Below are positions 1-64,000 of a stretch of DNA of 64,000 nt, one piece after another. Position numbers and translations under genes: made by a program. The notes under the pieces are model-generated. The model saw only the letters and a list, made by a program, of their open reading frames with translations, did not search any database and had not been told where the DNA came from. The stretch comes from Klebsiella pneumoniae (GTDB lineage Bacteria; Pseudomonadota; Gammaproteobacteria; Pseudomonadales; UBA5518), in NCBI GenBank assembly GCA_945862145.1, contig CAMAXE010000003.1, positions 62,001 to 126,000 of the forward strand, in the 5' to 3' direction. The first letter of the stretch is position 1. Each line of letters begins with the position of its first letter.

Positions 1-453
1 GACCTGCGCTGCTGGCTGGTATATGACGCTGAGTTACCTGTCTACTTGGTCGTGAAGCACAAGGCGAGCGATGGGCAGCGAGTTGCTGAAGTGGCGCGTG
101 ATGTCATCTTGCCGTGGCTGGGAACGCGAAGCGACTACACGCTGCACGTGAATGGCAACAACATGGCCGTCATTCCGCCGGGTTTTGGCAAGGCAGCAGC
201 GGTTGCCTACTTGCTGGAACGCGAGCGCGCCGAGAACGGCACGCCGTTCACCATCGGCGCCGGTGACAGCATCAGCGATCTCGATTTCATGAAGCTCTGT
301 GACGTGCAGCTCACCCCGTCGGGCTCGCAGCTGGCGCTGGCTGCCGACGAAGGCCTGCGATTCAAGCAGGCTCTCGGGGACGGCGCGCTCCTGCTCGGCA
401 AGGCGCCGTTTGCGGAGCTGCCGTCGCTCGCCCTCGCTCCGGAGGGCTGCTGA
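1..453 (+). CDS. HAD-family phosphatase of Ter-linked cluster (5' truncated by window)
   Basis: The frame is open from the first base, so the gene starts before the window; 150 C-terminal residues are visible. The stretch GAGDSISDLDFMKLCDV matches HAD motif IV (acidic Mg-binding residues), preceded by the small-molecule-binding part of a HAD hydrolase. It is followed immediately (stop TGA then ATG) by a StiP-type phosphoribosyltransferase and a TIM-barrel C-C bond lyase. That trio is the known core of the Ter-associated pathway proposed to make a nucleoside-like metabolite, in which the HAD protein would dephosphorylate an intermediate. The family call rests on motif IV and on context, because motifs I-III lie outside the window. 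Confidence 0.75.
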   Translation, partial: DLRCWLVYDAELPVYLVVKHKASDGQRVAEVARDVILPWLGTRSDYTLHVNGNNMAVIPPGFGKAAAVAYLLERERAENGTPFTIGAGDSISDLDFMKLCDVQLTPSGSQLALAADEGLRFKQALGDGALLLGKAPFAELPSLALAPEGC

Positions 454-1539
454 ATGTTCAGCGGAAGCTATGCCGCCGGTGACGTGTCGTTCCTGCTCAA
501 GCAACTGAGCATCGAGCCGATCGCCGACGTCGAGCAGAAGGAGCGCCTGATTCAGAGCGGCCGGAAGCACTACAGCGAGGTTATTGGTATCGAGCGGCAG
601 CCGTCCGCCGAGTACCTTGCGCTGTTCGATCGGGCTGTCGAGGACAATGCGAGTTTGATGGCGCGGGATCTGTACTGGGTTGCCTTGCGTATCATCGCCG
701 CGCGGCCTGGCGGGATCACGTTGGTGTCCTTGGCGCGCGCGGGCACGCCGATGGGTGTGGCGCTCAAGCGCCTGCTGACTGAAGTGTTCGGCGTCGAGGC
801 GGCGCACTATTCGTTGTCGATCATTCGTGACCGCGGGATTGACGAGGTCGCGCTGAAACATATCTGCCACGAGCACGAACCTTCAACGATCGCATTCATC
901 GACGGCTGGACCGGCAAGGGAGCGATCGGCACCGAGCTGGCTAAGTCGGTAGCTGCATTTCGGGCTAAAACCGGATTGAATGTGTCGTCGGAGCTGTACG
1001 TACTTTGCGATTTGGCTGGCATAGCCACCGGGTGTGGCTCAACGGACGACTATCTGATTCCCTCAGCGATCCTCAATGCCACGGTCTCAGGACTGGTCAG
1101 TCGCTCCATTCTCAATGAGCAGATCGGCCCCTCTGACTTCCATGGCTGCCTCTACTACGACGATCTGGTGAAGCAGGACCGCTCGCGCTGGTTCGTCGAC
1201 CGCCTGATCGCGCAGTTGCACGCTGACCTGCCCGAATTGCGCAATTGCGCAGTGCCCGTGATTAACCGCGCAGCTGCGCGCTGTCGCTCGGAGACGCTGG
1301 TTGCCAGGCTGATGCATGACTTCGATGTTGCAGACCGCAATTACATCAAACCCGGTATTGGCGAAGCGACCCGTTCGCTACTGCGCCGGACGCCGAGGGT
1401 GCTGATTCTCAGAGATGCCGCCGCGCCGGCGGTGCGGCATCTCAAGCTGCTGGCCGATGAGCACGGTGTGCCCGTGCGCGTCGATTCCAGCCTGCCGCTT
1501 AATGCAGCGGCAATCATCAGGAAGCTATCTGATGCTTGA
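454..1539 (+). CDS. StiP-type phosphoribosyltransferase with C-terminal PELOTA-like domain
   Basis: A 361-residue protein. It opens with FSGSYAAGDVSFLLKQL, then has the family hallmarks HYSEVIGIERQPS, LVSLARAGTPMGVALKR, HYSLSIIRDRGID and FIDGWTGKGAIG; the last resembles a modified PRPP-binding loop. The C-terminal 70 or so residues, ending LKLLADEHGVPVRVDSSLP, look like the PELOTA RNA-binding fold seen in this family. Databases often name it cysteine protease StiP, but the fold is that of a phosphoribosyltransferase. It probably couples a base-like substrate to PRPP in the Ter-linked pathway. It abuts the HAD gene upstream and overlaps the next gene by 8 bp, so the three are co-transcribed and translationally coupled. 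Confidence 0.85.
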   Translation: MFSGSYAAGDVSFLLKQLSIEPIADVEQKERLIQSGRKHYSEVIGIERQPSAEYLALFDRAVEDNASLMARDLYWVALRIIAARPGGITLVSLARAGTPMGVALKRLLTEVFGVEAAHYSLSIIRDRGIDEVALKHICHEHEPSTIAFIDGWTGKGAIGTELAKSVAAFRAKTGLNVSSELYVLCDLAGIATGCGSTDDYLIPSAILNATVSGLVSRSILNEQIGPSDFHGCLYYDDLVKQDRSRWFVDRLIAQLHADLPELRNCAVPVINRAAARCRSETLVARLMHDFDVADRNYIKPGIGEATRSLLRRTPRVLILRDAAAPAVRHLKLLADEHGVPVRVDSSLPLNAAAIIRKLSDA

Positions 1540-2416
1540 CGCGTATCGTCTCGGGGCCTCGCTGTACGTTCCTGCCATTCACGACAAGGTCGAATCAACG
1601 CTCTCTGGCTTTGCGCTACCCGGCGTGCGATCGCTGATCGCATGCACCGAGGACTCGATCGTTGAGAGCGATGTCGATCGCGCACTGCGCAAGCTGGCGG
1701 ATTGCCTGCCGCGCTTGCCCGTCCGCGACGTGGGGCCGCTGCGGTTTGTGCGGCCGCGCAACGCCGAGGTGCTCGGCGAGATGTTGAAGATGCCGGCTAT
1801 CGACCGGCTGCACGGCTTCGTGCTGCCCAAGATCGATGCCGATACGCTGCCCGCATACGAGCAACAGCTCAAGGTGCACGATTTCTGGCTTATGCCGACC
1901 CTGGAAACATCGGCCGTTTTCGACCCTCTAGCCCTGCGCGACCTGCGGGAGCGGTTGCTGATGCCATCGCTGAAACGCCATATTCTGGCGCTACGGATCG
2001 GCGGCAACGACCTGCTGCGCATGCTTGGACTCAAGCGGTTGCGTGGCGTGTCGATTTACCAGACGCCGGTGGGCGCTTTGATTCCCCAACTCGTGCTGGC
2101 GTTCCGTCCGTTTGGCTTTCTGCTGACGGCGCCGGTGTTCGACCTGATCGATGACGAGGCGACGCTGGCCGCGGAAGTCGCACAGGACGTGCTGATGGGG
2201 CTGATCGGCAAGAGCGCGATTCACCCGAGCCAGATCCAGATCATCGAGCGCGGACTTGCTGTGAGCGAGCAGGAGATTGAGGCTGCACGCCAGATCCTGG
2301 CGCCACGCTGCGAGGCGGTGTTCAAGCACCATGGTGCAATGATGGAGCGCAGCGTTCATACGCCATGGGCAGAGGCGGTGCTGGCGCGGGCGTCGAACCG
2401 GGGCCCGCTGCAGTAG
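1532..2416 (+). CDS. HpcH/HpaI-like TIM-barrel C-C bond lyase (Ter-linked)
   Basis: A 294-residue protein starting at [17 protein letters not shown]. The ATG at 1532 overlaps the end of the preceding gene by 8 bp and matches the expected family start; a longer in-frame start at 1415 lies inside the neighbour and is unlikely. Features are a CitE/HpcH-like barrel with FVLPKIDAD (strand with metal/substrate ligands), a conserved [20 protein letters not shown] near the C terminus, and the usual length for the C-C bond lyase family found with StiP and HAD genes. It is predicted to cleave or form a C-C bond on a small carboxylate intermediate. It is the last gene of the cluster; a promoter for ihfB follows. 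Confidence 0.85.
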
Positions 2417-2423
2417 GCCGGGG

Positions 2424-2453
2424 TTAGACGATCCGCAGAAAGTGGGCTATGAT
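2424..2453 (+). promoter_or_regulatory. Predicted sigma-70 promoter for ihfB
   Basis: TTAGAC at 2424-2429 and TATGAT at 2448-2453 are separated by 18 bp and lie about 40 bp before the ihfB start. The match is by eye to the TTGACA/TATAAT consensus. It would let ihfB be transcribed independently of the upstream Ter-linked genes. Confidence 0.5.
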
Positions 2454-2461
2454 CCGATCAG

Positions 2462-2482
2462 CTGTTTTTTCAATAAAAACAG
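2462..2482 (+). promoter_or_regulatory. Hairpin touching the ihfB ribosome binding site
   Basis: CTGTTTTT (2462-2469) and AAAAACAG (2475-2482) form a perfect 8-bp stem with a 5-nt loop. The 3' arm shares its last two bases with the strong Shine-Dalgarno AGGAGGT (2481-2487). It could modulate translation of ihfB or simply be AT-rich leader sequence. Confidence 0.35.
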
Positions 2483-2492
2483 GAGGTTAATC

Positions 2493-2795
2493 ATGACAAA
2501 ATCCGAGTTGATCGAGCGTATCTCGCTGCAGCAGAAACAGCTCTCGCCCAAGGACGTCGAACTGGCCGTCAAGATGGTCATCGAGTACATGGCAAACAGC
2601 CTGTCTTTGGGGGAGCGCATCGAAATTCGCGGTTTCGGTAGCTTCTCTCTCCACTACCGCGAACCCCGCCGCGGTCGTAATCCCAAGACGGGGGATGCGG
2701 TGAATCTCTCGGGCAAATACGTGCCGTACTTCAAGCCCGGCAAAGAAATGCGTGAGCGGGTCAATCAGAACGCCCATCAACAGATAACCGGCTGA
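2493..2795 (+). CDS. ihfB: Integration host factor beta subunit
   Basis: A 100-residue nucleoid protein that pairs with IhfA to bend DNA sharply at specific sites. [10 protein letters not shown] at the N terminus, [14 protein letters not shown] and the DNA-minor-groove arm [10 protein letters not shown] are diagnostic for the HU/IHF family and fit the beta subunit. The start is set by AGGAGGT six bases upstream of ATG 2493; an earlier in-frame start at 2442 lies in the promoter. It is followed 13 bp later by a lapA-like gene, as in many gammaproteobacteria. Upstream one would expect rpsA, but a Ter-linked cluster is there instead. Confidence 0.95.
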
Positions 2796-2808
2796 TCCGC
2801 GCGTTTCC

Positions 2809-3033
2809 GTGAGCAGAGTTTCCCGGTTCCTGGCTTTTCTTCTCGCGCTTGCCGTTGCGGCTTGGGCCTTGCTTTTCTGCCTCGCGAATCCTGTGTCCGT
2901 GCCTCTCGATGTGGTGTTGCTGCGGCTTCCGGCCGCGCCACTGGGCGTATGGGTGCTTGCGGCCTTTGTGCTGGGCGGAGTATCCGGGCTGCTGGCCTGC
3001 AGCGCCGCGCTTTGGCGCGCACGTAGGCCATGA
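2809..3033 (+). CDS. LapA-domain (DUF1049) inner-membrane protein
   Basis: A 74-residue protein with a GTG start, two hydrophobic segments (about residues 5-25 and 42-66) and the LapA/YciS signature [15 protein letters not shown]. LapA works with LapB in controlling LPS assembly in Escherichia coli. Here the usual next gene lapB is missing: the stop overlaps the pyrF start by 4 bp (ATGA). The small size and lack of the longer cytoplasmic tail of E. coli LapA fit the shorter members of the family. Confidence 0.8.
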
Positions 3034-3758
3034 TTGCCGCAGATCCCCCGCGTGGTCCCCGGCTGGTGGTTGCCCTCGATTACCCGGATGCCGGTCAGGC
3101 GCTCGGGATGGCTGACCGGCTCGACCCCGCCTTGTGCCGGCTGAAGGTGGGCAAGGAGCTGTTCACGGCGGCAGGCCCCGCTCTGGTGAAGGCACTTTCG
3201 GCGCGGGGCTTCGAGGTGTTTCTCGACCTCAAGTTCCATGACATCCCGCATACGGTAGCGGCTGCGGTGCGTGCTGCAGCTGCACTGGGTGCCTGGATGG
3301 TCAACGTGCACGCGAGCGGCGGGCGACGGATGATGGCCGCCGCGCGCGAGGCACTGGGGCCTGCCGGGCCCGGTGTGCCGATGCTGATCGCGGTAACCGT
3401 GCTCACCAGCATGGAGCAGGCTGAACTTGCTGAGACGGGCGTCAACGTGTCACTCGAACAGCAGGTGTTGCGCCTGGCCACACTGGCGCTCGACTGCGGG
3501 CTCGATGGCGTGGTGTGTTCCGCCCGTGAAGCGTCCCTCCTGAGACGCAACCTTGGGCCAGCGCCGGTGCTGGTGACTCCCGGGATCCGCCCCGCAGGCA
3601 GTGATTCAGGCGACCAGCGGCGCACCCTTGGTCCGGCCGAGGCGATTGCCGCGGGCAGCGACTATCTCGTCGTGGGCAGGCCCATCACGGAGGCTCCCGA
3701 TCCCTCCCTTGCAGTGAGAGCCGTACTGTCCGAAATGTCCTACAGAATCGCGGAATAG
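3030..3758 (+). CDS. pyrF: Orotidine 5'-phosphate decarboxylase
   Basis: A 242-residue TIM-barrel enzyme that decarboxylates OMP to UMP in the last step of pyrimidine synthesis. Visible are [10 protein letters not shown] at strand 1, the catalytic [10 protein letters not shown] loop (Lys and Asp of the catalytic tetrad), [34 protein letters not shown] and YLVVGRPIT for phosphate binding. All catalytic positions appear intact and length is normal for the bacterial form. It is translationally coupled to the lapA-like gene by a 4-bp overlap. Confidence 0.96.
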
Positions 3759-3830
3759 GCTGTGTTAGCGTGAATTCCGGTGCCATGGAGGTACCGGTTT
3801 TTGAATTTCATCAATTCATGGAGGATGACG

Positions 3831-4142
3831 ATGAACGCCATACGTTTGCTCAAGGCATGTCTGCTCGGATCCGCTCTGCTCGTACTGCCGCCGGCCCAGG
3901 CTGCGGTTGCACCCAATGCCGCTCCGGCTGCGGGTTCCGAGCTGACCCGCCCCGTCAACATCAACACCGCGGATGCGGCCACACTCGCGCAGTCGCTGCG
4001 CGGTATCGGCCGCAGCAAGGCCGAGGCGATAGTCTCGTACCGCAGCGAGAACGGGCCCTTCAAGTCCGTCGACGATCTGGTGAACGTCAAGGGTATTGGC
4101 ACCAAGACCCTGGAGCAGCTGCGCCCCTTGGTTGCACTCTGA
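3831..4142 (+). CDS. ComEA-like helix-hairpin-helix protein (exported)
   Basis: A 103-residue protein with a signal peptide (MNAIRLLKACLLGSALLVLPPAQA), a short Ala/Pro linker and a ComEA-type tandem helix-hairpin-helix domain: VNINTADAATLAQSL, GIGRSKAEAIVSYR and VKGIGTKTLEQL. Such periplasmic proteins bind double-stranded DNA during uptake. ATG 3831 is preceded by GGAGGA at 3820-3825; another ATG six bases upstream is in frame but lies in the Shine-Dalgarno. In Pseudomonas a comEA homologue lies close to wbpM, and the same neighbourhood is seen here. The 72 bp between pyrF and this gene are enough for its own promoter. Confidence 0.88.
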   Translation: MNAIRLLKACLLGSALLVLPPAQAAVAPNAAPAAGSELTRPVNINTADAATLAQSLRGIGRSKAEAIVSYRSENGPFKSVDDLVNVKGIGTKTLEQLRPLVAL

Positions 4143-4272
4143 TCGCAATGACCTGTGCCGCGGCAGATCGTATTCAGGCCTGTCCGCGGCCCTCTTCACT
4201 TCACTCGTACGCCATGGTGCGGGCGTATCGCCCACGCTTTTTCCCCCGCTCCAGCGCGCGGCGCGGGTCCCG

Positions 4273-5307
4273 ATGAACTGGGCGCTGGTACTCTCTGCGG
4301 GGCTTTGCTCCATGCTGATCAGCGGGCTGTGGCTTCGCTGCGTGCGTCATCGTCTGGTCGACGTGCCCGGTGCACGGAGCCTCCACCGTCAGCCGACGCC
4401 GACCGGGGGTGGGATCGGCGTGAGTGCTGGCATGGCGCTGTTGCCGTTGCTGGCACCCGTGTGGGGCTTGTCCGTGTTTTCCGGCATGGATGCGACGCCG
4501 TTGTTGGTTGCCACGCTCGTGCTGTCTCTGGTCGGCCTGCTGGACGATCTGCGCGGCTTGCCCGTTGGGCTGCGGCTGGTACTCCAGGGCATGTGCGCCG
4601 CGTGGGTGCTGAGTTCCATGGGCGTGGTGCCGCAGGCCGCTCCGGTCGTCGGCGCGGCAGTCTGGGTGCTTGGTTTGCTCTGGCTGGTGGGCTTTACCAA
4701 TGTGTTCAATTTCATGGATGGCATTGACGGGCTAGCCGCATCACAAGCTGCATTCGTCGGTTTCGCCAGCGCTTTTCTCGCCATGCGAGCGGGTGCTGGC
4801 GCGGATCTGCCCCTGCTCTTGGCGCTTGCTGGCGCCTCCTCCGCGGGGTTCCTCTGCTGGAACTGGCCCCCGGCCAGGCTCTTCATGGGCGATGCCGGCA
4901 GCCTGCCTTTAGGTTTCATGTTGGCCGCTCTCGGGCTTGGCTGTGTGCTGCGCGGCCTGCTGTCGATCTGGTGCCTGTTGATCCTCTGGGCACCCTTTCT
5001 CAGCGATGCCGGCGTCACGCTGCTGCTGCGTGCGCTGCGAGGCGCGGCGATCCTGCGTCCGCATCGGGAACATGCCTACCAGCGGCTCGCCACGGCACTG
5101 GGTGCACATCGCGCAGTCACCCTTGGTGTGCTTGCGGTGGATCTGTGCTGGCTGCTGCCGCTTGCCTTGCTTGCCGAGGGTCGCCCGGCGTTCGCGCCGA
5201 TCACGGCGTTGGTGGCGCTAGCTCCGCTGCTTACGGGCGTCGTCGTGGTCTCCTTGCGTTTGCCGGCTGATGGGGCTGCCGTGGAAGTGCCCGCGCGCAC
5301 TGATTGA
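4273..5307 (+). CDS. Polyprenyl-phosphate sugar-1-phosphate transferase (WecA/WbpL family)
   Basis: A 344-residue polytopic membrane enzyme of glycosyltransferase family 4, with around ten hydrophobic segments. It carries LLDDLRGLP (Asp pair), the signature FNFMDGIDGLAASQ, FMGDAGSLPLGF and the cytoplasmic loop RPHREHAYQR. It would transfer a GlcNAc- or deoxysugar-1-phosphate to undecaprenyl phosphate to start O-antigen or exopolysaccharide chains. The ATG at 4273 gives the expected N terminus; upstream in-frame sequence is not family-like. The next gene is the wbpM-like dehydratase, which would supply its donor sugar, as in the wbpL-wbpM pair of Pseudomonas. Confidence 0.88.
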   Translation: MNWALVLSAGLCSMLISGLWLRCVRHRLVDVPGARSLHRQPTPTGGGIGVSAGMALLPLLAPVWGLSVFSGMDATPLLVATLVLSLVGLLDDLRGLPVGLRLVLQGMCAAWVLSSMGVVPQAAPVVGAAVWVLGLLWLVGFTNVFNFMDGIDGLAASQAAFVGFASAFLAMRAGAGADLPLLLALAGASSAGFLCWNWPPARLFMGDAGSLPLGFMLAALGLGCVLRGLLSIWCLLILWAPFLSDAGVTLLLRALRGAAILRPHREHAYQRLATALGAHRAVTLGVLAVDLCWLLPLALLAEGRPAFAPITALVALAPLLTGVVVVSLRLPADGAAVEVPARTD

Positions 5308-5363
5308 CGAGACGGGTATACTGCCGACGTGACCCTGAGCCATTTGACGCAGGTGTGGAGCAG

Positions 5364-7379
5364 ATGATCCAAGCACCCAAGGAGCGGGAACGGCGTGCGG
5401 TACTGCACCCCGCCGTAAATTTCGTCCTGCTTCTGCTGCGGCGCCTCAAAGAGGTCCCGCGCAATCTGCGGCAGGCCTGTGTGCTGGGCCTGGACCTGAT
5501 CTCGATCCCGCTTGCTCTGGCAGCCGGCCTCTGGCTCAAGTCCGGAGCCATCAGAGCTCCCGCACTGGTTGATTACGCGGTTCTCGCTGTGACAGTGCTG
5601 TCCTCCGCGGTGATTTTCCTGCGGCTTGGCCTCTACCGGGCCATTATTCGTTTTATGGGCCATGAGGCCGTGCTCGCCGTCGTCAAGGGAGTGACCCTGT
5701 CGGCACTGGTGCTTGCGCTTGCCATGGGTCTCAGCGGCGTGCGCTTCGTCCTGTCTCTCCCCATCATCTACTGGGCTTTCATGCTGGTGTTCGTGGGCGG
5801 TACTCGCCTCGGCTTACGCAGCGTCTCCCGTAGCATGCGCACGCGTGGCTCGCGGAGGGTAGCCATCTACGGGGCGGGGTCTGCAGGCCGGCAATTGCTC
5901 ACCGCTCTCCAGCACGGAGATCAGTATGCGCCGGTCATATTCATTGATGACGACGCGCGCCTCCATGGTCGCCTGATCAGTGATGTGCCGATCGTGTCCT
6001 CCGCGATGCTTCCCCAACTTGTTTCACGCCATGATGTTTCAGAAGTGTTTCTCGCTATGGCCTCCTCGAGTCAGGAGCGTCGCCGCGAAATCATCCGTTT
6101 ATTAGCGGATTTTCCGGTACAGGTACGCTCGATACCACCCTTTGAAGACCTCATGAGCGGGCGCGCTTCCATCGGCCAGATGCGGGAAGTGTCGTTGGAT
6201 GATCTGCTGGGGCGCGAGCCGGTCCCGCCCAGGCCGGAACTGGTCGGTCAGTGCATAAGCGGCAAGACAGTGCTGGTCACAGGTGCGGGGGGCTCGATCG
6301 GATCGGAGCTCTGCCGGCAGATTCTTGCCAATGCGCCTGCCGAGCTCTTGCTTCTCGACTCGAGCGAGTACGCCCTCTACGAGATCGAAAAGGAGTTGGG
6401 TGAGTGGCTCCTCTCGACAGGCAGCCGTACACGTGTTGTTCCTCTACTGGCGTCTATCCAGGACGAGGGGCGGATGTATCGGGTGATGAGTCAGTTCCGT
6501 GTCCAGACCGTCTATCACGCGGCAGCCTCCAAGCATGTGCCCATCGTGGAATACAACGTCATTGAGGGTGTGCGAAACAATGTGTTCGGGACCTTGAACC
6601 TTGCGCGGGCTGCGATTGCCGCTGGTGTCGAGACTTTCGTTCTGGTGTCCACGGACAAGGCAGTGCGTCCAGCCAACACCATGGGTGCCACCAAGCGTGT
6701 GGCGGAAGTTATCATGCAGGCCTTGGCAGCCCAGCCCGGCGGACCCCGCTTCGAGGTCGTCCGGTTCGGCAACGTGATCGGCAGTTCTGGATCGGTGATT
6801 CCGTTGTTCCACGAGCAGATCGGGCGTGGCGGGCCGGTCACGGTGACTCATCTCGATGCCGAGCGCTTTTTCATGACCATCGCCGAGGCCGCCCAACTGG
6901 TGCTCCAGGCCGGTGCTATGGGCGGTGGCGGTGACGTGTTCGTGCTCGACATGGGGCGGCCGATACGTATTACTGATCTGGCGCGGCGGATGATTCACCT
7001 CTCGGGTCTGGAGGTGCGCGACCGCGACAACCTGAATGGCGATATCGAGATCCGGGTGATCGGTTTGCGTCCGGGCGAGAAGATTCGCGAGGAACTGGTC
7101 ACCAATGGCGAGATCAGCTCCACGGCCCACCCCATGGTCATGCGAGCGCTGGAAGATTTCGTACTCTGGCCGGAGCTGGAATCGAAGCTGCAGCAGCTGG
7201 CGGCAGCCTGTGAAAGCTACGACTGTCATCGGATAAATCAGGTGTTCGCGCTTTTCCTGCCCGGGTTTGTTCCTCGGCAGGTTTCGCTCGACCCCTTGGA
7301 TGCGGGCCGCGTGGAAACACCGTCTGCCAACGTCGCGCAGCTCACCCGGTTTCAGCGTAACCGAGGCCCCGGTGATTGA
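5364..7379 (+). CDS. Membrane-bound nucleotide-sugar 4,6-dehydratase (WbpM/PglF/CapD family)
   Basis: A 671-residue protein with four N-terminal transmembrane helices (about residues 30-160), a CoA-binding-like Rossmann domain (VAIYGAGSAGRQLL) and a C-terminal extended SDR domain starting VLVTGAGGSIGSELCRQI. The active site reads STDKAVRPANTMGATKR: the usual Tyr is Met, as in WbpM and PglF, so the TDK/M/K arrangement is normal for this family. It converts UDP-GlcNAc to a 4-keto-6-deoxy sugar. ATG 5364 is chosen; an in-frame GTG nine bases earlier is possible. It probably works with the preceding transferase. Confidence 0.9.
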   Translation: MIQAPKERERRAVLHPAVNFVLLLLRRLKEVPRNLRQACVLGLDLISIPLALAAGLWLKSGAIRAPALVDYAVLAVTVLSSAVIFLRLGLYRAIIRFMGHEAVLAVVKGVTLSALVLALAMGLSGVRFVLSLPIIYWAFMLVFVGGTRLGLRSVSRSMRTRGSRRVAIYGAGSAGRQLLTALQHGDQYAPVIFIDDDARLHGRLISDVPIVSSAMLPQLVSRHDVSEVFLAMASSSQERRREIIRLLADFPVQVRSIPPFEDLMSGRASIGQMREVSLDDLLGREPVPPRPELVGQCISGKTVLVTGAGGSIGSELCRQILANAPAELLLLDSSEYALYEIEKELGEWLLSTGSRTRVVPLLASIQDEGRMYRVMSQFRVQTVYHAAASKHVPIVEYNVIEGVRNNVFGTLNLARAAIAAGVETFVLVSTDKAVRPANTMGATKRVAEVIMQALAAQPGGPRFEVVRFGNVIGSSGSVIPLFHEQIGRGGPVTVTHLDAERFFMTIAEAAQLVLQAGAMGGGGDVFVLDMGRPIRITDLARRMIHLSGLEVRDRDNLNGDIEIRVIGLRPGEKIREELVTNGEISSTAHPMVMRALEDFVLWPELESKLQQLAAACESYDCHRINQVFALFLPGFVPRQVSLDPLDAGRVETPSANVAQLTRFQRNRGPGD

Positions 7380-7432
7380 CAGGTCATATTTTGCCGGTGG
7401 CACCACACGCACGTTTCCGAGGCTATTAGCGA

Positions 7433-8404
7433 ATGGCTGACTTCGACGTATTCAACGGCGACGCGGACGGGATCTGCTCCTTGATACAGCTTCGTCTGGC
7501 CGATCCTCGCGATGCCGTTCTCATAACGGGAGTCAAGCGTGACATTGATCTGCTTCGGCTGGTTAGAGGCGGTGCTGGTGATCGCGTGACGGTGCTGGAC
7601 GTCGCCATGGAAAAAAACCGTCAGGATCTCGAGCGTTTGCTGGAGGTGGGTGCGGAGGTCTTTTACGCCGACCATCACCACCCTGGCGACGGGGTCCTCG
7701 AGCACCCGCTACTTGTGGCTCTGATCAACACAGCGCCCGAGGTTTGTACGAGTCTTCTCGTCAATGGCTATCTGCGTGGTGCGCACGCGGCATGGGCGGT
7801 GGTTGGCGCCTTCGGCGACAACCTTGCGAGCAGCGCGCGTGCTGCTGCGGCACCGATCGGTCTCGATGAGCAACGGCTGATCGCGGCTGAGAAGCTCGGT
7901 ACGTACATCAATTACAACGGTTATGGCCCTGCGGTAGAGGATCTCCATTTCGCCCCAGAGGCACTGTTTCGGCGTCTCCGGGAGTATCCCAGCCCGTTTG
8001 ATTTCATCGTGGGTGATGCGCAGACCTTCGGTAAGCTGGAAGCGGGCTACCACGAGGACATGGCTCGCGCCTCGTTGCTGCAACCGCTCCGTGATGCGGG
8101 TCATGCTGCCGTATACCTGCTGCCGGATGAAGCCTGGGCGCGGCGGGTGAGCGGCGTGTTCAGCAATGATCTCGTCAACCTGCATCCCTCGCGGGCGCAC
8201 GCCGTTCTCACGGAAATTGACGGGGGTGATTTCTTGGTCAGTGTGCGGGCACCGCTGTCAAACCGCAGTGGTGCGGATGAGATATGCAGGCAATTTCCTT
8301 CCGGGGGCGGGCGCAAGGCTGCTGCCGGTATCAACCGCCTGCCGCAGGCCGACCTTGACCGTTTCGTGGGTGTGTTCAGCGAGCATTATTCTCCGCGCAG
8401 CTAG
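7433..8404 (+). CDS. DHH-family phosphoesterase
   Basis: A 323-residue cytosolic protein. Metal-binding motifs are FNGDADGICSL (residues 7-17), VLDVAM (Asp56) and ADHHHPGD (Asp80-His82), and the C-terminal DHHA1-like tail has FPSGGGRKAAAG, where Arg replaces the His usual in GGGHK. Relatives include NrnA-type nano-RNases, pAp phosphatases and c-di-nucleotide phosphodiesterases, so a phosphodiester or phosphomonoester substrate is expected but not defined. It is 53 bp after the wbpM-like gene and before two c-di-GMP-type proteins, which makes a signalling-nucleotide role tempting but unproven. Confidence 0.8.
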   Translation: MADFDVFNGDADGICSLIQLRLADPRDAVLITGVKRDIDLLRLVRGGAGDRVTVLDVAMEKNRQDLERLLEVGAEVFYADHHHPGDGVLEHPLLVALINTAPEVCTSLLVNGYLRGAHAAWAVVGAFGDNLASSARAAAAPIGLDEQRLIAAEKLGTYINYNGYGPAVEDLHFAPEALFRRLREYPSPFDFIVGDAQTFGKLEAGYHEDMARASLLQPLRDAGHAAVYLLPDEAWARRVSGVFSNDLVNLHPSRAHAVLTEIDGGDFLVSVRAPLSNRSGADEICRQFPSGGGRKAAAGINRLPQADLDRFVGVFSEHYSPRS

Positions 8405-8414
8405 GAGGCTGGGG

Positions 8415-8531
8415 ATGAGGCTTCCCGTGCTGTCGCTCCTCGCCCTGCCATCAGCGCTGATGGTCTGTGCCGTCCCGGCAGGCTATGATTGGACGCGTAA
8501 TCACCCAATCTGCGGGGTTGCGGTTGGGTGA
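8415..8531 (+). CDS. Possible small exported peptide
   Basis: A 38-codon frame opening MRLPVLSLLALPSALMVCAVPAG, hydrophobic like a signal peptide, with a good Shine-Dalgarno (GGAGG at 8405-8409) just after the DHH gene stop. No family is recognised and the distal part (NHPICGVAVG) is unremarkable. It may instead be leader sequence of the HD-GYP gene: ACCCAA and TTGGGT near 8504-8529 can pair across it. Confidence 0.2.
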   Translation: MRLPVLSLLALPSALMVCAVPAGYDWTRNHPICGVAVG

Positions 8532-8564
8532 GGTATGGGGTGGGAGACGGCTGGAGATGAGCGC

Positions 8565-9881
8565 ATGAGTTCCCTTGAATCCGTAGAGACACGCGTTGCC
8601 GATCTGGAGATCGGCATGTATGTGTCGGCCCTGGATCGACCCTGGGAAGAAACTCCGTTTTTGATCCAGGGGTTCTACGTTGCCAGCCAGCAAGACATCG
8701 AGGAACTCGAACGGCACTGCAGACACGTTTTCGTTGATATCTTTCGTAGCAGGAGCAGGACCGTTCCCCGGCAGGGCCGGTTGGTTGGGGAGCCAGTAAC
8801 CCGCGTTCGACCTGTGGCCAGCGCGGATCCCGCTGCGCCGAGTGGCGCGGGTGTGCAGTTCAAATCGCGCGTTGGTAATGCCGGCGCGCTGCTGTTTCCA
8901 CACCGCAAGCTTAAAAAATATGATGACGCCGCGGGAGGCATCCAGAAAGAGATGAGCGTGGCCAAGAAAGTCCACGCTGAACTCTCCAGCGCGGTCGATG
9001 AGATGTTCGCGGAATTCCACAGCAGCAATGTCCTGAACGTGTCGGGTGTGCGCGCCGCCGTAGACCCGATGGTCGACAGCGTGATGCGCAATCCGGATGC
9101 CTGCGTGTGGCTGGCGCGCATGAAAAATGAAGACAGCTACACGTTCCGTCATTCGGTGGGCGCTTCCATCTGGGCCGTCGCGCTTGGTCGCCAGCTTGGT
9201 CTGCCGAAAGTCGACTTGCAGCGTCTCGCGCTTGGCGCGTTGCTGTTCGACGTGGGCAAGTTGCGCATCCCCTCAGAACTCCTGCAAAAGCGTGAACGCC
9301 TGAGCCGCGGGGAGTATGAGCTGCTCAAGTCGCATGTTGCTTTTGGCATGGATATGCTGGAAAACACGGGCTCGCTGAATCGCAGTGTCTCGGAAATGGT
9401 CGAGTATCACCACGAGCGGCACGGTGGACACGGCTATCCGCACGGGCTTTCCGGGAACGACATTCCCGTGGTGGCGCGTATTGCCGGCATCGTCGATTGT
9501 TACGATGCCATCACCAGCCGGCGCCCCTATGCCGAGCCGATCTCTCCTAGCCATGCAGTCAAGAAACTCTACGCATGGCGTGACATCGATTTCCAGGCCG
9601 AACTGGTCGAAGAGTTCATCCAGGCAATCGGGATTTATCCGGCGGGTACCGTGGTGGAGCTTTCCAGCGGCGAGGTGGGCGTGGTGCTGGCCGAGTACAG
9701 GGCACGCAGGCTACGCCCGCAGGTGCTCATCCTGCTGGATCGGGACAAGCGTCCGTTGCGTGACCCCAAGCCGCTCGACCTGCTCACAACCACGCATGAC
9801 GAAGATGGTCAGCCACTGGAAATTGCCACCAGTCTCGAGCCCGGTGCCTACGGTGTGGATATCGAGGCGGTGAGCATTTGA
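8565..9881 (+). CDS. DUF3391-HD-GYP protein with substituted HD motif
   Basis: A 438-residue protein with DUF3391 at residues 8-130 and an HD-GYP domain at about 170-350. The HD-GYP domain degrades c-di-GMP using a di- or tri-iron site. His196, His257, HH282-283, GYP290-292 and Asp311 are present, but the eponymous HD pair reads FD (ALLFDVGK, Phe228-Asp229), removing one metal ligand. Activity is therefore uncertain; it may bind rather than cleave. ATG 8565 follows CTGGAG at a normal distance. It lies 28 bp before a degenerate GGDEF-EAL protein, suggesting a joint c-di-GMP sensing or scaffolding unit. Confidence 0.88.
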   Translation: MSSLESVETRVADLEIGMYVSALDRPWEETPFLIQGFYVASQQDIEELERHCRHVFVDIFRSRSRTVPRQGRLVGEPVTRVRPVASADPAAPSGAGVQFKSRVGNAGALLFPHRKLKKYDDAAGGIQKEMSVAKKVHAELSSAVDEMFAEFHSSNVLNVSGVRAAVDPMVDSVMRNPDACVWLARMKNEDSYTFRHSVGASIWAVALGRQLGLPKVDLQRLALGALLFDVGKLRIPSELLQKRERLSRGEYELLKSHVAFGMDMLENTGSLNRSVSEMVEYHHERHGGHGYPHGLSGNDIPVVARIAGIVDCYDAITSRRPYAEPISPSHAVKKLYAWRDIDFQAELVEEFIQAIGIYPAGTVVELSSGEVGVVLAEYRARRLRPQVLILLDRDKRPLRDPKPLDLLTTTHDEDGQPLEIATSLEPGAYGVDIEAVSI

Positions 9882-9909
9882 TCTCGAACCTCGCAAGCCG
9901 GAGATTCCT

Positions 9910-11181
9910 GTGAGCCCTCCGCCGGTTGACCGGGAGGGTTTTCTCGCGCTGCTGGGGGGGCTCCTCGACGCCGCTCGCGACGACGGCTCCATCATCGGTC
10001 TCGCCGTGCTCGATGTGCGGGATTTCAATCGCATAAACGGTGTGTATGGTTTCGCGGCCGGGGATCAGGTGATCGCCGAAATCACCGAGCGCCTGCAGAC
10101 AATTTCCCGCAAGAGCCCGGTCGCGAGAAGGGTTGGCGCTAACAGTTTTGCCGTGATTTTCTCCGGGATCGCGAGCCCTGAACTCTTGCCCCTGATCGGC
10201 AGCCGTGTCGTGCGCACCGCCAGCGAGAGTCTGCTGGTCGGCGATCAGGAAATCGTTTTCGACGTCCAGGTCGGGTTGGCCGCATTTCCGAACGACGCCT
10301 GGAATACCGAGGCACTTTACTTCCTGGCTGAGCAAGCGCTTCGCCTGGCGAGACAACGCAACGCCGCCTATGGCGTTCACGTTCCCGATGAGTTGCAGCG
10401 CCAGCGCGCACATTGGAAGCAGGAGCTTGAACTCGGTGATGCCCTGGCCAGCAACGAACTGCAGCTCTGGTATCAACCCCGTGTAGCGCTGTCCGATGAG
10501 ACCTACGAGCGGCCGGAGGCATTGCTGCGCTGGTTCCAGAAAAACGGCTCGCTCGCAGCTCCAGAGCGTCTGGTTCCAGCCATTGAACAGGGCGGACGCG
10601 GTGCCGAGCTGACACGCTGGGTGCTCAATACGGCGTTGCGCCATTCCAGGCGCTGGCCGGGTCTGGGTGTCTCCATCAACATCTCGGCGGTAGCTCTCGC
10701 CCTTCCGGAAGCCGTCGACACGCTCACTTCCGCATTGCGTATCTGGAACGTAGGGCCACAGAGTCTCACGGTCGAGATTTCGGAGGCCTCGCTTGCCCGT
10801 GGTGCGGATGCCTGCGAGCAGCAGCTCAAGCCGCTGCGGGATGCCGGAATCCGCATTGCTGTGGATGGTTTCGGTACCGGCTCCTGTTCCCTCGCGCAGT
10901 TCAAGACACTGCGGGTCGATGAGATCAAGATCGATCGCAAGCTGGTTGCTACCGCGGCTCGCAGCCCCGGTGATCGTCTGCTCTGTGAGCACCTCATCGC
11001 GCTCGCACATGGGTTCGGAATGAAGGTTGTGGCCGTGGGGATTGAGGACGAGCCCACACGTGATCTGTTCCGGCAGCTGGGTTGTGATTCTGCGCAGGGT
11101 TATCTTGTAGGGAAATCCATGACCGAGGAGGATTTCCTTGCCTGGACCCGGGCAAAGGGGATGCTTCAAACCGATTCCTGA
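9910..11181 (+). CDS. Degenerate GGDEF-EAL protein
   Basis: A 423-residue protein with a GTG start. The GGDEF domain (residues 10-160) has VGANSF where GGDEF should be (75-80), so no cyclase activity is expected. The EAL domain (170-420) keeps PEALLRW (Glu203), the metal Asn in SINIS and EISEAS, but the DDFGTG motif reads VDGFGTG (second Asp to Gly320) and AEGVE reads AVGIE (catalytic Glu to Val376). Both domains are thus likely inactive, and a c-di-GMP-binding or protein-interaction role is the best guess. No transmembrane segment or sensory domain is seen. It is the last gene before the tRNA pair. Confidence 0.87.
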   Translation: MSPPPVDREGFLALLGGLLDAARDDGSIIGLAVLDVRDFNRINGVYGFAAGDQVIAEITERLQTISRKSPVARRVGANSFAVIFSGIASPELLPLIGSRVVRTASESLLVGDQEIVFDVQVGLAAFPNDAWNTEALYFLAEQALRLARQRNAAYGVHVPDELQRQRAHWKQELELGDALASNELQLWYQPRVALSDETYERPEALLRWFQKNGSLAAPERLVPAIEQGGRGAELTRWVLNTALRHSRRWPGLGVSINISAVALALPEAVDTLTSALRIWNVGPQSLTVEISEASLARGADACEQQLKPLRDAGIRIAVDGFGTGSCSLAQFKTLRVDEIKIDRKLVATAARSPGDRLLCEHLIALAHGFGMKVVAVGIEDEPTRDLFRQLGCDSAQGYLVGKSMTEEDFLAWTRAKGMLQTDS

Positions 11182-11298
11182 GCGGCAAATAACCGCTCGC
11201 CAGGACGGCGATCAGGGGATTCCCGCAACACCGCGCGGGCCTTGAATAAGCTTTTGACACTTTGACTCAAATCAGTACAATGCCCGCTCCCTCGCGGG

Positions 11299-11374
11299 GG
11301 GTGGTTAGCTCAGCTGGTAGAGCACCTGCCTTACAAGCAGGGGGTCGGCGGTTCGATCCCGTCACCACCCACCA
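11299..11374 (+). tRNA. tRNA-Val (UAC)
   Basis: A 76-nt cloverleaf: acceptor GGGTGGT pairs with ACCACCC, D-arm TAGCTCAGCTGGTAGAGCA, anticodon stem CCTGC/GCAGG with loop CTTACAA (anticodon TAC), T-loop GTTCGATC, and encoded CCA at 11372-11374. It lies 18 bp before tRNA-Asp and is probably co-transcribed with it. Confidence 0.97.
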
Positions 11375-11392
11375 TTTGGGATTGTGTTTCAA

Positions 11393-11469
11393 GGAGCGGT
11401 AGTTCAGTCGGTTAGAATACCGGCCTGTCACGCCGGGGGTCGCGGGTTCGAGTCCCGTCCGCTCCGCCA
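11393..11469 (+). tRNA. tRNA-Asp (GUC), integration target
   Basis: A 77-nt cloverleaf with acceptor GGAGCGG/CCGCTCC, anticodon stem CCGGC/GCCGG, loop CTGTCAC (anticodon GTC), T-arm GCGGGTTCGAGTCCCGT, discriminator G and encoded CCA. Its last 14 bases are duplicated at 18702-18715, marking it as the attachment site of the downstream element. The gene remains intact at the left junction. Confidence 0.97.
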
Positions 11470-11516
11470 TCATGTGCATCTAACCCGCTGAAAATGCGGG
11501 TTTTTTGTTTTTAGGG
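11456..11516 (+). repeat. Left attachment repeat (attL)
   Basis: It matches 18702-18762 at a constant offset of 7246 bp. The first 17 bp (CGTCCGCTCCGCCATCA) are identical; single differences occur at 11473, 11479-11480 and 11511. It includes the tRNA-Asp 3' end and the whole terminator. Confidence 0.9.
11484..11508 (+). terminator. Rho-independent terminator of the tRNA operon (left copy)
   Basis: CCCGC (11484-11488), loop TGAAAAT, GCGGG (11496-11500), then a run of six T. An identical copy occurs at 18730-18754 within the right attachment repeat. Confidence 0.85.
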
Positions 11517-11523
11517 AATCACT

Positions 11524-11545
11524 CAACCCACCATCTGACCCACCA
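11524..11545 (+). promoter_or_regulatory. Putative integrase arm-type sites, left end
   Basis: CAACCCACCA (11524-11533) and TGACCCACCA (11536-11545) have start points 12 bp apart. The same decamer and the same 12-bp spacing occur four times next to the integrase gene at the other end of the element. Confidence 0.65.
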
Positions 11546-11560
11546 AATCAGAATACTTAG

Positions 11561-11648
11561 GCGTCTCGGTATGGCGGTGATGGACAGCCAATTGCCACCC
11601 CCCGTTCAGCGTGACGGTATATGCGTGAACGTCGCCGGCGGCCTCAAA
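11561..11648 (+). repeat. 88-bp direct repeat, copy A
   Basis: Nearly identical to 12357-12443, both beginning GCGTCTCGG and ending CTCAAAC, with a 35-bp core of perfect identity. The two copies enclose two broken ParB-like gene fragments. It may be a mobile-element end or a duplicated regulatory segment; its family is not recognised. Confidence 0.75.
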
Positions 11649-12043
11649 CTCAGCCTCAGGAACAGCAGCCACGCGAGCTTTTCGATGTCGGAGTTGCCCG
11701 CATCCCTGCGCTTCTTGGCTTCGTCATAGGCGTCATTCAGTGGTCTTGCGCCGTTCAGCACAGACTCGACTAGGTCGGGGGCGCTGGAGATCACGGCGCG
11801 GGCTTGGCGGATATAACCGCCACTGACCTCGTTAATCTTTAACGAGGTTGTTTTCTTTCCCTGCTCCGAATCAGGAAACATCATCGCCACGGCCATCGCG
11901 CGCTGGCCCTTGGTCATGTGCCTGCGGTTCTGATTGCAGGACAGGATGTATTGCCCAACGTCGAGCAGATCCCGTGCGTTGTCACCGTTACCGCGAGCGA
12001 CATGGAGCTTTTGCTGCTTGCGGTAGAGCGCAACAGTAGCCAC
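11606..12043 (-). pseudogene. ParB-like regulator fragment (C-terminal part)
   Basis: A 145-codon leftward frame. The core GQYILSCNQNRRHMTKGQRAMAVAM is typical of the part following the ParB nuclease domain in ParB/Spo0J-like and phage or plasmid regulators, and is followed by helices ending PLNDAYDEAKKRR. The N-terminal ParB fold is absent, and the last residues (LRPPATFTHIPSR) are simply translation of direct repeat copy A, so the gene is probably broken at both ends. It overlaps a similar fragment on the opposite strand. Confidence 0.55.
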
Positions 12044-12514
12044 GGGCAGCAGCTTACCCAGGACGAGAAGCGGCGGTATGCGGTTCGATGGTTCGACGTT
12101 TTAGACCCTGACAAGATCTGCGCGGCTTTATCAATTTCGCGGCGGACGTTCAGCGCTTGGACGCAGGACAAGCAGAAGCAGCGCGAAGAAGAAATCCGCG
12201 ACCGCATTCTCTCTATGCACCTGCGGTGTCACACCCAGCAGCAGATTGCGGATGCGGTGGGGGTCTCGCAACCGGTCGTGGCGCGCCAGATTGTAGAATT
12301 TATTCAAAACGGCAAATTTTCCGATTCGAATATTTTCTTCGATTTTGAGGGTGACGGCGTCTCGGCATGGTGGCGGTGGACAGCCAATTGCCCCCCCGTT
12401 CAGCGTGACGGTATATGCGTGAACGTCGCCGGCCGGCTCAAACCCGCGCTCAGTCGGTGGATAGGACCCGCTGTCCGGCGTGTCCTACAGACACCCTGGC
12501 ACCCGGCGCGGTAG
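11918..12514 (+). pseudogene. ParB-like regulator fragment, rightward
   Basis: The convincing part runs from about 11970 to 12350. LLLLAVERNSSHGQQLTQDE matches the ParB-like RN..HG..L...E motif, followed by two helix-turn-helix stretches (ALSISRRTFSAWTQD and QIADAVGVSQPVVARQIVEF). The N-terminal nuclease-like domain is missing and the final 50 residues are translation of repeat copy B, so the frame is a remnant or a chimera. It is head-to-head with, and overlaps, the leftward ParB-like fragment; both cannot be intact genes. Confidence 0.5.
12357..12443 (+). repeat. 88-bp direct repeat, copy B
   Basis: Second copy of the repeat at 11561-11648, same orientation, with a few substitutions and one-base gaps in the C-run. 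Confidence 0.75.
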
Positions 12515-12536
12515 CGTCTAGGTCGAGGTGTTCACC

Positions 12537-12875
12537 ATGAAACTGGAAGACGTGTTGCTACTGGTGCGGGATGCGCGCGCGGCCATCGAGACCGGACGCG
12601 TCGAGGATGCGGCTTGGTTGCTGGAGGCCATCGAGGAGGACCTCGCGGCCGTCGAGGATGCAGGCGTTACTACTGAACGCCCGTTCAAAAACTCCAGATT
12701 TAAAAAAATCGAGGACCAAGGCGGTACATTGGGGAACGGCTCAGAGTTTGGACCCCCCCCCCGGCCGGGTGAGAAAAAGGCCACCAGCCGCTCGCCAGCC
12801 GGTGACCCGCAGCCCGAGGGCCACTTGCCGGATGACCCGCCGACCACGGGTGCCGCGCGAGCAGCGATTTTTTAG
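12537..12875 (+). CDS. Hypothetical small element protein
   Basis: A 112-residue frame with ATG 12537 behind the Shine-Dalgarno-like CGAGGTG (12523-12529). The first 45 residues form a plausible acidic helical region (EDVLLLVRDARAAIETGRVEDAAW). The remainder is low complexity, rich in Pro, Gly and charged residues, and contains a run of ten C at 12753-12762 coding PPP. No family is recognised. It is the only apparently intact rightward gene in the element and converges on the leftward block, overlapping the next gene end by 4 bp. Confidence 0.4.
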   Translation: MKLEDVLLLVRDARAAIETGRVEDAAWLLEAIEEDLAAVEDAGVTTERPFKNSRFKKIEDQGGTLGNGSEFGPPPRPGEKKATSRSPAGDPQPEGHLPDDPPTTGAARAAIF

Positions 12876-13381
12876 TGCAGAGCCCACTCCTGTAGCCACT
12901 GCGGAGGCTCTCGCTCCGGATCGCCGAAGGCGCCTTCGAGCAGGTCGCGCCGGAGCTCATGCTCCAACGCCAGCGCGTGGCGGACGGCCTGTTCAGCCGC
13001 GCGCCAGCGCGTGCCAATCTCGGCAGTGCGCGGATCCGCATCGACGGCTGCGCGGCGCGCTTTTTCACGCTCAATTTCGAGGCTTTCGGCGAGCCTGCGT
13101 TCCATCGCGCGCAAGGCCTCCAACCGCTGGCGCAGCGCCAGCTCACGCCCCTGCACCTCTAGCAGCGCAATGTGAGACGTTGCCGGCAGCGGCCTCCCCT
13201 CGATCAACATGGAGGCCTGCTCTTGGACGGCAAGCGGCGGTTGTGCGCGTGGCCCCCGCGCCAACTCGGCCAACAGCAGAACGTGCTCGGCGCTGCCGAC
13301 CTCGAGCTCCTCGCGAATCTTGGCTAGCAAATTCGCGGCGGCTGCAAACGCGGCGGACATATCTTCAACGTGGAGTCTCAT
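12872..13381 (-). CDS. Hypothetical helical/coiled-coil element protein
   Basis: A 169-residue protein (ATG 13381; an in-frame GTG at 13390 is possible). It is strongly helical and charged, with a likely coiled coil around ELALRQRLEALRAMERRLAESLEIEREK, and ends in acidic EREPPQWLQEW. No family is recognised. It follows the 83-residue gene at 13392 closely in the leftward block, so it is probably the last gene of that transcript. Confidence 0.55.
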   Translation of the reverse strand: MRLHVEDMSAAFAAAANLLAKIREELEVGSAEHVLLLAELARGPRAQPPLAVQEQASMLIEGRPLPATSHIALLEVQGRELALRQRLEALRAMERRLAESLEIEREKARRAAVDADPRTAEIGTRWRAAEQAVRHALALEHELRRDLLEGAFGDPEREPPQWLQEWALH

Positions 13382-13391
13382 GCTTGTCACC

Positions 13392-13643
13392 TCAGAATAT
13401 CCAGCGGCGCGGCTGGTGGTTCGTGATCATCGGCCGGCCAGACCAGAGCGCCATCGCACGGCCACACAGCAGCTCGCGCGGCTGGATGCCGTTCGCTAAC
13501 AGGAAAGAATCGAATCTGGCCATTGCCGGCTTGATCGCCTCGATGGCTGCATCGAGCCTCGCCTCGGCAGCGGCGCGCTTTGCGTCGTGGATTCGGCGCG
13601 GCTTCGGCCTCGGGGTGGTGGTGGTGGGTTTGCTCATCTTCAT
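13392..13643 (-). CDS. Hypothetical basic element protein
   Basis: An 83-residue protein beginning MKMSKPTTTTPRPKPRRIHDAKRAAAEARLDAAIEAIKPAMARFDSF: a basic, proline-rich N terminus and a helical middle. No family is recognised. A possible Shine-Dalgarno AGGAGA lies just upstream on the minus strand, and the downstream gene begins within about ten bases of its stop, so the two are likely co-translated. Confidence 0.5.
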   Translation of the reverse strand: MKMSKPTTTTPRPKPRRIHDAKRAAAEARLDAAIEAIKPAMARFDSFLLANGIQPRELLCGRAMALWSGRPMITNHQPRRWIF

Positions 13644-13705
13644 CTCCTAGGCCAATGTGGCCGGTTGGTGCCTTGCGGCGCTAGTGAATTGGTGGACGGG
13701 TGTTC

Positions 13706-14077
13706 TCATCGCTGCTCGGCCAGCCACGGCCACCGTGCAGCGCCTGTGCGCCGATCTGGATCCAGCAGCATGGGAACGTAGGCGGTGCATCGACGTGGCA
13801 CGTCATCGATCACGACGAAGCCTGTGTGCTGACACTTGCCTTTGCGTAGACGCTGACACTCGAAGCAGTGCCGGCGTTCATCGAGCAGCAGTTCGGATCG
13901 TGCTCTGGCGGGTTGTGTGTCCGACTGTGTCCGACTGTGTCCCGACTGCTTTTCTTCGGCTTGGGACACACAGGAATCGGGGGTGCTCTGAGCACCCCGA
14001 TTCACTGTGTCCCGATCACTTTCTCTATAGGGGACACGGTCACGCGGGACACACTCAATTACCGCGCCTGAGATCAT
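13706..14077 (-). CDS. Cysteine-rich element protein
   Basis: A 123-residue frame if ATG 14077 is used, which overlaps the ATPase stop by 4 bp (ATGA); an earlier start at 14101 would give a 28-bp overlap. The C-terminal part has HCFECQRLRKGKCQHTG and RRCTAYVP, a four-Cys pattern that could bind zinc and resembles Cys-rich tails found next to primase/ATPase genes in plasmids and integrative elements. The first half is low complexity. Function unknown; its position suggests a replication accessory. Confidence 0.55.
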   Translation of the reverse strand: MISGAVIECVPRDRVPYRESDRDTVNRGAQSTPDSCVSQAEEKQSGHSRTQSDTQPARARSELLLDERRHCFECQRLRKGKCQHTGFVVIDDVPRRCTAYVPMLLDPDRRTGAARWPWLAEQR

Positions 14078-15216
14078 GCTGAAAGCCTCTGCGTGGCCCA
14101 CCGTGTCCCGCTTGCGGCGAAGTGCAGGATTGCCCTCCGATCCGTCACTCGTGTGGTAACAGCGCCGGCCTCGACCAGCGCCTCGATGGCGGAATCGACG
14201 GCGTTGGCCTTGCGCTTAACAGCCGCTCGGATTGCGCGCTTGGTGATGCCGGCCGGATCGCGCTTGATGACCTCCAGCACCTCGGATTCCACTGCGCTGG
14301 CCATGCGTACGGCGGCTTCGGAATTGCGAGCCTCGACGTCTCGCTGGCGCTGCTCCTGCTCGATCTGGCGATCAGTCCTAGACATCCCTGCCAGCCAGCA
14401 CCAGAGCACACGCTCCTCGCTCTCCAGTCCGTACTCGTCCTCCACTGTGAGCGTGGCGATATGCGACTCGATCTTGATGCTGTCCACGGCCGCCACGAAT
14501 CGATGCTTCGGTTTGGCGATCTCAAGAAAGCGGGTGCCAGGGTCATCGTCGGCCTCGGTTAAGTACACCACCTGCGCGACATCGCCTTCAGCAGCAGACG
14601 CGCCACGCGCGGTCATGCCGTCGGCGGTGCCGTGCTTGTGCTGCTTGCTGGTGTGCATCACCAGCGTGGTGGGGAGGTCGTCAAAGCGTTGCTTAACCGC
14701 AGCCACCAGACGCGAGATAGCGGTGTTGGAGTTTTCGTCCTCGACGTCGAACGTGGCGGCGGTTGTGTCGAAAATCACCCACGGCTTGACGGCCACCGTG
14801 CGGCCGTTGCGACTGTCCTGCCGGGTGAGCGGTGCGTAGTCGGGTGCGACCTCTACCACCTGTGCCGGCGTCATCCGCAGCGCCTCAACCACATGTACCC
14901 AATGAAAGACGATCTCAAGCGGGATGTCCTGCGCCTGCGCCAGCGCGGCCAATATCTTCTCGACTTGCTCGGGGTGCTCGGAGACATAGACGACGTGGCG
15001 GTGTGCCTTGATCCGCAGGACGTCGTCACACCGGATTACCCCCGCGACGATAAGCGCCAGCGTGACCAGCGCCGAGGTTTTACCCCTGCCGGGGTAGGAC
15101 GCCACGATAGACACCTTGTCAGTCAACACGCCTTCGATCAAAAACGTGTCGGCTCGCGGCTTCTCTGGTGGCGGCCGGAATGCGGCTAGAGCGTGAACAA
15201 GAATTTCGGCGCTCAT
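14074..15216 (-). CDS. RepA-like RecA-fold ATPase
   Basis: A 380-residue protein of the AAA_25/RSF1010 RepA-like group of hexameric helicase ATPases. Walker A is YPGRGKTSA (residues 41-49), followed by VVYVSEHPEQ, a Walker B-like PWVIFDTTA with a downstream acidic DVEDENSNTAISR, and VMHTSKQHKHG as sensor region. The C terminus contains a winged-helix-like region (IKRDPAGITKRAIRAAVKRKANAVDSAIEALVEAGAV). It probably acts in replication or DNA processing of the element. It overlaps the TOPRIM gene upstream and the Cys-rich gene downstream by 4 bp each, so the three products are likely made in fixed ratio. Confidence 0.8.
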   Translation of the reverse strand: MSAEILVHALAAFRPPPEKPRADTFLIEGVLTDKVSIVASYPGRGKTSALVTLALIVAGVIRCDDVLRIKAHRHVVYVSEHPEQVEKILAALAQAQDIPLEIVFHWVHVVEALRMTPAQVVEVAPDYAPLTRQDSRNGRTVAVKPWVIFDTTAATFDVEDENSNTAISRLVAAVKQRFDDLPTTLVMHTSKQHKHGTADGMTARGASAAEGDVAQVVYLTEADDDPGTRFLEIAKPKHRFVAAVDSIKIESHIATLTVEDEYGLESEERVLWCWLAGMSRTDRQIEQEQRQRDVEARNSEAAVRMASAVESEVLEVIKRDPAGITKRAIRAAVKRKANAVDSAIEALVEAGAVTTRVTDRRAILHFAASGTRWATQRLSA

Positions 15217-16106
15217 CGCACGCCCTCAAACATGCTTGCCATCCGCTCGATGTGCTCGCGTTCCGACCGCTCCGCGACTCTTGCAACGTGCAGTGCGCCG
15301 ACAGGTAGGTGTTCCTCGATGTTCTCCACCAATAACTGGCGCAGGATGTGCGCGGGCATTGCCTCGGCTTCGACTGAGGCGCGGACGTGCGACGCGCGCC
15401 GGTCTTTCGGCTTGCGCGGCCTGGTGGGCAGGTCGTACTCCTCAATCTGCTCCTCGGTGATGGCTATGCGGCCGAATGCTAGGCTGACGTTCGGGTGCAG
15501 ATGGGTCCGCAGCTCGCGCTCGATGGAAACATCGATCAGTACGCCGGCCGGATCGTGGTCACCTATGTAGAGGATCAGCGCAGACCGCTCACCATCGTCG
15601 GTGTGGTAGTTGATGTTCTCAGCAGCCTGATAGGCAAGTGAGATGCTGGAAAACCCCCCGGCAGGGTAGAGGCTCACGGCGAGCGCGCGACAGTCGTCCT
15701 CAATGACGCCAGCGATACTTCGGGACTCACACCAGACCTCGACGTAGGTGTCGGACTGCGACCACAAATCGGCCCTGTACAGGCTTGCGACGCTTCGCAG
15801 AAAGTGCGATCCACTGGTGTAGGTGTGCGTGTGATAGCCCCGCCGGGTCGCGTCCGTGATCCATGAATACTTCAAGATTCCGGCTCGTCTCATCTCGGTG
15901 ATTCGATGCTGCACAGCCCGATATCCCTGATCGCTCTTGTCGACTGGTTCGGCTAGGCGCGGGTTGGTCATGCGATAGAACACATGCCGAATTGACTGCG
16001 GGTGATCTGCCGCGAGCACGTCGAAAATCTGGCCATCCAACTGCTCGACTTGGTGGCGAGTGCGTCGCCGTCGTTTATCGTGCGCGGTCGATAAAAAAAT
16101 GCTCAT
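15213..16106 (-). CDS. Spo11/Topo VI-A-like TOPRIM protein
   Basis: A 297-residue protein. The N-terminal region has SIRHVFYRMTNP (Tyr44) and a winged-helix-like segment resembling the strand-breaking part of Topo VI-A relatives. A TOPRIM domain follows, with Glu127 in VEVWCESRSIAG and Asp183/Asp185 in LYIGDHDPAG. No ATPase subunit of the Topo VI-B kind is present. Related single-subunit proteins occur in phages, but their role is poorly defined. ATG 16106 is supported by GGAGGT just upstream; the longer start at 16124 would contain that Shine-Dalgarno. It sits between a zinc-ribbon gene and the RepA-like ATPase, with ATGA overlaps on both sides. Confidence 0.75.
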   Translation of the reverse strand: MSIFLSTAHDKRRRRTRHQVEQLDGQIFDVLAADHPQSIRHVFYRMTNPRLAEPVDKSDQGYRAVQHRITEMRRAGILKYSWITDATRRGYHTHTYTSGSHFLRSVASLYRADLWSQSDTYVEVWCESRSIAGVIEDDCRALAVSLYPAGGFSSISLAYQAAENINYHTDDGERSALILYIGDHDPAGVLIDVSIERELRTHLHPNVSLAFGRIAITEEQIEEYDLPTRPRKPKDRRASHVRASVEAEAMPAHILRQLLVENIEEHLPVGALHVARVAERSEREHIERMASMFEGVR

Positions 16107-16285
16107 GCCGACCTCCGTACACATACGCGGCGCAGCCAGGCATCACGCTCGTCAGGGAGCAGGCAGGCCCACGCCACGGTCAGGGTGTCGCTGGCATGAG
16201 CGGCCATACACGAACGGCAGATAGACGTTGTGGGGATGGTTTGAGCACTGCCACAACGGCAGCATTTCTGAGTTTCGGATATCAT
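16103..16285 (-). CDS. Small zinc-ribbon protein
   Basis: A 60-residue protein starting MISETQKCCRCGSAQ, with two CxxC knuckles (CCRCG and SICRSC) 15-17 residues apart, as in a zinc ribbon. ATG 16285 follows GGGGAG on the minus strand. It overlaps the TOPRIM gene start by 4 bp. It may bind DNA or bridge the TOPRIM/ATPase proteins; no named family. Confidence 0.6.
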   Translation of the reverse strand: MISETQKCCRCGSAQTIPTTSICRSCMAAHASDTLTVAWACLLPDERDAWLRRVCVRRSA

Positions 16286-16351
16286 GGCGACTCTCCCCAG
16301 CACCCCGCGCCTCGCCGGCAAGCATCCGGCGCGGTGGTGCTTTTTCTTGGG

Positions 16352-16558
16352 TTAGCTGGTGGTGTCTGCGCTCGGTGCGATGCGCGCGAGCTCCTGCCGG
16401 AGCTTGATGTAGTTGCTGCCGTTGATCTGGTGAACGCGGATAACACCCCTCTCGCGCCAGCGGCTCAACGTCATGTAGCTGATTGGTTTGCCACTCCGAC
16501 CCATGACGTGCTGTTGCAGCATCGTCCACGGCACCCACGGCTCGTTTTCGGTGTTCAT
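16352..16558 (-). CDS. Excisionase/AlpA-like small DNA-binding protein
   Basis: A 68-residue protein (MNTENEPWVPW start). The middle, ISYMTLSRWRERGVIRVHQINGSNYIKLRQELARIA, resembles the winged helix of excisionases and AlpA-like regulators: a helix-turn-helix followed by a wing. In P4-type elements such proteins control excision directionality or integrase expression. ATG 16558 is chosen; the 16579 start adds a basic stretch without clear support. It lies between the replication block and the unknown HTH gene near the integrase. Confidence 0.55.
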   Translation of the reverse strand: MNTENEPWVPWTMLQQHVMGRSGKPISYMTLSRWRERGVIRVHQINGSNYIKLRQELARIAPSADTTS

Positions 16559-16696
16559 CTGTCGTCTCCTGTTCCACAACGCAGCTCATCTGCGTTCATG
16601 TGCGGACAGGTTGCTTCACAGTGTGCGGGGAAGTCGTCCGCAGAATTTTTCAGGTCCTGCGGACAAATGAATCAGCGCATCGGGTGATGCTGCGGT

Positions 16697-17230
16697 TTAC
16701 TTCTCGTAGTAGTAGCGTTCGACGGTGCCGCCTGATACGCCCAGAGACTCGCCGATCTCGTCAAACAACGGGCGCCCAATGCCCTTGCCTCTTTTTTTGG
16801 CTTTCTCAACTTCACGGCGAACGCGGCCGGCAAACTGAATCCTTCTCTGGCGAGCAGGAACCTGCTTGCCCTTCAGATGCGGCTTATCGAAAACGTCGTT
16901 CCAGTCTTTCGCTTTCCCGAACAGGACCTGGGTGTAAGCGGCAATAAATCCATCCCTCACCCATGCAGGCATCGGTTGCTCGCGTCCATCGATGTCTACA
17001 TGGCCGTGTGCAAACACATAAACCGCAGCCAAGATCGCTGACTTATCGCCAGCCGCGAACCTCCCTTGCAGTTCCGCTAGCGTCTGCGTCGGTGAATATC
17101 CGATGACACCATCATCCACCTGCAGGATTTCTGAGTTGGTAGCGGATGGCGCAGGATATTTGGGATCCTGCGGTCTCGCTTTCGATTTGGCGGAGCTCTT
17201 GGTTTTCACCGGCGTTTTGCGCGTTGCCAT
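16697..17230 (-). CDS. Hypothetical protein with C-terminal helix-turn-helix
   Basis: A 177-residue protein with a Lys/Arg/Ser-rich N terminus (MATRKTPVKTKSSAKSKARPQ), a central conserved-looking domain (LQGRFAAGDKSAILAAVYVFAHGHVD, MPAWVRDGFIAAYTQVLFG), a basic stretch KAKKRGKGIGRP and a terminal helix-turn-helix IGESLGVSGGTVERYY. Similar proteins occur near integrases in proteobacterial elements, but no function is established to my knowledge. It is 25 bp from the integrase stop, on the same strand. Confidence 0.65.
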   Translation of the reverse strand: MATRKTPVKTKSSAKSKARPQDPKYPAPSATNSEILQVDDGVIGYSPTQTLAELQGRFAAGDKSAILAAVYVFAHGHVDIDGREQPMPAWVRDGFIAAYTQVLFGKAKDWNDVFDKPHLKGKQVPARQRRIQFAGRVRREVEKAKKRGKGIGRPLFDEIGESLGVSGGTVERYYYEK

Positions 17231-17255
17231 ATGCAGCTCCTGCCGTGGTGGGTGT

Positions 17256-18491
17256 TCAAACAGCAGCTTTGATTGCAGTCGTGATCGACACGACGTTGGC
17301 AGCCGGCTTCGTCGTCACGAACGCGGCCCAGTCGGCCATTAAACCGCGTCGTTTTTCCAGAAGATCGCCGCGACGGTACGCCGCTTCGACCTTGTTCTCG
17401 ATGGCGTGCGCGAGAGCCAGCTCGCAGACGTCTCGCGCGTAATGCGTCTCCTCGGCGCACCAGTCTCTAAACGAGCTTCTGAAACCGTGGACGGTAACGC
17501 CTGGCCGAATCCGGCGGAGCTTCATCAGTAACGCCATGTCGGAGAGCGGCTTGCGCTTCCCACCCATACGCCGACCGGGAAACACCAGCTCGGGATCAAT
17601 GCCTGTCTGGCCTCGCAGGACTTCGATAGCGGCATCCGACAGCGGCACCGTATGGTCACGGCCGGCTTTCATGCGATCACCCGGCACGCGCCACAGACGC
17701 GCCTCCAGATCAACCTCACCCCACCTCGCGCCGATCACCTCGCCGGTCCGGCTCGCTGTCAGGATGGTGAACTGGAGAGCGCGGGAGACGGTGTCCACAC
17801 CGGCTGTCAGCTTGATCCAGAAGTCGCGCATCTCCTGCCACGGGATCGCCGGCTGATGCACCACCTTGGCGACCTTCGACCGAGGCGGCAGCAGCTTGTC
17901 GAGATGGCCACGCCATCGAGCAGGATTTGCTCCGTCTCGTTGATCTTGTGCGGCAGCGGCGTCCAGCACCAGCTCGATGCGGTTTCGGACGCGGGATGCC
18001 GTCTCGGTTTTCGTCTGCCAGATCGGCGTGATGATGCGGAGGATGTCGGCTGTGTTGATCTCGCTCACCAGCTTGTCGCCGATCACCGGGAATGCGTAGG
18101 TGGTTAACGTGTTCTTCCACTGCGCGTGATGCTTGGCGTTGCGCCAGCCGGCAGCGTGCGCCTCGATGTATTGCGCCGCAGCCGCCTTGAACGTCCAGAC
18201 GGCTTGCTCCTCGCGCTTGGCGGCCTGCCGTAGCGTGATCGGATCTTCGCCTTGTGCGATCAGCCTGCGAGCCTCTCCAGCTTTCTCCCCGGCTTCAGCC
18301 AGCGTCACCTCAGGGTAACTGCCGAGACCCATCTCCCTGCGCTTCTCGGAAAATGTGAATCGGAAGATCCATGCCGCCGTCCGGTTGGCTCCGATCTGGA
18401 TGTACAGGCCGGAATCTACCCGCAACATCGACGGCGCTTTGGCGGCGCGTATGAGCTTCTGTAAGAGCTTGTCGTTCTGGATTTGTTTCAT
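17256..18491 (-). CDS. int: P4-type tyrosine integrase
   Basis: A 411-residue site-specific recombinase. The N-terminal DUF4102 arm-binding domain (MLRVDSGLYIQIGANRTAAW, RREMGLGSYPEVTLAEAGEKA) is followed by the core-binding domain and the catalytic domain with Arg in TASRTGEV, HGFRSSFRDW (His-x-x-Arg), the second His in LALAH and the Tyr nucleophile in VEAAYRR. It is full length with no missing catalytic residue. It is transcribed away from attR into the element. The start codon touches the cluster of TGACCCACCA arm sites, so binding of Int there could repress its own gene. Confidence 0.95.
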   Translation of the reverse strand: MKQIQNDKLLQKLIRAAKAPSMLRVDSGLYIQIGANRTAAWIFRFTFSEKRREMGLGSYPEVTLAEAGEKAGEARRLIAQGEDPITLRQAAKREEQAVWTFKAAAAQYIEAHAAGWRNAKHHAQWKNTLTTYAFPVIGDKLVSEINTADILRIITPIWQTKTETASRVRNRIELVLDAAAAQDQRDGANPARWRGHLDKLLPPRSKVAKVVHQPAIPWQEMRDFWIKLTAGVDTVSRALQFTILTASRTGEVIGARWGEVDLEARLWRVPGDRMKAGRDHTVPLSDAAIEVLRGQTGIDPELVFPGRRMGGKRKPLSDMALLMKLRRIRPGVTVHGFRSSFRDWCAEETHYARDVCELALAHAIENKVEAAYRRGDLLEKRRGLMADWAAFVTTKPAANVVSITTAIKAAV

Positions 18492-18546
18492 TGACCCACC
18501 ACCTGACCCACCACTTCGGCAGGCTGACCCACCATCTGACCCACCA
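18492..18546 (+). promoter_or_regulatory. Putative integrase arm-type sites, right end
   Basis: Four exact copies of TGACCCACCA at 18492, 18504, 18525 and 18537 form two pairs, each with a 12-bp period and 33 bp between pairs. They abut the integrase start codon, and the same decamer pair recurs at the left end (11524-11545). Confidence 0.7.
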
Positions 18547-18701
18547 CCAAGTCATGGTAGCGCGTGTTATGGATTGCGGCAATGTGATAGGCGAAACAGG
18601 ACGACATGCCATATAAACCACTGTTTGCTAACGGTTTATGATGCTGATTTGGTGGGACTTTGTGAGCGATTGTAGCAGGCTGATATTCCGTCTTAGGCGG
18701 A
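18547..18701. promoter_or_regulatory. Integrase upstream region with a dyad
   Basis: No gene is seen in this stretch. ATAAACC (18613-18619) and GGTTTAT (18633-18639) form a 7-bp inverted repeat that could be an operator or a recombination-directionality site. The integrase promoter should lie in this interval or within the arm sites. Confidence 0.35.
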
Positions 18702-18762
18702 CGTCCGCTCCGCCATCACGTGCAAATAACCCGCTGAAAATGCGGGTTTTTTGTTTCTAGGG
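18702..18762 (+). repeat. Right attachment repeat (attR)
   Basis: It carries the last 14 bases of tRNA-Asp plus downstream sequence and a full copy of the terminator (CCCGC/GCGGG and T-run). It should be the original chromosomal 3' end displaced by integration. Confidence 0.9.
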
Positions 18763-18887
18763 GGTCGCTCGGTCCTGGCCATTCTCAAGCAGGCGGCGGC
18801 TGGGTTAGCTGTCCCGGCGCTCTCGCGTGAGCCTGCGGCGGAGTTACCCGCAACAGGCTGGGCCTGCGGGGGTGGGAGCCGTGCAGG
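18763..18887. other. Intergenic region after attR
   Basis: No gene or clear signal is seen in these 125 bp; they lie downstream of the PP2C phosphatase gene, which ends at 18888 on the minus strand. Confidence 0.6.
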
Positions 18888-20099
18888 CTAAGGTGCTGGC
18901 TGCCACGCCATGATAGCGACCGTGATGTCATCGGCCTGAGGCGCGCCCGCTGAGAACTCATTGACGCTGGAAAAAACGGCCTCGACGCACTGCTCGGGCT
19001 GGGTTTTTTCCTGCAGCATCAGCAGTTCGAGTAAACGTTCATCACCGTATGGCTGGCCGGCAGTATTGAAGGCTTCCGTTACCCCGTCGGTGTACAAAAT
19101 GAGCAGGTCGCCGGGAGCGAGCTGTTCGGTGCGTTGCTGGAAGGTATCCGGACCCATGCCGAGCACGAGGTCACTGACCGCGTCGAGTGGCTTCACCCGT
19201 CCGTCGGCGCTGCGCAGGTACGGCGGGTTGTGGCCGGCATTGGCGTAGGTGAGTTGGCCGGTGACTGGACAGAACACCGCATAGAACACCGTGACGAATA
19301 ATTCCAAAGGGTTTTGTGTGCACAGCACGTCGTTGGTGAGCTGCAAGCATTGCCCAGGGCCTGAAGTCGACGCTGCCAGATGGCGCAGGGTAGTGCGGGT
19401 TACTGCCATGAAGAAGGCGGCTGGAACGCCTTTGCCAGAGACATCGGCAATGACCAGGCCGATTTTCCCATCGGGCAACGGAATGAAATCGTAGAAGTCT
19501 CCACCCATCGTCGTCGCCGCTCGCATGCGTGCGGCACCCTCGCAGCCACGTGTGACGGGAAACCCGGCTGGCAAGATAGCGACTTGCATGGCGCATGCTA
19601 CGCTCAGTTCGGTATTGATTTTTGTATGGGCCTGTTCGAGCTCCTCATGGAGTGCCTTTTGCTTGACTTCCGCATTGCGGCGCTCGGTGATCTCGCGGCC
19701 AACATTTAAAATGATGCGTTCACCACTGGGCAACGTGAGCGGGGCGCGGCGGCTGGCCATCCAGAATTCACGCCCATGTGCGTCGGCATTGTTGTGCTCG
19801 TCTTCGTTCTCCATGGCGATACCGGATTCCATCATTTTTCGGTCCCGTTCCGCGAACCGCAGTGCATCTGCCAGTGGAAACAAGTCGAAAGAGGTGTTCC
19901 CAATGAAATCTTCGCGTGGGCGATCGACGATCTGGCAATGCAACTTATTGGCTACCAGGTAACGGCCTTCGGCGTCCTTGACCCACACCGTGACGGGTAG
20001 CTCGTTAATCACTGTTTCGAGCATTTCACAGCGGCGCTCAAGCTCAGCAATCCTGGCCGTGGCTTCAGCGTCAGCTTGAGTTTTGGTTGGAAGGTTCAT
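18888..20099 (-). CDS. PAS-PP2C (SpoIIE/RsbU-type) phosphatase
   Basis: A 403-residue protein with a short coiled start, a PAS domain (about 25-145: VINELPVTVWVKDAEGRYLVAN, then FWMASRRAPL and VGREITERR), a coiled-coil linker and a PP2C-type phosphatase domain (180-400). Metal-binding motifs are intact: GGDFYDF, VIADVSGKGVPAAFFMA, ANAGHNPPYL, LYTDGVTEA and ADDITVAI. It should dephosphorylate a STAS-domain antagonist, and such a protein is encoded two genes upstream in the same operon. The PAS domain would sense a ligand or redox cue. It is 54 bp after the MBL-kinase gene. Confidence 0.9.
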   Translation of the reverse strand: MNLPTKTQADAEATARIAELERRCEMLETVINELPVTVWVKDAEGRYLVANKLHCQIVDRPREDFIGNTSFDLFPLADALRFAERDRKMMESGIAMENEDEHNNADAHGREFWMASRRAPLTLPSGERIILNVGREITERRNAEVKQKALHEELEQAHTKINTELSVACAMQVAILPAGFPVTRGCEGAARMRAATTMGGDFYDFIPLPDGKIGLVIADVSGKGVPAAFFMAVTRTTLRHLAASTSGPGQCLQLTNDVLCTQNPLELFVTVFYAVFCPVTGQLTYANAGHNPPYLRSADGRVKPLDAVSDLVLGMGPDTFQQRTEQLAPGDLLILYTDGVTEAFNTAGQPYGDERLLELLMLQEKTQPEQCVEAVFSSVNEFSAGAPQADDITVAIMAWQPAP

Positions 20100-20153
20100 G
20101 TGCAGGCTCGGTGAAACACTCAGGTAGGGCCGTTCGGCGGGGAGGCAGCATGC

Positions 20154-21881
20154 CTAGCCGTGCGCTCTAGAATCTTGGCAAGCTGGCAGACGAAACTCGA
20201 ACCAATGGCCTGGGTGGTCGAGCAGGCGGCCACCGAGCCAGTGTACGGTGCGCCGGTAGAAGTCGAGGCGTGGTTTTTCCAAGAACGCGTGCTCAATGGA
20301 GTGAACGCTAGACAAGCGCAAGACCACCTCGTTGTTGTCGCGTTGGGTGCTTAGAAGTAGACGGGTCTGCCCTGCGGCCACCATGGCTTCTACCAGACTT
20401 TCGAGAATGTGTCCGACGCGCGCCCCGCCCAGATTCGCTGCGGTCGATGCGCAGGTCAGATCCAGCTCAAATTCCATGGCATGCAGAATGGAGGTGCCAG
20501 CCAGTTGGCGCACCAATGCCTGAGTGAAGGTGGTCGGGTCCTCGCCGTCTTCCATCTGCTCGTCGCTGGGTTCCGCGAGGCGGTCATGCATCAGCCGTCG
20601 ACAGTAGGCGTTGACCACAGCATTGAGGTCACTGGTCGCATCCGCACTCAGGAAATGCAAGCCGCGCGCGATGGATAAAAAATCTTCGAGCTGGCCGCGC
20701 GTACGCGCCACCAAGGAGGGGTCAATCAGGCCGTTCAGGGCGCGCTCGTCGATCAGCAGCAATAGTCGGCCGATGACCTGTACGCCTTTGAGGATGAGGG
20801 TGAGTTCTGGCTGCCGGGTGATGCTGAAGTCCAGGATGAAGCGCCGCAAATCCGTCAGATGCTGCTCAATTTTTTCTGGATCTATAGCGGCGAGTGCGTT
20901 TTCGCTGGCAGCGTTTTCCTCAAGGCTGCTGAGCATGAATGACAAGGCGTACAACTGCCCCGAGATCACCGTACAAAGATAGCTGGCCTCCTCGAGAATC
21001 TCGTCCAGATGTAATTTCAGGACGGCGATGCGTTCCAGGCTCATGGTGCTGACGTCGGTTAGTTGGCTGGAGGTCGCCGCCATGACGTCCAGGTTGGCCA
21101 GCATCGCGGCACTGGTGATCGCCCAGCCATGACCCGGCAAGCAGACGGATTGGTCCCGTGAGTTGAGTAACCAGGTGACGTCGCGGATGGAGCGCAGCAG
21201 TTTCGCGTGGTCCCAGCCATAGATGCCGCACATGCCCGGGTTGACGGCGAATGGCAGATCGCCAAGGAACACCAGATGGCCCACGGCGAGGGTGACACTG
21301 CAATCTGAATGCCCGGGCGTGTGATAAATATCCAGTCGCTCGCCGGGCCCCAGTTCCAGCCACTCCCGCTCAAAGAGTTCTCCCGAGGGCAGTTTAATCG
21401 GGTCTGCGCCCAGAGACAGGCCGCAGGCTTCTGCGGCGGTGGGCAGCGGCGCGCCGGAAAAGAGTCGCAGGGGTGAGCTGACCTGGCAGATCTGCGTTTC
21501 CCAAGGGTAGTAGCAGCAGAAGGTGAGCTCTCGGTCTGCGCTTTCCAGCGCGGTGATGCCGACGGTGTGCAGGCAGAGCACGCACTGGGTGCCTTCCGGC
21601 AGGGTCAGGTTGTTGGCCTCCTGCGAGTGGTCTTGATGGCAATGAGTCAGGAGCACCACGACTGGACGTTTTTGTTCTGCCAGCGCCGCGGACACCACAT
21701 CGCTGATGGCCGCCGTTTGCTGCGGATTGGCGCCCGGGTCGATGACCACAATGACGGAGGGTGCACTTAAGAGATAACAATTTGAGGAGGTGATGCTGGT
21801 GCGCACCAGAAAGGGATACAGCTGGACGGTGCTGGTGCCGGGAACCGGCTGCCAGACGCCGGACACAATATCGGCTTCCAT
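20154..21881 (-). CDS. Metallo-beta-lactamase domain fused to a degenerate kinase-like region
   Basis: A 575-residue protein. Residues 15-265 are a metallo-beta-lactamase fold with all metal ligands: THCHQDH (His80, His82, Asp84, His85), HTPGHSD (His191), GDLPF (Asp208) and LPGHGW (His251), the pattern seen in diiron sensory MBLs. Residues 280-430 are helical, and 460-566 look like a GHKL ATPase fold (N-box-like GARVGHILESLVEAMVAAG and terminal WFEFRLP) but without a DxGxG box. The fusion could be the missing kinase/anti-sigma partner of the flanking STAS and PP2C proteins. It starts one base inside the STAS stop. The ATPase part is inferred, not certain. Confidence 0.75.
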   Translation of the reverse strand: MEADIVSGVWQPVPGTSTVQLYPFLVRTSITSSNCYLLSAPSVIVVIDPGANPQQTAAISDVVSAALAEQKRPVVVLLTHCHQDHSQEANNLTLPEGTQCVLCLHTVGITALESADRELTFCCYYPWETQICQVSSPLRLFSGAPLPTAAEACGLSLGADPIKLPSGELFEREWLELGPGERLDIYHTPGHSDCSVTLAVGHLVFLGDLPFAVNPGMCGIYGWDHAKLLRSIRDVTWLLNSRDQSVCLPGHGWAITSAAMLANLDVMAATSSQLTDVSTMSLERIAVLKLHLDEILEEASYLCTVISGQLYALSFMLSSLEENAASENALAAIDPEKIEQHLTDLRRFILDFSITRQPELTLILKGVQVIGRLLLLIDERALNGLIDPSLVARTRGQLEDFLSIARGLHFLSADATSDLNAVVNAYCRRLMHDRLAEPSDEQMEDGEDPTTFTQALVRQLAGTSILHAMEFELDLTCASTAANLGGARVGHILESLVEAMVAAGQTRLLLSTQRDNNEVVLRLSSVHSIEHAFLEKPRLDFYRRTVHWLGGRLLDHPGHWFEFRLPACQDSRAHG

Positions 21882-22210
21882 CAGGCAGCGATGTCAAGAA
21901 AACGCGTGAAATTGGCCATTTTCAGGACTGTCAGCACCATCGGCTGCACTCGCAGCAGGGTGAGACGCTCGTTCCGTTTACGTAGGCGTGTTGCAGCCAT
22001 CATCAGGACGCGAAGTCCGGCGCTGCTGATAAAATCTACTTCGCCAAGGTCAAGGGCGAGCGCTTTTAGGGAACTCTCGGCAGCAGCGATGAGCGGCAGT
22101 TGCAGTGCTTCGCTGGTGGTGAAGTTAATTTGACCGGCGGCATGGAACACGATTGTTTGTTCGTCTTCAACGCAAGTGATGGTCAGGCCCGGGTCCGTGT
22201 TTTGCACCAT
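21881..22210 (-). CDS. STAS-domain anti-sigma-factor antagonist
   Basis: A 109-residue protein of SpoIIAA/RsbV type. LALDLGEVDFISSAGLRVLMM carries the phosphorylatable Ser (Ser62 or Ser63), and the strand-helix pattern covers the whole length. Phosphorylation by an ATPase-type kinase and dephosphorylation by the PP2C protein would switch its partner binding. It is the first gene of a leftward operon with the MBL-kinase-like and PAS-PP2C genes (TGATG junction). Confidence 0.9.
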   Translation of the reverse strand: MVQNTDPGLTITCVEDEQTIVFHAAGQINFTTSEALQLPLIAAAESSLKALALDLGEVDFISSAGLRVLMMAATRLRKRNERLTLLRVQPMVLTVLKMANFTRFLDIAA

Positions 22211-22524
22211 AACCGCAGTTTCTGGGTGATACCGGTGGTCTGAGGGAGGTCACGGTGGCGCAGGAGCGCGAACGCCCTCACATCGAAAGCATTCAGCGAG
22301 CGGCAAGCGCGCGCCGAGAATTCAAGATTACGCAGGCACCAGGGGGATTGCAAATGGGGGCAGGCGGTTCAGGGCGCTGGGCATGTCTGCACCCGTAGTG
22401 AGAGTGGCGGCTGATGACGGGTTCACGAGCGTCGGTTCAGGCCTCCTGCTACCATCTTCTGGTCAGTTGCTGACACCGTTCGCGCGATCGCCGTGGATGG
22501 GGTGGTTTTCTCAGGAAACGGCGG
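22211..22524. other. Divergent intergenic region
   Basis: A 314-bp gap between the leftward STAS operon and the rightward coiled-coil gene. It must hold promoters for both, but no convincing -35/-10 pair was found by eye, and there is no gene or RNA I can support. Confidence 0.5.
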
Positions 22525-23892
22525 ATGAGCATCTCGCAGAAGTCATCACAGCAATCACACGAGGCGATCGTGTTTTTCGGTGGTGCAGAGGTTTCCAAAG
22601 AAATGCTCTACACCGAGTTCGAGGCCTTGCTCGACTGTGTCGTGCCCATGCGGGATTTTGCCGGGCGCGAGATCCGCGCGGCTTATGTGCGGATCGACGC
22701 CGGCCTCAAGCCTTCGGTGGTGGTGCTGTTCCTGGTTCCTTTTGACGCCGATGGATTTCCCGAACAGAGCTGGAACCTGCCGCTTCGACAGCTCGCCGAA
22801 CTGAGCGAGCGCAGCCCTGATCCCGGCGCGCAAGGCCTGCGGCTCGCGAGCCGTAGCCAGTGCCCCGTTCCGGGCTCGGAGCAGGCGCTCTGGGATGTCG
22901 AGTCCGGCCCCCGAGGCAGCACACTCGCGCGTATCCGCGAACGGCTCTCCATGAATCGTCTCGGGCTCGATGATACCGGGGCCTTCGATCCTCCCGTCGC
23001 GGACCAGAGCGAGCCCGTGCCGCGCGTGACGGCACCTTCGCCCGCGCCGGCCGCATCAGTGCAGCTGCCGGCAGGCGCCGGGTCGGATACGGTGCTTGCC
23101 TTGATGCAGCAGAGCAATCTGCAGATGGGCCTGATCCGCGAGCAGAGTGAGCGCGAGATTGTCTCCATGCAGCAGCGTCTGTTGGAGCTGCAGCAACGGA
23201 ACACGCTTCTGGAGGCAGAGCGTGGCGAGCTGCAGCGCCAGTCCGAGCAACTGTCCCGGGAGTTCGCCAGCGCGCGGGAGCTATCGGCTCAACTGCTGCA
23301 GCAAGCGGCCGAAAATTCCGATATGAACCTGGAGGCGCTGAGGGCAGAGCTGCAGGCTGCAGGCAGCGTCGCGCTCGCCGAGCAGGAGCGCGCCCTGCAG
23401 GGTGCGATCGCGGCACGCGAGCAATCGGTCCAGAAAGAGCGGGTCGATCACGCGGCGGAACTCGCCCGACTGGAAGAGCAACTCCACAGCCTGAGGTCGG
23501 AACTCACCGAGCTACGTCGCGACAAGCTCCGCCTGATGGGGGATGGTTCCGATCGATTCTTCGCCTTGCTCAAAGAGAAGAATGTCAAATTCGTCGCCTT
23601 CCAGCCCGGAGCGGGTCACCTTAGCGTTCCGGTGGAGGACCTTTCCCGTTTCCTCGATGATACGGAAACCTTCGTTGCCGAGAAGTGCGGTGTCAGCGTG
23701 GAGCACTATCGGCGCTGGCTGTTGCACTACACCGATCCGGTCTGCCCGGTAACATCCGGTAGTGGCGCGCCTTGCGCCAAGGCGTTGCAGAAGGTCCTCA
23801 AACCTGCCGATTTCACTGCTGGTTTGCAGGATCGCTGCGAGATACATAAGCAGGTCCCCAGAAGTCAGCCCGTGCGCGAGGCAGTCACATGA
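22525..23892 (+). CDS. Conserved coiled-coil protein, nadK-linked
   Basis: A 455-residue protein. It has an N-terminal globular part (AIVFFGGAEVSKEMLYTEFEALLD, VVVLFLVPFDADG), a Pro/Ala-rich linker (about 150-190), a long coiled coil (about 200-335, many Gln/Glu/Leu heptads) and a C-terminal domain with SVPVEDLSRFLDD, EHYRRWLLHY and cysteines (DPVCPVTSGSGAPCAKAL). No catalytic motif is recognised. Its ATGA overlap with nadK indicates coupled translation. It could be a structural or scaffolding protein. Confidence 0.75.
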   Translation: MSISQKSSQQSHEAIVFFGGAEVSKEMLYTEFEALLDCVVPMRDFAGREIRAAYVRIDAGLKPSVVVLFLVPFDADGFPEQSWNLPLRQLAELSERSPDPGAQGLRLASRSQCPVPGSEQALWDVESGPRGSTLARIRERLSMNRLGLDDTGAFDPPVADQSEPVPRVTAPSPAPAASVQLPAGAGSDTVLALMQQSNLQMGLIREQSEREIVSMQQRLLELQQRNTLLEAERGELQRQSEQLSREFASARELSAQLLQQAAENSDMNLEALRAELQAAGSVALAEQERALQGAIAAREQSVQKERVDHAAELARLEEQLHSLRSELTELRRDKLRLMGDGSDRFFALLKEKNVKFVAFQPGAGHLSVPVEDLSRFLDDTETFVAEKCGVSVEHYRRWLLHYTDPVCPVTSGSGAPCAKALQKVLKPADFTAGLQDRCEIHKQVPRSQPVREAVT

Positions 23893-24788
23893 GCGAGCAG
23901 GCAATGCTGCCCCGGTTCGGCTCCATCGGCCTCATGGGACGCTTGGGTACGCAGGAAGTGCTTGATACGGTTCGACATCTGCGTGAGTTCCTGCATGCGC
24001 GGGGCTGTAGGGTGCTGCTTGAGGAAGAGCTCGCCGCCAGGGTCGGCGCCGGTGCAGACGAAATCCGCTCCCGCGAGACCATTGGCGCCCACTGTGGCCT
24101 GGTGATCGTGGTGGGTGGTGACGGCAGCATGCTTGGTGCGGCGCGGGCGCTGGCACGGCAGGATGTGCCCGTGCTCGGCGTCAATCGCGGGCGTCTCGGC
24201 TTTCTCACCGATATCTCGCCCCAGCATCTCGAGGAACAACTCGAGGCGGTGCTCGCCGGGCATTTCGTCATCGAGTCACGCTTCCTGCTCGACGTGCTGG
24301 TGACGCGCGGCGGCACCGTGATGGCCCGTGGCGATGCCCTGAACGACGTGGTGGTCACCTCGGGAATATCGGCACGGATGATCGAATTCGATCTTCATGT
24401 CGACGATCAGTTCGTCTACACGCAGCGCTCCGATGGTTTGATCGTGTCGACCCCTACGGGTAGCACGGCCTATTCGCTCTCGGGCGGAGGGCCCATCATG
24501 CATCCGGGCCTCGATGCGCTGGTGCTGGTGCCCATGTTCCCTCACTCGCTGGGCAGCCGGCCTCTGGTGGTCCACGGCAACAGCCATGTGCGTATCCTGA
24601 TCAAGGAGCACAACGACCTCCACCCGGGAATTACCTGCGACGGCCAGTTGAACTTCAGTGCCAGTCCCGGAGACGTGATCAAGATTCACAAGAAGCCCGA
24701 GCGGCTCAGCTTGTTGCATCCTGTCGAACACAACTTCTACGCCATCTGTCGCGCCAAGCTTGGCTGGGGCAGTGGCCTCACCGACTGA
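23889..24788 (+). CDS. nadK: NAD kinase
   Basis: A 299-residue cytosolic enzyme that phosphorylates NAD to NADP. It shows VVGGDGSMLGAAR (GGDG motif), LGVNRGRLGFLTDI, DALNDVVVTSG, TPTGSTAYSLSGGGPIMHP and a C-terminal ITCDGQLNF. These are all the family landmarks, and the length is typical. It overlaps the coiled-coil gene by 4 bp and is followed after 21 bp by a rhomboid protease gene. Confidence 0.97.
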   Translation: MSEQAMLPRFGSIGLMGRLGTQEVLDTVRHLREFLHARGCRVLLEEELAARVGAGADEIRSRETIGAHCGLVIVVGGDGSMLGAARALARQDVPVLGVNRGRLGFLTDISPQHLEEQLEAVLAGHFVIESRFLLDVLVTRGGTVMARGDALNDVVVTSGISARMIEFDLHVDDQFVYTQRSDGLIVSTPTGSTAYSLSGGGPIMHPGLDALVLVPMFPHSLGSRPLVVHGNSHVRILIKEHNDLHPGITCDGQLNFSASPGDVIKIHKKPERLSLLHPVEHNFYAICRAKLGWGSGLTD

Positions 24789-24809
24789 GGCCGCACAGGA
24801 ACCGCCATC

Positions 24810-25697
24810 GTGTCCGCAATCAAGGCTATTGAGACCGATATTGGTCCGTCGCTTGCCGGGTTCAGCGCCCATTTATGGGCCTTGCGCGTGTCGCACCGGG
24901 TGTTTGATACGGGCGAGGGCCGGCAGGTGATCGTGGTGGGCTCGGAGCCGGACGCCCGGCTTGTGCGCGAGCACTTCCGGCGCTGGTCTGAGGGAACCCT
25001 TGAAGCGGCGGAGGCACTGGAAGCTCAGCGTCCCCGGGCGCGTCCCGGTTTTATGCTGATTGCGACGCTTCGGGGGGCGCCGGTGACGGCAGTCGCCGTG
25101 CTGCTCAGCCTCCTTGCAACGCTGCTTGTCTACGCCGATGACAACCTGCGCTGGCTCCACTGGCTCACCTTCACCGACATCCACCGCGCCGGCGGCCGCA
25201 TCCTGGTCGACAGCGCAAAGGCCACCTACGGGCGCGGCGAATACTGGCGCCTGATCACACCGGTGTTTTTGCACTTCGGCGCCCTGCATCTGGTGTTCAA
25301 CATGCTGTGGACCTGGGAGTTGGGACGCCGCCTGGAGCAGGCGCGGGGTCCCGCCACGCTTCTCGCTGTTCTGCTGCTGACCGGTGGTGGCGGCAACATC
25401 GCGCAGTTCCTCACGGATCGCGACGCGATGTTCGGCGGCATGTCGGGCGTGATTTACGGGCTGCTGGGTTATGCGTGGCTGTGGTCGCGGATCACCGGTG
25501 ATCCGCTGCTGCGGCTTCCGAGGGGGCTGCTGGGTTTCATGGTCGGCTGGCTTGTCATCTGCATGAGCGGCGTGGTCGAGGCGCTCGGGTTTGGGGCCAT
25601 CGCCAACTCCGCTCATGCCGCGGGTCTGGCGGTGGGAATGGCGCTAGGCCTGGGGGCGGGCTTGTTACACTCCCGACCTGAATCCCCGGCACACTGA
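24810..25697 (+). CDS. Rhomboid-family intramembrane serine protease
   Basis: A 295-residue protein with a GTG start. About 95 N-terminal cytoplasmic residues precede six or seven membrane segments. The catalytic Ser is in MFGGMSGVIYGLLGYAW and the His in NSAHAAGLAVG; the HLVFNMLWTWELG segment is the usual helix-2 oxyanion region. It should cleave membrane-protein substrates within the bilayer; the substrate is unknown. The extended N-terminal domain resembles the cytosolic domain of proteobacterial GlpG-like proteins. Confidence 0.92.
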   Translation: MSAIKAIETDIGPSLAGFSAHLWALRVSHRVFDTGEGRQVIVVGSEPDARLVREHFRRWSEGTLEAAEALEAQRPRARPGFMLIATLRGAPVTAVAVLLSLLATLLVYADDNLRWLHWLTFTDIHRAGGRILVDSAKATYGRGEYWRLITPVFLHFGALHLVFNMLWTWELGRRLEQARGPATLLAVLLLTGGGGNIAQFLTDRDAMFGGMSGVIYGLLGYAWLWSRITGDPLLRLPRGLLGFMVGWLVICMSGVVEALGFGAIANSAHAAGLAVGMALGLGAGLLHSRPESPAH

Positions 25698-25709
25698 GGC
25701 CCCGCGCGC

Positions 25710-25982
25710 ATGGACATCGAGGAGATCCTGCAGATCATGACGCCAGAGGTCCACGAGGGACTGCGGGACGCCGTGGAAACGGGGCGCTGGCCGGATGGCG
25801 TTCGTTTGAGCCGCGAGCAGCGCGAGGCCTGCATGCAGGCGGTCATCGCCTGGGATGCTCGCCACCTGCCGCCTGAAGACCGCGTCGGGCACATCGACCG
25901 CGGCAGCAAGGCCGAGGGCGCGCTCTGTGGTGACGGCGACGAGCCCGCGGTCATCCGCATCATCCGCGACCGCGGCCACTGA
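25710..25982 (+). CDS. DUF1315 (YeaC-like) protein
   Basis: A 90-residue acidic protein opening MDIEEILQIMTPEVHEGLRDAVETGRWPDG, the family signature, with LSREQREACMQAVIAWDA following. Function unknown. It is close to the DUF2797 and pepN genes, an order common in pseudomonads and relatives, which supports vertical inheritance. Confidence 0.85.
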   Translation: MDIEEILQIMTPEVHEGLRDAVETGRWPDGVRLSREQREACMQAVIAWDARHLPPEDRVGHIDRGSKAEGALCGDGDEPAVIRIIRDRGH

Positions 25983-25990
25983 GCGGCGAT

Positions 25991-26839
25991 ATGGAGATCG
26001 GCACCGGACCCTTGGGGAAAATGCGCACCGGGCTCGCCATCCCGGTTGCCTATGCCTTGCCACTCGGAGATCTACAGGTTCCGCTGGCTGATCACCTGGG
26101 CAGTCTGCTGCGCATCGAATTCCTCGGTGTGATCACCTGCAGCCACTGCGGGCGGCGCAGCAAGCGCAGTTTCGCGCAGGGCTACTGTTACCCGTGTTTC
26201 CAGCGCCTCGCGCAGTGCGACACCTGCATCGTCAAGCCCGAGACCTGCCACTTTCATGTGGGGACCTGCCGTGAGCCCGACTGGGCCGTCACGGCCTGCA
26301 TGGTTCCTCATATCGTGTATCTGGCGAACTCCTCGGGTCTCAAGGTGGGCATCACCCGGTCCACGCAGGTCCCGACCCGTTGGATCGATCAGGGCGCCAC
26401 CCAGGCCTTGCCGGTTCTCAGAGTGGCTTCGCGCCGGATATCGGGGCTGGCCGAGGTGCTGTTCGGCCAATCGGTGGCCGACAAGACGAACTGGCGCGCC
26501 ATGCTTGCAGGCCCCGCCGCGCCGGTCGACCTGCGAGCCGAGGCATTACGGCTGCTCGAGGCGCACCGTGCCGGCCTCGACAACCTGCGCCTGCAGTTCG
26601 GCGAGCGCAGTATCGAGACGCTTTCTGATGCCCCGCTCACCAGCATCGACTACCCCGTGCTCGAGTACCCGGTCAAACCGCAGTCGATAAACCTCGAAAA
26701 GACCCCGGTATTCGAGGGACGCCTCACCGGCATCAAAGGCCAGTACCTGATGTTCGGCAATCAAGTGCTCAACGTGCGCAATTTCGGCTCCTACCATGTG
26801 CGTCTGAGTCTCGCTGGTGGCGCCGCGGATGCGCTCTGA
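25991..26839 (+). CDS. DUF2797 zinc-binding protein
   Basis: A 282-residue protein with two CxxC pairs (CSHCGRR, CYPCFQRLAQCDTC), a CHFHVGTC motif and a GIY-YIG-like second half (HIVYLANSSGLKVGITRSTQVPTRWIDQGA). The cysteines suggest structural zinc, and the YLAN...KVGIT pattern resembles a GIY-YIG nuclease fold. Function is unestablished. Only 8 bp separate it from the DUF1315 gene. Confidence 0.85.
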   Translation: MEIGTGPLGKMRTGLAIPVAYALPLGDLQVPLADHLGSLLRIEFLGVITCSHCGRRSKRSFAQGYCYPCFQRLAQCDTCIVKPETCHFHVGTCREPDWAVTACMVPHIVYLANSSGLKVGITRSTQVPTRWIDQGATQALPVLRVASRRISGLAEVLFGQSVADKTNWRAMLAGPAAPVDLRAEALRLLEAHRAGLDNLRLQFGERSIETLSDAPLTSIDYPVLEYPVKPQSINLEKTPVFEGRLTGIKGQYLMFGNQVLNVRNFGSYHVRLSLAGGAADAL

Positions 26840-26884
26840 GTACCAGCCGCGCGCTCATCTGCCAGCTTTCGAGGACACGCCCGA

Positions 26885-29554
26885 ATGAAGGACCCTCAGC
26901 CCCGGGTGACCCGTCTCGCGGATTACCGTCCGCCTGCTTTCCTTGTCGATACCGTTGCGCTTCGCTTCGAGTTGGGCGATGAGGCCACGCTGGTGCATAG
27001 CCGCCTGGAGATCCGCCGCAATGCGCTCCACGGCGTTGAGGGCGCACCGTTGATCCTGAACGGACAAGGGCTCTCGCTGGTCTCCCTCGCGCTCGATGGT
27101 CGCCCGCTCGGCGCTGCCGAGTACCAGTGCGACCCCGACATGCTCTGCATCGCGCGCGTGCCGGATCAATGCGTGTTGGAGAGCACGGTGCGGATCGAGC
27201 CGCAGAAAAACACCGCTCTCGAAGGCCTCTACCGCTCGCGCGGCATGTTCTGCACCCAATGCGAGCCGGAGGGTTTTCGCCGGATCACGTTTTTTCCGGA
27301 TCGTCCCGATGTTCTCGCGCGCTTCACCACGGAGATCAGCGCCCCGCGTGCGGGCTTTCCGGTGCTGCTGTCCAACGGCAACGAGATCGCGCGCGGCGAC
27401 ACCGCCGATGGGCGTCACTGGGTCCGGTGGGAGGATCCCTTCCCCAAGCCGAGTTACCTTTTCGCGCTGGTCGCCGGTGACCTTGCCTCGTTGGACGATA
27501 CCTTTGTCACGCGCTCCGGGCGCCCGGTGACGCTCCGGATTTTCGTGGAGCGCAAGGATCTCGACAAATGCGCCTTCGGCATGGAGGCACTAAAGCAATC
27601 GATGCGCTGGGACGAGGAGGTCTACGGCCGTGAGTACGACCTCGACATCTTCATGATCGTGGCGGTCGACGACTTCAACATGGGCGCGATGGAAAACAAG
27701 GGATTGAATGTTTTCAACACCTCTTGCGTGCTGGCTCACCCGGATATCACAACGGATGCGGGCTTCCTGCGCATTGCTGGCGTCGTGGCACACGAGTATT
27801 TCCACAATTGGTCGGGTAACCGCGTCACTTGCCGCGACTGGTTCCAGCTCAGCCTGAAAGAGGGCTTCACCGTGTTCCGGGATGCGGAGTTCTCCGCGGA
27901 CGCAGGCGCCAGTGTGGTGCGTCGTATCGAGAACGTGGCGCTGCTGCGCACCGCGCAGTTCGCCGAGGATGGCGGTCCGCTGGCGCACCCGGTGCGACCG
28001 GATTCCTACCTCGAGATCAACAATTTCTACACGCTTACCGTCTACGAGAAGGGTGCCGAGCTGGTGCGCATGATCCGCGAGCTGATCGGCGCCGAGGCGT
28101 TCCGGCGCGGCTCGGATCTCTACTTCGACCGTCACGATGGCCAGGCAGTGACCACCGACGATTTCGTGCGCGCCATGGAGGATGCGAGCGGTCGTGATCT
28201 CGGCCAGTTCCGGCGCTGGTACACGCAAGCGGGCACGCCGGAACTCCGCTTCAGTGATGACTACGATCCCGCGACCGGGCGCTACCGCCTGCATGTGAGA
28301 CAGTCGTGTCCGCCCACGCCCGGGCAGCCACACAAGGAGCCGATGCATATCCCGTTGCGTCTCGGGCTGGTCGGCAGCAGTGCCGAGATCGCGTTTGCGC
28401 TGGAGGGCGGTGAGCGACACACCGAGCAGGTCTTGGAACTGCGCGAACGCGAAACCTGTTTCGTGTTTCCCGGCCTGCCCGAGCGCCCGGTGCCCAGCCT
28501 GCTGCGCGGCTTTTCCGCACCGGTCAAATTCAGCTACGACTACCGCAGCGCCGATCTCGAGCGGCTGATGCGTCTCGACTCCGACGGCTTCGCGCGCTGG
28601 GATGCGGGACAGACGCTGGCGCTGCGCGTGTTGCAGGCCCGTATCGCGGGCGAGGGCGGCTTCGCGCCGGATAGGGGGTTGGCCGGCGCGTTCCGCGCAC
28701 TGCTCGGGGACACCAGCGCTGATCCCGCCACCGTCGCACAGATGTTGGCGCTGCCGGCAGAGAGTTATCTCGGAGAACTCTCTGCGATCATCGATCCGCT
28801 GGCTATCCACGCGGCGCGTCAGGCCGAGCGGCGTGCGTTGGGGCGCGAACTGCGCAGCGAGCTGCTCGGGTGCTATCGCCGCCTGGTGCCGGAAGCCGCT
28901 TACCGGGTTGATCCGGCGCAGGTCGGCAGGCGCAGCCTGCGCAATGCCTGCCTGCACTATCTTGCACTCGCGGGTGATGAGGAGTGTCGAGCGCTCGCGG
29001 CCGCGCAGTACCGTGTTGCGGGCAACATGACCGATCGCCTGGCCGCGCTTACGGCGCTGGTGCAGGGCGACCCGGAGCCCGGGGCGAGCGGGGCGGCTGA
29101 ACTGCTTGCGGACTTCGAGGGTCGCTGGCGCCATGAGCCACTGGCACTCAACCTGTGGTTCAGCGTGCAGGCGCAGCGTCCTGCGGCCGGCGCTCTCGAG
29201 GATGTGCGCAGGCTGTTGCAGCACCCCGACTTCGAACTGCGAAACCCCAACCGGGTGCGCGCACTGATCGGTGCGTTCTGCAGCGGCAATCCGGCCGGTT
29301 TCCACCGTGCCGATGGGGCGGGTTATCGTTTTCTGGGCGACCAGGTGTCTGCGCTGGATTCTCTGAATCCGCAGGTCGCCGCGCGCTTGCTGGCGCCGCT
29401 CACGCGTTGGCGTCGTCACGTACCCGCGCACGCCAACGCCCTGCGTGCTGTGCTCGAATCGCTGCGTGCAGGACCCGCGCTGTCGCCAGACTGCTTTGAA
29501 GTGGTGAGCAAGAGCCTGGCCGCAGCTGACGTCGATGCCGAGGCCGGGGCCTAG
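26885..29554 (+). CDS. pepN: Aminopeptidase N (M1 family)
   Basis: An 889-residue zinc metallopeptidase that removes N-terminal residues from peptides in protein turnover. Visible are the exopeptidase motif MGAMENKGLN, the zinc site HEYFHNWSGNRVTCRDW with the third Glu ligand in LKEGFTVFRD, and the catalytic Tyr region in YEKGAELVRM. DUF3458-type C-terminal helical domains complete the protein. Length matches E. coli PepN (about 870). Sequence is intact throughout. Confidence 0.97.
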   Translation: MKDPQPRVTRLADYRPPAFLVDTVALRFELGDEATLVHSRLEIRRNALHGVEGAPLILNGQGLSLVSLALDGRPLGAAEYQCDPDMLCIARVPDQCVLESTVRIEPQKNTALEGLYRSRGMFCTQCEPEGFRRITFFPDRPDVLARFTTEISAPRAGFPVLLSNGNEIARGDTADGRHWVRWEDPFPKPSYLFALVAGDLASLDDTFVTRSGRPVTLRIFVERKDLDKCAFGMEALKQSMRWDEEVYGREYDLDIFMIVAVDDFNMGAMENKGLNVFNTSCVLAHPDITTDAGFLRIAGVVAHEYFHNWSGNRVTCRDWFQLSLKEGFTVFRDAEFSADAGASVVRRIENVALLRTAQFAEDGGPLAHPVRPDSYLEINNFYTLTVYEKGAELVRMIRELIGAEAFRRGSDLYFDRHDGQAVTTDDFVRAMEDASGRDLGQFRRWYTQAGTPELRFSDDYDPATGRYRLHVRQSCPPTPGQPHKEPMHIPLRLGLVGSSAEIAFALEGGERHTEQVLELRERETCFVFPGLPERPVPSLLRGFSAPVKFSYDYRSADLERLMRLDSDGFARWDAGQTLALRVLQARIAGEGGFAPDRGLAGAFRALLGDTSADPATVAQMLALPAESYLGELSAIIDPLAIHAARQAERRALGRELRSELLGCYRRLVPEAAYRVDPAQVGRRSLRNACLHYLALAGDEECRALAAAQYRVAGNMTDRLAALTALVQGDPEPGASGAAELLADFEGRWRHEPLALNLWFSVQAQRPAAGALEDVRRLLQHPDFELRNPNRVRALIGAFCSGNPAGFHRADGAGYRFLGDQVSALDSLNPQVAARLLAPLTRWRRHVPAHANALRAVLESLRAGPALSPDCFEVVSKSLAAADVDAEAGA

Positions 29555-29641
29555 CGTGAAGCGTCCGTCCGATGTTCCGGGCAAGCCCGCATTGCGGCGC
29601 CACCACCGGCCGCCGTCAGCGGTGATGATTCGCGCAACCTC

Positions 29642-29971
29642 GTGATCACGATCACCGCCAGGCAGCTGAACCCCGGCGTGCGCGTGGTAGCCCGCGCGCA
29701 CGAGGTGCGCAACATCGCAAAGATGCGCAAGGCCGCAAAGATGCGCAACGTCGCACAGACGCGCCAGGCCGGGGCCGATGACGTGATCTCGCCGGATTTC
29801 ACCGGCGGCATGCGGATCGCCTCCGCTATGATCAGACCCAACGTGGTTAATTTTCAGGACGAGATGCTGCGCTCAGAGGGTGGCTTGCGCGTCGAGGCTG
29901 GCCACGTGGTCATGGCGGGCGCGGAGGGTCGCGTCGAACTCGAGTCCCGGATCGCCGCGCTCAACGCCTGA
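29642..29971 (+). pseudogene. Remnant of a K+-channel RCK/TrkA-N domain
   Basis: A 109-codon frame with a clear piece of a regulator-of-K+-conductance domain: QLNPGVRVVARAHEVRNIAK, AGADDVISPDFTGGMRIAS and IRPNVVNFQDEMLRSEGGLRVE. The N-terminal pore and Rossmann start are missing, and the frame leaves the family after GLRVE. A stretch of about 12 extra residues (AAKMRNVAQTRQ) lies between MRK and AGADD and arises from an imperfect DNA repeat at 29717-29770. It converges with batD, overlapping its 3' end by 11 bp. Confidence 0.65.
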
Positions 29972-31709
29972 GCGCGGTGCCTGCAGGATCAGGGTAAAGA
30001 GGCGCCAGCGCCGCATCCTGTTTCGAACGCTGATTCTGTCCAGGCCGGTGTTTGCGCACGGCACCCAACAGTGCGCTTGCGTTCCATTGGCCGTGAGTGG
30101 CCGAGAATCGGCTTGCCATCAGCGCGTCGAGCGCTGCGGCGAATTCCGGCTCCGCGATCAGTCTGGCGATTTCCGCCAGCGAGTGGGGCGGTTTCGCTGC
30201 CCACCGTGCGCGTCCCCACGTGAGCAGATGCTCGGCCGCCTGTGCCGCATCTCCCGCATTGCAGGCGTGTTCGAGTGCGGCGAAGGCGGCTTTTTCGCCG
30301 CCGTGCCCCGCTGTTGCCCGGGATGCGTCGGTATCTTTGTGTGTTGTAAGGTGGCGACGAAGCCGCAGCCACTGCACACCAAAGAATGCAGCGAGCAGCA
30401 GGCTCGCTCCGGTAGCGGTCATCCAGAGTCTGGACGATGTAGCGCGCGACGCATCCTCACGGAGGCCCGCTTCCGGCGTGGAGAGTGTTGGTTGCGCGCT
30501 GCCGGCCACGATCTGTGCCTCATCCGGAGAGGCCGCTGGCGGCGCTGCGGAATCGGTGCCTCCCGAGCCGGAGGCGGGCAGGACGCGAATGATTTTCGCC
30601 GGCACCAGCGCCTCTTCAAAGCGGCCGTGCACGCTGTCCCACCACCGCACGCGCTGCTCGGGAAAGACGATATCACCCGATCGCTGAGGAATCACGGCCA
30701 CCCGCTGGATCCGCGTACCGGTGATGCCGTCGGTTGCTGCGGTATCGCTTAGCTCGGGCTGGTCGGCATAGAAACGCAGTCCCGGCAATTCGGGATCGGC
30801 GAGCGGTGGAATCTGCGCGCCGGTTAACCCGCCTGCCGTGATCGTGAGCATGCGTGTGGCCGACTCGCCCACCCGCAGGTACTCGGGGCTGCGATCCCAG
30901 GTCTCGACGATGCTGAACGAATGTGCCGGTATCCACGGCGCTGCGTTGTCTTCCGGCGGCAGCACTTGCAGCGTACCCGCCGCCGATCGCAGGCGCAGTT
31001 GCCGGGCGCCCGTATCGAAACGGTCGAACCAGGAATCGCCGCCGGTGTTGCCCTGGAATTGAAGCGAAGGGATCTGCAGTTCACCGCTTTTCTGGGGAAA
31101 CACGGCGTAGCGTCGCTCGAACACGCCAAAACGCCGCCCCTCGATCAGCTCCTCGTGACTGCCTTCGTCCAATTTGCGCACCACGGCTCCCGGGATTTCG
31201 AGCTCGGTCAGTGCTGCCCCCTGGCCGAGGTTCACCCCATGCATCAGTCGCACGGTGACCAGCAGCTGCTCTTGGACGTGTACGGAGGTGGTGTCGGGTA
31301 TCACCTCGAGGCTTATATCGCCTGAGGATGTGCGGCCCGGTGAGCGGTCGGCATCGACACGGATCATCAGGGCTTCGCTGGATTCCGCGCCGACCTCGAC
31401 TGGCGGTATCTGCAAGGTGCCTGCCCGCCGGGGCATGAGCACCACCACCCATTCGGTGAAGGACTCGTTGCCTGCCTGTGAGAGGCTGATGCGGTGATTG
31501 CGGCTGGTAGAGAGAATCTCGAAATCCTGTTTGAGAGGCTCCAGCACCGGCTGGTCTGAGCTTGATGCGCCATCTACCCGCAGCCGCAACTCGAAGGTCT
31601 CCGATTCACTCAGGCTGCTGCGGTCGGTGGCGGCGGTGACCGTCGCGAGCGCTTCCAGCGCGTGCAGGCCGAGCAGGAGGGCGATACAGCAGGTAATGCG
31701 CGCTCTCAC
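29961..31709 (-). CDS. batD: BatD-like oxygen-tolerance protein
   Basis: A 582-residue membrane-anchored protein: a signal peptide (MRARITCCIALLLGLHALEALA), several beta-sandwich repeats typical of BatD (LSESETFELRLRVDG, VPRRAGTLQIPPVEV-like and FPQKSGELQIPSLQF segments), one transmembrane helix (WMTATGASLLLAAFFGVQWL, about 435-455) and a cytoplasmic helical tail. GTG 31709 overlaps the batB/C stop by 4 bp. In Bacteroides and other bacteria Bat proteins contribute to aerotolerance or envelope stress; the exact role here is unknown. It is the last gene of the moxR-bat operon. Confidence 0.85.
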   Translation of the reverse strand: MRARITCCIALLLGLHALEALATVTAATDRSSLSESETFELRLRVDGASSSDQPVLEPLKQDFEILSTSRNHRISLSQAGNESFTEWVVVLMPRRAGTLQIPPVEVGAESSEALMIRVDADRSPGRTSSGDISLEVIPDTTSVHVQEQLLVTVRLMHGVNLGQGAALTELEIPGAVVRKLDEGSHEELIEGRRFGVFERRYAVFPQKSGELQIPSLQFQGNTGGDSWFDRFDTGARQLRLRSAAGTLQVLPPEDNAAPWIPAHSFSIVETWDRSPEYLRVGESATRMLTITAGGLTGAQIPPLADPELPGLRFYADQPELSDTAATDGITGTRIQRVAVIPQRSGDIVFPEQRVRWWDSVHGRFEEALVPAKIIRVLPASGSGGTDSAAPPAASPDEAQIVAGSAQPTLSTPEAGLREDASRATSSRLWMTATGASLLLAAFFGVQWLRLRRHLTTHKDTDASRATAGHGGEKAAFAALEHACNAGDAAQAAEHLLTWGRARWAAKPPHSLAEIARLIAEPEFAAALDALMASRFSATHGQWNASALLGAVRKHRPGQNQRSKQDAALAPLYPDPAGTALRR

Positions 31710-33589
31710 CGGTTCTCTCCTGCGGCCCGTTGGGCGGCCTCGTACTCGAATTTTCGCCGCAGCAGTGCTCCCGGATCATCGGGTACCTGTCGCAACCACT
31801 GCTCGACGGCCTGATCGGCTTCTGTTTCGCCGGCGGATTCGACCGCAACCTTGCCATCTGCCTGGTCTGACTCGCCGGCCTGCTCCTTGCCTGAGGGTGT
31901 CGCGCGTCCGGTTTTCGGATCGCCACCTGCGGCATTTTCATTTTGCGCCGCACCGTCTGCCGCGGATGGCTGCGCATCGTCTTTGCTGGTGTCGGTGGGG
32001 TCGGACTGGCGTTCCTTGGCCGCGTTCTGCGCCTGTTCCGATGCGGCATCGCCTGCCCCGGATTGTTTGCCGGCTTGTCCATCCTGCGGAGCGGATTTGG
32101 ACTGCTGATCTTCAGACGTTTGCGAAGGATCAGCGGTGGATTTTGCGTCCGGTCCGGCTGACGGCCGCTCTTGCTCGCCCTCCTTGCTGTCTTGCGAGGG
32201 CTGCTGCTGCGAGGATTGCTGCTGCCGGAGCAGATTCTCGACCAGTTGGCGGTTTGCTTTCGCATCCTCCATGTCGGGTTGGGCTGCGAGCGCGGCGTCG
32301 TAGGCTCCCAGTGCGTCCTCGAGCTTGCCGGCGCGCGCCAGTGCATTGCCGCGGTTGTAATCGGCGTCGGTTCCTTCACTGGCGGCAAAGGAGTCCGCGG
32401 CCGCCTGCCAGTTGCCGGCCTGGAACTCGGCGCTGCCACGCCAGGCAGGATTGCGAAAAAGCTCCGCCGCGCGCGCGGCATCACCTGCGGCGAGAGCCTG
32501 CGCTCCTTGCTGATCCTTGCGCAGCCACAGATCCTGCCACTCCAGCGCCATGGCGCGTGGCGCCGGCAGCGACAGGCACAGCGGCAGCAGGAGCAGCCAG
32601 CCCCGCCGGAAGCCCAAGGCGGCGAGCGGAAGCAGGGCGAGCGCTAACCACGGCGCGCGGTCTTGCCACTGGTCGTAGACGCGTTCGGCGCCTGCGCGCA
32701 GATCCGGGTTGGCCGCGATTCCCGCGGGTAGCAGTGCTGCGAGGTCTGCGTCGTCCGTGCTGATTTCGTGGAAACTCGCGCCCGCAAGCTGAGCGGCCTC
32801 CCGCATGCCATCGACGTCGAGCCGCGGGATCACGATGCCGCCGGCGGCATTCCGCGCGAAACCTCCTCCGGGCAAAGCCACCGGCGCACCCTCGCGCGTG
32901 CCCACCGCGAGCACCGCCAGCGAGATACCGCGATCGCGCAACAGCTTGGCGATGTCGCGCCCGTGTGCGGCGGTGAGGGCGTCTGTTGCGAGCAGCACGC
33001 GACCGTCGCTGCTGCCGGCGCCCTCCAGCAACGCGAGCGCAAGCCGAACCGCTGCCACCGGATCGCTGCCCGGCACCGGCATGATGGCCGGGTCCAGGGC
33101 CGGGAGCATCGCGCTCAGGGTGCCGGTGTCGTCCGAAAGCGGCGTCACCACGTGCGCATCCCCGGCATAGGCGATCAGGGCTGTGTAGGCATCGCGCCGG
33201 GTTGCCAGCAGATCGGTCAACTTGAACCGTGCACGTGCGAGCCGCGAGGGCGGCAGGTCCGCCGCCTGCATCGAGTCGCTCATATCCAGTGCGATCACCA
33301 AGGCATCGCCGCGGCGATGGACCGGTTCCGGCAGCCGTTCCCAGGCCGGGCCCGCGAGCCCGAGTACGGCGAGTGTCCAGCCTGCAGCCAGCAGAGCGAG
33401 CGGAAGGGCGCTGAGGCGAATCGTTTGCGGAAGGAGCAGCGCCGCGAGAAGTCGCGGCTCTATCACCCGGGCAAGCGCCGCCGATCCGTTGCTCCGGCGC
33501 AGGCTCCACCAGGCGAGAAGCAGCGCTGGCGGCAAGGCAATGAGCCAGAGCGGTCGCAGGAAATGAAAGTCCTGAAGCAGCGTGCTCAT
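31706..33589 (-). CDS. BatB-BatC fusion: von Willebrand A domain plus TPR protein
   Basis: A 627-residue protein. It has two N-terminal membrane helices (residues 12-80), a von Willebrand factor A domain (about 92-285) with an intact MIDAS DMSDS (102-106), another membrane segment near 315-345, TPR-like helices (FQAGNWQAAADSFAASEGTDADYNRGNALARAGKLEDAL, split over several repeats; about 365-445), and a long Gln/Ser/Asp/Lys-rich disordered tail. BatB and BatC are separate in Bacteroides but fused in many proteobacteria. It overlaps batA and batD by 4 bp each. Confidence 0.88.
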   Translation of the reverse strand: MSTLLQDFHFLRPLWLIALPPALLLAWWSLRRSNGSAALARVIEPRLLAALLLPQTIRLSALPLALLAAGWTLAVLGLAGPAWERLPEPVHRRGDALVIALDMSDSMQAADLPPSRLARARFKLTDLLATRRDAYTALIAYAGDAHVVTPLSDDTGTLSAMLPALDPAIMPVPGSDPVAAVRLALALLEGAGSSDGRVLLATDALTAAHGRDIAKLLRDRGISLAVLAVGTREGAPVALPGGGFARNAAGGIVIPRLDVDGMREAAQLAGASFHEISTDDADLAALLPAGIAANPDLRAGAERVYDQWQDRAPWLALALLPLAALGFRRGWLLLLPLCLSLPAPRAMALEWQDLWLRKDQQGAQALAAGDAARAAELFRNPAWRGSAEFQAGNWQAAADSFAASEGTDADYNRGNALARAGKLEDALGAYDAALAAQPDMEDAKANRQLVENLLRQQQSSQQQPSQDSKEGEQERPSAGPDAKSTADPSQTSEDQQSKSAPQDGQAGKQSGAGDAASEQAQNAAKERQSDPTDTSKDDAQPSAADGAAQNENAAGGDPKTGRATPSGKEQAGESDQADGKVAVESAGETEADQAVEQWLRQVPDDPGALLRRKFEYEAAQRAAGENR

Positions 33590-34611
33590 CGTGGCGCTCC
33601 GCGACGGTTGCCCGGGCTGAGGTGTCCGCGCAGGGTGCCGAGCGTGATCAGCACGGTGGCGAGGAATGCGGCCCCCAGTGGCCAGTGCGCGAGCGAGCTC
33701 ATGGGGCGGCGGGTGTCGGCCTCTTGCGCGACGGGTTCGAGACGGTCGAGTTCGGCGTAGATGGATTCGAGTTCCTGCCGGTCACGTGCGCGGAAGAAGC
33801 GTCCGCCGCTGATGGTGGCGATGTGGGAGAGCGTGTCCTCGTCCAGATCCGCCGAGGGGTTGATGCGTCGCGATCCGAACATGCCGCCCAGCAGGCCGGG
33901 CAACTCCATGCTCTCGGCACCGATGCCGATCGTGTAGATGCGCAGCCCCGATCGCGCGGCCAGATCGGCGGCCTCACGCGGGGGAATCTCGCCGGCGGTA
34001 TTGGCGCCATCGGTCATGAGAATAAGTACGCGGCTGCCTTCCGGGCGATCGCGCAGGCGCTTTACCGCGATGGCCAGCGCGTCGCCGATCGCGGTGTTGC
34101 GACCGGCAAAACCGATCTGCGCTTCCTCAAGCAGCCGGCTCACCGTCGGACGGTCGAAGGTGAGCGGCGCCTGCAGGTGTGCGCTGGAGCCGAAAAGTAT
34201 CAACCCGACCCGGTCGCCGTCGCGACGGCGCAGGAACTCGCCGGCCACCGACTTCACGACGCTCAGTCGATCGGCGGGACGGCCACCGAGCTCGAGATCG
34301 GCGGTTTCCATGCTCGCGGAAATATCTATCGCCAGCATGAGATCCCGCCCGGAGGCGGGCAGCGATACCTCGGCGCCGAGCCAACGTGGTCCGGTTGCGG
34401 CCAGCACCAGCAGCAGCCAGAGCAGCCACAGCAAGCCCATTCGCGCGCGCCTTAGGGTAGGTGAGCGGCTCTGGTGGCCGAGGCCCGCGACACCCGCCGT
34501 GGAGGGGAAATACAGTGCAGGCACACTTCCGCGCGCCGGTGGCAGCACCCTGCGCAGCAACCACGGCAGGGGCAGCGCGACGATCACCCACGGCAGCTGG
34601 AAATCGATCAC
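33586..34611 (-). CDS. batA: BatA-like von Willebrand A membrane protein
   Basis: A 341-residue protein. The GTG at 34611 overlaps the DUF4381 stop (GTGA) and gives the expected start MIDFQLPWVIVALPLPWLLRRV; the open frame extends further upstream but that part is antisense-like and not homologous. It has two N-terminal membrane helices, a VWA domain with MIDAS DISAS (96-100), FGSSAHLQAPLT, ILMTDGANTAG and IYTIGIGAE, and a C-terminal membrane helix. It probably forms a complex with the BatB-like protein, MoxR and the DUF58 protein. Confidence 0.9.
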   Translation of the reverse strand: MIDFQLPWVIVALPLPWLLRRVLPPARGSVPALYFPSTAGVAGLGHQSRSPTLRRARMGLLWLLWLLLVLAATGPRWLGAEVSLPASGRDLMLAIDISASMETADLELGGRPADRLSVVKSVAGEFLRRRDGDRVGLILFGSSAHLQAPLTFDRPTVSRLLEEAQIGFAGRNTAIGDALAIAVKRLRDRPEGSRVLILMTDGANTAGEIPPREAADLAARSGLRIYTIGIGAESMELPGLLGGMFGSRRINPSADLDEDTLSHIATISGGRFFRARDRQELESIYAELDRLEPVAQEADTRRPMSSLAHWPLGAAFLATVLITLGTLRGHLSPGNRRGAPR

Positions 34612-35078
34612 CGGTGCCTCCGCAGCCAGCGCCGGCAGAGTCGCTCCAGTGCCGGCGGGTCGCAGGCCGGCGCCGCACTGTAGACGGATTCGCCGATCAC
34701 GCTGCCCGGACCGTTCGCAAATTCCGCCATGCGCCCGCTGTGATCGAGGAACTCGAGCCAGGCCTTGCCGTGTAGCGGTGCCACGCGCGGGCGCGGGTAG
34801 CGGCAGAGGGCAGCCCGGCGGAGGATGGTCGATGCGGTCGCGGCGAAGGCGCCGGAGTCGTCTGACTTCCTCCATGCATTCAGAGCGGCACCCAGTTCCT
34901 GCGCGGCCCTGCGACGATAAACGTTGCGCCCAACGAGTGAGCGCAGCGCACGAATTCCCATGGCCAGGATCATCAGAGTCAGCACGGCAAGCAGCCACCA
35001 GAGTGGTGCCGGCGGCCACCAGCTAACTGCCTCGGGCAGGTGCAGGGGATGCAATGCGGCCAGTGGATCGGGGTTCAT
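34608..35078 (-). CDS. DUF4381 membrane protein
   Basis: A 156-residue protein with the DUF4381 opening HPLHLPEAVSWWPPAPLWWLL, one transmembrane helix (about 25-48) and a cytoplasmic helical part including ELGAALNAWRKSDD, RRAALCRYPRPRVAPLHGKAWLEFLD. It regularly sits between DUF58 and batA genes in moxR operons. It overlaps both neighbours by 4 bp, showing tight translational coupling. Confidence 0.88.
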   Translation of the reverse strand: MNPDPLAALHPLHLPEAVSWWPPAPLWWLLAVLTLMILAMGIRALRSLVGRNVYRRRAAQELGAALNAWRKSDDSGAFAATASTILRRAALCRYPRPRVAPLHGKAWLEFLDHSGRMAEFANGPGSVIGESVYSAAPACDPPALERLCRRWLRRHR

Positions 35079-36034
35079 GCGCCGGGCCTGCGCGTGTAGC
35101 AGCGACCCAGTACCTCTGCGGCGCTGCTGCCGGTCACCAGTGGTGTGAGCCGGGCGCCGCTGCTGCGGAATGCCAGCTCGAGCCGCTCCCGGTGCTCTCG
35201 CGAGCGCCGCTCGAAGCCATCGCGCAACGCCCGGGAGCCGGTATCCGCGAGCAGTTGCAGCGCGCCGTCGCTGAAGAGCGCCATGCCTGCTTGTGGTAGC
35301 GACTCCTCCATCGGATCGTGCACGCGCAGCCCGTGCAACTCCATGTGGCGTGCAAGCAGGCGCAGTTGCACCGAGCAGTTCTCATCCCAGTCGTGGAAAT
35401 CACTCACGACCACGAGCAGCGCGCCCGGGCGGGCCACCCGCCGCAAGCCCTCGAGCGCCGAACCCAGCGTGGCACTGTTCGCGCGCGGTGATGCCGCCGG
35501 CCCGAGGCGGGCGTTGGCCTCGATCGCCAGCCGGAGGAATTCCAGCACGGCTCGACGGCTGCGCCGCGGCTTGGACTCGTGGTGACCAGCGTCGACCAGG
35601 ATTTGTCCGCCGAGACGATCACCCCCGGCAAGGGCCGCCCACGCTACCAGTGCCGCAGCATGCGCAGCCTGCACGGATTTCATGCAGCTGCGGGTGCCGA
35701 AGAACATCGGCGTGCGCTGGTCGAGCAGAACGTGGACAGGGCGCTCGCGCTCGGCGCGGAAGAGACGCGTGTGAGGCCTGCCGGTGCGCGCACTCACCCG
35801 CCAGTCGATGGTGCGCACGTCATCGCCCGCCGCGTAAGCACGCACTTCCTCGAACTCCAGGCCGCGACCCCGCTGGCGACTGGGCGCCCCGGTGCCGGTC
35901 GCGCGCGATGCGGGGCGTGGTGTCGCAAGATCGATAGCGGAAGCGCCGGTACGCAGTAGCATTAATTCCTGCAGGCTGCAGCGGACGCCGGTTGCTGCGG
36001 CGGGTCCGCGGGCGGGGGTGTGTGTTCCGCTCAT
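35075..36034 (-). CDS. DUF58 protein of the MoxR operon
   Basis: A 319-residue protein with the DUF58 signature GRGLEFEEVRAYAAGDDVRTIDWRVSARTGRPHTRLF, then ERERPVHVLLDQRTPMFFG, a degenerate VWA-like strand, and LVVVSDFHDWDE. There are no membrane segments. DUF58 proteins are usual partners of MoxR ATPases and BatA/B. The start lies 5 bp after the moxR stop. Confidence 0.9.
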   Translation of the reverse strand: MSGTHTPARGPAAATGVRCSLQELMLLRTGASAIDLATPRPASRATGTGAPSRQRGRGLEFEEVRAYAAGDDVRTIDWRVSARTGRPHTRLFRAERERPVHVLLDQRTPMFFGTRSCMKSVQAAHAAALVAWAALAGGDRLGGQILVDAGHHESKPRRSRRAVLEFLRLAIEANARLGPAASPRANSATLGSALEGLRRVARPGALLVVVSDFHDWDENCSVQLRLLARHMELHGLRVHDPMEESLPQAGMALFSDGALQLLADTGSRALRDGFERRSREHRERLELAFRSSGARLTPLVTGSSAAEVLGRCYTRRPGA

Positions 36035-36039
36035 GGATA

Positions 36040-36990
36040 TCAGCCGACCGGTACCAGCCCGAGCAGTTCATCGATGATGGCATCCGTGCTCATGCCGGCT
36101 GCCTCGGCGTCAAAGCCCGGAATCAGTCGGTGCCTGAACACGTCATGAAGCACGGCCTGCACGTTGTCCGGGCCTACAAAATCGCGTCCGGCAAGCCATG
36201 CGTGCGCGCGCGCGCAGCGATCGAGGGCGATGGTGCCGCGCGGGCTGACGCCGTACTCCAGCCAGCGGGCGAGGGCGGGGGATTCGCGTGTTGCGAGGGC
36301 TAGCTGTATGAGGTATTCCTCGACGCTCGGTGCCATATGCAGTGCGAGGAGTTCGCGACGTGCGGCGAAGAGGCTCGCCTGGGTGATGGCAGGCGGCGCC
36401 TCGCCGGTGCCGCCGATCGCCTCGCTGCGTGCGATGCGCAGGATCTCGCGTTCGGCCTCGCGGGCCGGGTAGCCAACGCGCACGTGCAGCAGGAAGCGGT
36501 CGAGCTGTGCCTCGGGCAGGGAATAGGTACCCTCATGCTCGATGGGGTTCTGGGTTGCCATCACCAGGAACAGCGGCGGCAGGAGGTGCGTCACGCCACC
36601 CACGCTGACTTGCCGCTCGGCCATGGCCTCGAGGAGGGCCGACTGCACCTTGGCGGGTGCGCGATTGATCTCGTCGGCGAGTACCAGGTTGTGGAATATC
36701 GGGCCGCGCTGGAAGCGGAAACTGCCATCTTCCGGCCGGTAAACCTCGGTTCCGGTCACATCGCCCGGCAGCAGGTCGGGGGTGAACTGGATGCGCTGGA
36801 AGTCGCCCTCCACGGCCCGCGCGAGTTCGCGGATGGCGCGCGTCTTGGCGAGCCCCGGAGCACCCTCGACCAGCAGGTGACCATCTGCCAGAAGGGCGAT
36901 GAGCAAGCTCTCCACCAGTGCTTCCTGCCCGACGACCCTGCCCTCGAGCCAGCGTCCGAGTTCCGCAAAATTCCTGCTGCTGTCAGTCAC
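36040..36990 (-). CDS. MoxR-family AAA+ ATPase
   Basis: A 316-residue protein with GTG 36990 as the likely start (TDSSRNFAELGRWLEGRVVGQEALV); the open frame runs to 37101 but the extra part is not family-like. Walker A is GAPGLAKT (43-50), Walker B LVLADEINRAP, sensor 1 VMATQNPIEHEGTYSLPEAQLDRF (MoxR hallmark, split across two segments), and sensor 2 SPRGT. MoxR ATPases act as chaperones that assemble or activate complexes, here presumably the Bat/DUF58 proteins encoded downstream. It is the first gene of the operon, divergent from gdhB. Confidence 0.92.
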   Translation of the reverse strand: MTDSSRNFAELGRWLEGRVVGQEALVESLLIALLADGHLLVEGAPGLAKTRAIRELARAVEGDFQRIQFTPDLLPGDVTGTEVYRPEDGSFRFQRGPIFHNLVLADEINRAPAKVQSALLEAMAERQVSVGGVTHLLPPLFLVMATQNPIEHEGTYSLPEAQLDRFLLHVRVGYPAREAEREILRIARSEAIGGTGEAPPAITQASLFAARRELLALHMAPSVEEYLIQLALATRESPALARWLEYGVSPRGTIALDRCARAHAWLAGRDFVGPDNVQAVLHDVFRHRLIPGFDAEAAGMSTDAIIDELLGLVPVG

Positions 36991-37124
36991 GGCTGTTAGA
37001 TTCCTGGTCAGATGGCGGGCCTTGGACCGCTGCGCGGCCCCGGGCTTCCATAGTATCCTGCCCTCCCCGATGCGCGCCTGCCCGACGCGGGAAATACGCA
37101 CCGAACTCTCACGGTGGGCCAGTC

Positions 37125-40100
37125 ATGAACGACAGCCAGCAGAGCAAGGATCGCTACCTCGAACTGCTGCTCCGGGAGATGGATCGCCATCCGGGCGAGC
37201 GGGAGGAGCCGGAGTTGCGCAGTTTCGCAGCGGAGGTCCTGGCGGGCATGGACATCGAGGACCTCGCTGGGCGTCGCCCGGCTGAGGTCCGCGCCACCAT
37301 CGCTTTCGTCTGGGAATTCCTGCACCACTGGGACCGCCGCGAGCCCAAGATCATCTTTTTCAACCCGGTGTTCGGCCAGCATGGCTGGACCTCCTCGCAC
37401 ACCTCGGTGCTGGTGCTTGCCGAGGGCATGCCGTTTGTCGCCGAGTCCCTGCGTCTCGAACTCGACCGTCGCAACCTCGTCATTCATCTCCTCGCGAGCT
37501 CCGATCTCACCGTCGAGCGTGATGCCGGCAACACGCTGCTACACGTGTTTCCCGCCACCGTGCCTGCTGCGGGCATGCGCGAGCGCGAGGCGCTGGTGTA
37601 CATGGAGATATCGCGCACCGCCGATGAGGCGCGGCTCGCGGAGCTTGGTGCGGCGCTCGCGGCAGTCATCGGCGATGTGCAGGTGGTCGTTGCGGATGTC
37701 GAGGCGATGCGTGCACAGGTGAGCGCCCTGGTCGCCAGCTACGAAACCTTCTCCGCACCGGTCGCGGGGCCGGACCGGGCGGAGAATCGCGCGCTGCTCG
37801 AGTGGCTGCTCGATGACAACTTCACTTTTCTCGGCTACGAGGCGCTGCTCGTCGACTGGCGGGCTGGCAGTGCGCACGTGAGCCGCGTTGCGGATTCCCG
37901 GCTCGGGCTGCTGCGTAGGCACTTCTCGGCTGCGCCGGAGTACCTCGGGCAGGAGATCGCCGAGGGTGCTGTGCGAGCAGACGGGCAGATCCTGTTTTTC
38001 AAATCCACGCGCCGCTCGCGCGTCCACCGTTTCGTCTACCCCGATTACGTGGTGCTCAGCTGTTTCGACGCCGCAGGGCGCATCGTCGGGCAGCATGCCT
38101 TCCTCGGGCTTTTCACCGCGGCGGTCTACACCACCGAGCCCGGGCGCATTCCCATCGTGAGGCGCAAGGTCGCTGCCGTGATCGAGCGCTCGCACCCCGA
38201 GGAGAGCAGCCACCGTCGCCGCTCGCTAGAGCGCGTGCTGGCCATCCTGCCGCGCGATGAGCTTTTCCAGAGCGATACCGCAACGCTCTTTGCCACCGCG
38301 ATGCGCATCTTCCACATACAGGAGCGCCGCAAGGTGCGGCTCTTCGTGCGCACCGACCGTCGCCGCCGCTTCGCGTCGTGTCTGCTCTACTGGCCGCGGG
38401 ACGTATATCGCACCGAATTACGGGTGAAGATCGAGCAACTGCTGGCCGCTGCGCTGGGCGCGGTCGAATCCGAGTTCACCACGGTGTTTTCCGAGTCGGT
38501 GCTGGTGCGGACCCACTTCGTGATGCGCCTCGGGCCGGATTCGCGGGGCGACTGGGACGTGCAGGAACTGGAGTCGCTCATCAGTCGCGTGGCGCAGTGC
38601 TGGAAGGATCAGCTCGAGGAGGTCCTCCTGAAGGCCTTTGGCGAGGAGCGTGGCGCGACTTTCCTCGCTAATTACGCCGAGGCCTTTCCAGCGGCTTACC
38701 GCGATGATACGGAACTGCCGATGGCAGTCGCCGATATCCGCAAGATCGACGAACTGGAAACCGCCGCGAGTCTTGGTGTGCACATCTACCGCAGCATCCG
38801 TGAGCCCGACGGACAACTGCACATCCGTATCTACAATTGCGAGCGGGCGGTGACTCTCTCCGAAGTCGTGCCGATCTTCGAGAACCTCGGGATGCAGGTG
38901 ATCGCCGAGCGTCCCTACCGCATCAGGCGAGCCGATGCTCGTGAGCTGTGGATCCACGACGTGGGAGTTGCACTGCGCGAGGGCACGCCGTTTGACGTGC
39001 GCCGGTCGGGTCCACGCATCGAGGCGGCCTTTCTCGCCGTGATTAATGGCTGCGCCGAGAACGACGCCTACAACCGTCTCGTCGCCGCTGCCGGGCTGGG
39101 CTGGCGCGAGGCCGCGGTCTGGCGGGCGTACGGCCACTACATGAAGCAGCTTCGGCACGCCGTATCGCAGGATTTTATTGCCGAGACGCTGGTGCGTCAC
39201 CCGGGCATCGCACGCGCACTCATGGCGCTCTTCCGCGTGCGTTTCGATCCGGCGACCGGCCTCGCTCTTGGGCGTCGGCAGGATGCCTGCGACGAACTCG
39301 CGGCGGGCATCCGCGAGTCGCTGGAGGCGGTCGCACAGCTGAACGAGGATCAGGTGCTGCGCAACGTGCTGGCGCTGGTGTTGGCAACGCTGCGCACCGG
39401 GTTCTACCGCCCGCCCCATCCCACCCTGTCTGGCGATGCTGTGTCGTTCAAATTCGATTGCGCGGCAGTGCCCGCCATGCCGCGTCCGGTACCGGTGTTC
39501 GAGATCTGGCTGAGCTCGCCGCGTGTCGAGGGCGTGCACCTGCGGCGCGGTCCGGTGGCGCGGGGTGGCTTGCGCTGGTCTGACCGCGCCGAGGACTTTC
39601 GCACCGAGGTGCTGGGACTGGTGAAGGCCCAGCAGGTCAAGAACGCGGTGATCGTGCCCGTCGGTGCCAAGGGTGGTTTCGTGCCGCGGCTCCTGCGTCC
39701 GGATATGAGCCGCGACGACGTGCAGGCCGAAGGCATCGCCTGTTACCGGATTTTCGTCCAGTCCATGCTTGATCTCACGGACAACGTGGTCGACGGGGCC
39801 ACGGTGGCGCCACGGGATGTGGTGTGCCATGACGCCCCCGATCCCTACCTCGTGGTCGCTGCCGACAAGGGCACAGCCAGTTTTTCCGACATCGCCAATG
39901 AACTCGCCGCCGCCAGCGGCTTCTGGCTGCGGGATGCTTTCGCCTCGGGCGGCAGCGTGGGCTACGACCACAAGAAGATGGCCATCACGGCCCGCGGTGC
40001 CTGGGTATCGGTTGAGCGGCATTTCCGCGAGCTCGGCGTTGATGTGGAGCGCACGGCATTCACCGTTGCCGGTATTGGCGACATGTCTGGCGATGTCTTC

Positions 40101-41966
40101 GGCAACGGGCTGCTGCGCGCGCGCGCCGCGCGGCTGATTGCGGCCTTTGATCACCGCCACATTTTCGTGGATCCCGATCCCGATCCCGAGCGCAGTTTCC
40201 GCGAGCGCGAGCGGCTTTTTGCCTTGCCGCGCTCGAGCTGGGCCGACTACGACGGGGCGTTGATATCCACCGGCGGAGGCGTGTTTCCGCGCTCGGCGAA
40301 GTCCATTTTTCTGACGCCGGAGATGCGTCGTGCGCTCGGTAGCGATGCCATGCAGCTGACGCCTGCGGAGCTGATATCGGCAGTCCTGGCGGCTCCGGTG
40401 GATCTGCTGTGGTTCGGCGGCATCGGCACCTACGTGAAGTCATCGCGCGAGAGCCACGCCGACGCCGGTGACAAGGCCAATGACGCGCTGCGGATCGACG
40501 CCACCGCTCTGCGCGCCCGCGTGGTGGGGGAGGGTGGCAATCTCGGCATGACGCAGCTGGCACGCGTCGAATTCGCTGCCAGGGGTGGCGCCTGCAACAC
40601 CGATTTCATCGACAATTCCGGCGGCGTTGACTGCTCTGATCACGAGGTGAACATCAAGATCCTGCTCGATCGGGTGGTGGCCGCTGGCGACATGACGGGG
40701 TATCGGCGTGCGGAACTCCTCGAGGAGATGCGCGAGGAAGTTGCGGCGCTCGTCCTCGCCCACAATTACCGCCAGAGCCAGCTGATCAGTCTCGCGGCCC
40801 GCGAAGCGCTGCGGCGCGGGCCCGAGTACCGTGCGCTGATCAGCACACTCGAGGCGCGCGGTGTTCTGGACCGCAGCCTCGAGTTCCTGCCTTCGGACGA
40901 GGCGCTCCTCGAACGGGCACAGCGCGGCCGCGCGCTCACCCGTCCGGAGCTCGCGGTGCTTGCCTGCTACGTGAAGGGGCAGCTGAAGCTCGATCTCCTC
41001 GCCGGCGATGTGCCGGAGGATGACTATCTCGCCACCGCCATCGAGTCGGCTTTCCCGCGTGTGCTGGCGCGGCGTTTCCGTGATGCGATGTACGCCCACA
41101 CGCTGCGACGGCAGATCGTTGCCACGCAACTCGCCAACGATGTTGTCGACTTCATGGGGATCACTTTCGTGGCAAGCCTGCAGCAGTCGACGGGCGCGGA
41201 GCCTGCGGCCATCGTGCGCGCCTGCGTGGTCACTCGCGAGGTCTTCGACCTGCCGCGGCTCTGGCAAGAGGTCCAGGCACTGGATAACCGGGTCGCGGCA
41301 GCCTCACAACTGGAGGTGCTCGCCGACCTGCAGCGGCTCGCTCGGCTGGGAACGCGCTGGTTCATCCGCAATCGCGGCGAGGGCTGGAGCCCGCAGGCCC
41401 TCGCAGAGTCCTTCCGTGAGCGTGTGGGGGAGGTGCGGGAATGCATGCCGGCCTTACTGGCAGGGGAACAGCGGGCAGCCTGGGAGGCGCGTCGGGCCGA
41501 TCTGTTGGAGGCGGGGTTGCCTGCAGAGCTTGCGGCGACGCTGGCCGGTTCCGCGATGGAGATCGCAGCGCTGGGTATCGTGGATGCAGCAATGAGCGGC
41601 AATGTTCCGGTGCGCACCACGGCGGCCATCAGCTTTGCGCTGAATGACAGCCTCGGCTTTTACGGATTCGGCAAGCAGCTCTCGGCACTGCCCGTGAGCA
41701 GCCACTGGGAGTCCCTCGCACGGGAGTCATTCCTCGACGAACTCGACTGGCAAGTGCGCGAGGTCTTAGCCTGGGTGGCAGGCGGCGCCGGTGACGACGA
41801 TCCGGGTGCTGTGCTCAGCCGCTGGATGAACGCCCAGTCCCACGCCGTGCAGCGCTGGCGCAGCACGCTGGATGCGATCGGTGCCGCCACCGTACGCGAG
41901 TACGCGATGTACGCCGTGGCGATCCGCAGCCTCCCCGAGCTAAGCCGGCGGCGTGCGTCGGGCTGA
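37125..41966 (+). CDS. gdhB: NAD-specific glutamate dehydrogenase, large type
   Basis: A 1613-residue enzyme that converts glutamate to 2-oxoglutarate and ammonia using NAD. ATG 37125 gives the usual family start; longer upstream frame is spurious. There is a large N-terminal regulatory part with ACT-like segments, then the catalytic core: RGPVARGGLRWSDRAEDFRTEV, VKAQQVKNAVIVPVGAKGGF (catalytic Lys), GYDHKKMAITARGAW, GIGDMSGDVFGNG and EGGNLGMTQLAR for nucleotide binding. Length is typical of the Pseudomonas/Streptomyces class (about 1600). It stands alone, divergent from moxR, and could feed 2-oxoglutarate into the TCA cycle encoded further on. Confidence 0.96.
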   Translation: MNDSQQSKDRYLELLLREMDRHPGEREEPELRSFAAEVLAGMDIEDLAGRRPAEVRATIAFVWEFLHHWDRREPKIIFFNPVFGQHGWTSSHTSVLVLAEGMPFVAESLRLELDRRNLVIHLLASSDLTVERDAGNTLLHVFPATVPAAGMREREALVYMEISRTADEARLAELGAALAAVIGDVQVVVADVEAMRAQVSALVASYETFSAPVAGPDRAENRALLEWLLDDNFTFLGYEALLVDWRAGSAHVSRVADSRLGLLRRHFSAAPEYLGQEIAEGAVRADGQILFFKSTRRSRVHRFVYPDYVVLSCFDAAGRIVGQHAFLGLFTAAVYTTEPGRIPIVRRKVAAVIERSHPEESSHRRRSLERVLAILPRDELFQSDTATLFATAMRIFHIQERRKVRLFVRTDRRRRFASCLLYWPRDVYRTELRVKIEQLLAAALGAVESEFTTVFSESVLVRTHFVMRLGPDSRGDWDVQELESLISRVAQCWKDQLEEVLLKAFGEERGATFLANYAEAFPAAYRDDTELPMAVADIRKIDELETAASLGVHIYRSIREPDGQLHIRIYNCERAVTLSEVVPIFENLGMQVIAERPYRIRRADARELWIHDVGVALREGTPFDVRRSGPRIEAAFLAVINGCAENDAYNRLVAAAGLGWREAAVWRAYGHYMKQLRHAVSQDFIAETLVRHPGIARALMALFRVRFDPATGLALGRRQDACDELAAGIRESLEAVAQLNEDQVLRNVLALVLATLRTGFYRPPHPTLSGDAVSFKFDCAAVPAMPRPVPVFEIWLSSPRVEGVHLRRGPVARGGLRWSDRAEDFRTEVLGLVKAQQVKNAVIVPVGAKGGFVPRLLRPDMSRDDVQAEGIACYRIFVQSMLDLTDNVVDGATVAPRDVVCHDAPDPYLVVAADKGTASFSDIANELAAASGFWLRDAFASGGSVGYDHKKMAITARGAWVSVERHFRELGVDVERTAFTVAGIGDMSGDVFGNGLLRARAARLIAAFDHRHIFVDPDPDPERSFRERERLFALPRSSWADYDGALISTGGGVFPRSAKSIFLTPEMRRALGSDAMQLTPAELISAVLAAPVDLLWFGGIGTYVKSSRESHADAGDKANDALRIDATALRARVVGEGGNLGMTQLARVEFAARGGACNTDFIDNSGGVDCSDHEVNIKILLDRVVAAGDMTGYRRAELLEEMREEVAALVLAHNYRQSQLISLAAREALRRGPEYRALISTLEARGVLDRSLEFLPSDEALLERAQRGRALTRPELAVLACYVKGQLKLDLLAGDVPEDDYLATAIESAFPRVLARRFRDAMYAHTLRRQIVATQLANDVVDFMGITFVASLQQSTGAEPAAIVRACVVTREVFDLPRLWQEVQALDNRVAAASQLEVLADLQRLARLGTRWFIRNRGEGWSPQALAESFRERVGEVRECMPALLAGEQRAAWEARRADLLEAGLPAELAATLAGSAMEIAALGIVDAAMSGNVPVRTTAAISFALNDSLGFYGFGKQLSALPVSSHWESLARESFLDELDWQVREVLAWVAGGAGDDDPGAVLSRWMNAQSHAVQRWRSTLDAIGAATVREYAMYAVAIRSLPELSRRRASG

Positions 41967-42384
41967 CCTCCCTGAGCGCAGCCTCGCGGCCTGCAGCGGT
42001 GCCGCCAGTTTTGCGGTGCACCTAGTTTTGCGGTGCACCTAGTTTTGCCGTGCAGGAAGGCCTACACAGGAGCCTTACATCGGGGCTAGTTGCAGTCCGG
42101 CAACGCCCGTCAGCCCGGACAGCCAGTGGCTGCGGCCAGCCCGCCATCCCGCCAGCCAGTTGGCGCGGTGCTCGGGTTTCTCGTGCGGGCAGGTGTCTTG
42201 CGACCGCCCGGTGGAGCCGCAGTGGTAACCGCGGTTGAACACTCTGGAGTCCATGCTGCGTCTGACTCGCTTCATTTGCTACCTCATGACCTTAGCGGTA
42301 TTCCTTGGGAGCGTCGCGCCTGTGCGCGCAAGACGGATAACAGCAAAATGAGGGCGTACTGTCGAAGACCGATTCGGGATATTC
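41967..42384. other. Intergenic region between gdhB and rlmKL
   Basis: 418 bp without a supportable gene. It contains the 17-bp tandem repeat at 42007-42054. In Pseudomonas pyrD and rmf often lie between these genes; neither is present here. A promoter for rlmKL is expected in the last 150 bp. Confidence 0.6.
42007..42054 (+). repeat. 17-bp tandem repeat (2.8 copies)
   Basis: AGTTTTGCGGTGCACCT at 42007-42023 and 42024-42040, plus a partial third copy at 42041-42054 with one change. It lies just after gdhB. Confidence 0.9.
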
Positions 42385-44601
42385 ATGGGTGTGGATAGCA
42401 GAAAGCGGCATAAGGAGTTTTTCGCGACCGCGCCGCGCGGCCTCGAGGAACTGCTGGTAGCGGACCTGCGCGCGGGGGGCATTGCCGATCCCCGTGCCAC
42501 GGCTGGCGGTGCGGTGTTCACAGGGGATCTGGAGGACGCCTACCGCGCCTGCCTGTGGTCCCGCGTAGCCGGCAGGATACTGCTGGTGCTCGCTGACATC
42601 CCCGCCCGCGACGAAGCGCAACTGCACGCCGGCATCATGGATCTGCCGTGGGAAGAGCATTTCCCCGATGAATCAACGCTCGCGGTGGATTTTATCGGCA
42701 CTTCCGATGCGCTGCGCCACACCCTCTATGGTGCCCGCCGCGTCAAGGATGGCGTGGTCGACCGACTGCGGGCCCTGCGCGGCATGCGCCCCGGGGTTGA
42801 CCTCGATGCCCCCGGCTTGCGGTTGGTGGCGCGCCTGCATCGCGAGCGCGTGAGTCTGGGGATCGACCTCTCCGGGCCTGCGCACCGGCGCGGTTACCGG
42901 GCCGCCGCGGGTACCGCCCCCCTGCGCGAGAACCTGGCCGCTGCCGTGCTGCTGCGGGCCGGCTGGCCGGCGCTGGCCGCGGAAGGCGCGGCGCTCTTCG
43001 ATCCCTTGTGCGGCTCGGGAACACTGCTGATCGAGGGCGCATCGATTGCCTCGGGTGCCGCCCCCGGCGAATTCCGCGACTGGGGCTCGCCGCAATGGCT
43101 GGGACACGACTGGAACCTGTTCGTGCGACTGCGCGAAGAAACCCGCGCCTCCCGACTGGCGGGTACCCCGGGACTCGGGGCGGTGGTGGGGGCGGACCAC
43201 GATGCCGCGGTGATCGCCATTGCCGCGGGCAATGTGCGCCTCGCAGGCTTCGAGGGAAAGCTCAGTTTCGACGTGGCCGAGTTGCCGTCGCAGGGCAGGC
43301 CTGCCGCGCTGGTCGGCTGCGAGCGCGGCTTGCTGGTCTGCAACCCGCCCTACGGGGAGCGCCTGGGTGCGGCATCGTTAGCGGCGCTGCGCCAGCTCTA
43401 CGAGCGTCTGGGCACCCTGTGCCGTGAGGAGTTCGCCGACTGGCGCGTGGCGGTGCTCGCGCCCGAGAACGAACTGGCCGATAGCCTCGGTCTGCGCGCC
43501 GCACGGGTTTACCGCTTCCGTAACGGTCCGCTCGACTGCCGGCTGCTGGTGCGGGAGCCCCGCGGCGAGGGGCGCGATGCGCGCCGGGCGCGCGCGTCGT
43601 CGCCTCCCGGGGCCGAAGGCGCGGCCCCCGTGGTGGCCCCCGCGGAGATAGCACTCACGCCCGGCGCGGAGATGCTCGCCAATCGGCTGCGCAAGAATTT
43701 GCGCCGGCTGCGCGGCTGGCTCTCCTCCCAGGCGCCCGAGTGTTACCGCATCTACGATGCCGACATTCCGGAGTACGCCGTGGCAGTGGATCGCTATGGC
43801 CAATGGCTGCATGTGGCCGAGTACGCACCACCCGCCACCATCGACCCGGCGCGCGCTCGCGAGCGTCTGCAGGAGGTGCGCGCGGCGGTGGCGGTGGCGC
43901 TCGACACGCCGGCGTCCCGGATCGTGCTGAAAACCCGCTCCCGGCAGCGCGGGCGCGAGCAGTACACGCGGCTCGACGCCCAGCGGCAGATGCTGCAGGT
44001 GCGAGAAGGTCCGGCCAGGCTGCTGGTGAACCTGCACGACTACCTCGATACCGGGCTGTTCCTGGATCACCGGCCGTTGCGGCGGATGATTGCCGAGCGC
44101 GCTGGCGGCAAGCGTTTCCTGAACCTCTTCGCCTACACCGGCGCGGTGAGCGTTTTCGCCGCGCTGGGGGGGGCTCGCGCGACCACCAGCGTCGACATGT
44201 CGGCCACCTATCTCGACTGGGCAGCTGAGAATCTCGCGCTGAACGGCTTCGGAGCACCTGCGCATGTCTGCGTCCGGGCCGACTGCCTGCAATGGCTGGC
44301 AGAGCCGCAGGGGCAGTGGGACATCGTGTTCCTCGATCCGCCGTCCTTCTCCAACTCGGCGCGTATGGAGGGCACGCTCGATATCCAGCGCGATCACGTG
44401 GCGCTGCTGCGCGCGGCACTGGCGCAGCTTGCCCCGGGCGGCAGCCTCTACTTTTCGACCAACCGGCGCAGTTTCAGGCTCGATGCCGAGGCGCTGGCCG
44501 GCCTGGATGTCAGAGACATTACCGAGCCGAGCATTGATCCCGATTTTCGGGGCGGTAAGCCGCCTCACAGGCTGTACCTTCTGACACGCGACGATCAATA
44601 A
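42385..44601 (+). CDS. rlmL: Fused 23S rRNA methyltransferase RlmKL
   Basis: A 738-residue fusion. The N-terminal half (RlmL, THUMP domain then SAM-binding fold) has FDPLCGSGTLLIEGA and CNPPYGERLG, and makes m2G2445 in 23S rRNA. The C-terminal half (RlmK) has FLNLFAYTGAVSVFAA and DPPSFSNS, and makes m7G2069. Both active sites appear intact. The N-terminal KHKEFFATAPRGLEELL is typical of the family. It is followed by a candidate Pho box and phoB. Confidence 0.95.
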   Translation: MGVDSRKRHKEFFATAPRGLEELLVADLRAGGIADPRATAGGAVFTGDLEDAYRACLWSRVAGRILLVLADIPARDEAQLHAGIMDLPWEEHFPDESTLAVDFIGTSDALRHTLYGARRVKDGVVDRLRALRGMRPGVDLDAPGLRLVARLHRERVSLGIDLSGPAHRRGYRAAAGTAPLRENLAAAVLLRAGWPALAAEGAALFDPLCGSGTLLIEGASIASGAAPGEFRDWGSPQWLGHDWNLFVRLREETRASRLAGTPGLGAVVGADHDAAVIAIAAGNVRLAGFEGKLSFDVAELPSQGRPAALVGCERGLLVCNPPYGERLGAASLAALRQLYERLGTLCREEFADWRVAVLAPENELADSLGLRAARVYRFRNGPLDCRLLVREPRGEGRDARRARASSPPGAEGAAPVVAPAEIALTPGAEMLANRLRKNLRRLRGWLSSQAPECYRIYDADIPEYAVAVDRYGQWLHVAEYAPPATIDPARARERLQEVRAAVAVALDTPASRIVLKTRSRQRGREQYTRLDAQRQMLQVREGPARLLVNLHDYLDTGLFLDHRPLRRMIAERAGGKRFLNLFAYTGAVSVFAALGGARATTSVDMSATYLDWAAENLALNGFGAPAHVCVRADCLQWLAEPQGQWDIVFLDPPSFSNSARMEGTLDIQRDHVALLRAALAQLAPGGSLYFSTNRRSFRLDAEALAGLDVRDITEPSIDPDFRGGKPPHRLYLLTRDDQ

Positions 44602-44610
44602 TTAACCTGA

Positions 44611-44628
44611 GTGTCACAATTCTGTCTT
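44611..44628 (+). promoter_or_regulatory. Candidate Pho box upstream of phoB
   Basis: GTGTCAC (44611-44617), 4-bp spacer, CTGTCTT (44622-44628): 11 of 14 positions match the double CTGTCAT half-site recognised by PhoB. It is about 33 bp before the phoB start, fitting autoregulation under phosphate limitation. Confidence 0.6.
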
Positions 44629-44661
44629 TCAATGCCGCTAATACCCCAAAAGTGGTGTGTC

Positions 44662-45393
44662 ATGAGAACGGCGATGACCGACAAGCAGACCGTGCTGATC
44701 GTGGACGATGAAGTCTCCATCCGCGACATGGTGCAACTGTCGTTGGAGCTTGCCGGCTTCCGCGTCTATCAGGCCGCCAATGCCCGTGAGGCCCACGGAA
44801 TCATCCTCGATGTCCGGCCCGACATTGTCCTGCTCGACTGGATGATGCCCGAGACCAATGGCTTCGAACTCCTGCGGCGCCTGCGCAAGGACGAGATGAC
44901 GGCGGAGATTCCGGTGATCATGCTCACGGCCCGCGTCGAGGAGGGCAATCGGGTGCAGGGACTCGATGGCGGGGCCGATGACTACGTGACCAAGCCGTTT
45001 TCCCCCCGCGAACTCATAGCACGGATCCGGGCCCTGCTACGCCGCGTGGCGACGCCCGAGGAGGAGGCGGTGGTCGAGATGGGCGGCCTGAAACTCGACC
45101 CGCTCGCCCACCGGGTTCATGCCGACGGGCGGGCACTCACCATGGGGCCCACGGAGTTCCGCCTGCTGCAGTTCCTCATGACCCACCCCGAGCGCGCCTA
45201 TTCCCGCTCCCAGCTACTGGACAACGTCTGGGGCGCCAACGTCTATATCGATGAGCGTACGGTGGATGTGCATGTGCGGCGCCTGCGCAAGGCGCTCGAG
45301 CCGGCCGCGCCCGGGCAGACTGATTTCGGTACCTTCATCCAGACGGTGCGGGGTACCGGTTACCGGTTCTCCGGTCAGGTCTCCGGCGATTGA
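44662..45393 (+). CDS. phoB: Phosphate response regulator PhoB
   Basis: About 243 residues. The receiver domain has the Asp pocket (VLIVDDEVS), phospho-acceptor in VLLDWMMPETNG, conserved Thr/Lys (MLTAR, TKPFSP), and is followed by an OmpR-type winged helix (LTMGPTEFRLLQFLMTHPER, YIDERTVDVHVRRLRKAL, RGTGYRF). ATG 44662 or 44674 could be the start; neither has a strong Shine-Dalgarno. It activates phosphate-starvation genes when phosphorylated by PhoR, encoded 1 bp downstream. Confidence 0.94.
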   Translation: MRTAMTDKQTVLIVDDEVSIRDMVQLSLELAGFRVYQAANAREAHGIILDVRPDIVLLDWMMPETNGFELLRRLRKDEMTAEIPVIMLTARVEEGNRVQGLDGGADDYVTKPFSPRELIARIRALLRRVATPEEEAVVEMGGLKLDPLAHRVHADGRALTMGPTEFRLLQFLMTHPERAYSRSQLLDNVWGANVYIDERTVDVHVRRLRKALEPAAPGQTDFGTFIQTVRGTGYRFSGQVSGD

Positions 45394-45394
45394 C

Positions 45395-46723
45395 ATGCCC
45401 GGCCGCTACCCATCGGGTGATGCTCCCCTGCTCGGGTTGCTGCTCGCCGCCGGCGCTGCGGGAGGCTACTGGCTCGGCGATGTGTGGCCGGGTATCGCGC
45501 TGGCACTCGCTGTTTACGTTGGTATCTGCGCGCGGCGAGTACGTGCGCTCGCGCGCTGGCTGGAGGGGAACTCCAGAGGTGTCGAGCCGCCGGCCCTCGG
45601 TGGGCCGCTCGGCGAGATAGGCAATCGCATGAAGATCATCCAGAGACGTCTGCTCGAGGACATCGCCGATGGCGAGGCGCAGGTCGCGCGTTTCCGCGAG
45701 TCATTCTCGGCCTTGCGCGATGGCATCGTGATCCTCGATGCCGCACGCGCGATCGAGTGGTGCAATCCGGCCGCCAAGCGCCTGCTGGGGCTGCGCTTTC
45801 CCGAAGACCGGGGTCAGCAGGTGGCCAACCTGTTGCGCTACCCGGGTTTCGAAGCGTTCCTTGATGAAGGCGACCGGGAGCGGGAATTCGAGTTCACGAT
45901 CCCGGATGCCCGCGCCCTCACGCTGCAATTGCAGGCCGCTGATTTCGGCGAGGCCAGCACGGTGCTTTTCGTCCGTGACCTCTCGGCCATGAAGCGTCTG
46001 GAGACCATCCGCCAGGACTTCGTTGGCAACATATCGCATGAGCTACGCACTCCGCTCACGGTGATTGCCGGTTACGTGGACACCCTTGCCGATCTGCTCG
46101 ATGACTCGCCGCTCATCAACAAGGTGCTGGGGCAGATGCGCCAGCAGGCCGCGCGCATGGAGAACCTGCTGAAGGATCTCCTGCTGCTCTCGCAGCTCGA
46201 GAACGACGATGAGCCCGATCACGAGGCCGAGGAGTCCATCGCCGCCTGCGCGATGCTGGAGTCGATCCGGGAGAACGCCCTAGCGGCTTGCGTGGGCGAG
46301 CGAACGATCACGCTTGCGTGCGACCCGGCACTGCGGTTCCGCGCCAGTCGCATCGAGGCCGAGTCCATTTTCTTCAACCTCCTGTTCAACGCCGTGAAAT
46401 ACAGCTCGAGCGGCGGCCATATCGCAGTGGGTTTTGGCGTCGAGGGCGATCACCTGGTGTTCAGCGTGGGCGATGACGGCATCGGCATCGATCCGGTGCA
46501 CATTCCCCGGCTCACCGAGCGCTTCTACCGGGTAGAGAAGAGCCGCTCCGCGGAGCGTGGCGGGACGGGGCTGGGGCTTGCCATCGTCAAGCACGCCCTG
46601 ATCCGACTGGGCGGCGACTTGCAGGTCGAAAGCCGGCGAGGCGTGGGCAGCACTTTCCGGTGCCGTTTTCCGCTCGAACGCCTCGAGTCCGGTGTCAGCG
46701 TGCGCATCGCTGCTGTAGGCTAA
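45395..46723 (+). CDS. phoR: Phosphate sensor kinase PhoR
   Basis: A 442-residue histidine kinase. ATG 45395 is just after the phoB stop. N-terminal membrane helices (about 12-50), a PAS-like domain (100-200: ESFSALRDGIVILDAARAIEWCNPAA), the H-box FVGNISHELRTPLTV, an N-box NLLFNAVKYSS, and G-boxes DDGIGID and RGGTGLGLAIVKH. It is complete, with no periplasmic sensor loop, as expected for PhoR, which listens to the Pst transporter through PhoU. Confidence 0.94.
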   Translation: MPGRYPSGDAPLLGLLLAAGAAGGYWLGDVWPGIALALAVYVGICARRVRALARWLEGNSRGVEPPALGGPLGEIGNRMKIIQRRLLEDIADGEAQVARFRESFSALRDGIVILDAARAIEWCNPAAKRLLGLRFPEDRGQQVANLLRYPGFEAFLDEGDREREFEFTIPDARALTLQLQAADFGEASTVLFVRDLSAMKRLETIRQDFVGNISHELRTPLTVIAGYVDTLADLLDDSPLINKVLGQMRQQAARMENLLKDLLLLSQLENDDEPDHEAEESIAACAMLESIRENALAACVGERTITLACDPALRFRASRIEAESIFFNLLFNAVKYSSSGGHIAVGFGVEGDHLVFSVGDDGIGIDPVHIPRLTERFYRVEKSRSAERGGTGLGLAIVKHALIRLGGDLQVESRRGVGSTFRCRFPLERLESGVSVRIAAVG

Positions 46724-46770
46724 GCAAGGGCTGACGTAGCCCGTCATCTTCGCTCTGCAGGAATCCGCGG

Positions 46771-47472
46771 ATGGACCATATCTCGCAGCAATTCGATGCC
46801 GATCTCGGCGCGATCAAAGGGCATGTGCTTTCGATGGGCGGCCTGGTGGAGCGACAGATCGTCGACGCCCTGCACGCCATCATCGAGGCTGACAGCCAGC
46901 GCGCCGACGAAGTGCTGGCGCGGGAGCGCGAGGTGAATCGGATGGAGGTTTCGGTCGATGACGAGGCCACCCGCATTCTGGTGAAGCGCCAGCCCGCCGC
47001 GTCCGACCTGCGCACCGTGTTGGCGCTGATCAAGACCGTGCGCGATCTCGAGCGCGTGGGTGACGAGGCGAAGAAAATAGCCAAGCTCGCCCTCAAGCTC
47101 ACCGAGGAAGGACCCTCGCCGCGCGGCTACCACGAGCTGCGCCATATCGGCGCCGAGGTGGTTACCATGCTCCACATCGCGCTCGACGCCATGACCCGCC
47201 TGGATGTCGAGGCAGCGCTCGGCGTGGTCCGTCGGGACAAGGACGTCGATCGGGAATACAAATCCGCCACCCGTGAGCTCGTCACGTACATGATGGAAGA
47301 TCCGCGGTCGATCTCGCGCGTGATGAACATCATGTGGGCATTGCGATCGCTCGAGCGCATCGGCGATCACGCGCGCAACATTGCCGAGTACGTGTTCTAT
47401 ATGGCTAAAGGCAAGGACTTGCGCCACGAAGGACTCGAGAGCATCGAGTCCGCGGTGCGAAGCTGGAGCTGA
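46771..47472 (+). CDS. phoU: Phosphate signalling protein PhoU
   Basis: A 233-residue helical protein with two PhoU repeats, each with the metal-binding E/DxxxD pattern (DLERVGDEAKKIAK, and SLERIGDHARNIAEY). It links the Pst phosphate transporter to PhoR. Here it follows phoR by 47 bp without pstSCAB nearby. It converges on gltA across a strong hairpin. Confidence 0.95.
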   Translation: MDHISQQFDADLGAIKGHVLSMGGLVERQIVDALHAIIEADSQRADEVLAREREVNRMEVSVDDEATRILVKRQPAASDLRTVLALIKTVRDLERVGDEAKKIAKLALKLTEEGPSPRGYHELRHIGAEVVTMLHIALDAMTRLDVEAALGVVRRDKDVDREYKSATRELVTYMMEDPRSISRVMNIMWALRSLERIGDHARNIAEYVFYMAKGKDLRHEGLESIESAVRSWS

Positions 47473-47501
47473 GCGCCCAGCGCTCCCCTTCGCCGGGGAG
47501 C
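47471..47501. terminator. Bidirectional hairpin terminator between phoU and gltA
   Basis: GAGCGC/GCGCTC with a 3-nt loop (47471-47485) overlaps a longer GCTCCCC/GGGGAGC stem (47482-47501). No T-run follows, so the call rests on position between convergent genes. Confidence 0.5.
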
Positions 47502-47520
47502 TGTGCTCAGCCGCTCTTGT

Positions 47521-47589
47521 CGATTAGCCGCGCCTTGTCGATTAGCCGCGCTTTTCGATTAGCCGCGCTTTTCGATTAGCCGCGCTTGT
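47521..47589 (+). repeat. 17-bp tandem repeat spanning the gltA stop codon
   Basis: Four units of CGATTAGCCGCGCTTTT-type sequence: 47521-47538 (18 bp), 47539-47555, 47556-47572 and 47573-47589, with a weaker match before them. The last unit encodes the final gltA codons (Asp-Lys-Arg-Gly-stop on the minus strand); the others repeat it downstream. Confidence 0.92.
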
Positions 47590-48868
47590 CAATAGCGGCG
47601 AAATCGCGCTGCGGTGCGCCGGTGTAGAGCTGCCGCGGACGGCCGATCTTGTAGCTGGCGCTGATCATCTCGTGCCAGTGCGCGATCCAGCCGATGGTAC
47701 GCCCGGTGGCGAAGATCACGGTGTACATCTGCTTGGGTATGCCGATCGCCTTCAGGATGATTCCCGAGTAGAAATCGACGTTCGGGTAGAGTTTCTTCTG
47801 TATGAAGTACTCGTCCTCGGTGGCTATGCGCTCGAGTGCCTTGGCGATCCTGAGCAGCGGATCGTTTTCCAGGCCCAACTCTGAAAGCACTTCGTCGCAG
47901 GTCTGTTTCATGACCTTGGCGCGCGGATCGAAGTTCTTGTAAACGCGGTGCCCGAAGCCCATCAGGCGGAAGGGGTCGTTCTTGTCCTTGGCGCGGGCAA
48001 TGTACTCCGGGATGCGCGACTCATCGCCGATTTCCTCGAGCATATCGAGCACGGCCTCGTTGGCGCCGCCGTGGGCGGGGCCCCACAGTGCTGCGATGCC
48101 CGCCGCGATGCAGGCGAAGGGATTGGCGCCGGTGGAGCCAGTCAGGCGCACGGCCGAGGTGGAGGCGTTCTGTTCGTGGTCGGCGTGCAGCAAGAAGATG
48201 CGGTCCATCGCCTTGGCGAGCACCGGGTTCACCTTGGTCGTCTCGCAGGGGTTGCCGAACATCATGTGGAGGAAATTCGACGCGTAGTCGAGCGAATTGT
48301 CCGGATACATGAAAGGCATGCCGATCGAGTACTTGTAGCTCATCGCCGCAAGGGTTGGCATCTTGGCGATCAGCCGGAATGCCGCGACCTCGCGATGGGC
48401 CTCGTCGGTGATGTTGAGCGCATCGTGGTAGAAGGCAGATAGCGCGCCAACCACGCCGCACATGATCGCCATCGGGTGCGCGTCACGGCGGAAGCCGCGA
48501 TAGAAAAACTGCAGCTGCTCGTGGACCATCGTGTGGCGCATGACGGTGCGGACGAAATGCTGCTTTTCAGTGGCGGTGGGCAGCTCGCCGTACAGCAGCA
48601 GATAGCAGACTTCCAGGTAATCGGACTTCTCGGCCAGCTGCTCGATGGGGTAACCGCGGTGCAGCAGCACGCCCTTGTCGCCGTCGATATAGGTGATCTT
48701 GCTCTCGCAGGAGGCCGTCGACATGAAGCCCGGATCGAAGGTGAAGTAGCCCTTCCCCACGAGGCTCTGCACGTCGATGACATCGGGGCCGATGGTGCCC
48801 GCGTGTACCGGGAGCTCCAGCGTTGTCGGGTTGCCGTCTACGGTAAGGGTGGCTTTCCTGGCAGTCAT
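47576..48868 (-). CDS. gltA: Citrate synthase (type I, hexameric)
   Basis: A 430-residue enzyme condensing acetyl-CoA and oxaloacetate. Features are [31 protein letters not shown] (split in two blocks), active-site His in [11 protein letters not shown], His in [26 protein letters not shown], Asp in PNVDFYSG and C-terminal GRPRQLYTG. Length is that of the Gram-negative hexameric form, which is usually NADH-inhibited. It is divergent from sdhC, the classical arrangement, with a 228-bp intergenic control region (48869-49096). Confidence 0.97.
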
Positions 48869-49096
48869 AACTGAGTTACTCCTCGAACCGTGCCGGACGG
48901 CAAACAGGGCGGGACTTTATCGACGCGTCGGAGGCATTGTCAAACCGCCAGTGGCCGTGCTGCGCGCGCGCGAGCGGGTGGCACGGTCGTTCAAGCAAGC
49001 GGGTTTGTAATCGGGGGGGCTACTTTCTATACTCACGCCCGTTTTTCGGGCAACTGCAGTTCCGTTCCCCAACCTTTTCAGGAGGCACTCGCCGCC

Positions 49097-49471
49097 ATGA
49101 GCAAACCCCGTCCCGTTAACCTTGATCTCGGCACGATCAGCCTGCCGGTGACGGCCAAGGCCTCGATCCTGCACCGGATCTCGGGCGTCTTCCTGGTCGC
49201 CGCCATCGCGGTCCTGCTGTACCTGCTCGACCTCTCGCTCGGCAGCGAAGCCAGTTTTGGCCGCGCCGCCGAGATCCTGGGGTCTCCTGTCGCGCGTCTG
49301 GTGATCTGGGTGGTGCTGGCAGGTCTGATCTACCACGCAGTGGCCGGCGTAAGACATCTTGTCATGGATCTTGGCGTCGGCGAGACCCTCGAGGGGGGTC
49401 TCCGCGGCGCCCGTGTGATCTTTGTTGTGTCTGCTGTTCTCATCATCGCTGCGGGGTTCTGGCTATGGTAA
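49097..49471 (+). CDS. sdhC: Succinate dehydrogenase cytochrome b subunit
   Basis: A 124-residue three-helix membrane subunit. LPVTAKASILHRISGVFL holds the Ser/Arg of the quinone site and the start of helix I, and HAVAGVRHLVMDLG carries the heme-ligating His. ATG 49097 follows GGAGG at 49081-49085; the frame extends upstream without homology. It overlaps sdhD by 7 bp. Confidence 0.95.
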   Translation: MSKPRPVNLDLGTISLPVTAKASILHRISGVFLVAAIAVLLYLLDLSLGSEASFGRAAEILGSPVARLVIWVVLAGLIYHAVAGVRHLVMDLGVGETLEGGLRGARVIFVVSAVLIIAAGFWLW

Positions 49472-49833
49472 CCACAGTTACTAGTTTTGGTCGCAGCGGC
49501 CTCTCCGACTGGCTGCTGCAGCGCTTCACGGCGGTTATCCTGCTCACCTATACCTTGTGCGTCGGCTCTTTCCTGCTGCTGCACCCGCGGCTCAACTTTG
49601 CCACGTGGTCGGGGTTCATGGGCACCACGCCGATGAAGGTGTTCAGCCTGATGGCGCTGCTGTCCGTGGGGGCGCATGCATGGATCGGTTTGTGGTCGGT
49701 CAGCACCGATTACCTCACCGTACGTATGATCGGCAGCAAGGCCAACACCATTCGCATTCTTTTCCAGGGCGCCTACGCCCTTGTGCTTTTCGCGTACGTG
49801 GTCTGGGGTGTCCAGATCCTGTGGGGCAATTGA
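49465..49833 (+). CDS. sdhD: Succinate dehydrogenase membrane anchor subunit
   Basis: A 122-residue anchor with three membrane helices. Visible are SDWLLQRFTAVIL near the start, and SVGAHAWIGLWSVSTDYL, which carries the heme ligand His and the quinone-site Asp-Tyr. It starts inside sdhC and ends 3 bp before sdhA. Confidence 0.95.
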   Translation: MVTTVTSFGRSGLSDWLLQRFTAVILLTYTLCVGSFLLLHPRLNFATWSGFMGTTPMKVFSLMALLSVGAHAWIGLWSVSTDYLTVRMIGSKANTIRILFQGAYALVLFAYVVWGVQILWGN

Positions 49834-49836
49834 GCG

Positions 49837-51609
49837 ATGTCCAAAATCCGTACCATCAGTTTTGACGGCGTCATTGTGGGCGGCGGGGGGGCCGGCATGC
49901 GCGCGGCGCTGCAACTCTCGCAGTCAGGTTACCGCACGGCGGTGATCTCCAAGGTGTTCCCGACTCGCTCCCATACCGTCTCGGCCCAGGGCGGCATCAC
50001 CTGCGCCATCGCCAGTGCTGATCCCGATGACGATTGGCGCTGGCATATGTATGACACCGTCAAGGGCTCTGACTACATCGGCGACCAGGACGCGATCGAG
50101 TACATGTGTTCGGTGGGTCCCGAGGCCGTGTACGAGATGGAGCACCTCGGGTTGCCGTTCTCGCGCACCGAGGATGGCCGGATCTACCAGCGTCCCTTCG
50201 GTGGCCAGAGCAAGAACTACGGCGAGGGCGGTCAGGCTGCGCGCACCTGCGCGGCTGCCGACCGTACCGGGCACGCGCTCCTGCACACGCTCCACCAGGC
50301 GAACCTCGCCAACAAGACCACCTTCCTGAACGAGTGGTTCGCGGTCGATCTCGTGAGCAATCAGGACGGCGTGATCGTCGGTGTTATCGCGATCTGCATC
50401 GAGACGGGGGAGACGGTGTTCGTGAAGTCGCGCGCAACGGTCTTCGCCACCGGCGGCGCAGGGCGCATCTACGCATCCACCACCAATGCGCATATCAACA
50501 CCGGCGACGGGATGGGCATGGCGCTACGCGCCGGCGTCCCGGTGCAGGACATCGAGATGTGGCAGTTCCACCCCACCGGCATCGCTGGCGCCGGCACGCT
50601 GGTCACCGAGGGCTGCCGCGGCGAGGGTGGTTATCTGCTGAACAAGAACGGCGAACGTTTCATGGAGCGCTACGCCCCTAACGCCAAGGATCTCGCCGGC
50701 CGCGACGTGGTGGCCCGCTCCATGATCAAGGAAATCATCGAGGGCCGCGGTTGTGGGCCGGACGGCAGTTATGTGCTGCTGAAGCTCGATCACCTCGGTG
50801 AAGACGTGCTGGAGTCGCGCTTGCCCGGGATTTGCGAGCTCGCGAAGACCTTCGCCCACGTCGATCCAGCGAAGGAACCCATCCCGGTCGTCCCGACGTG
50901 TCATTACATGATGGGCGGCATTCCTACCAACATCCACGGCCAAGCGATCACCCAGGACGCCAACGGCGTCGATCACGTAGTCCCGGGGCTTTATGCCTGC
51001 GGCGAAGTGGCCTGCGTTTCGGTGCATGGCGCGAACCGCCTGGGCGGGAATTCGCTGCTGGATCTCATCGTTTTTGGTCGCGCCTCGGGGCTTTTTATCG
51101 AGAAGGCACTGCGCGAGGGCATCGACTACCGCGATGCCTCGGAGACGGACATCGACCGCGCGATGCAGCGGCTGAACCGCCTGAACACCTCGACCGAGGG
51201 AGAGGGCGTGGCGGGCCTGCGCAAGGAGCTGCAGACGATCATGCAGAACTTCTTCGGCGTCTTCCGCAACGGTCCGCAGATGCAGCACGGCGTGAAAAGT
51301 CTGGCGGAACTGCGCCCGCGTATCGAGGGCATCCACCTGACGGACAAATCCAACGCGTTCAACACCGCGCGCCTGGAGATACTGGAGTTGCAGAACCTGC
51401 TGGAGGTGGCCGAGTCCACGGCGGTTGCCGCCGAGGCCCGCACCGAAAGCCGTGGCGCCCACGCCCGCGAGGACTACCCCGAGCGCAACGACGCCGAGTG
51501 GCTCTGCCATTCGCTGTATTTCGCCGAGGGCAAGCGGGTGGGTCGACGCAGCGTCAACTTCACGCCAAAAACCGTCGATACCTTCAAACCGAAGGCCAGG
51601 ACCTACTGA
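49837..51609 (+). CDS. sdhA: Succinate dehydrogenase flavoprotein subunit
   Basis: A 590-residue subunit that oxidises succinate to fumarate. An N-terminal FAD site [12 protein letters not shown], the FAD-linking His in [20 protein letters not shown] and [12 protein letters not shown] at the active site, [10 protein letters not shown], and [19 protein letters not shown] are all present. Typical length. It is followed by sdhB after 7 bp. Confidence 0.97.
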
Positions 51610-51616
51610 GCGGGGC

Positions 51617-52327
51617 ATGTCCATGTTGCAAGTCAGTGTGTATCGCTACAACCCCGAGACCGACAACAAGCCCTGGATGCAGGACGTCGCGGTGGATACC
51701 GGCGGCAAGGACCTCATGGTCCTCGACGTTCTGGAGCTGCTGAAGGCCCAGGATCCATCGCTCACCTATCGCCGCTCCTGCCGCGAGGGGGTGTGTGGCT
51801 CCGACGGCATGAATATGAACGGCAAGAATGGACTCGGCTGCATCACGCCGCTGTCGAAGACCGTGAAGAAGGATCGGCTGGTGCTGCGGCCGCTGCCCGG
51901 GTTGCCGGTGATCCGTGACCTGGTCGTCGACATGTCGATGTTCTACCAGCAGTACGAGAAAGTTAAGCCCTGGCTGATCAACGACCAGCCGGCACCCGCG
52001 ATCGAGCGTCTGCAGACTCCCGAGGAGCGCGCCAAGCTCGACGGCCTGTATGAGTGCGTGCTGTGTGCCTGCTGCTCCACGGCCTGCCCCTCGTTCTGGT
52101 GGAACCCGGACCGGTTTATCGGCCCCTCGGGCCTGCTCCAGTCCTACCGTTTTCTCGCCGACAGCCGCGACACGGCCACGGCCGAGCGTTTGGCCGATCT
52201 CGATGATCCCTACAGCGTGTTCCGCTGCCACGGCATCCAGAACTGTGTGCAGGTCTGCCCCAAGGGTCTTAACCCGACGCAGGCTATCGGCCACATCCGC
52301 AACATGCTCCTCGAGCGGGGCACCTGA
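51617..52327 (+). CDS. sdhB: Succinate dehydrogenase iron-sulfur subunit
   Basis: A 236-residue subunit. Cys groups CREGVCGSDGMNMNGKNGLGC hold the [2Fe-2S] cluster, CVLCACCSTACP the [4Fe-4S] and CVQVCPKGLNP the [3Fe-4S] cluster. ATG 51617 gives the normal start MSMLQVSVYRYNPE. It passes electrons from SdhA to the quinone site in SdhCD. Confidence 0.96.
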   Translation: MSMLQVSVYRYNPETDNKPWMQDVAVDTGGKDLMVLDVLELLKAQDPSLTYRRSCREGVCGSDGMNMNGKNGLGCITPLSKTVKKDRLVLRPLPGLPVIRDLVVDMSMFYQQYEKVKPWLINDQPAPAIERLQTPEERAKLDGLYECVLCACCSTACPSFWWNPDRFIGPSGLLQSYRFLADSRDTATAERLADLDDPYSVFRCHGIQNCVQVCPKGLNPTQAIGHIRNMLLERGT

Positions 52328-52515
52328 GACCAGACCGCCATGCATCCGGGGCGCTTCGGCGCCCCGGATCCGCCCCCCGCGCCTGCCTTGTGCTGCCGCT
52401 AATCCTCACACTGATACGCATTCGTAGTGCGCCTGCGGGCAAGCGGGTCTAGAATTCGCGCGGTCGCGCCGTTGTTCGGCGGCCGTGCGTTTTCAGGGAA
52501 GCGAGGCAGGGATAC

Positions 52516-55365
52516 ATGCAGCAAGGCATCATGGAGTTGCTGTGGCGCAGCTCGCATATTTCCGGCGGTAACGCCGTGTATGTAGAGGCCCTCTACGAGG
52601 CCTATCTGCGCGATCCCAACGCGATCCCCGCCGAGTGGCGAGACTACTTTGACCGCCTGCCGCAGGTGAACGGCACTCACGTCGATATCCCGCACTCCAC
52701 CGTGCAGGAGCACTTCGCTCTTCTCGGTCGCCAGAAGCAGCGACCGCCGGCCGCCAGCAGCGGTGTCAGCACCGAGTACGAGCGCAAGCAGGTCCGGGTG
52801 GTGCAACTGGTCTCCGCCTACCGCCAGCGCGGGCACCAGAAAGCGCGTCTCGATCCCCTTGGCCTGCAGCAAAGAGAGCGGGTTCCCGACCTCGAACTCA
52901 GCTACTACCAGTTGTCCGAGGCGGATTTCGACACCCTGTTCCAGACCGGTTCGCTACTGATTGGCAAGGCCGAGGCCACGCTGCGTGAGATCGTCGACGC
53001 TCTGGAGCGCACCTATAGCCGCACTATCGGTGCCGAATTCGGCCATATCGTGTCCACCGAAGAGCGCACCTGGATCGCCGCCCGCATGGAGGGAGTTCGC
53101 GGCGAACCGCAATACGATGCCGCCGTGAAGCGGCTCCTGCTCGAGCGCCTGAGCGCCGCCGAAGGTCTGGAGCAGTTCCTGGCAGCCCGCTACCCGGGCG
53201 CCAAGCGCTTTGGCCTCGAGGGTGGCGAGAGTCTGATTCCGATGATGGACGAACTGGTCCAGCGCGGTGGCGGCTACGGGGCAAAGGAGATTGTCGTTGG
53301 CATGGCGCACCGCGGGCGACTCGCCGTACTGGTGAACATCTTCGGCAAGAACCCGGCAGACCTCTTTGACGAGTTCGAGGGCAAGGTGACCTACCCGGGT
53401 TCGGGTGACGTGAAGTACCACCAGGGCTTCTCGTCGAACCTGATGACCCCGGGCGGCGAGATGCACATCGCACTTGCCTTCAACCCCTCGCACCTCGAGA
53501 TCGTGGCCCCCGTTGTCGAGGGTTCGGTCCGCGCGCGTCAGGATCGCCGCCGCAACGACACCGGCGAGCAGGTGATCCCCATCATCATCCACGGCGACGC
53601 CGCGTTTGCCGGTCAGGGCGTGGTGATGGAGACCTTCCAGATGTCGCAGACGCGCGGCTTCTGCACCGGTGGCACCGTGCATATCGTGATCAACAATCAG
53701 GTGGGCTTTACCACCAGCCGTCGCGATGACGCCCGTTCCACCGAGTACTGCACCGATGTCGCCAAGATGGTGCAGGCGCCGATCTTCCACGTAAACGGTG
53801 ATGATCCCGAGGCCGTGCTCTTCGTGACGCAGATGGCCATGGACTACCGGCAGCAGTTCCGCCGCGATGTGGTGATAGACCTCGTGTGCTACCGGCGCCG
53901 CGGTCACAACGAGGCCGACGAACCCGCCAGCACCCAGCCGCTCATGTACCAGAAAATCCGCAGCCACCCGACCACGCGCACGATCTACGCCGAGCGCCTG
54001 CTGCGCGAGGGCGTGCTGACGGCAGAGGAAGACAAGGCCCAGGTTGACGGCTACCGCCGGGCGCTGGATGCCGGCCAGCAGGTCGCGCGGAATGTCGTAT
54101 CCCAGCCCAATACCTTGCTCTACGTTGACTGGAGACCGTACCTGGGCCATTCCAGCACGCTGCAGGGCGACACGCGACTCGAACTCTCGCGCCTGAAGGA
54201 GATCGGGGCCTCGATGTGCCGGGTGCCAGACGGCTTTCCGCTGCAGCGCCAGGTGCAGAAGATCTACGAGGACCGCCGCCTGATGGCCGCGGCGGCAACG
54301 CCGGTCAACTGGGGCTTCGCCGAGTTGCTGGCCTACGCCACGCTGCTGGAGGAAGGTCACCCCGTGCGCCTCACGGGGCAGGATGTCGGGCGGGGTACCT
54401 TCTCGCACCGCCATGCCGTGCTGCACAGCCAGAAAGATGGCAACGTCTACGTCCCGTTGCAGAACCTGCACGCCGACCAGCCGCGCTTCCACATCTTCGA
54501 CTCGCTGCTCTCGGAGCTTGCGGTACTCGGCTTCGAATACGGCTACGCCACCACCAAGCCCAACGCCCTGATCATCTGGGAGGCGCAGTTCGGCGATTTC
54601 GCCAACGGTGCACAGATCGTCATTGACCAGTTCATCACCAGCGGCGAGATCAAGTGGGCGCGCCTGTGCGGTCTTACGCTGCTGTTGCCGCACGGCTACG
54701 AAGGGCAGGGCCCGGAACACTCCTCGGCACGCCTGGAGCGTTTCCTGCAGCTCTGCGCCGAGCACAACATCCAGGTCTGCGTGCCGACCACGCCGGCGCA
54801 GATCTACCACCTGCTGCGCCGTCAGGTCGTACGACCGCTGCGCAAGCCGCTGATCGTGTTTACCCCCAAAAGCTTGCTGCGCCACAAGGATGCCGTGTCC
54901 AATCTGGAGGAACTCGCCAACGGTGGCTTCCGCCACGTGATAGGCGAGATCGACGCCCGCGACAGTGACCGCGTGACCCGCGTCGTGCTCTGCAGCGGCA
55001 AGGTCTATTACGAGCTCCGCGACATGCGCAACGATGCCGGTCTCGACCACGTAGCCATCCTGCGTCTCGAGCAGATCTACCCGTTTCCGCAGCAGGAGCT
55101 CGAGGCACTGATTGCTGGTTACCGCAACCTCCTCGAGGTCACGTGGTGCCAGGAAGAGCCGCAGAATCAGGGCGTCTGGTTCTCGAGCCAGCACCGGATG
55201 CGGCAGGTGGTGCGCAACCACAATCGCGACCTCTATCTGGAATACGCGGGGCGGGACTCCTCCGCCGCGCCAGCGGCCGGCTACAACGCGCTGCACAACG
55301 CGCAGCAGCAGAAGCTCCTGCGCGCCGCACTGGGCATCGGCGAGCCCGCCTGGCCGAATACCTGA
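52516..55365 (+). CDS. sucA: 2-oxoglutarate dehydrogenase E1 component
   Basis: A 949-residue thiamine-diphosphate enzyme that decarboxylates 2-oxoglutarate and transfers the succinyl group to SucB. It has the short E2-binding N terminus (VYVEALYEAYLRDPNAIPAEWRDYF split), GMAHRGRLAVLVN, HGDAAFAGQGVVMETFQMS, RRGHNEADEP (ThDP/Mg region) and C-terminal QEEPQNQGVW. Length matches E. coli SucA (933). A 188-bp gap after sdhB allows its own promoter. Confidence 0.97.
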   Translation: MQQGIMELLWRSSHISGGNAVYVEALYEAYLRDPNAIPAEWRDYFDRLPQVNGTHVDIPHSTVQEHFALLGRQKQRPPAASSGVSTEYERKQVRVVQLVSAYRQRGHQKARLDPLGLQQRERVPDLELSYYQLSEADFDTLFQTGSLLIGKAEATLREIVDALERTYSRTIGAEFGHIVSTEERTWIAARMEGVRGEPQYDAAVKRLLLERLSAAEGLEQFLAARYPGAKRFGLEGGESLIPMMDELVQRGGGYGAKEIVVGMAHRGRLAVLVNIFGKNPADLFDEFEGKVTYPGSGDVKYHQGFSSNLMTPGGEMHIALAFNPSHLEIVAPVVEGSVRARQDRRRNDTGEQVIPIIIHGDAAFAGQGVVMETFQMSQTRGFCTGGTVHIVINNQVGFTTSRRDDARSTEYCTDVAKMVQAPIFHVNGDDPEAVLFVTQMAMDYRQQFRRDVVIDLVCYRRRGHNEADEPASTQPLMYQKIRSHPTTRTIYAERLLREGVLTAEEDKAQVDGYRRALDAGQQVARNVVSQPNTLLYVDWRPYLGHSSTLQGDTRLELSRLKEIGASMCRVPDGFPLQRQVQKIYEDRRLMAAAATPVNWGFAELLAYATLLEEGHPVRLTGQDVGRGTFSHRHAVLHSQKDGNVYVPLQNLHADQPRFHIFDSLLSELAVLGFEYGYATTKPNALIIWEAQFGDFANGAQIVIDQFITSGEIKWARLCGLTLLLPHGYEGQGPEHSSARLERFLQLCAEHNIQVCVPTTPAQIYHLLRRQVVRPLRKPLIVFTPKSLLRHKDAVSNLEELANGGFRHVIGEIDARDSDRVTRVVLCSGKVYYELRDMRNDAGLDHVAILRLEQIYPFPQQELEALIAGYRNLLEVTWCQEEPQNQGVWFSSQHRMRQVVRNHNRDLYLEYAGRDSSAAPAAGYNALHNAQQQKLLRAALGIGEPAWPNT

Positions 55366-55392
55366 ACGAAGGACTGCATCCGAGGACACAGA

Positions 55393-56631
55393 ATGATTAT
55401 CGATATCAAGGCGCCACAGTTTCCCGAGTCCATTGCCGATGGCACTGTCGCCACGTGGCACAAGCGCCCGGGCGATGCCTGCCGGCGTGATGAGGTGCTC
55501 GTGGACGTCGAGACCGACAAGGTGGTGATGGAAGTGCTGGCGCCCGATGACGGCAGCCTTAGCGACATACTGGTGGATGTGGGGGCCACGGTGAACAGTC
55601 AGCAGCTGATCGCCCACTACGCTGTGGGCACAGTGACGGCCCCGGTTACCGTGGCCGGCACGGGCGTCGCAACGGCTGATGTTTCGCCCGCGGCTGCGGA
55701 CTCTGCGCCCAGTCCCGCTGCCCGCCAGCTTGCCACCGAGCATGGTATCGATCCCTCGAGCGTGAGGGGCAGCGGCAAGGGTGGCCGTGTCACCAAGGAG
55801 GACGTAGTCGCTCACCTGAGCCGAGTGGCTGCAACGCCTGCGGCCACAGTGGTCACTGGTGCGCCGTCGCCGTCCCCGTCGATGCCATCAACGCCTGCCG
55901 CCGCGCTGGCTGCACGGCCCGCGGGCAACCGGCCGGAGCGCCGTGTGCCCATGACACGCCTGCGTGCCCGGGTGGCAGAGCGCCTGCTCGATGCCTCGCG
56001 CAACACCGCCATGCTCACCACCTTCAACGAGGTGAACATGCAGCCGGTGATGGATCTGCGCGCCAAATTCAAGGACAGCTTCGAGAAGCGCCACAACGGC
56101 ACGCGGCTCGGGTTCATGGGTTTCTTCGTGCGCGCGAGCGTCGAGGCACTCAAGCGCTACCCCGTGGTGAACGCCTCGATCGACGGCAACGATGTCGTCT
56201 ATCACGGCTACCAGGACATCGGCGTGGCGGTTTCCAGCGAGCGCGGGCTCGTGGTGCCGGTGCTCCGCGATGCCGACACCATGAGCATCGCCGACGTGGA
56301 GCAGAAGATCCGCGAATACGGCATCAAGGCAAAGGACGGCAAGCTGAGCATTGAGGACATGCTCGGCGGAACCTTCACCATCACCAACGGCGGCGTTTTC
56401 GGGTCGCTGATGTCCACGCCCATCCTGAATCCGCCGCAGACGGGCATCCTCGGGATGCACAAGATCCAGGATCGTCCGGTGGTCGAGAGCGGACAGATCG
56501 TGATCCGGCCAATGATGTACCTCGCGCTTTCCTATGATCACCGCCTGATCGACGGCAAGGATGCGGTGCAGTTTCTGGTGGCGGTGAAAGACATGATCGA
56601 GGATCCGGCGCGTATCCTGCTGGATGTCTGA
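55393..56631 (+). CDS. sucB: Dihydrolipoyl succinyltransferase (E2)
   Basis: A 412-residue protein. It has one lipoyl domain with the modified Lys in [10 protein letters not shown] (near residue 43), an Ala/Pro/Thr linker, the peripheral-subunit-binding domain ([27 protein letters not shown]), a second linker, and the acyltransferase core ending in [13 protein letters not shown] with the catalytic His and Asp. It forms the core of the 2-oxoglutarate dehydrogenase complex. Confidence 0.97.
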
Positions 56632-56678
56632 TGCGCGGCTTCGCTGCCGCGGGAATTCACCGAGTGCGAGAGGGGTAG

Positions 56679-58124
<1,446 letters not shown>

Positions 58125-58329
58125 GTCGCGGCGCGCGGATGTGCCGGGTCGCTGCCTGCGTTTGAGGTGGTCCTCTAGGGGCACTGAATGTGCCGCAGGG
58201 CTGGCGGAGCGGGGCGGGCAGCGTGTTGGGGGAGCAATTCCGGCATCTGCTCTGCTATTCTCATCGGAGAGCCTGCACCCATGCCGGGCAGCGGGCCCTC
58301 GAAACCGATTTTTACCATGGAGATTCACG

Positions 58330-58827
58330 ATGCGTGTCGTTACCAAGAAGATTGCTCTTGCCTGTGCTGCGATGTCGCTCACCCTGCTTGCAGGTTGCGC
58401 CTGCCAGCCCGAAGAAGCACCGGCCCCGGTAGCTGAGCCCGTTGCCGCGGCCCCCGCCGAAGCGCCTGCACCTGCTCCCGAAACCATCACGCTGAGCGGT
58501 GACGCCCTGTTTGACTTTGACAAGTCGAACCTGCGCCCCGATGCGGTGGCGGCTCTGGACACCACAGTGCAGAAGTACAAGGGTTCAAAGCTGAACTCGA
58601 TGACCATCGTGGGTCACACCGACAGCAAAGGCAGCGACCCCTACAACCAGGGCCTTTCCGAGCGTCGTGCTGACTCGGTGCGCGATTACCTGATCTCGCA
58701 GGGCCTTGAGGGTTCGAAGATCTCGACCTCAGGGCGTGGCGAGTCCGACCCCGCGGCGTCCAACGATACCGCAGACGGTCGTCAGCAAAACCGTCGCGTT
58801 GCGATCACCGCTCAACTCGAGCGCTGA
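58330..58827 (+). CDS. OmpA/Pal-like peptidoglycan-binding lipoprotein
   Basis: A 165-residue protein with a lipoprotein signal (LLAGCACQPEE, lipidated Cys in LAGC), a Pro/Ala-rich linker and an OmpA C-terminal domain: LFDFDKSNLRPD, IVGHTDSKGSDPYNQGLSER split around the peptidoglycan-binding Asp and Arg, RADSVRDYL and GRGESDP. It would tether the outer membrane to peptidoglycan. GGAG at 58319-58322 supports ATG 58330. Its place between lpdA and sucC is unusual; a 205-bp gap upstream and a hairpin downstream suggest a separate transcript. Confidence 0.9.
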   Translation: MRVVTKKIALACAAMSLTLLAGCACQPEEAPAPVAEPVAAAPAEAPAPAPETITLSGDALFDFDKSNLRPDAVAALDTTVQKYKGSKLNSMTIVGHTDSKGSDPYNQGLSERRADSVRDYLISQGLEGSKISTSGRGESDPAASNDTADGRQQNRRVAITAQLER

Positions 58828-58845
58828 AGTACCTGCCTTGCCGCT

Positions 58846-58874
58846 TCCGGTTCCCGCATTGCGCGGGAGCCGGA
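58846..58874 (+). terminator. Hairpin after the OmpA-like gene
   Basis: TCCGGTTCCCGC (58846-58857) pairs with GCGGGAGCCGGA (58863-58874) through one T-G wobble, 5-nt loop. The following sequence GGCTTCTCC is only weakly T-rich. Confidence 0.55.
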
Positions 58875-59140
58875 GGCTTCTCCCCTCCGCGATCTGGCGT
58901 TGGCAGCTAGCAAACACCTGATCACAAACGTCCATAGGGCAGCTGCGACACGCCGTCATGCGTGATCTGCGAAAGCGCTGCAGCGCCCGGGATCCCCGCC
59001 GCAGCCCGTGGCTGAGAGATCGGCCGTTCGGGGTATGACGAGCAAACCTTTTTGGCCATAATGCACACCGCCTCGGGACAGGCCGGCTGCAATGCCGGCC
59101 CGGTGCCAGTTCCCCTTCCAGACACGCAGGACCAATACGC
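58875..59140. other. Upstream region of sucCD
   Basis: No gene seen. It must contain the sucCD promoter if the hairpin at 58846 terminates transcription; no convincing consensus was picked out by eye. Confidence 0.5.
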
Positions 59141-60304
59141 ATGAACTTGCATGAGTACCAGGGCAAACAGCTGTTTGCAGAATACGGGCTTCCCGTTTCC
59201 ACAGGCTTCGCCGTGGACACGCCGGAGCAGGCCGTGGAGGCCGCCGATGCCATCGGTGGCGACATATGGGTCGTCAAAGCCCAGGTGCATGCGGGCGGGC
59301 GCGGCAAGTCCGGCGGCGTCAAACTCCTGAAAAGCAAGGACGAGATCCGTGCCTTCGCAGCGCACTGGCTGGGACGCAACCTCGTCACCTACCAGACCGA
59401 CGAGAAAGGTCAGCCGGTCTCGAAGATCCTGGTCGAAACCTGCACCGATATCGCCACCGAGCTCTATCTCGGCGCGGTGGTCGATCGCGGCAGCCGGCGC
59501 ATCGTTTTCATGGCCTCGCGTGAAGGTGGCGTCGAGATCGAGAAGATCGCCCACGAGACCCCCGAGAAAATCTTCAAGGCAGCGATCGACCCGCTGACCG
59601 GAGCCCAGCCCTACCAGGGCCGCGAGCTCGCTTTCAAGCTCGGCCTTACAGGCCCGCAGATCGCCCAGTTCGTCGACATATTCCTGAAGCTTGCAAAACT
59701 GTTCAAGGATAAGGATCTCGCGCTGCTCGAGGTGAACCCGCTAGTGATCACCACCGCTGGCAATCTCCACTGCCTCGACGCCAAGATCAACATCGACAGC
59801 AACGCGCTCTACCGCCAGAAGGCGCTGCGCGACATGCACGATCCCTCGCAGGAGGATACCCGCGAGGTGCACGCCGCGCAGTGGGAGATCAACTATGTGG
59901 CGCTCGATGGCGACATCGGCTGCATGGTGAACGGCGCCGGACTCGCGATGGGCACCATGGACATCGTGAACCTGCACGGCGGACGCCCGGCGAACTTCCT
60001 CGACGTCGGCGGTGGCGCCACCAAGGAGCGCGTCTCCGAGGCCTTCAAGATCATCCTCTCAGACACCGCCGTGCGCGCGGTGCTGGTGAATATTTTCGGT
60101 GGCATCGTCCGCTGCGACCTGATTGCCGAGGGCATCATCGGCGCCGTGGAAGAAGTAGGCGTCAAGGTGCCGGTGGTCGTGCGCCTCGAGGGCAACAACG
60201 CGCCGCTCGGACGCAAGATGCTCGCTGACAGTGGACTCAACATCATCGCGGCCGACAGCCTCACCGAGGCAGCGCAGTCCGTGGTCAAGGCAGCGAAGGG
60301 GTAA
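59141..60304 (+). CDS. sucC: Succinyl-CoA synthetase beta subunit
   Basis: A 387-residue ATP-grasp subunit. [19 protein letters not shown] is the hallmark start; [19 protein letters not shown] binds nucleotide, LEVNPLVIT and [12 protein letters not shown] complete the grasp, and the C-terminal CoA-ligase part has [16 protein letters not shown]. It works with SucD to make ATP or GTP from succinyl-CoA. Confidence 0.97.
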
Positions 60305-60309
60305 GTACG

Positions 60310-61182
<873 letters not shown>

Positions 61183-61185
61183 TCG

Positions 61186-61218
61186 TTGCGGCCCCGCCTG
61201 TCGCGGGCGGGGCCGCAA
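61186..61218 (+). terminator. Hairpin terminator of sucCD
   Basis: TTGCGGCCCCGCC (61186-61198) and GGCGGGGCCGCAA (61206-61218) are perfectly complementary over 13 bp, immediately after the sucD stop. A clear T-run is lacking, but the stem is very stable. Confidence 0.7.
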
Positions 61219-61234
61219 TCATCCTCCACGTGCC

Positions 61235-62032
61235 ATGGCTGAGCCCGAGTCGCACTTCGCCACCGTCGCGCCCCTCGATCCGCGCTACGGCAGCGGCTGC
61301 TACCGGCGCGTCATCCTGCTGAACTCGCCTGTCGCCGGCGTCGTTGAAGCAGCCCTCGAAGACGATCCGCACGCTTTCTCCATCCGCATCGAGCACGACG
61401 GCGAGCGGGTGATTGCCGTACGCGCTCACGCCGAGCGTTACCCCTTGAGCACCTGTGGTGGCGCGGTGCGCCCTATCCAAGCGCTGGTTGGCGCCAGCCT
61501 CTCGGGCGTCAGTCTCGAACTCAAGCGCCACGCCGACCCCCGCGCCAACTGCACTCATCTCTTCGACCTTGCCGGTTGGGCCATTGCTCACGCCGCGCGC
61601 GGTATCCCGGGCGCCCGTCGCTACGACATCAGCATCCCGGATGCGATCGATGGCCGTGCCGAGGCGCGGCTGTCACTGGACGGCGCCGAGGTGCTGTGCT
61701 GGCTGATCGAGCACGGTCGCATCCTGGCGCCGGCTCCCTATGCCGGGCAGCAGGTGCTCGGTGGCTTCACGCGGTGGGCGAGCGGCGCCTTGCACGGAGA
61801 TGAACTCGAGCACGCCCTGATGTTGGCGCGCGGGTACTTTGTTTCGCTGGCCAGGATTTTCGATATGCAGGCCGCGGGCAGTCATCCGGCCTCGGAACAT
61901 CCGATGCCCGCCGGCTCCTGCTATTCCTATAGCCCGGGGGTGGTTGAGCAGGCCTGGAGCCTCCCCGACAACCGACGCGATTTCAGCGCGGCCCAGAGCG
62001 ATATGCTGCGCTGGGTCCGCCCTGAAGAATGA
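61235..62032 (+). CDS. DUF2889 protein
   Basis: A 265-residue protein with the DUF2889 core: IRIEHDGERVIAVRAHAERYPLSTCGGA, then NCTHLFDLAGWAIAHAARG (the conserved C.H..DL motif). The C-terminal part has AAGSHPASEHPMPAGSCYSYS and EQAWSLPDNRRDFS. Function is unknown; relatives are often near aromatic or steroid catabolism genes, which are not seen here. ATG 61235 is 16 bp after the sucCD terminator. Fragments of its 3' end are repeated at 62900-62934 and 63224-63362. Confidence 0.8.
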   Translation: MAEPESHFATVAPLDPRYGSGCYRRVILLNSPVAGVVEAALEDDPHAFSIRIEHDGERVIAVRAHAERYPLSTCGGAVRPIQALVGASLSGVSLELKRHADPRANCTHLFDLAGWAIAHAARGIPGARRYDISIPDAIDGRAEARLSLDGAEVLCWLIEHGRILAPAPYAGQQVLGGFTRWASGALHGDELEHALMLARGYFVSLARIFDMQAAGSHPASEHPMPAGSCYSYSPGVVEQAWSLPDNRRDFSAAQSDMLRWVRPEE

Positions 62033-62320
62033 GGCCAGCACGCACACATGGAACGCCTCGATCGATTCCTCGCTCGGTCGGCTCATAAACTGCGAGGCCT
62101 CGGCATCTTCTCCCGCTCGAGCGGCGTTGCCGCCTGATAGGCAGCAATCAACCGCGCCGTCTTCGCGGAAACCTCGGCCGATCAGACGATGTGAACAGAC
62201 AGACGAGACACGGCCACGGCGCCGTGCACGATCGCGCTTCGCAACACGCGACACAGGAGCCACTAGCAGTCACATCCATGACCACCGCCCGGTTATGTTT
62301 ATCTCGTCGGGGTTGTCTGC

Positions 62321-62563
62321 TCAGCCAAACAGACGGCGCAATAACTCGTCGCGATCGATTTTCAGGTGCGCGCCTATATCTCCAAGAATCGAAGCCAGCG
62401 TGCCCACCTTCAGGGACTCGTGCGCTGGAACGGTGATGTGATGCTGCGGTGTAGCCTGATCGCTCAGCCGCATGTGGCTTCCGGTTTGCCGCGTGACCTG
62501 ATAACCCACTCGCGCCAACGCCCGCGCGAGCTCCGCGCCATTCAGGTCGCGCGGTAGCTTCAC
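62321..62563 (-). CDS. hicA: HicA-like toxin
   Basis: An 80-residue YcfA/HicA-type mRNA interferase: KLPRDLNGAELARALARVGY, the catalytic His region RQTGSHMRL, and HHITVPAHESLKVGTLASIL. The conserved Gly-Ser-His is intact. It follows its partner gene with a 4-bp overlap, on the minus strand, in a region otherwise full of gene debris. Confidence 0.85.
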   Translation of the reverse strand: MKLPRDLNGAELARALARVGYQVTRQTGSHMRLSDQATPQHHITVPAHESLKVGTLASILGDIGAHLKIDRDELLRRLFG

Positions 62564-62766
62564 GCGGCGATGACCTCGTCGCGCACGAAGTGCAGCCGGA
62601 TCAGGCGCGGCGCCGAGTCACCGTCGAAGTGGCAGCGTACGGCGTCGCGCACGCGCTCGTGGAGATCCGTGACGGTATCGGCTTCCGTGTGGATCGACTC
62701 ACCGACCGCCCGGGCGCAATAACCGCCCTCGGGTGCGTCCTCGACGACGAAGATGATTTCGTTCAT
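62560..62766 (-). CDS. hicB: HicB-like antitoxin
   Basis: A 68-residue protein with the short HicB-type opening IIFVVEDAPEGGYCARAVGES, followed by TVTDLHERVRDAVRCHFD. It lacks the C-terminal DNA-binding domain of longer HicB proteins, so promoter autorepression would need another mechanism. ATG 62766 gives the family start; the upstream frame is not related. Confidence 0.75.
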   Translation of the reverse strand: MNEIIFVVEDAPEGGYCARAVGESIHTEADTVTDLHERVRDAVRCHFDGDSAPRLIRLHFVRDEVIAA

Positions 62767-63015
62767 GCAGGCGTTCCTCCCATGCTGGCCATGATGCCAG
62801 TGTCCGGTTCCAGCTGACCAGCCCGGCCACCGGTCTGCGAACCCGGCGTTTGCTGCCGCGGCAGTCGCCGCGATGTCAGCGATACCCCGGATGCCTTGCT
62901 TTGCTGGGTCCGCCCGGAAGAATGAGGCCGGCTGCGCGGCGCGGAGACGGCCGTCTTCAGCTAAGGCTAGACCCGAACTCCGCCGGCACCCGCACATGGA
63001 ACACCTCGAGCCGGC

Positions 63016-63210
63016 GTGAGCACCGAGGCGCACCAGCGCGACGTGCGCGAGCGGCTGTGCCGCTACGACGTACAGGGATGTACGAGTGTCGCGGGAGGCA
63101 GGAGGCCGGGAGCAACCATCGCCCGCCCCGCGGTGGCCGAGCAGCGGCTCACGGTGAACGCGCAAGGGAAGGTGGTGTACCTGCTCAAGACGCCATAACG
63201 CGACGGTCTG
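63016..63210 (+). pseudogene. IS91-family transposase remnant
   Basis: The frame reads RERLCRY, then 17 unrelated codons, then IARPAVAEQRLTVNAQGKVV and YLLKTP, followed by TAA and RDG. IS91-type transposases have RLCRY directly joined to IARPA and KTPYRDG with Tyr where the TAA now stands. So there is an in-frame 51-bp insertion and a nonsense mutation; only about 50 residues of the protein remain. Confidence 0.7.
63067..63117. repeat. 51-bp insert with palindrome inside the IS91 remnant
   Basis: It begins GACGTACAGGGATGTACG, where GTAC...GTAC can pair, and continues with AGGC-rich sequence. It separates two segments of the transposase that are contiguous in relatives. It looks like a small dispersed repeat (REP-like) insertion; the family is unknown. 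Confidence 0.45.
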
Positions 63211-63223
63211 GTCGGTCGCTCGC

Positions 63224-63362
63224 GCGGATCTACGACATGGTGGCAGCCGGCAGCCACCCGGCCGCCGATCACCCGATGCCCTTCGGCTCCTGCTACTCCT
63301 GCAGGCCGGGCGTGGTGGAGCAGGCCTGGAGCCTCCCCGACAACCGGCGCGATTTCAGCGCT
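63224..63362 (+). pseudogene. 3' fragment of a second DUF2889 gene
   Basis: Translates to RIYDMVAAGSHPAADHPMPF followed by GSCYSCRPGVVEQAWSLPD and NRRDFSA, closely matching the C terminus of the DUF2889 protein encoded at 61235-62032 (about 61853-61990). The 5' two-thirds are absent and the end runs into unrelated sequence. Confidence 0.8.
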
Positions 63363-63471
63363 GGGTGGATACAAAACGACTCGGCTGATGAGGCATCCGC
63401 GCGTCTCTTGAAATCGTGCCCCGTGCCCCAACCTATAAGGCTCGATGTTCACCGATGGAGAGCCTTGGACT

Positions 63472-64000
63472 ATGACCTCCGCAAATGCCCAGAAGCAGAC
63501 TCTTGGTTTTCAGACCGAGGCTAAACAGCTGCTGCAACTGATGATCCATTCGCTGTACAGCAAGCAGGAAATTTTTCTCCGCGAGCTGATATCCAATGCC
63601 TCGGATGCCTCCGACAAGCTCCGCTTCGAGGCGCTGTCGCAGCCTGAGCTGCTGGCAGAGGATCCGAGTCTCCAGATCCGTATCGGCGTCGACAAAGCCG
63701 CGCGCACCATCACCATCACCGATAACGGCATCGGCATGTCGCGGGACGAGGCGATAAGCCATCTGGGCACCATCGCCCGTTCCGGCACGGCGCAGTTCGT
63801 CTCGCAGCTCTCCGGCGACCAGCGCAAGGATTCACAGCTGATCGGCCAGTTCGGCGTTGGCTTCTACAGCACCTTCATGGTGGCCGATCGCGTCGAGGTC
63901 TTCACGCGGCGCGCGGGTTTGCCGGCGTCTGCGGGCGTGCACTGGGAGTCCGGTGGCGAGAGCGAGTTCAGCGTGGAGGACGTGGAGCGCCCCGAGCGCG
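63472..64000 (+). CDS. htpG: Molecular chaperone HtpG (Hsp90), 3' truncated by window
   Basis: The first 176 residues are visible. [41 protein letters not shown] (ATP-binding Asn/Asp), [11 protein letters not shown] and [18 protein letters not shown] are the GHKL ATPase motifs of HtpG, all intact. ATG 63472 is the normal family start; the Shine-Dalgarno TGGAG (63456-63460) is rather far. It is ATP-dependent and cytosolic. Confidence 0.95.

What the first reader, a model, noticed from the sequence alone, without database searches (positions are those of the whole stretch)
13706..16285. Overlapping zinc-ribbon / Spo11-like TOPRIM / RepA-like ATPase / Cys-rich block
Four genes with ATGA overlaps form one translational unit. 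A Topo VI-A/Spo11-like TOPRIM protein with Glu127 and Asp183/Asp185, plus a possible nucleophilic Tyr44, is paired with a RecA-fold ATPase but no Topo VI-B subunit. This could be a new replication-initiation or DNA-breaking machine for small integrative elements, or a defence against other elements.
Basis: partly seen in the sequence, partly recalled or inferred. Interest (0 to 1): 0.65.

Follow-up and report, generated by a model that had tools for sequence, protein, structure and literature searches.

The report
Spo11-like enzyme in satellite replication module
A small DNA element inserted next to an aspartate tRNA gene carries a known but uncharacterised relative of the enzyme that starts meiotic recombination (Topo mini-A), welded to a helicase-like ATPase and followed by a cluster of origin-like DNA repeats; related elements keep the enzyme but exchange the initiator and its repeats, which points to a role in copying the element rather than in defence.

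Summary
In detail: four genes on the minus strand joined by three ATGA overlaps, with Tyr44, Glu127, Asp183 and Asp185 at the stated positions. The TOPRIM protein belongs to a described family, Topo mini-A (stand-alone Topo VI-A/Spo11 relatives of mobile elements). All catalytic residues are invariant in 90 relatives, and the model's best solved match is Topo VI-A. It sits in a 7.3-kb element integrated at tRNA-Asp. What is new here: (1) in 39 relatives of its subfamily, Mini-A is followed, usually overlapping, by a replication gene in 34; (2) that partner is interchangeable (RepA_N/lambda-O-like winged helix, AAA_25 ATPase, primase-helicase, MobV relaxase) and swaps freely on the Mini-A tree, so the ATPase is not a dedicated substitute for Topo VI-B; (3) an iteron-like repeat array lies at the 3' end of the partner gene in 15 of 16 elements with a significant array (2 expected), including 8 GGACAC copies in the window; (4) many relatives are capsid-encoding satellites of the cf-PICI type, where Mini-A plus initiator occupies the slot held elsewhere by a primase-helicase. 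Best explanation: a replication module (initiator, origin and Mini-A). Defence is not supported. What Mini-A cuts, and why, is untested.

The parts
11456..11524 (.). attachment-site copy at the tRNA-Asp 3' end (69-nt direct repeat, 90% identical to 18702-18770)
   Evidence: the repeat finder family D1; tRNA-Asp 11393-11469 +
18702..18770 (.). second attachment-site copy, at the integrase end; the element is about 11456-18770 (spacing 7246 bp)
   Evidence: two congeners have the tRNA-Val/tRNA-Asp pair with the upstream host gene and no integrase in the fetched 3-kb loci
17256..18491 (-). tyrosine integrase (Arm-DNA-bind_3, Phage_int_M, Phage_integrase)
   Evidence: Pfam E 3e-30, 6e-19, 3e-13
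18492..18547 (.). direct repeats TGACCCACCA..., also at 11524-11546 beside the other att copy; probably integrase arm-type sites (inference)
   Evidence: the repeat finder D4
16697..17230 (-). 177-aa protein of unknown function with an HTH-like C-terminus; distant homologue beside Mini-A in L027 (22%)
16352..16579 (-). 75-aa HTH-like protein, possibly AlpA/excisionase-like
   Evidence: sequence reading; no significant Pfam, PHROG or NCBIfam hit; AlpA-like ORFs (by eye) stand directly upstream of Mini-A in several relatives
16103..16285 (-). 60-aa zinc-ribbon-like protein (CxxC...CxxC), ATGA overlap with Mini-A
   Evidence: sequence; not conserved in relatives, 0 of 38
15213..16106 (-). Topo mini-A protein, 297 aa: WHD-like N-terminus with R40 and Y44, TOPRIM with E127, D183, D185
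   Evidence: phrog_6247 DNA topoisomerase E 7.7e-47; A1/A2 invariant residues; AF2 pLDDT 94.6; 1d3y Topo VI-A Z 12.2
14074..15216 (-). AAA_25 (RepA-like, RecA-fold) ATPase, 380 aa, Walker A GRGKT, possible C-terminal winged helix; ATGA overlap with Mini-A
   Evidence: PF13481 E 2.5e-14; RPA_C weak, E 0.0096; phrog_906 DNA polymerase/primase E 3.6e-9 over its residues 517-837
13916..14108 (.). candidate origin: 8 copies of GTGTCC/GGACAC on both strands (TGTGTCC x6) within 190 bp at the 3' end of the ATPase gene
   Evidence: 0 of 200 shuffles reach it; max 6, mean 4.2
13961..14016 (.). hairpin flanked by inverted repeats of the array motif, GGGACACA...AATCGGGG-GTGCTCTGAGCAC-CCCGATT...TGTGTCCC
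   Evidence: single-strand DNA fold of 13905-14075 z = -5.8, 0 of 200 shuffles as stable
13706..14077 (-). 123-aa Cys-containing protein (CFEC...C...C C-terminus); its 5' half overlaps the repeat array
   Evidence: sequence; no family match
12872..13390 (-). 172-aa ORF of unknown function within the element (13392-13643 is an 83-aa ORF)

Best explanation
The block is the replication module of a 7.3-kb tRNA-Asp-integrated element that resembles phage satellites. After integrase-driven excision, the AAA_25 (RepA-like) ATPase is taken to act as helicase/initiator at the GTGTCC repeat array and hairpin at the 3' end of its own gene. Mini-A, translated in a coupled fashion just before it, is taken to act on the same DNA: as a dimer it would cut with Tyr44 and a Mg2+-bound E127/D183/D185 TOPRIM centre, most likely to relax or unlink the replicating circle. 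Shown here: family, residues, fold, element borders, repeat array, and conserved pairing of Mini-A with replication genes. Inferred: origin function, the ATPase's helicase activity, and any activity of Mini-A. The exact job of Mini-A (relaxation, decatenation, or cutting the origin) is open.
For: Of 39 assessable relatives in the window's Mini-A subfamily (48-65% identity), 34 have a replication or mobilisation gene as next gene(s); 27 of 36 downstream genes start within -11 to +4 nt of the Mini-A stop. Partner classes swap freely: 13 parsimony changes against 14.0 in shuffled labels. The commonest partner matches RepA_N initiators by profile (4pta E 1.9e-4), lambda-O-like and DnaD-like PHROGs, and RepA_N initiator folds (4pql, 4pt7, 5kbj, 4ro3). 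Repeat arrays: 15 of 16 significant arrays lie within -500/+400 nt of the partner stop, 2.0 expected. In the WH class the repeats are often inverted repeats around an A-tract, as known for RepA_N iterons including satellite PLE (PMC7145576). In capsid-bearing relatives the same slot holds either Mini-A plus initiator or PrimPol (7) or a primase-helicase or other replication protein (9). Mini-A is under purifying selection in the one clade tested (dN/dS 0.07-0.13).
Against: No relative of the window's own ATPase was found in 369 genomes of its class or in viral contigs (a weak test that finds only close relatives), so this particular pair is known from one element. The -500/+400 interval was chosen after seeing the first arrays. 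Only 16 of 35 elements have a significant array by this test. Distant Mini-A proteins of phages do not share the tight pairing, and no array lies at the Mini-A gene itself. No Topo VI-B exists, so ordinary ATP-driven strand passage by Mini-A is doubtful.
Confidence: 0.72

Rival explanations
1. Mini-A starts replication itself: it makes a Tyr-linked double-strand break or nick at or near the origin, Spo11-fashion, and the free 3' end or recombination primes copying; the partner only loads the replisome.
For: Complete Spo11/Topo VI-A active site without Topo VI-B; coupling to initiators of very different mechanism, including a MobV relaxase in L043; phage homologue next to a Sak4-like annealing protein, ligase and primase.
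Against: The repeat motifs differ between elements with related Mini-A and look like initiator sites; no conserved site at the Mini-A gene was seen. Sister satellites replicate with a primase-helicase and no Mini-A.
Confidence: 0.15
2. The ATPase is the energy-transducing subunit of Mini-A, replacing Topo VI-B, so that the pair is a two-subunit topoisomerase.
For: Adjacent, ATGA-coupled genes; both present in six elements counting the window.
Against: Most close relatives have a non-ATPase winged-helix protein or a primase instead, and the swaps are as frequent as in shuffled labels. AAA_25 ATPases also occur in a related satellite without Mini-A (L200).
Confidence: 0.08
3. Mini-A is a nuclease used against helper phage, competing elements or the host (defence or interference), like the Topo VI-A-like nucleases JetD and MksG of plasmid-defence systems.
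For: Structural resemblance to MksG 8b7f (Z 11.2) and JetD 7til (Z 9.3); satellites often interfere with phages.
Against: No convincing PADLOC match; no SMC/kleisin genes; partners are replication genes; the slot is shared with primase-helicases; lytic phages carry Mini-A among replication genes.
Confidence: 0.05

Closest known systems
Topo mini-A (Mini-A) family, type IIB topoisomerase-like proteins of mobile elements (Takahashi et al. 2020, cited in PMC8185306; PMC8084294; PMC7614492)
   Same: About 300 aa, Topo VI-A/Spo11-like WHD-TOPRIM with catalytic Tyr and acidic triad, no B subunit, encoded on mobile elements; plasmid LC711082 homologue is annotated Topo Mini-A
   Different: The family's function is stated as unknown; the consistent pairing with swappable initiators and repeat arrays in integrated satellite-like elements was not found in the texts that could be read
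Capsid-forming PICIs (cf-PICIs)
   Same: Many of the close relatives carry integrase, replication genes and some or all of capsid, prohead protease, portal, HNH and terminases; 10-12-kb examples L103-L106 show no tail genes in the ORF lists (definition in PMC10690885)
   Different: The window element has none of the capsid or packaging genes
PICMI minimalist satellites of Vibrio (PMC10803314)
   Same: Small integrative element with integrase and few genes, no capsid genes
   Different: Replication by a DUF3987/DUF5906 primase there, Mini-A plus AAA_25 ATPase here; fis site there, tRNA-Asp here; no AlpA Pfam match here
PLE satellite replicon (RepA_N initiator plus iterons, PMC7145576) and lambda O/ori (PMC7466680)
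   Same: Winged-helix initiator and inverted-repeat iterons; in lambda the iterons lie inside the initiator gene, as in the WH-class relatives here
   Different: No Mini-A is mentioned in the passages read; in the window the initiator is an AAA_25 ATPase and the repeats are not palindromic one by one
Topo VI / Spo11
   Same: Fold and active-site motifs; best solved match 1d3y (Z 12.2) and shared YDLPTxPxKxxD motif
   Different: No Topo VI-B; sequence identity about 20% in the TOPRIM domain; much smaller

Membership tests
Topo mini-A | Homologous to Topo VI-A catalytic subunit (TOPRIM fold) | tested here: met
   AF2 pLDDT 94.6; 1d3y Z 12.2, rmsd 2.5, 133 residues; 9o0g Z 11.6, rmsd 3.1, 140 residues; phrog_6247 E 7.7e-47
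Topo mini-A | WHD (5Y-CAP) with catalytic Tyr | tested here: inconclusive
   R40 and Y44 invariant in 90 sequences, aligned by profile with the REAYY Tyr of 1d3y but with negative score; the structure comparison tested only residues 111-268
Topo mini-A | TOPRIM acidic triad E/DxD | tested here: met
   E127, D183, D185 invariant
Topo mini-A | No Topo VI-B partner; carried by a mobile element | tested here: met
   No PF09239 in the genome; integrase, 69-nt att repeats, unoccupied tRNA-Asp site in congeners
Topo VI / Topo VIII | GHKL ATPase B subunit or domain | tested here: not met
   297-aa protein without such a domain; no PF09239 in the genome
cf-PICI (window element) | Own capsid, protease, portal, terminases, HNH | tested here: not met
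   None among the element's ORFs
cf-PICI (relatives L103-L106) | Integrase plus capsid, protease, portal, HNH, TerS, TerL | tested here: met
   PF05065, PF04586, PF04860, PF20441; all six homologous genes in L103-L106; integrase cluster c1. TerS assigned by cluster only, no Pfam hit. Helper dependence not testable here
PICMI | int, alpA, DUF3987/DUF5906 primase, fis site | tested here: not met
   Integrase present; no primase; no AlpA Pfam hit; site is tRNA-Asp
Wadjet JetD / MksG | TOPRIM nuclease with SMC-kleisin-kite partners | tested here: not met
   No PADLOC hit to JetD or MksG; neighbouring genes are Int, HTH and ATPase
RepA (AAA_25) replicative helicase | RecA-fold hexameric helicase activity | not testable with these tools
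   Pfam AAA_25 and Walker motifs only; no PDB sequence hit

The most novel reading that the evidence does not exclude
Mini-A is a Spo11-like enzyme that begins replication of phage satellites and other small elements by a tyrosine-linked break near an initiator-bound origin, as a conserved 'cutting' half of a module whose initiator/origin half is freely exchanged.
Probability: 0.14. Interest if true: 0.85.

Novelty: new variant of a known kind. Interest (0 to 1): 0.56.

Why it matters
Mini-A proteins are stand-alone relatives of Spo11 and Topo VI-A whose function the reviews call unknown. The constant pairing with an initiator, an adjacent repeat array and an exchangeable partner gives a concrete, testable role: part of the replication module of satellite-like elements. 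It names small natural systems (7-12 kb) in which a Topo VI-A-like enzyme without Topo VI-B can be studied, bearing on how such enzymes were available to become Spo11.

Tried and rejected
Single-protein viral scan for Mini-A found nothing; a profile scan did. Foldseek alone gave no meaningful match for Mini-A or in viral models; VIA-align resolved the TOPRIM domain. ATPase against PDB by sequence: no hit. Ancient four-gene block: rejected, zinc ribbon 0 of 38. ATPase as obligate Mini-A subunit: rejected on partner swapping. Mini-A binding the arrays: not favoured; arrays sit at the partner gene, none within 200 nt of 110 distant Mini-A genes. TGTCC as conserved AAA_25 iteron: only suggestive, window, L042 and L044 share it, L026 does not. 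Defence: no convincing PADLOC hit. Takahashi et al. 2020 itself is not held, so the family definition is taken from three reviews; whether that paper noted initiator neighbours could not be checked. Searches for Mini-A with satellites in papers found nothing relevant. A profile scan with the WH partner could not be run.

Full report
OBSERVATION. The four genes exist on the minus strand: zinc-ribbon 16285-16103, TOPRIM protein 16106-15213, ATPase 15216-14074 and Cys protein 14077-13706. They are joined by ATGA overlaps at 16106-16103, 15216-15213 and 14077-14074.

THE ELEMENT. The block lies inside a mobile element. A 69-nt direct repeat (90% identical) occurs at 11456-11524, overlapping the 3' end of tRNA-Asp (11393-11469), and at 18702-18770 next to a tyrosine integrase gene (17256-18491). 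Repeats TGACCCACCA at 11524 and 18492-18547 beside both att copies are probably integrase arm sites (inference). Two congeneric genomes have the tRNA-Val/tRNA-Asp pair with the same upstream host gene (78-84% identical protein) and no integrase match in the fetched 3-kb loci, consistent with an unoccupied site. The element is about 7.3 kb and has no recognisable capsid or packaging gene.

THE TOPRIM PROTEIN IS TOPO MINI-A. It matches phrog_6247, 'DNA topoisomerase', at 7.7e-47. Homologues lie in 71 phage and 41 plasmid records, among them an archaeal plasmid protein annotated Topo Mini-A. R40, Y44, E127, D183 and D185 are invariant in 14 and 90 homologues. The AlphaFold2 model has pLDDT 94.6. 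VIA-align puts Topo VI-A first (1d3y Z 12.2, rmsd 2.5, 133 residues; 9o0g Z 11.6), followed by MksG (Z 11.2) and JetD (Z 9.3). This tests only the TOPRIM domain (111-268); the WHD rests on motif and model. A profile of the 90 proteins finds a single PDB sequence, Topo VI-A, weakly (E 0.084), through DPxG and YDLPTxPxKxxD, and its sub-threshold second segment sets Y44 against the REAYY tyrosine. No Topo VI-B is encoded in the genome. Reviews describe Mini-A as mobile-element proteins of unknown function.

A CLOSE SUBFAMILY AND ITS PARTNERS. Profile scans of genomes and viral contigs gave 45 close loci (48-65% identity), then a drop to 39% and below. An integrase of one cluster is found in 30 of these and window loci. 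The gene(s) directly downstream, in 39 assessable loci: RepA_N/O-like winged-helix protein in 19 (L035 assigned by eye), YdaU-like primosomal protein in 3, AAA_25 ATPase in 5 (two of these with a DnaG-type primase between), primase-helicase (PrimPol-D5, DUF927, DUF3987, DUF3631) in 6, MobV relaxase in 1, none recognised in 5 (L022, L049, L051, L052, L109). Of 36 downstream genes, 27 begin within -11 to +4 nt of the Mini-A stop. On the Mini-A tree the partner class needs 13 changes, against a mean of 14.0 for shuffled labels: the partner is exchanged almost without regard to Mini-A ancestry.

REPEAT ARRAYS. In the window, GGACAC/GTGTCC occurs 8 times within 190 bp (13917-14108) at the 3' end of the ATPase gene; 200 shuffles reach at most 6. 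The stretch also folds into a strong hairpin framed by inverted copies (z -5.8). In 35 elements tested the same way, 16 have an array above all shuffles, and 15 of these lie within -500/+400 nt of the stop codon of the partner gene, 2.0 expected. The interval was drawn after a first look, so the figure is descriptive, though the effect is large. In the winged-helix class the repeats are often inverted repeats around an A-tract, such as CTTCAGAATCTGAA, TCATGAAAATCATGA and GTCACGAAAACCGTGAC. The winged-helix family matches RepA_N initiators by profile (4pta, 1.9e-4) and model (4pql Z 7.8, 4pt7 7.6, 5kbj 7.1, 4ro3 6.4, tied with other winged helices). RepA_N iterons are described as inverted repeats converging on a poly-A tract, including the PLE satellite whose RepA N-terminal domain is 4ro3 (PMC7145576); in lambdoid phages the iterons, imperfect inverted repeats, lie inside the O gene (PMC7466680). 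These parallels are independent of each other and agree. No significant array lies within 200 nt of the Mini-A gene in 110 distant loci.

SATELLITE CONTEXT. Many close relatives continue downstream with HK97-type capsid, prohead protease, portal, HNH and large terminase (Pfam); contigs of 10-12 kb such as L103-L106 show no tail genes. This is the gene content given for capsid-forming PICIs. A scan with the capsid protein found satellites with the same packaging module whose replication slot holds either Mini-A plus a winged-helix or PrimPol-like gene (L103-L106; L192, where the Mini-A frame appears broken; L193, L195; the last three with a Mini-A only 27-29% identical) or a primase-helicase, replicase or AAA_25 protein and no Mini-A (L188, L190, L191, L196, L198-L201, L203). 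Mini-A plus initiator is thus an alternative filling of the replication slot.

MECHANISM. Best supported: a replication module made of initiator, origin repeats and Mini-A. Shown: homology, residues, fold of the TOPRIM part, element borders, repeat array, pairing, slot equivalence, and purifying selection on Mini-A in one clade (dN/dS 0.07-0.13). Inferred: the array is the origin; the ATPase is the helicase/initiator; Mini-A cuts DNA by Tyr44 and the TOPRIM metal site to manage the topology of the replicating circle. Without a B subunit, ATP-driven strand passage is unlikely unless another protein supplies it, so cleavage-religation, assistance to host enzymes, or origin cutting remain possible. 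Defence is disfavoured: the only PADLOC match is marginal and irrelevant (E 0.0075), and lytic phages carry Mini-A among replication genes.

NOVELTY. The protein family is known; its function is not. The module architecture described here was not found in the papers that could be searched, but the founding paper is not held. Hence 'new variant of a known kind'.

Noticed in passing
window 11560-11659 and 12356-12453: About 100-bp direct repeats (88-90% identical), 796 bp apart, flank ORFs on opposite strands (11606-12043 -, 11918-12514 +) that look by eye like ParB/HTH fragments; possibly a duplication or a nested remnant inside the element.
   Followed up: no
L043:3450-4418: Mini-A followed with ATGA overlap by a MobV/Mob_Pre relaxase, a rolling-circle-type nicking enzyme, in place of an initiator.
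   Followed up: partly
L104 and L105: Both come from one IMG genome (2648501912): two different capsid-bearing Mini-A satellites in a single genome; L104 also carries a 396-aa ORF resembling an IS transposase (by eye) between the initiator and the capsid gene.
   Followed up: no
L102 about 4.6 kb upstream and L044 about 4.2 kb upstream of the Mini-A end: The array motif also occurs in clusters well upstream of Mini-A, so the same repeat may serve both the origin region and another site such as the integrase end.
   Followed up: no
L036: A contig labelled Oceanobacillus (Bacillota) holds a Mini-A 61% identical to the window's, otherwise almost only seen in Pseudomonadota; possible contamination or wide transfer.
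   Followed up: no
L192:4457-5428: Mini-A reading frame appears broken although capsid and packaging genes are kept.
   Followed up: no
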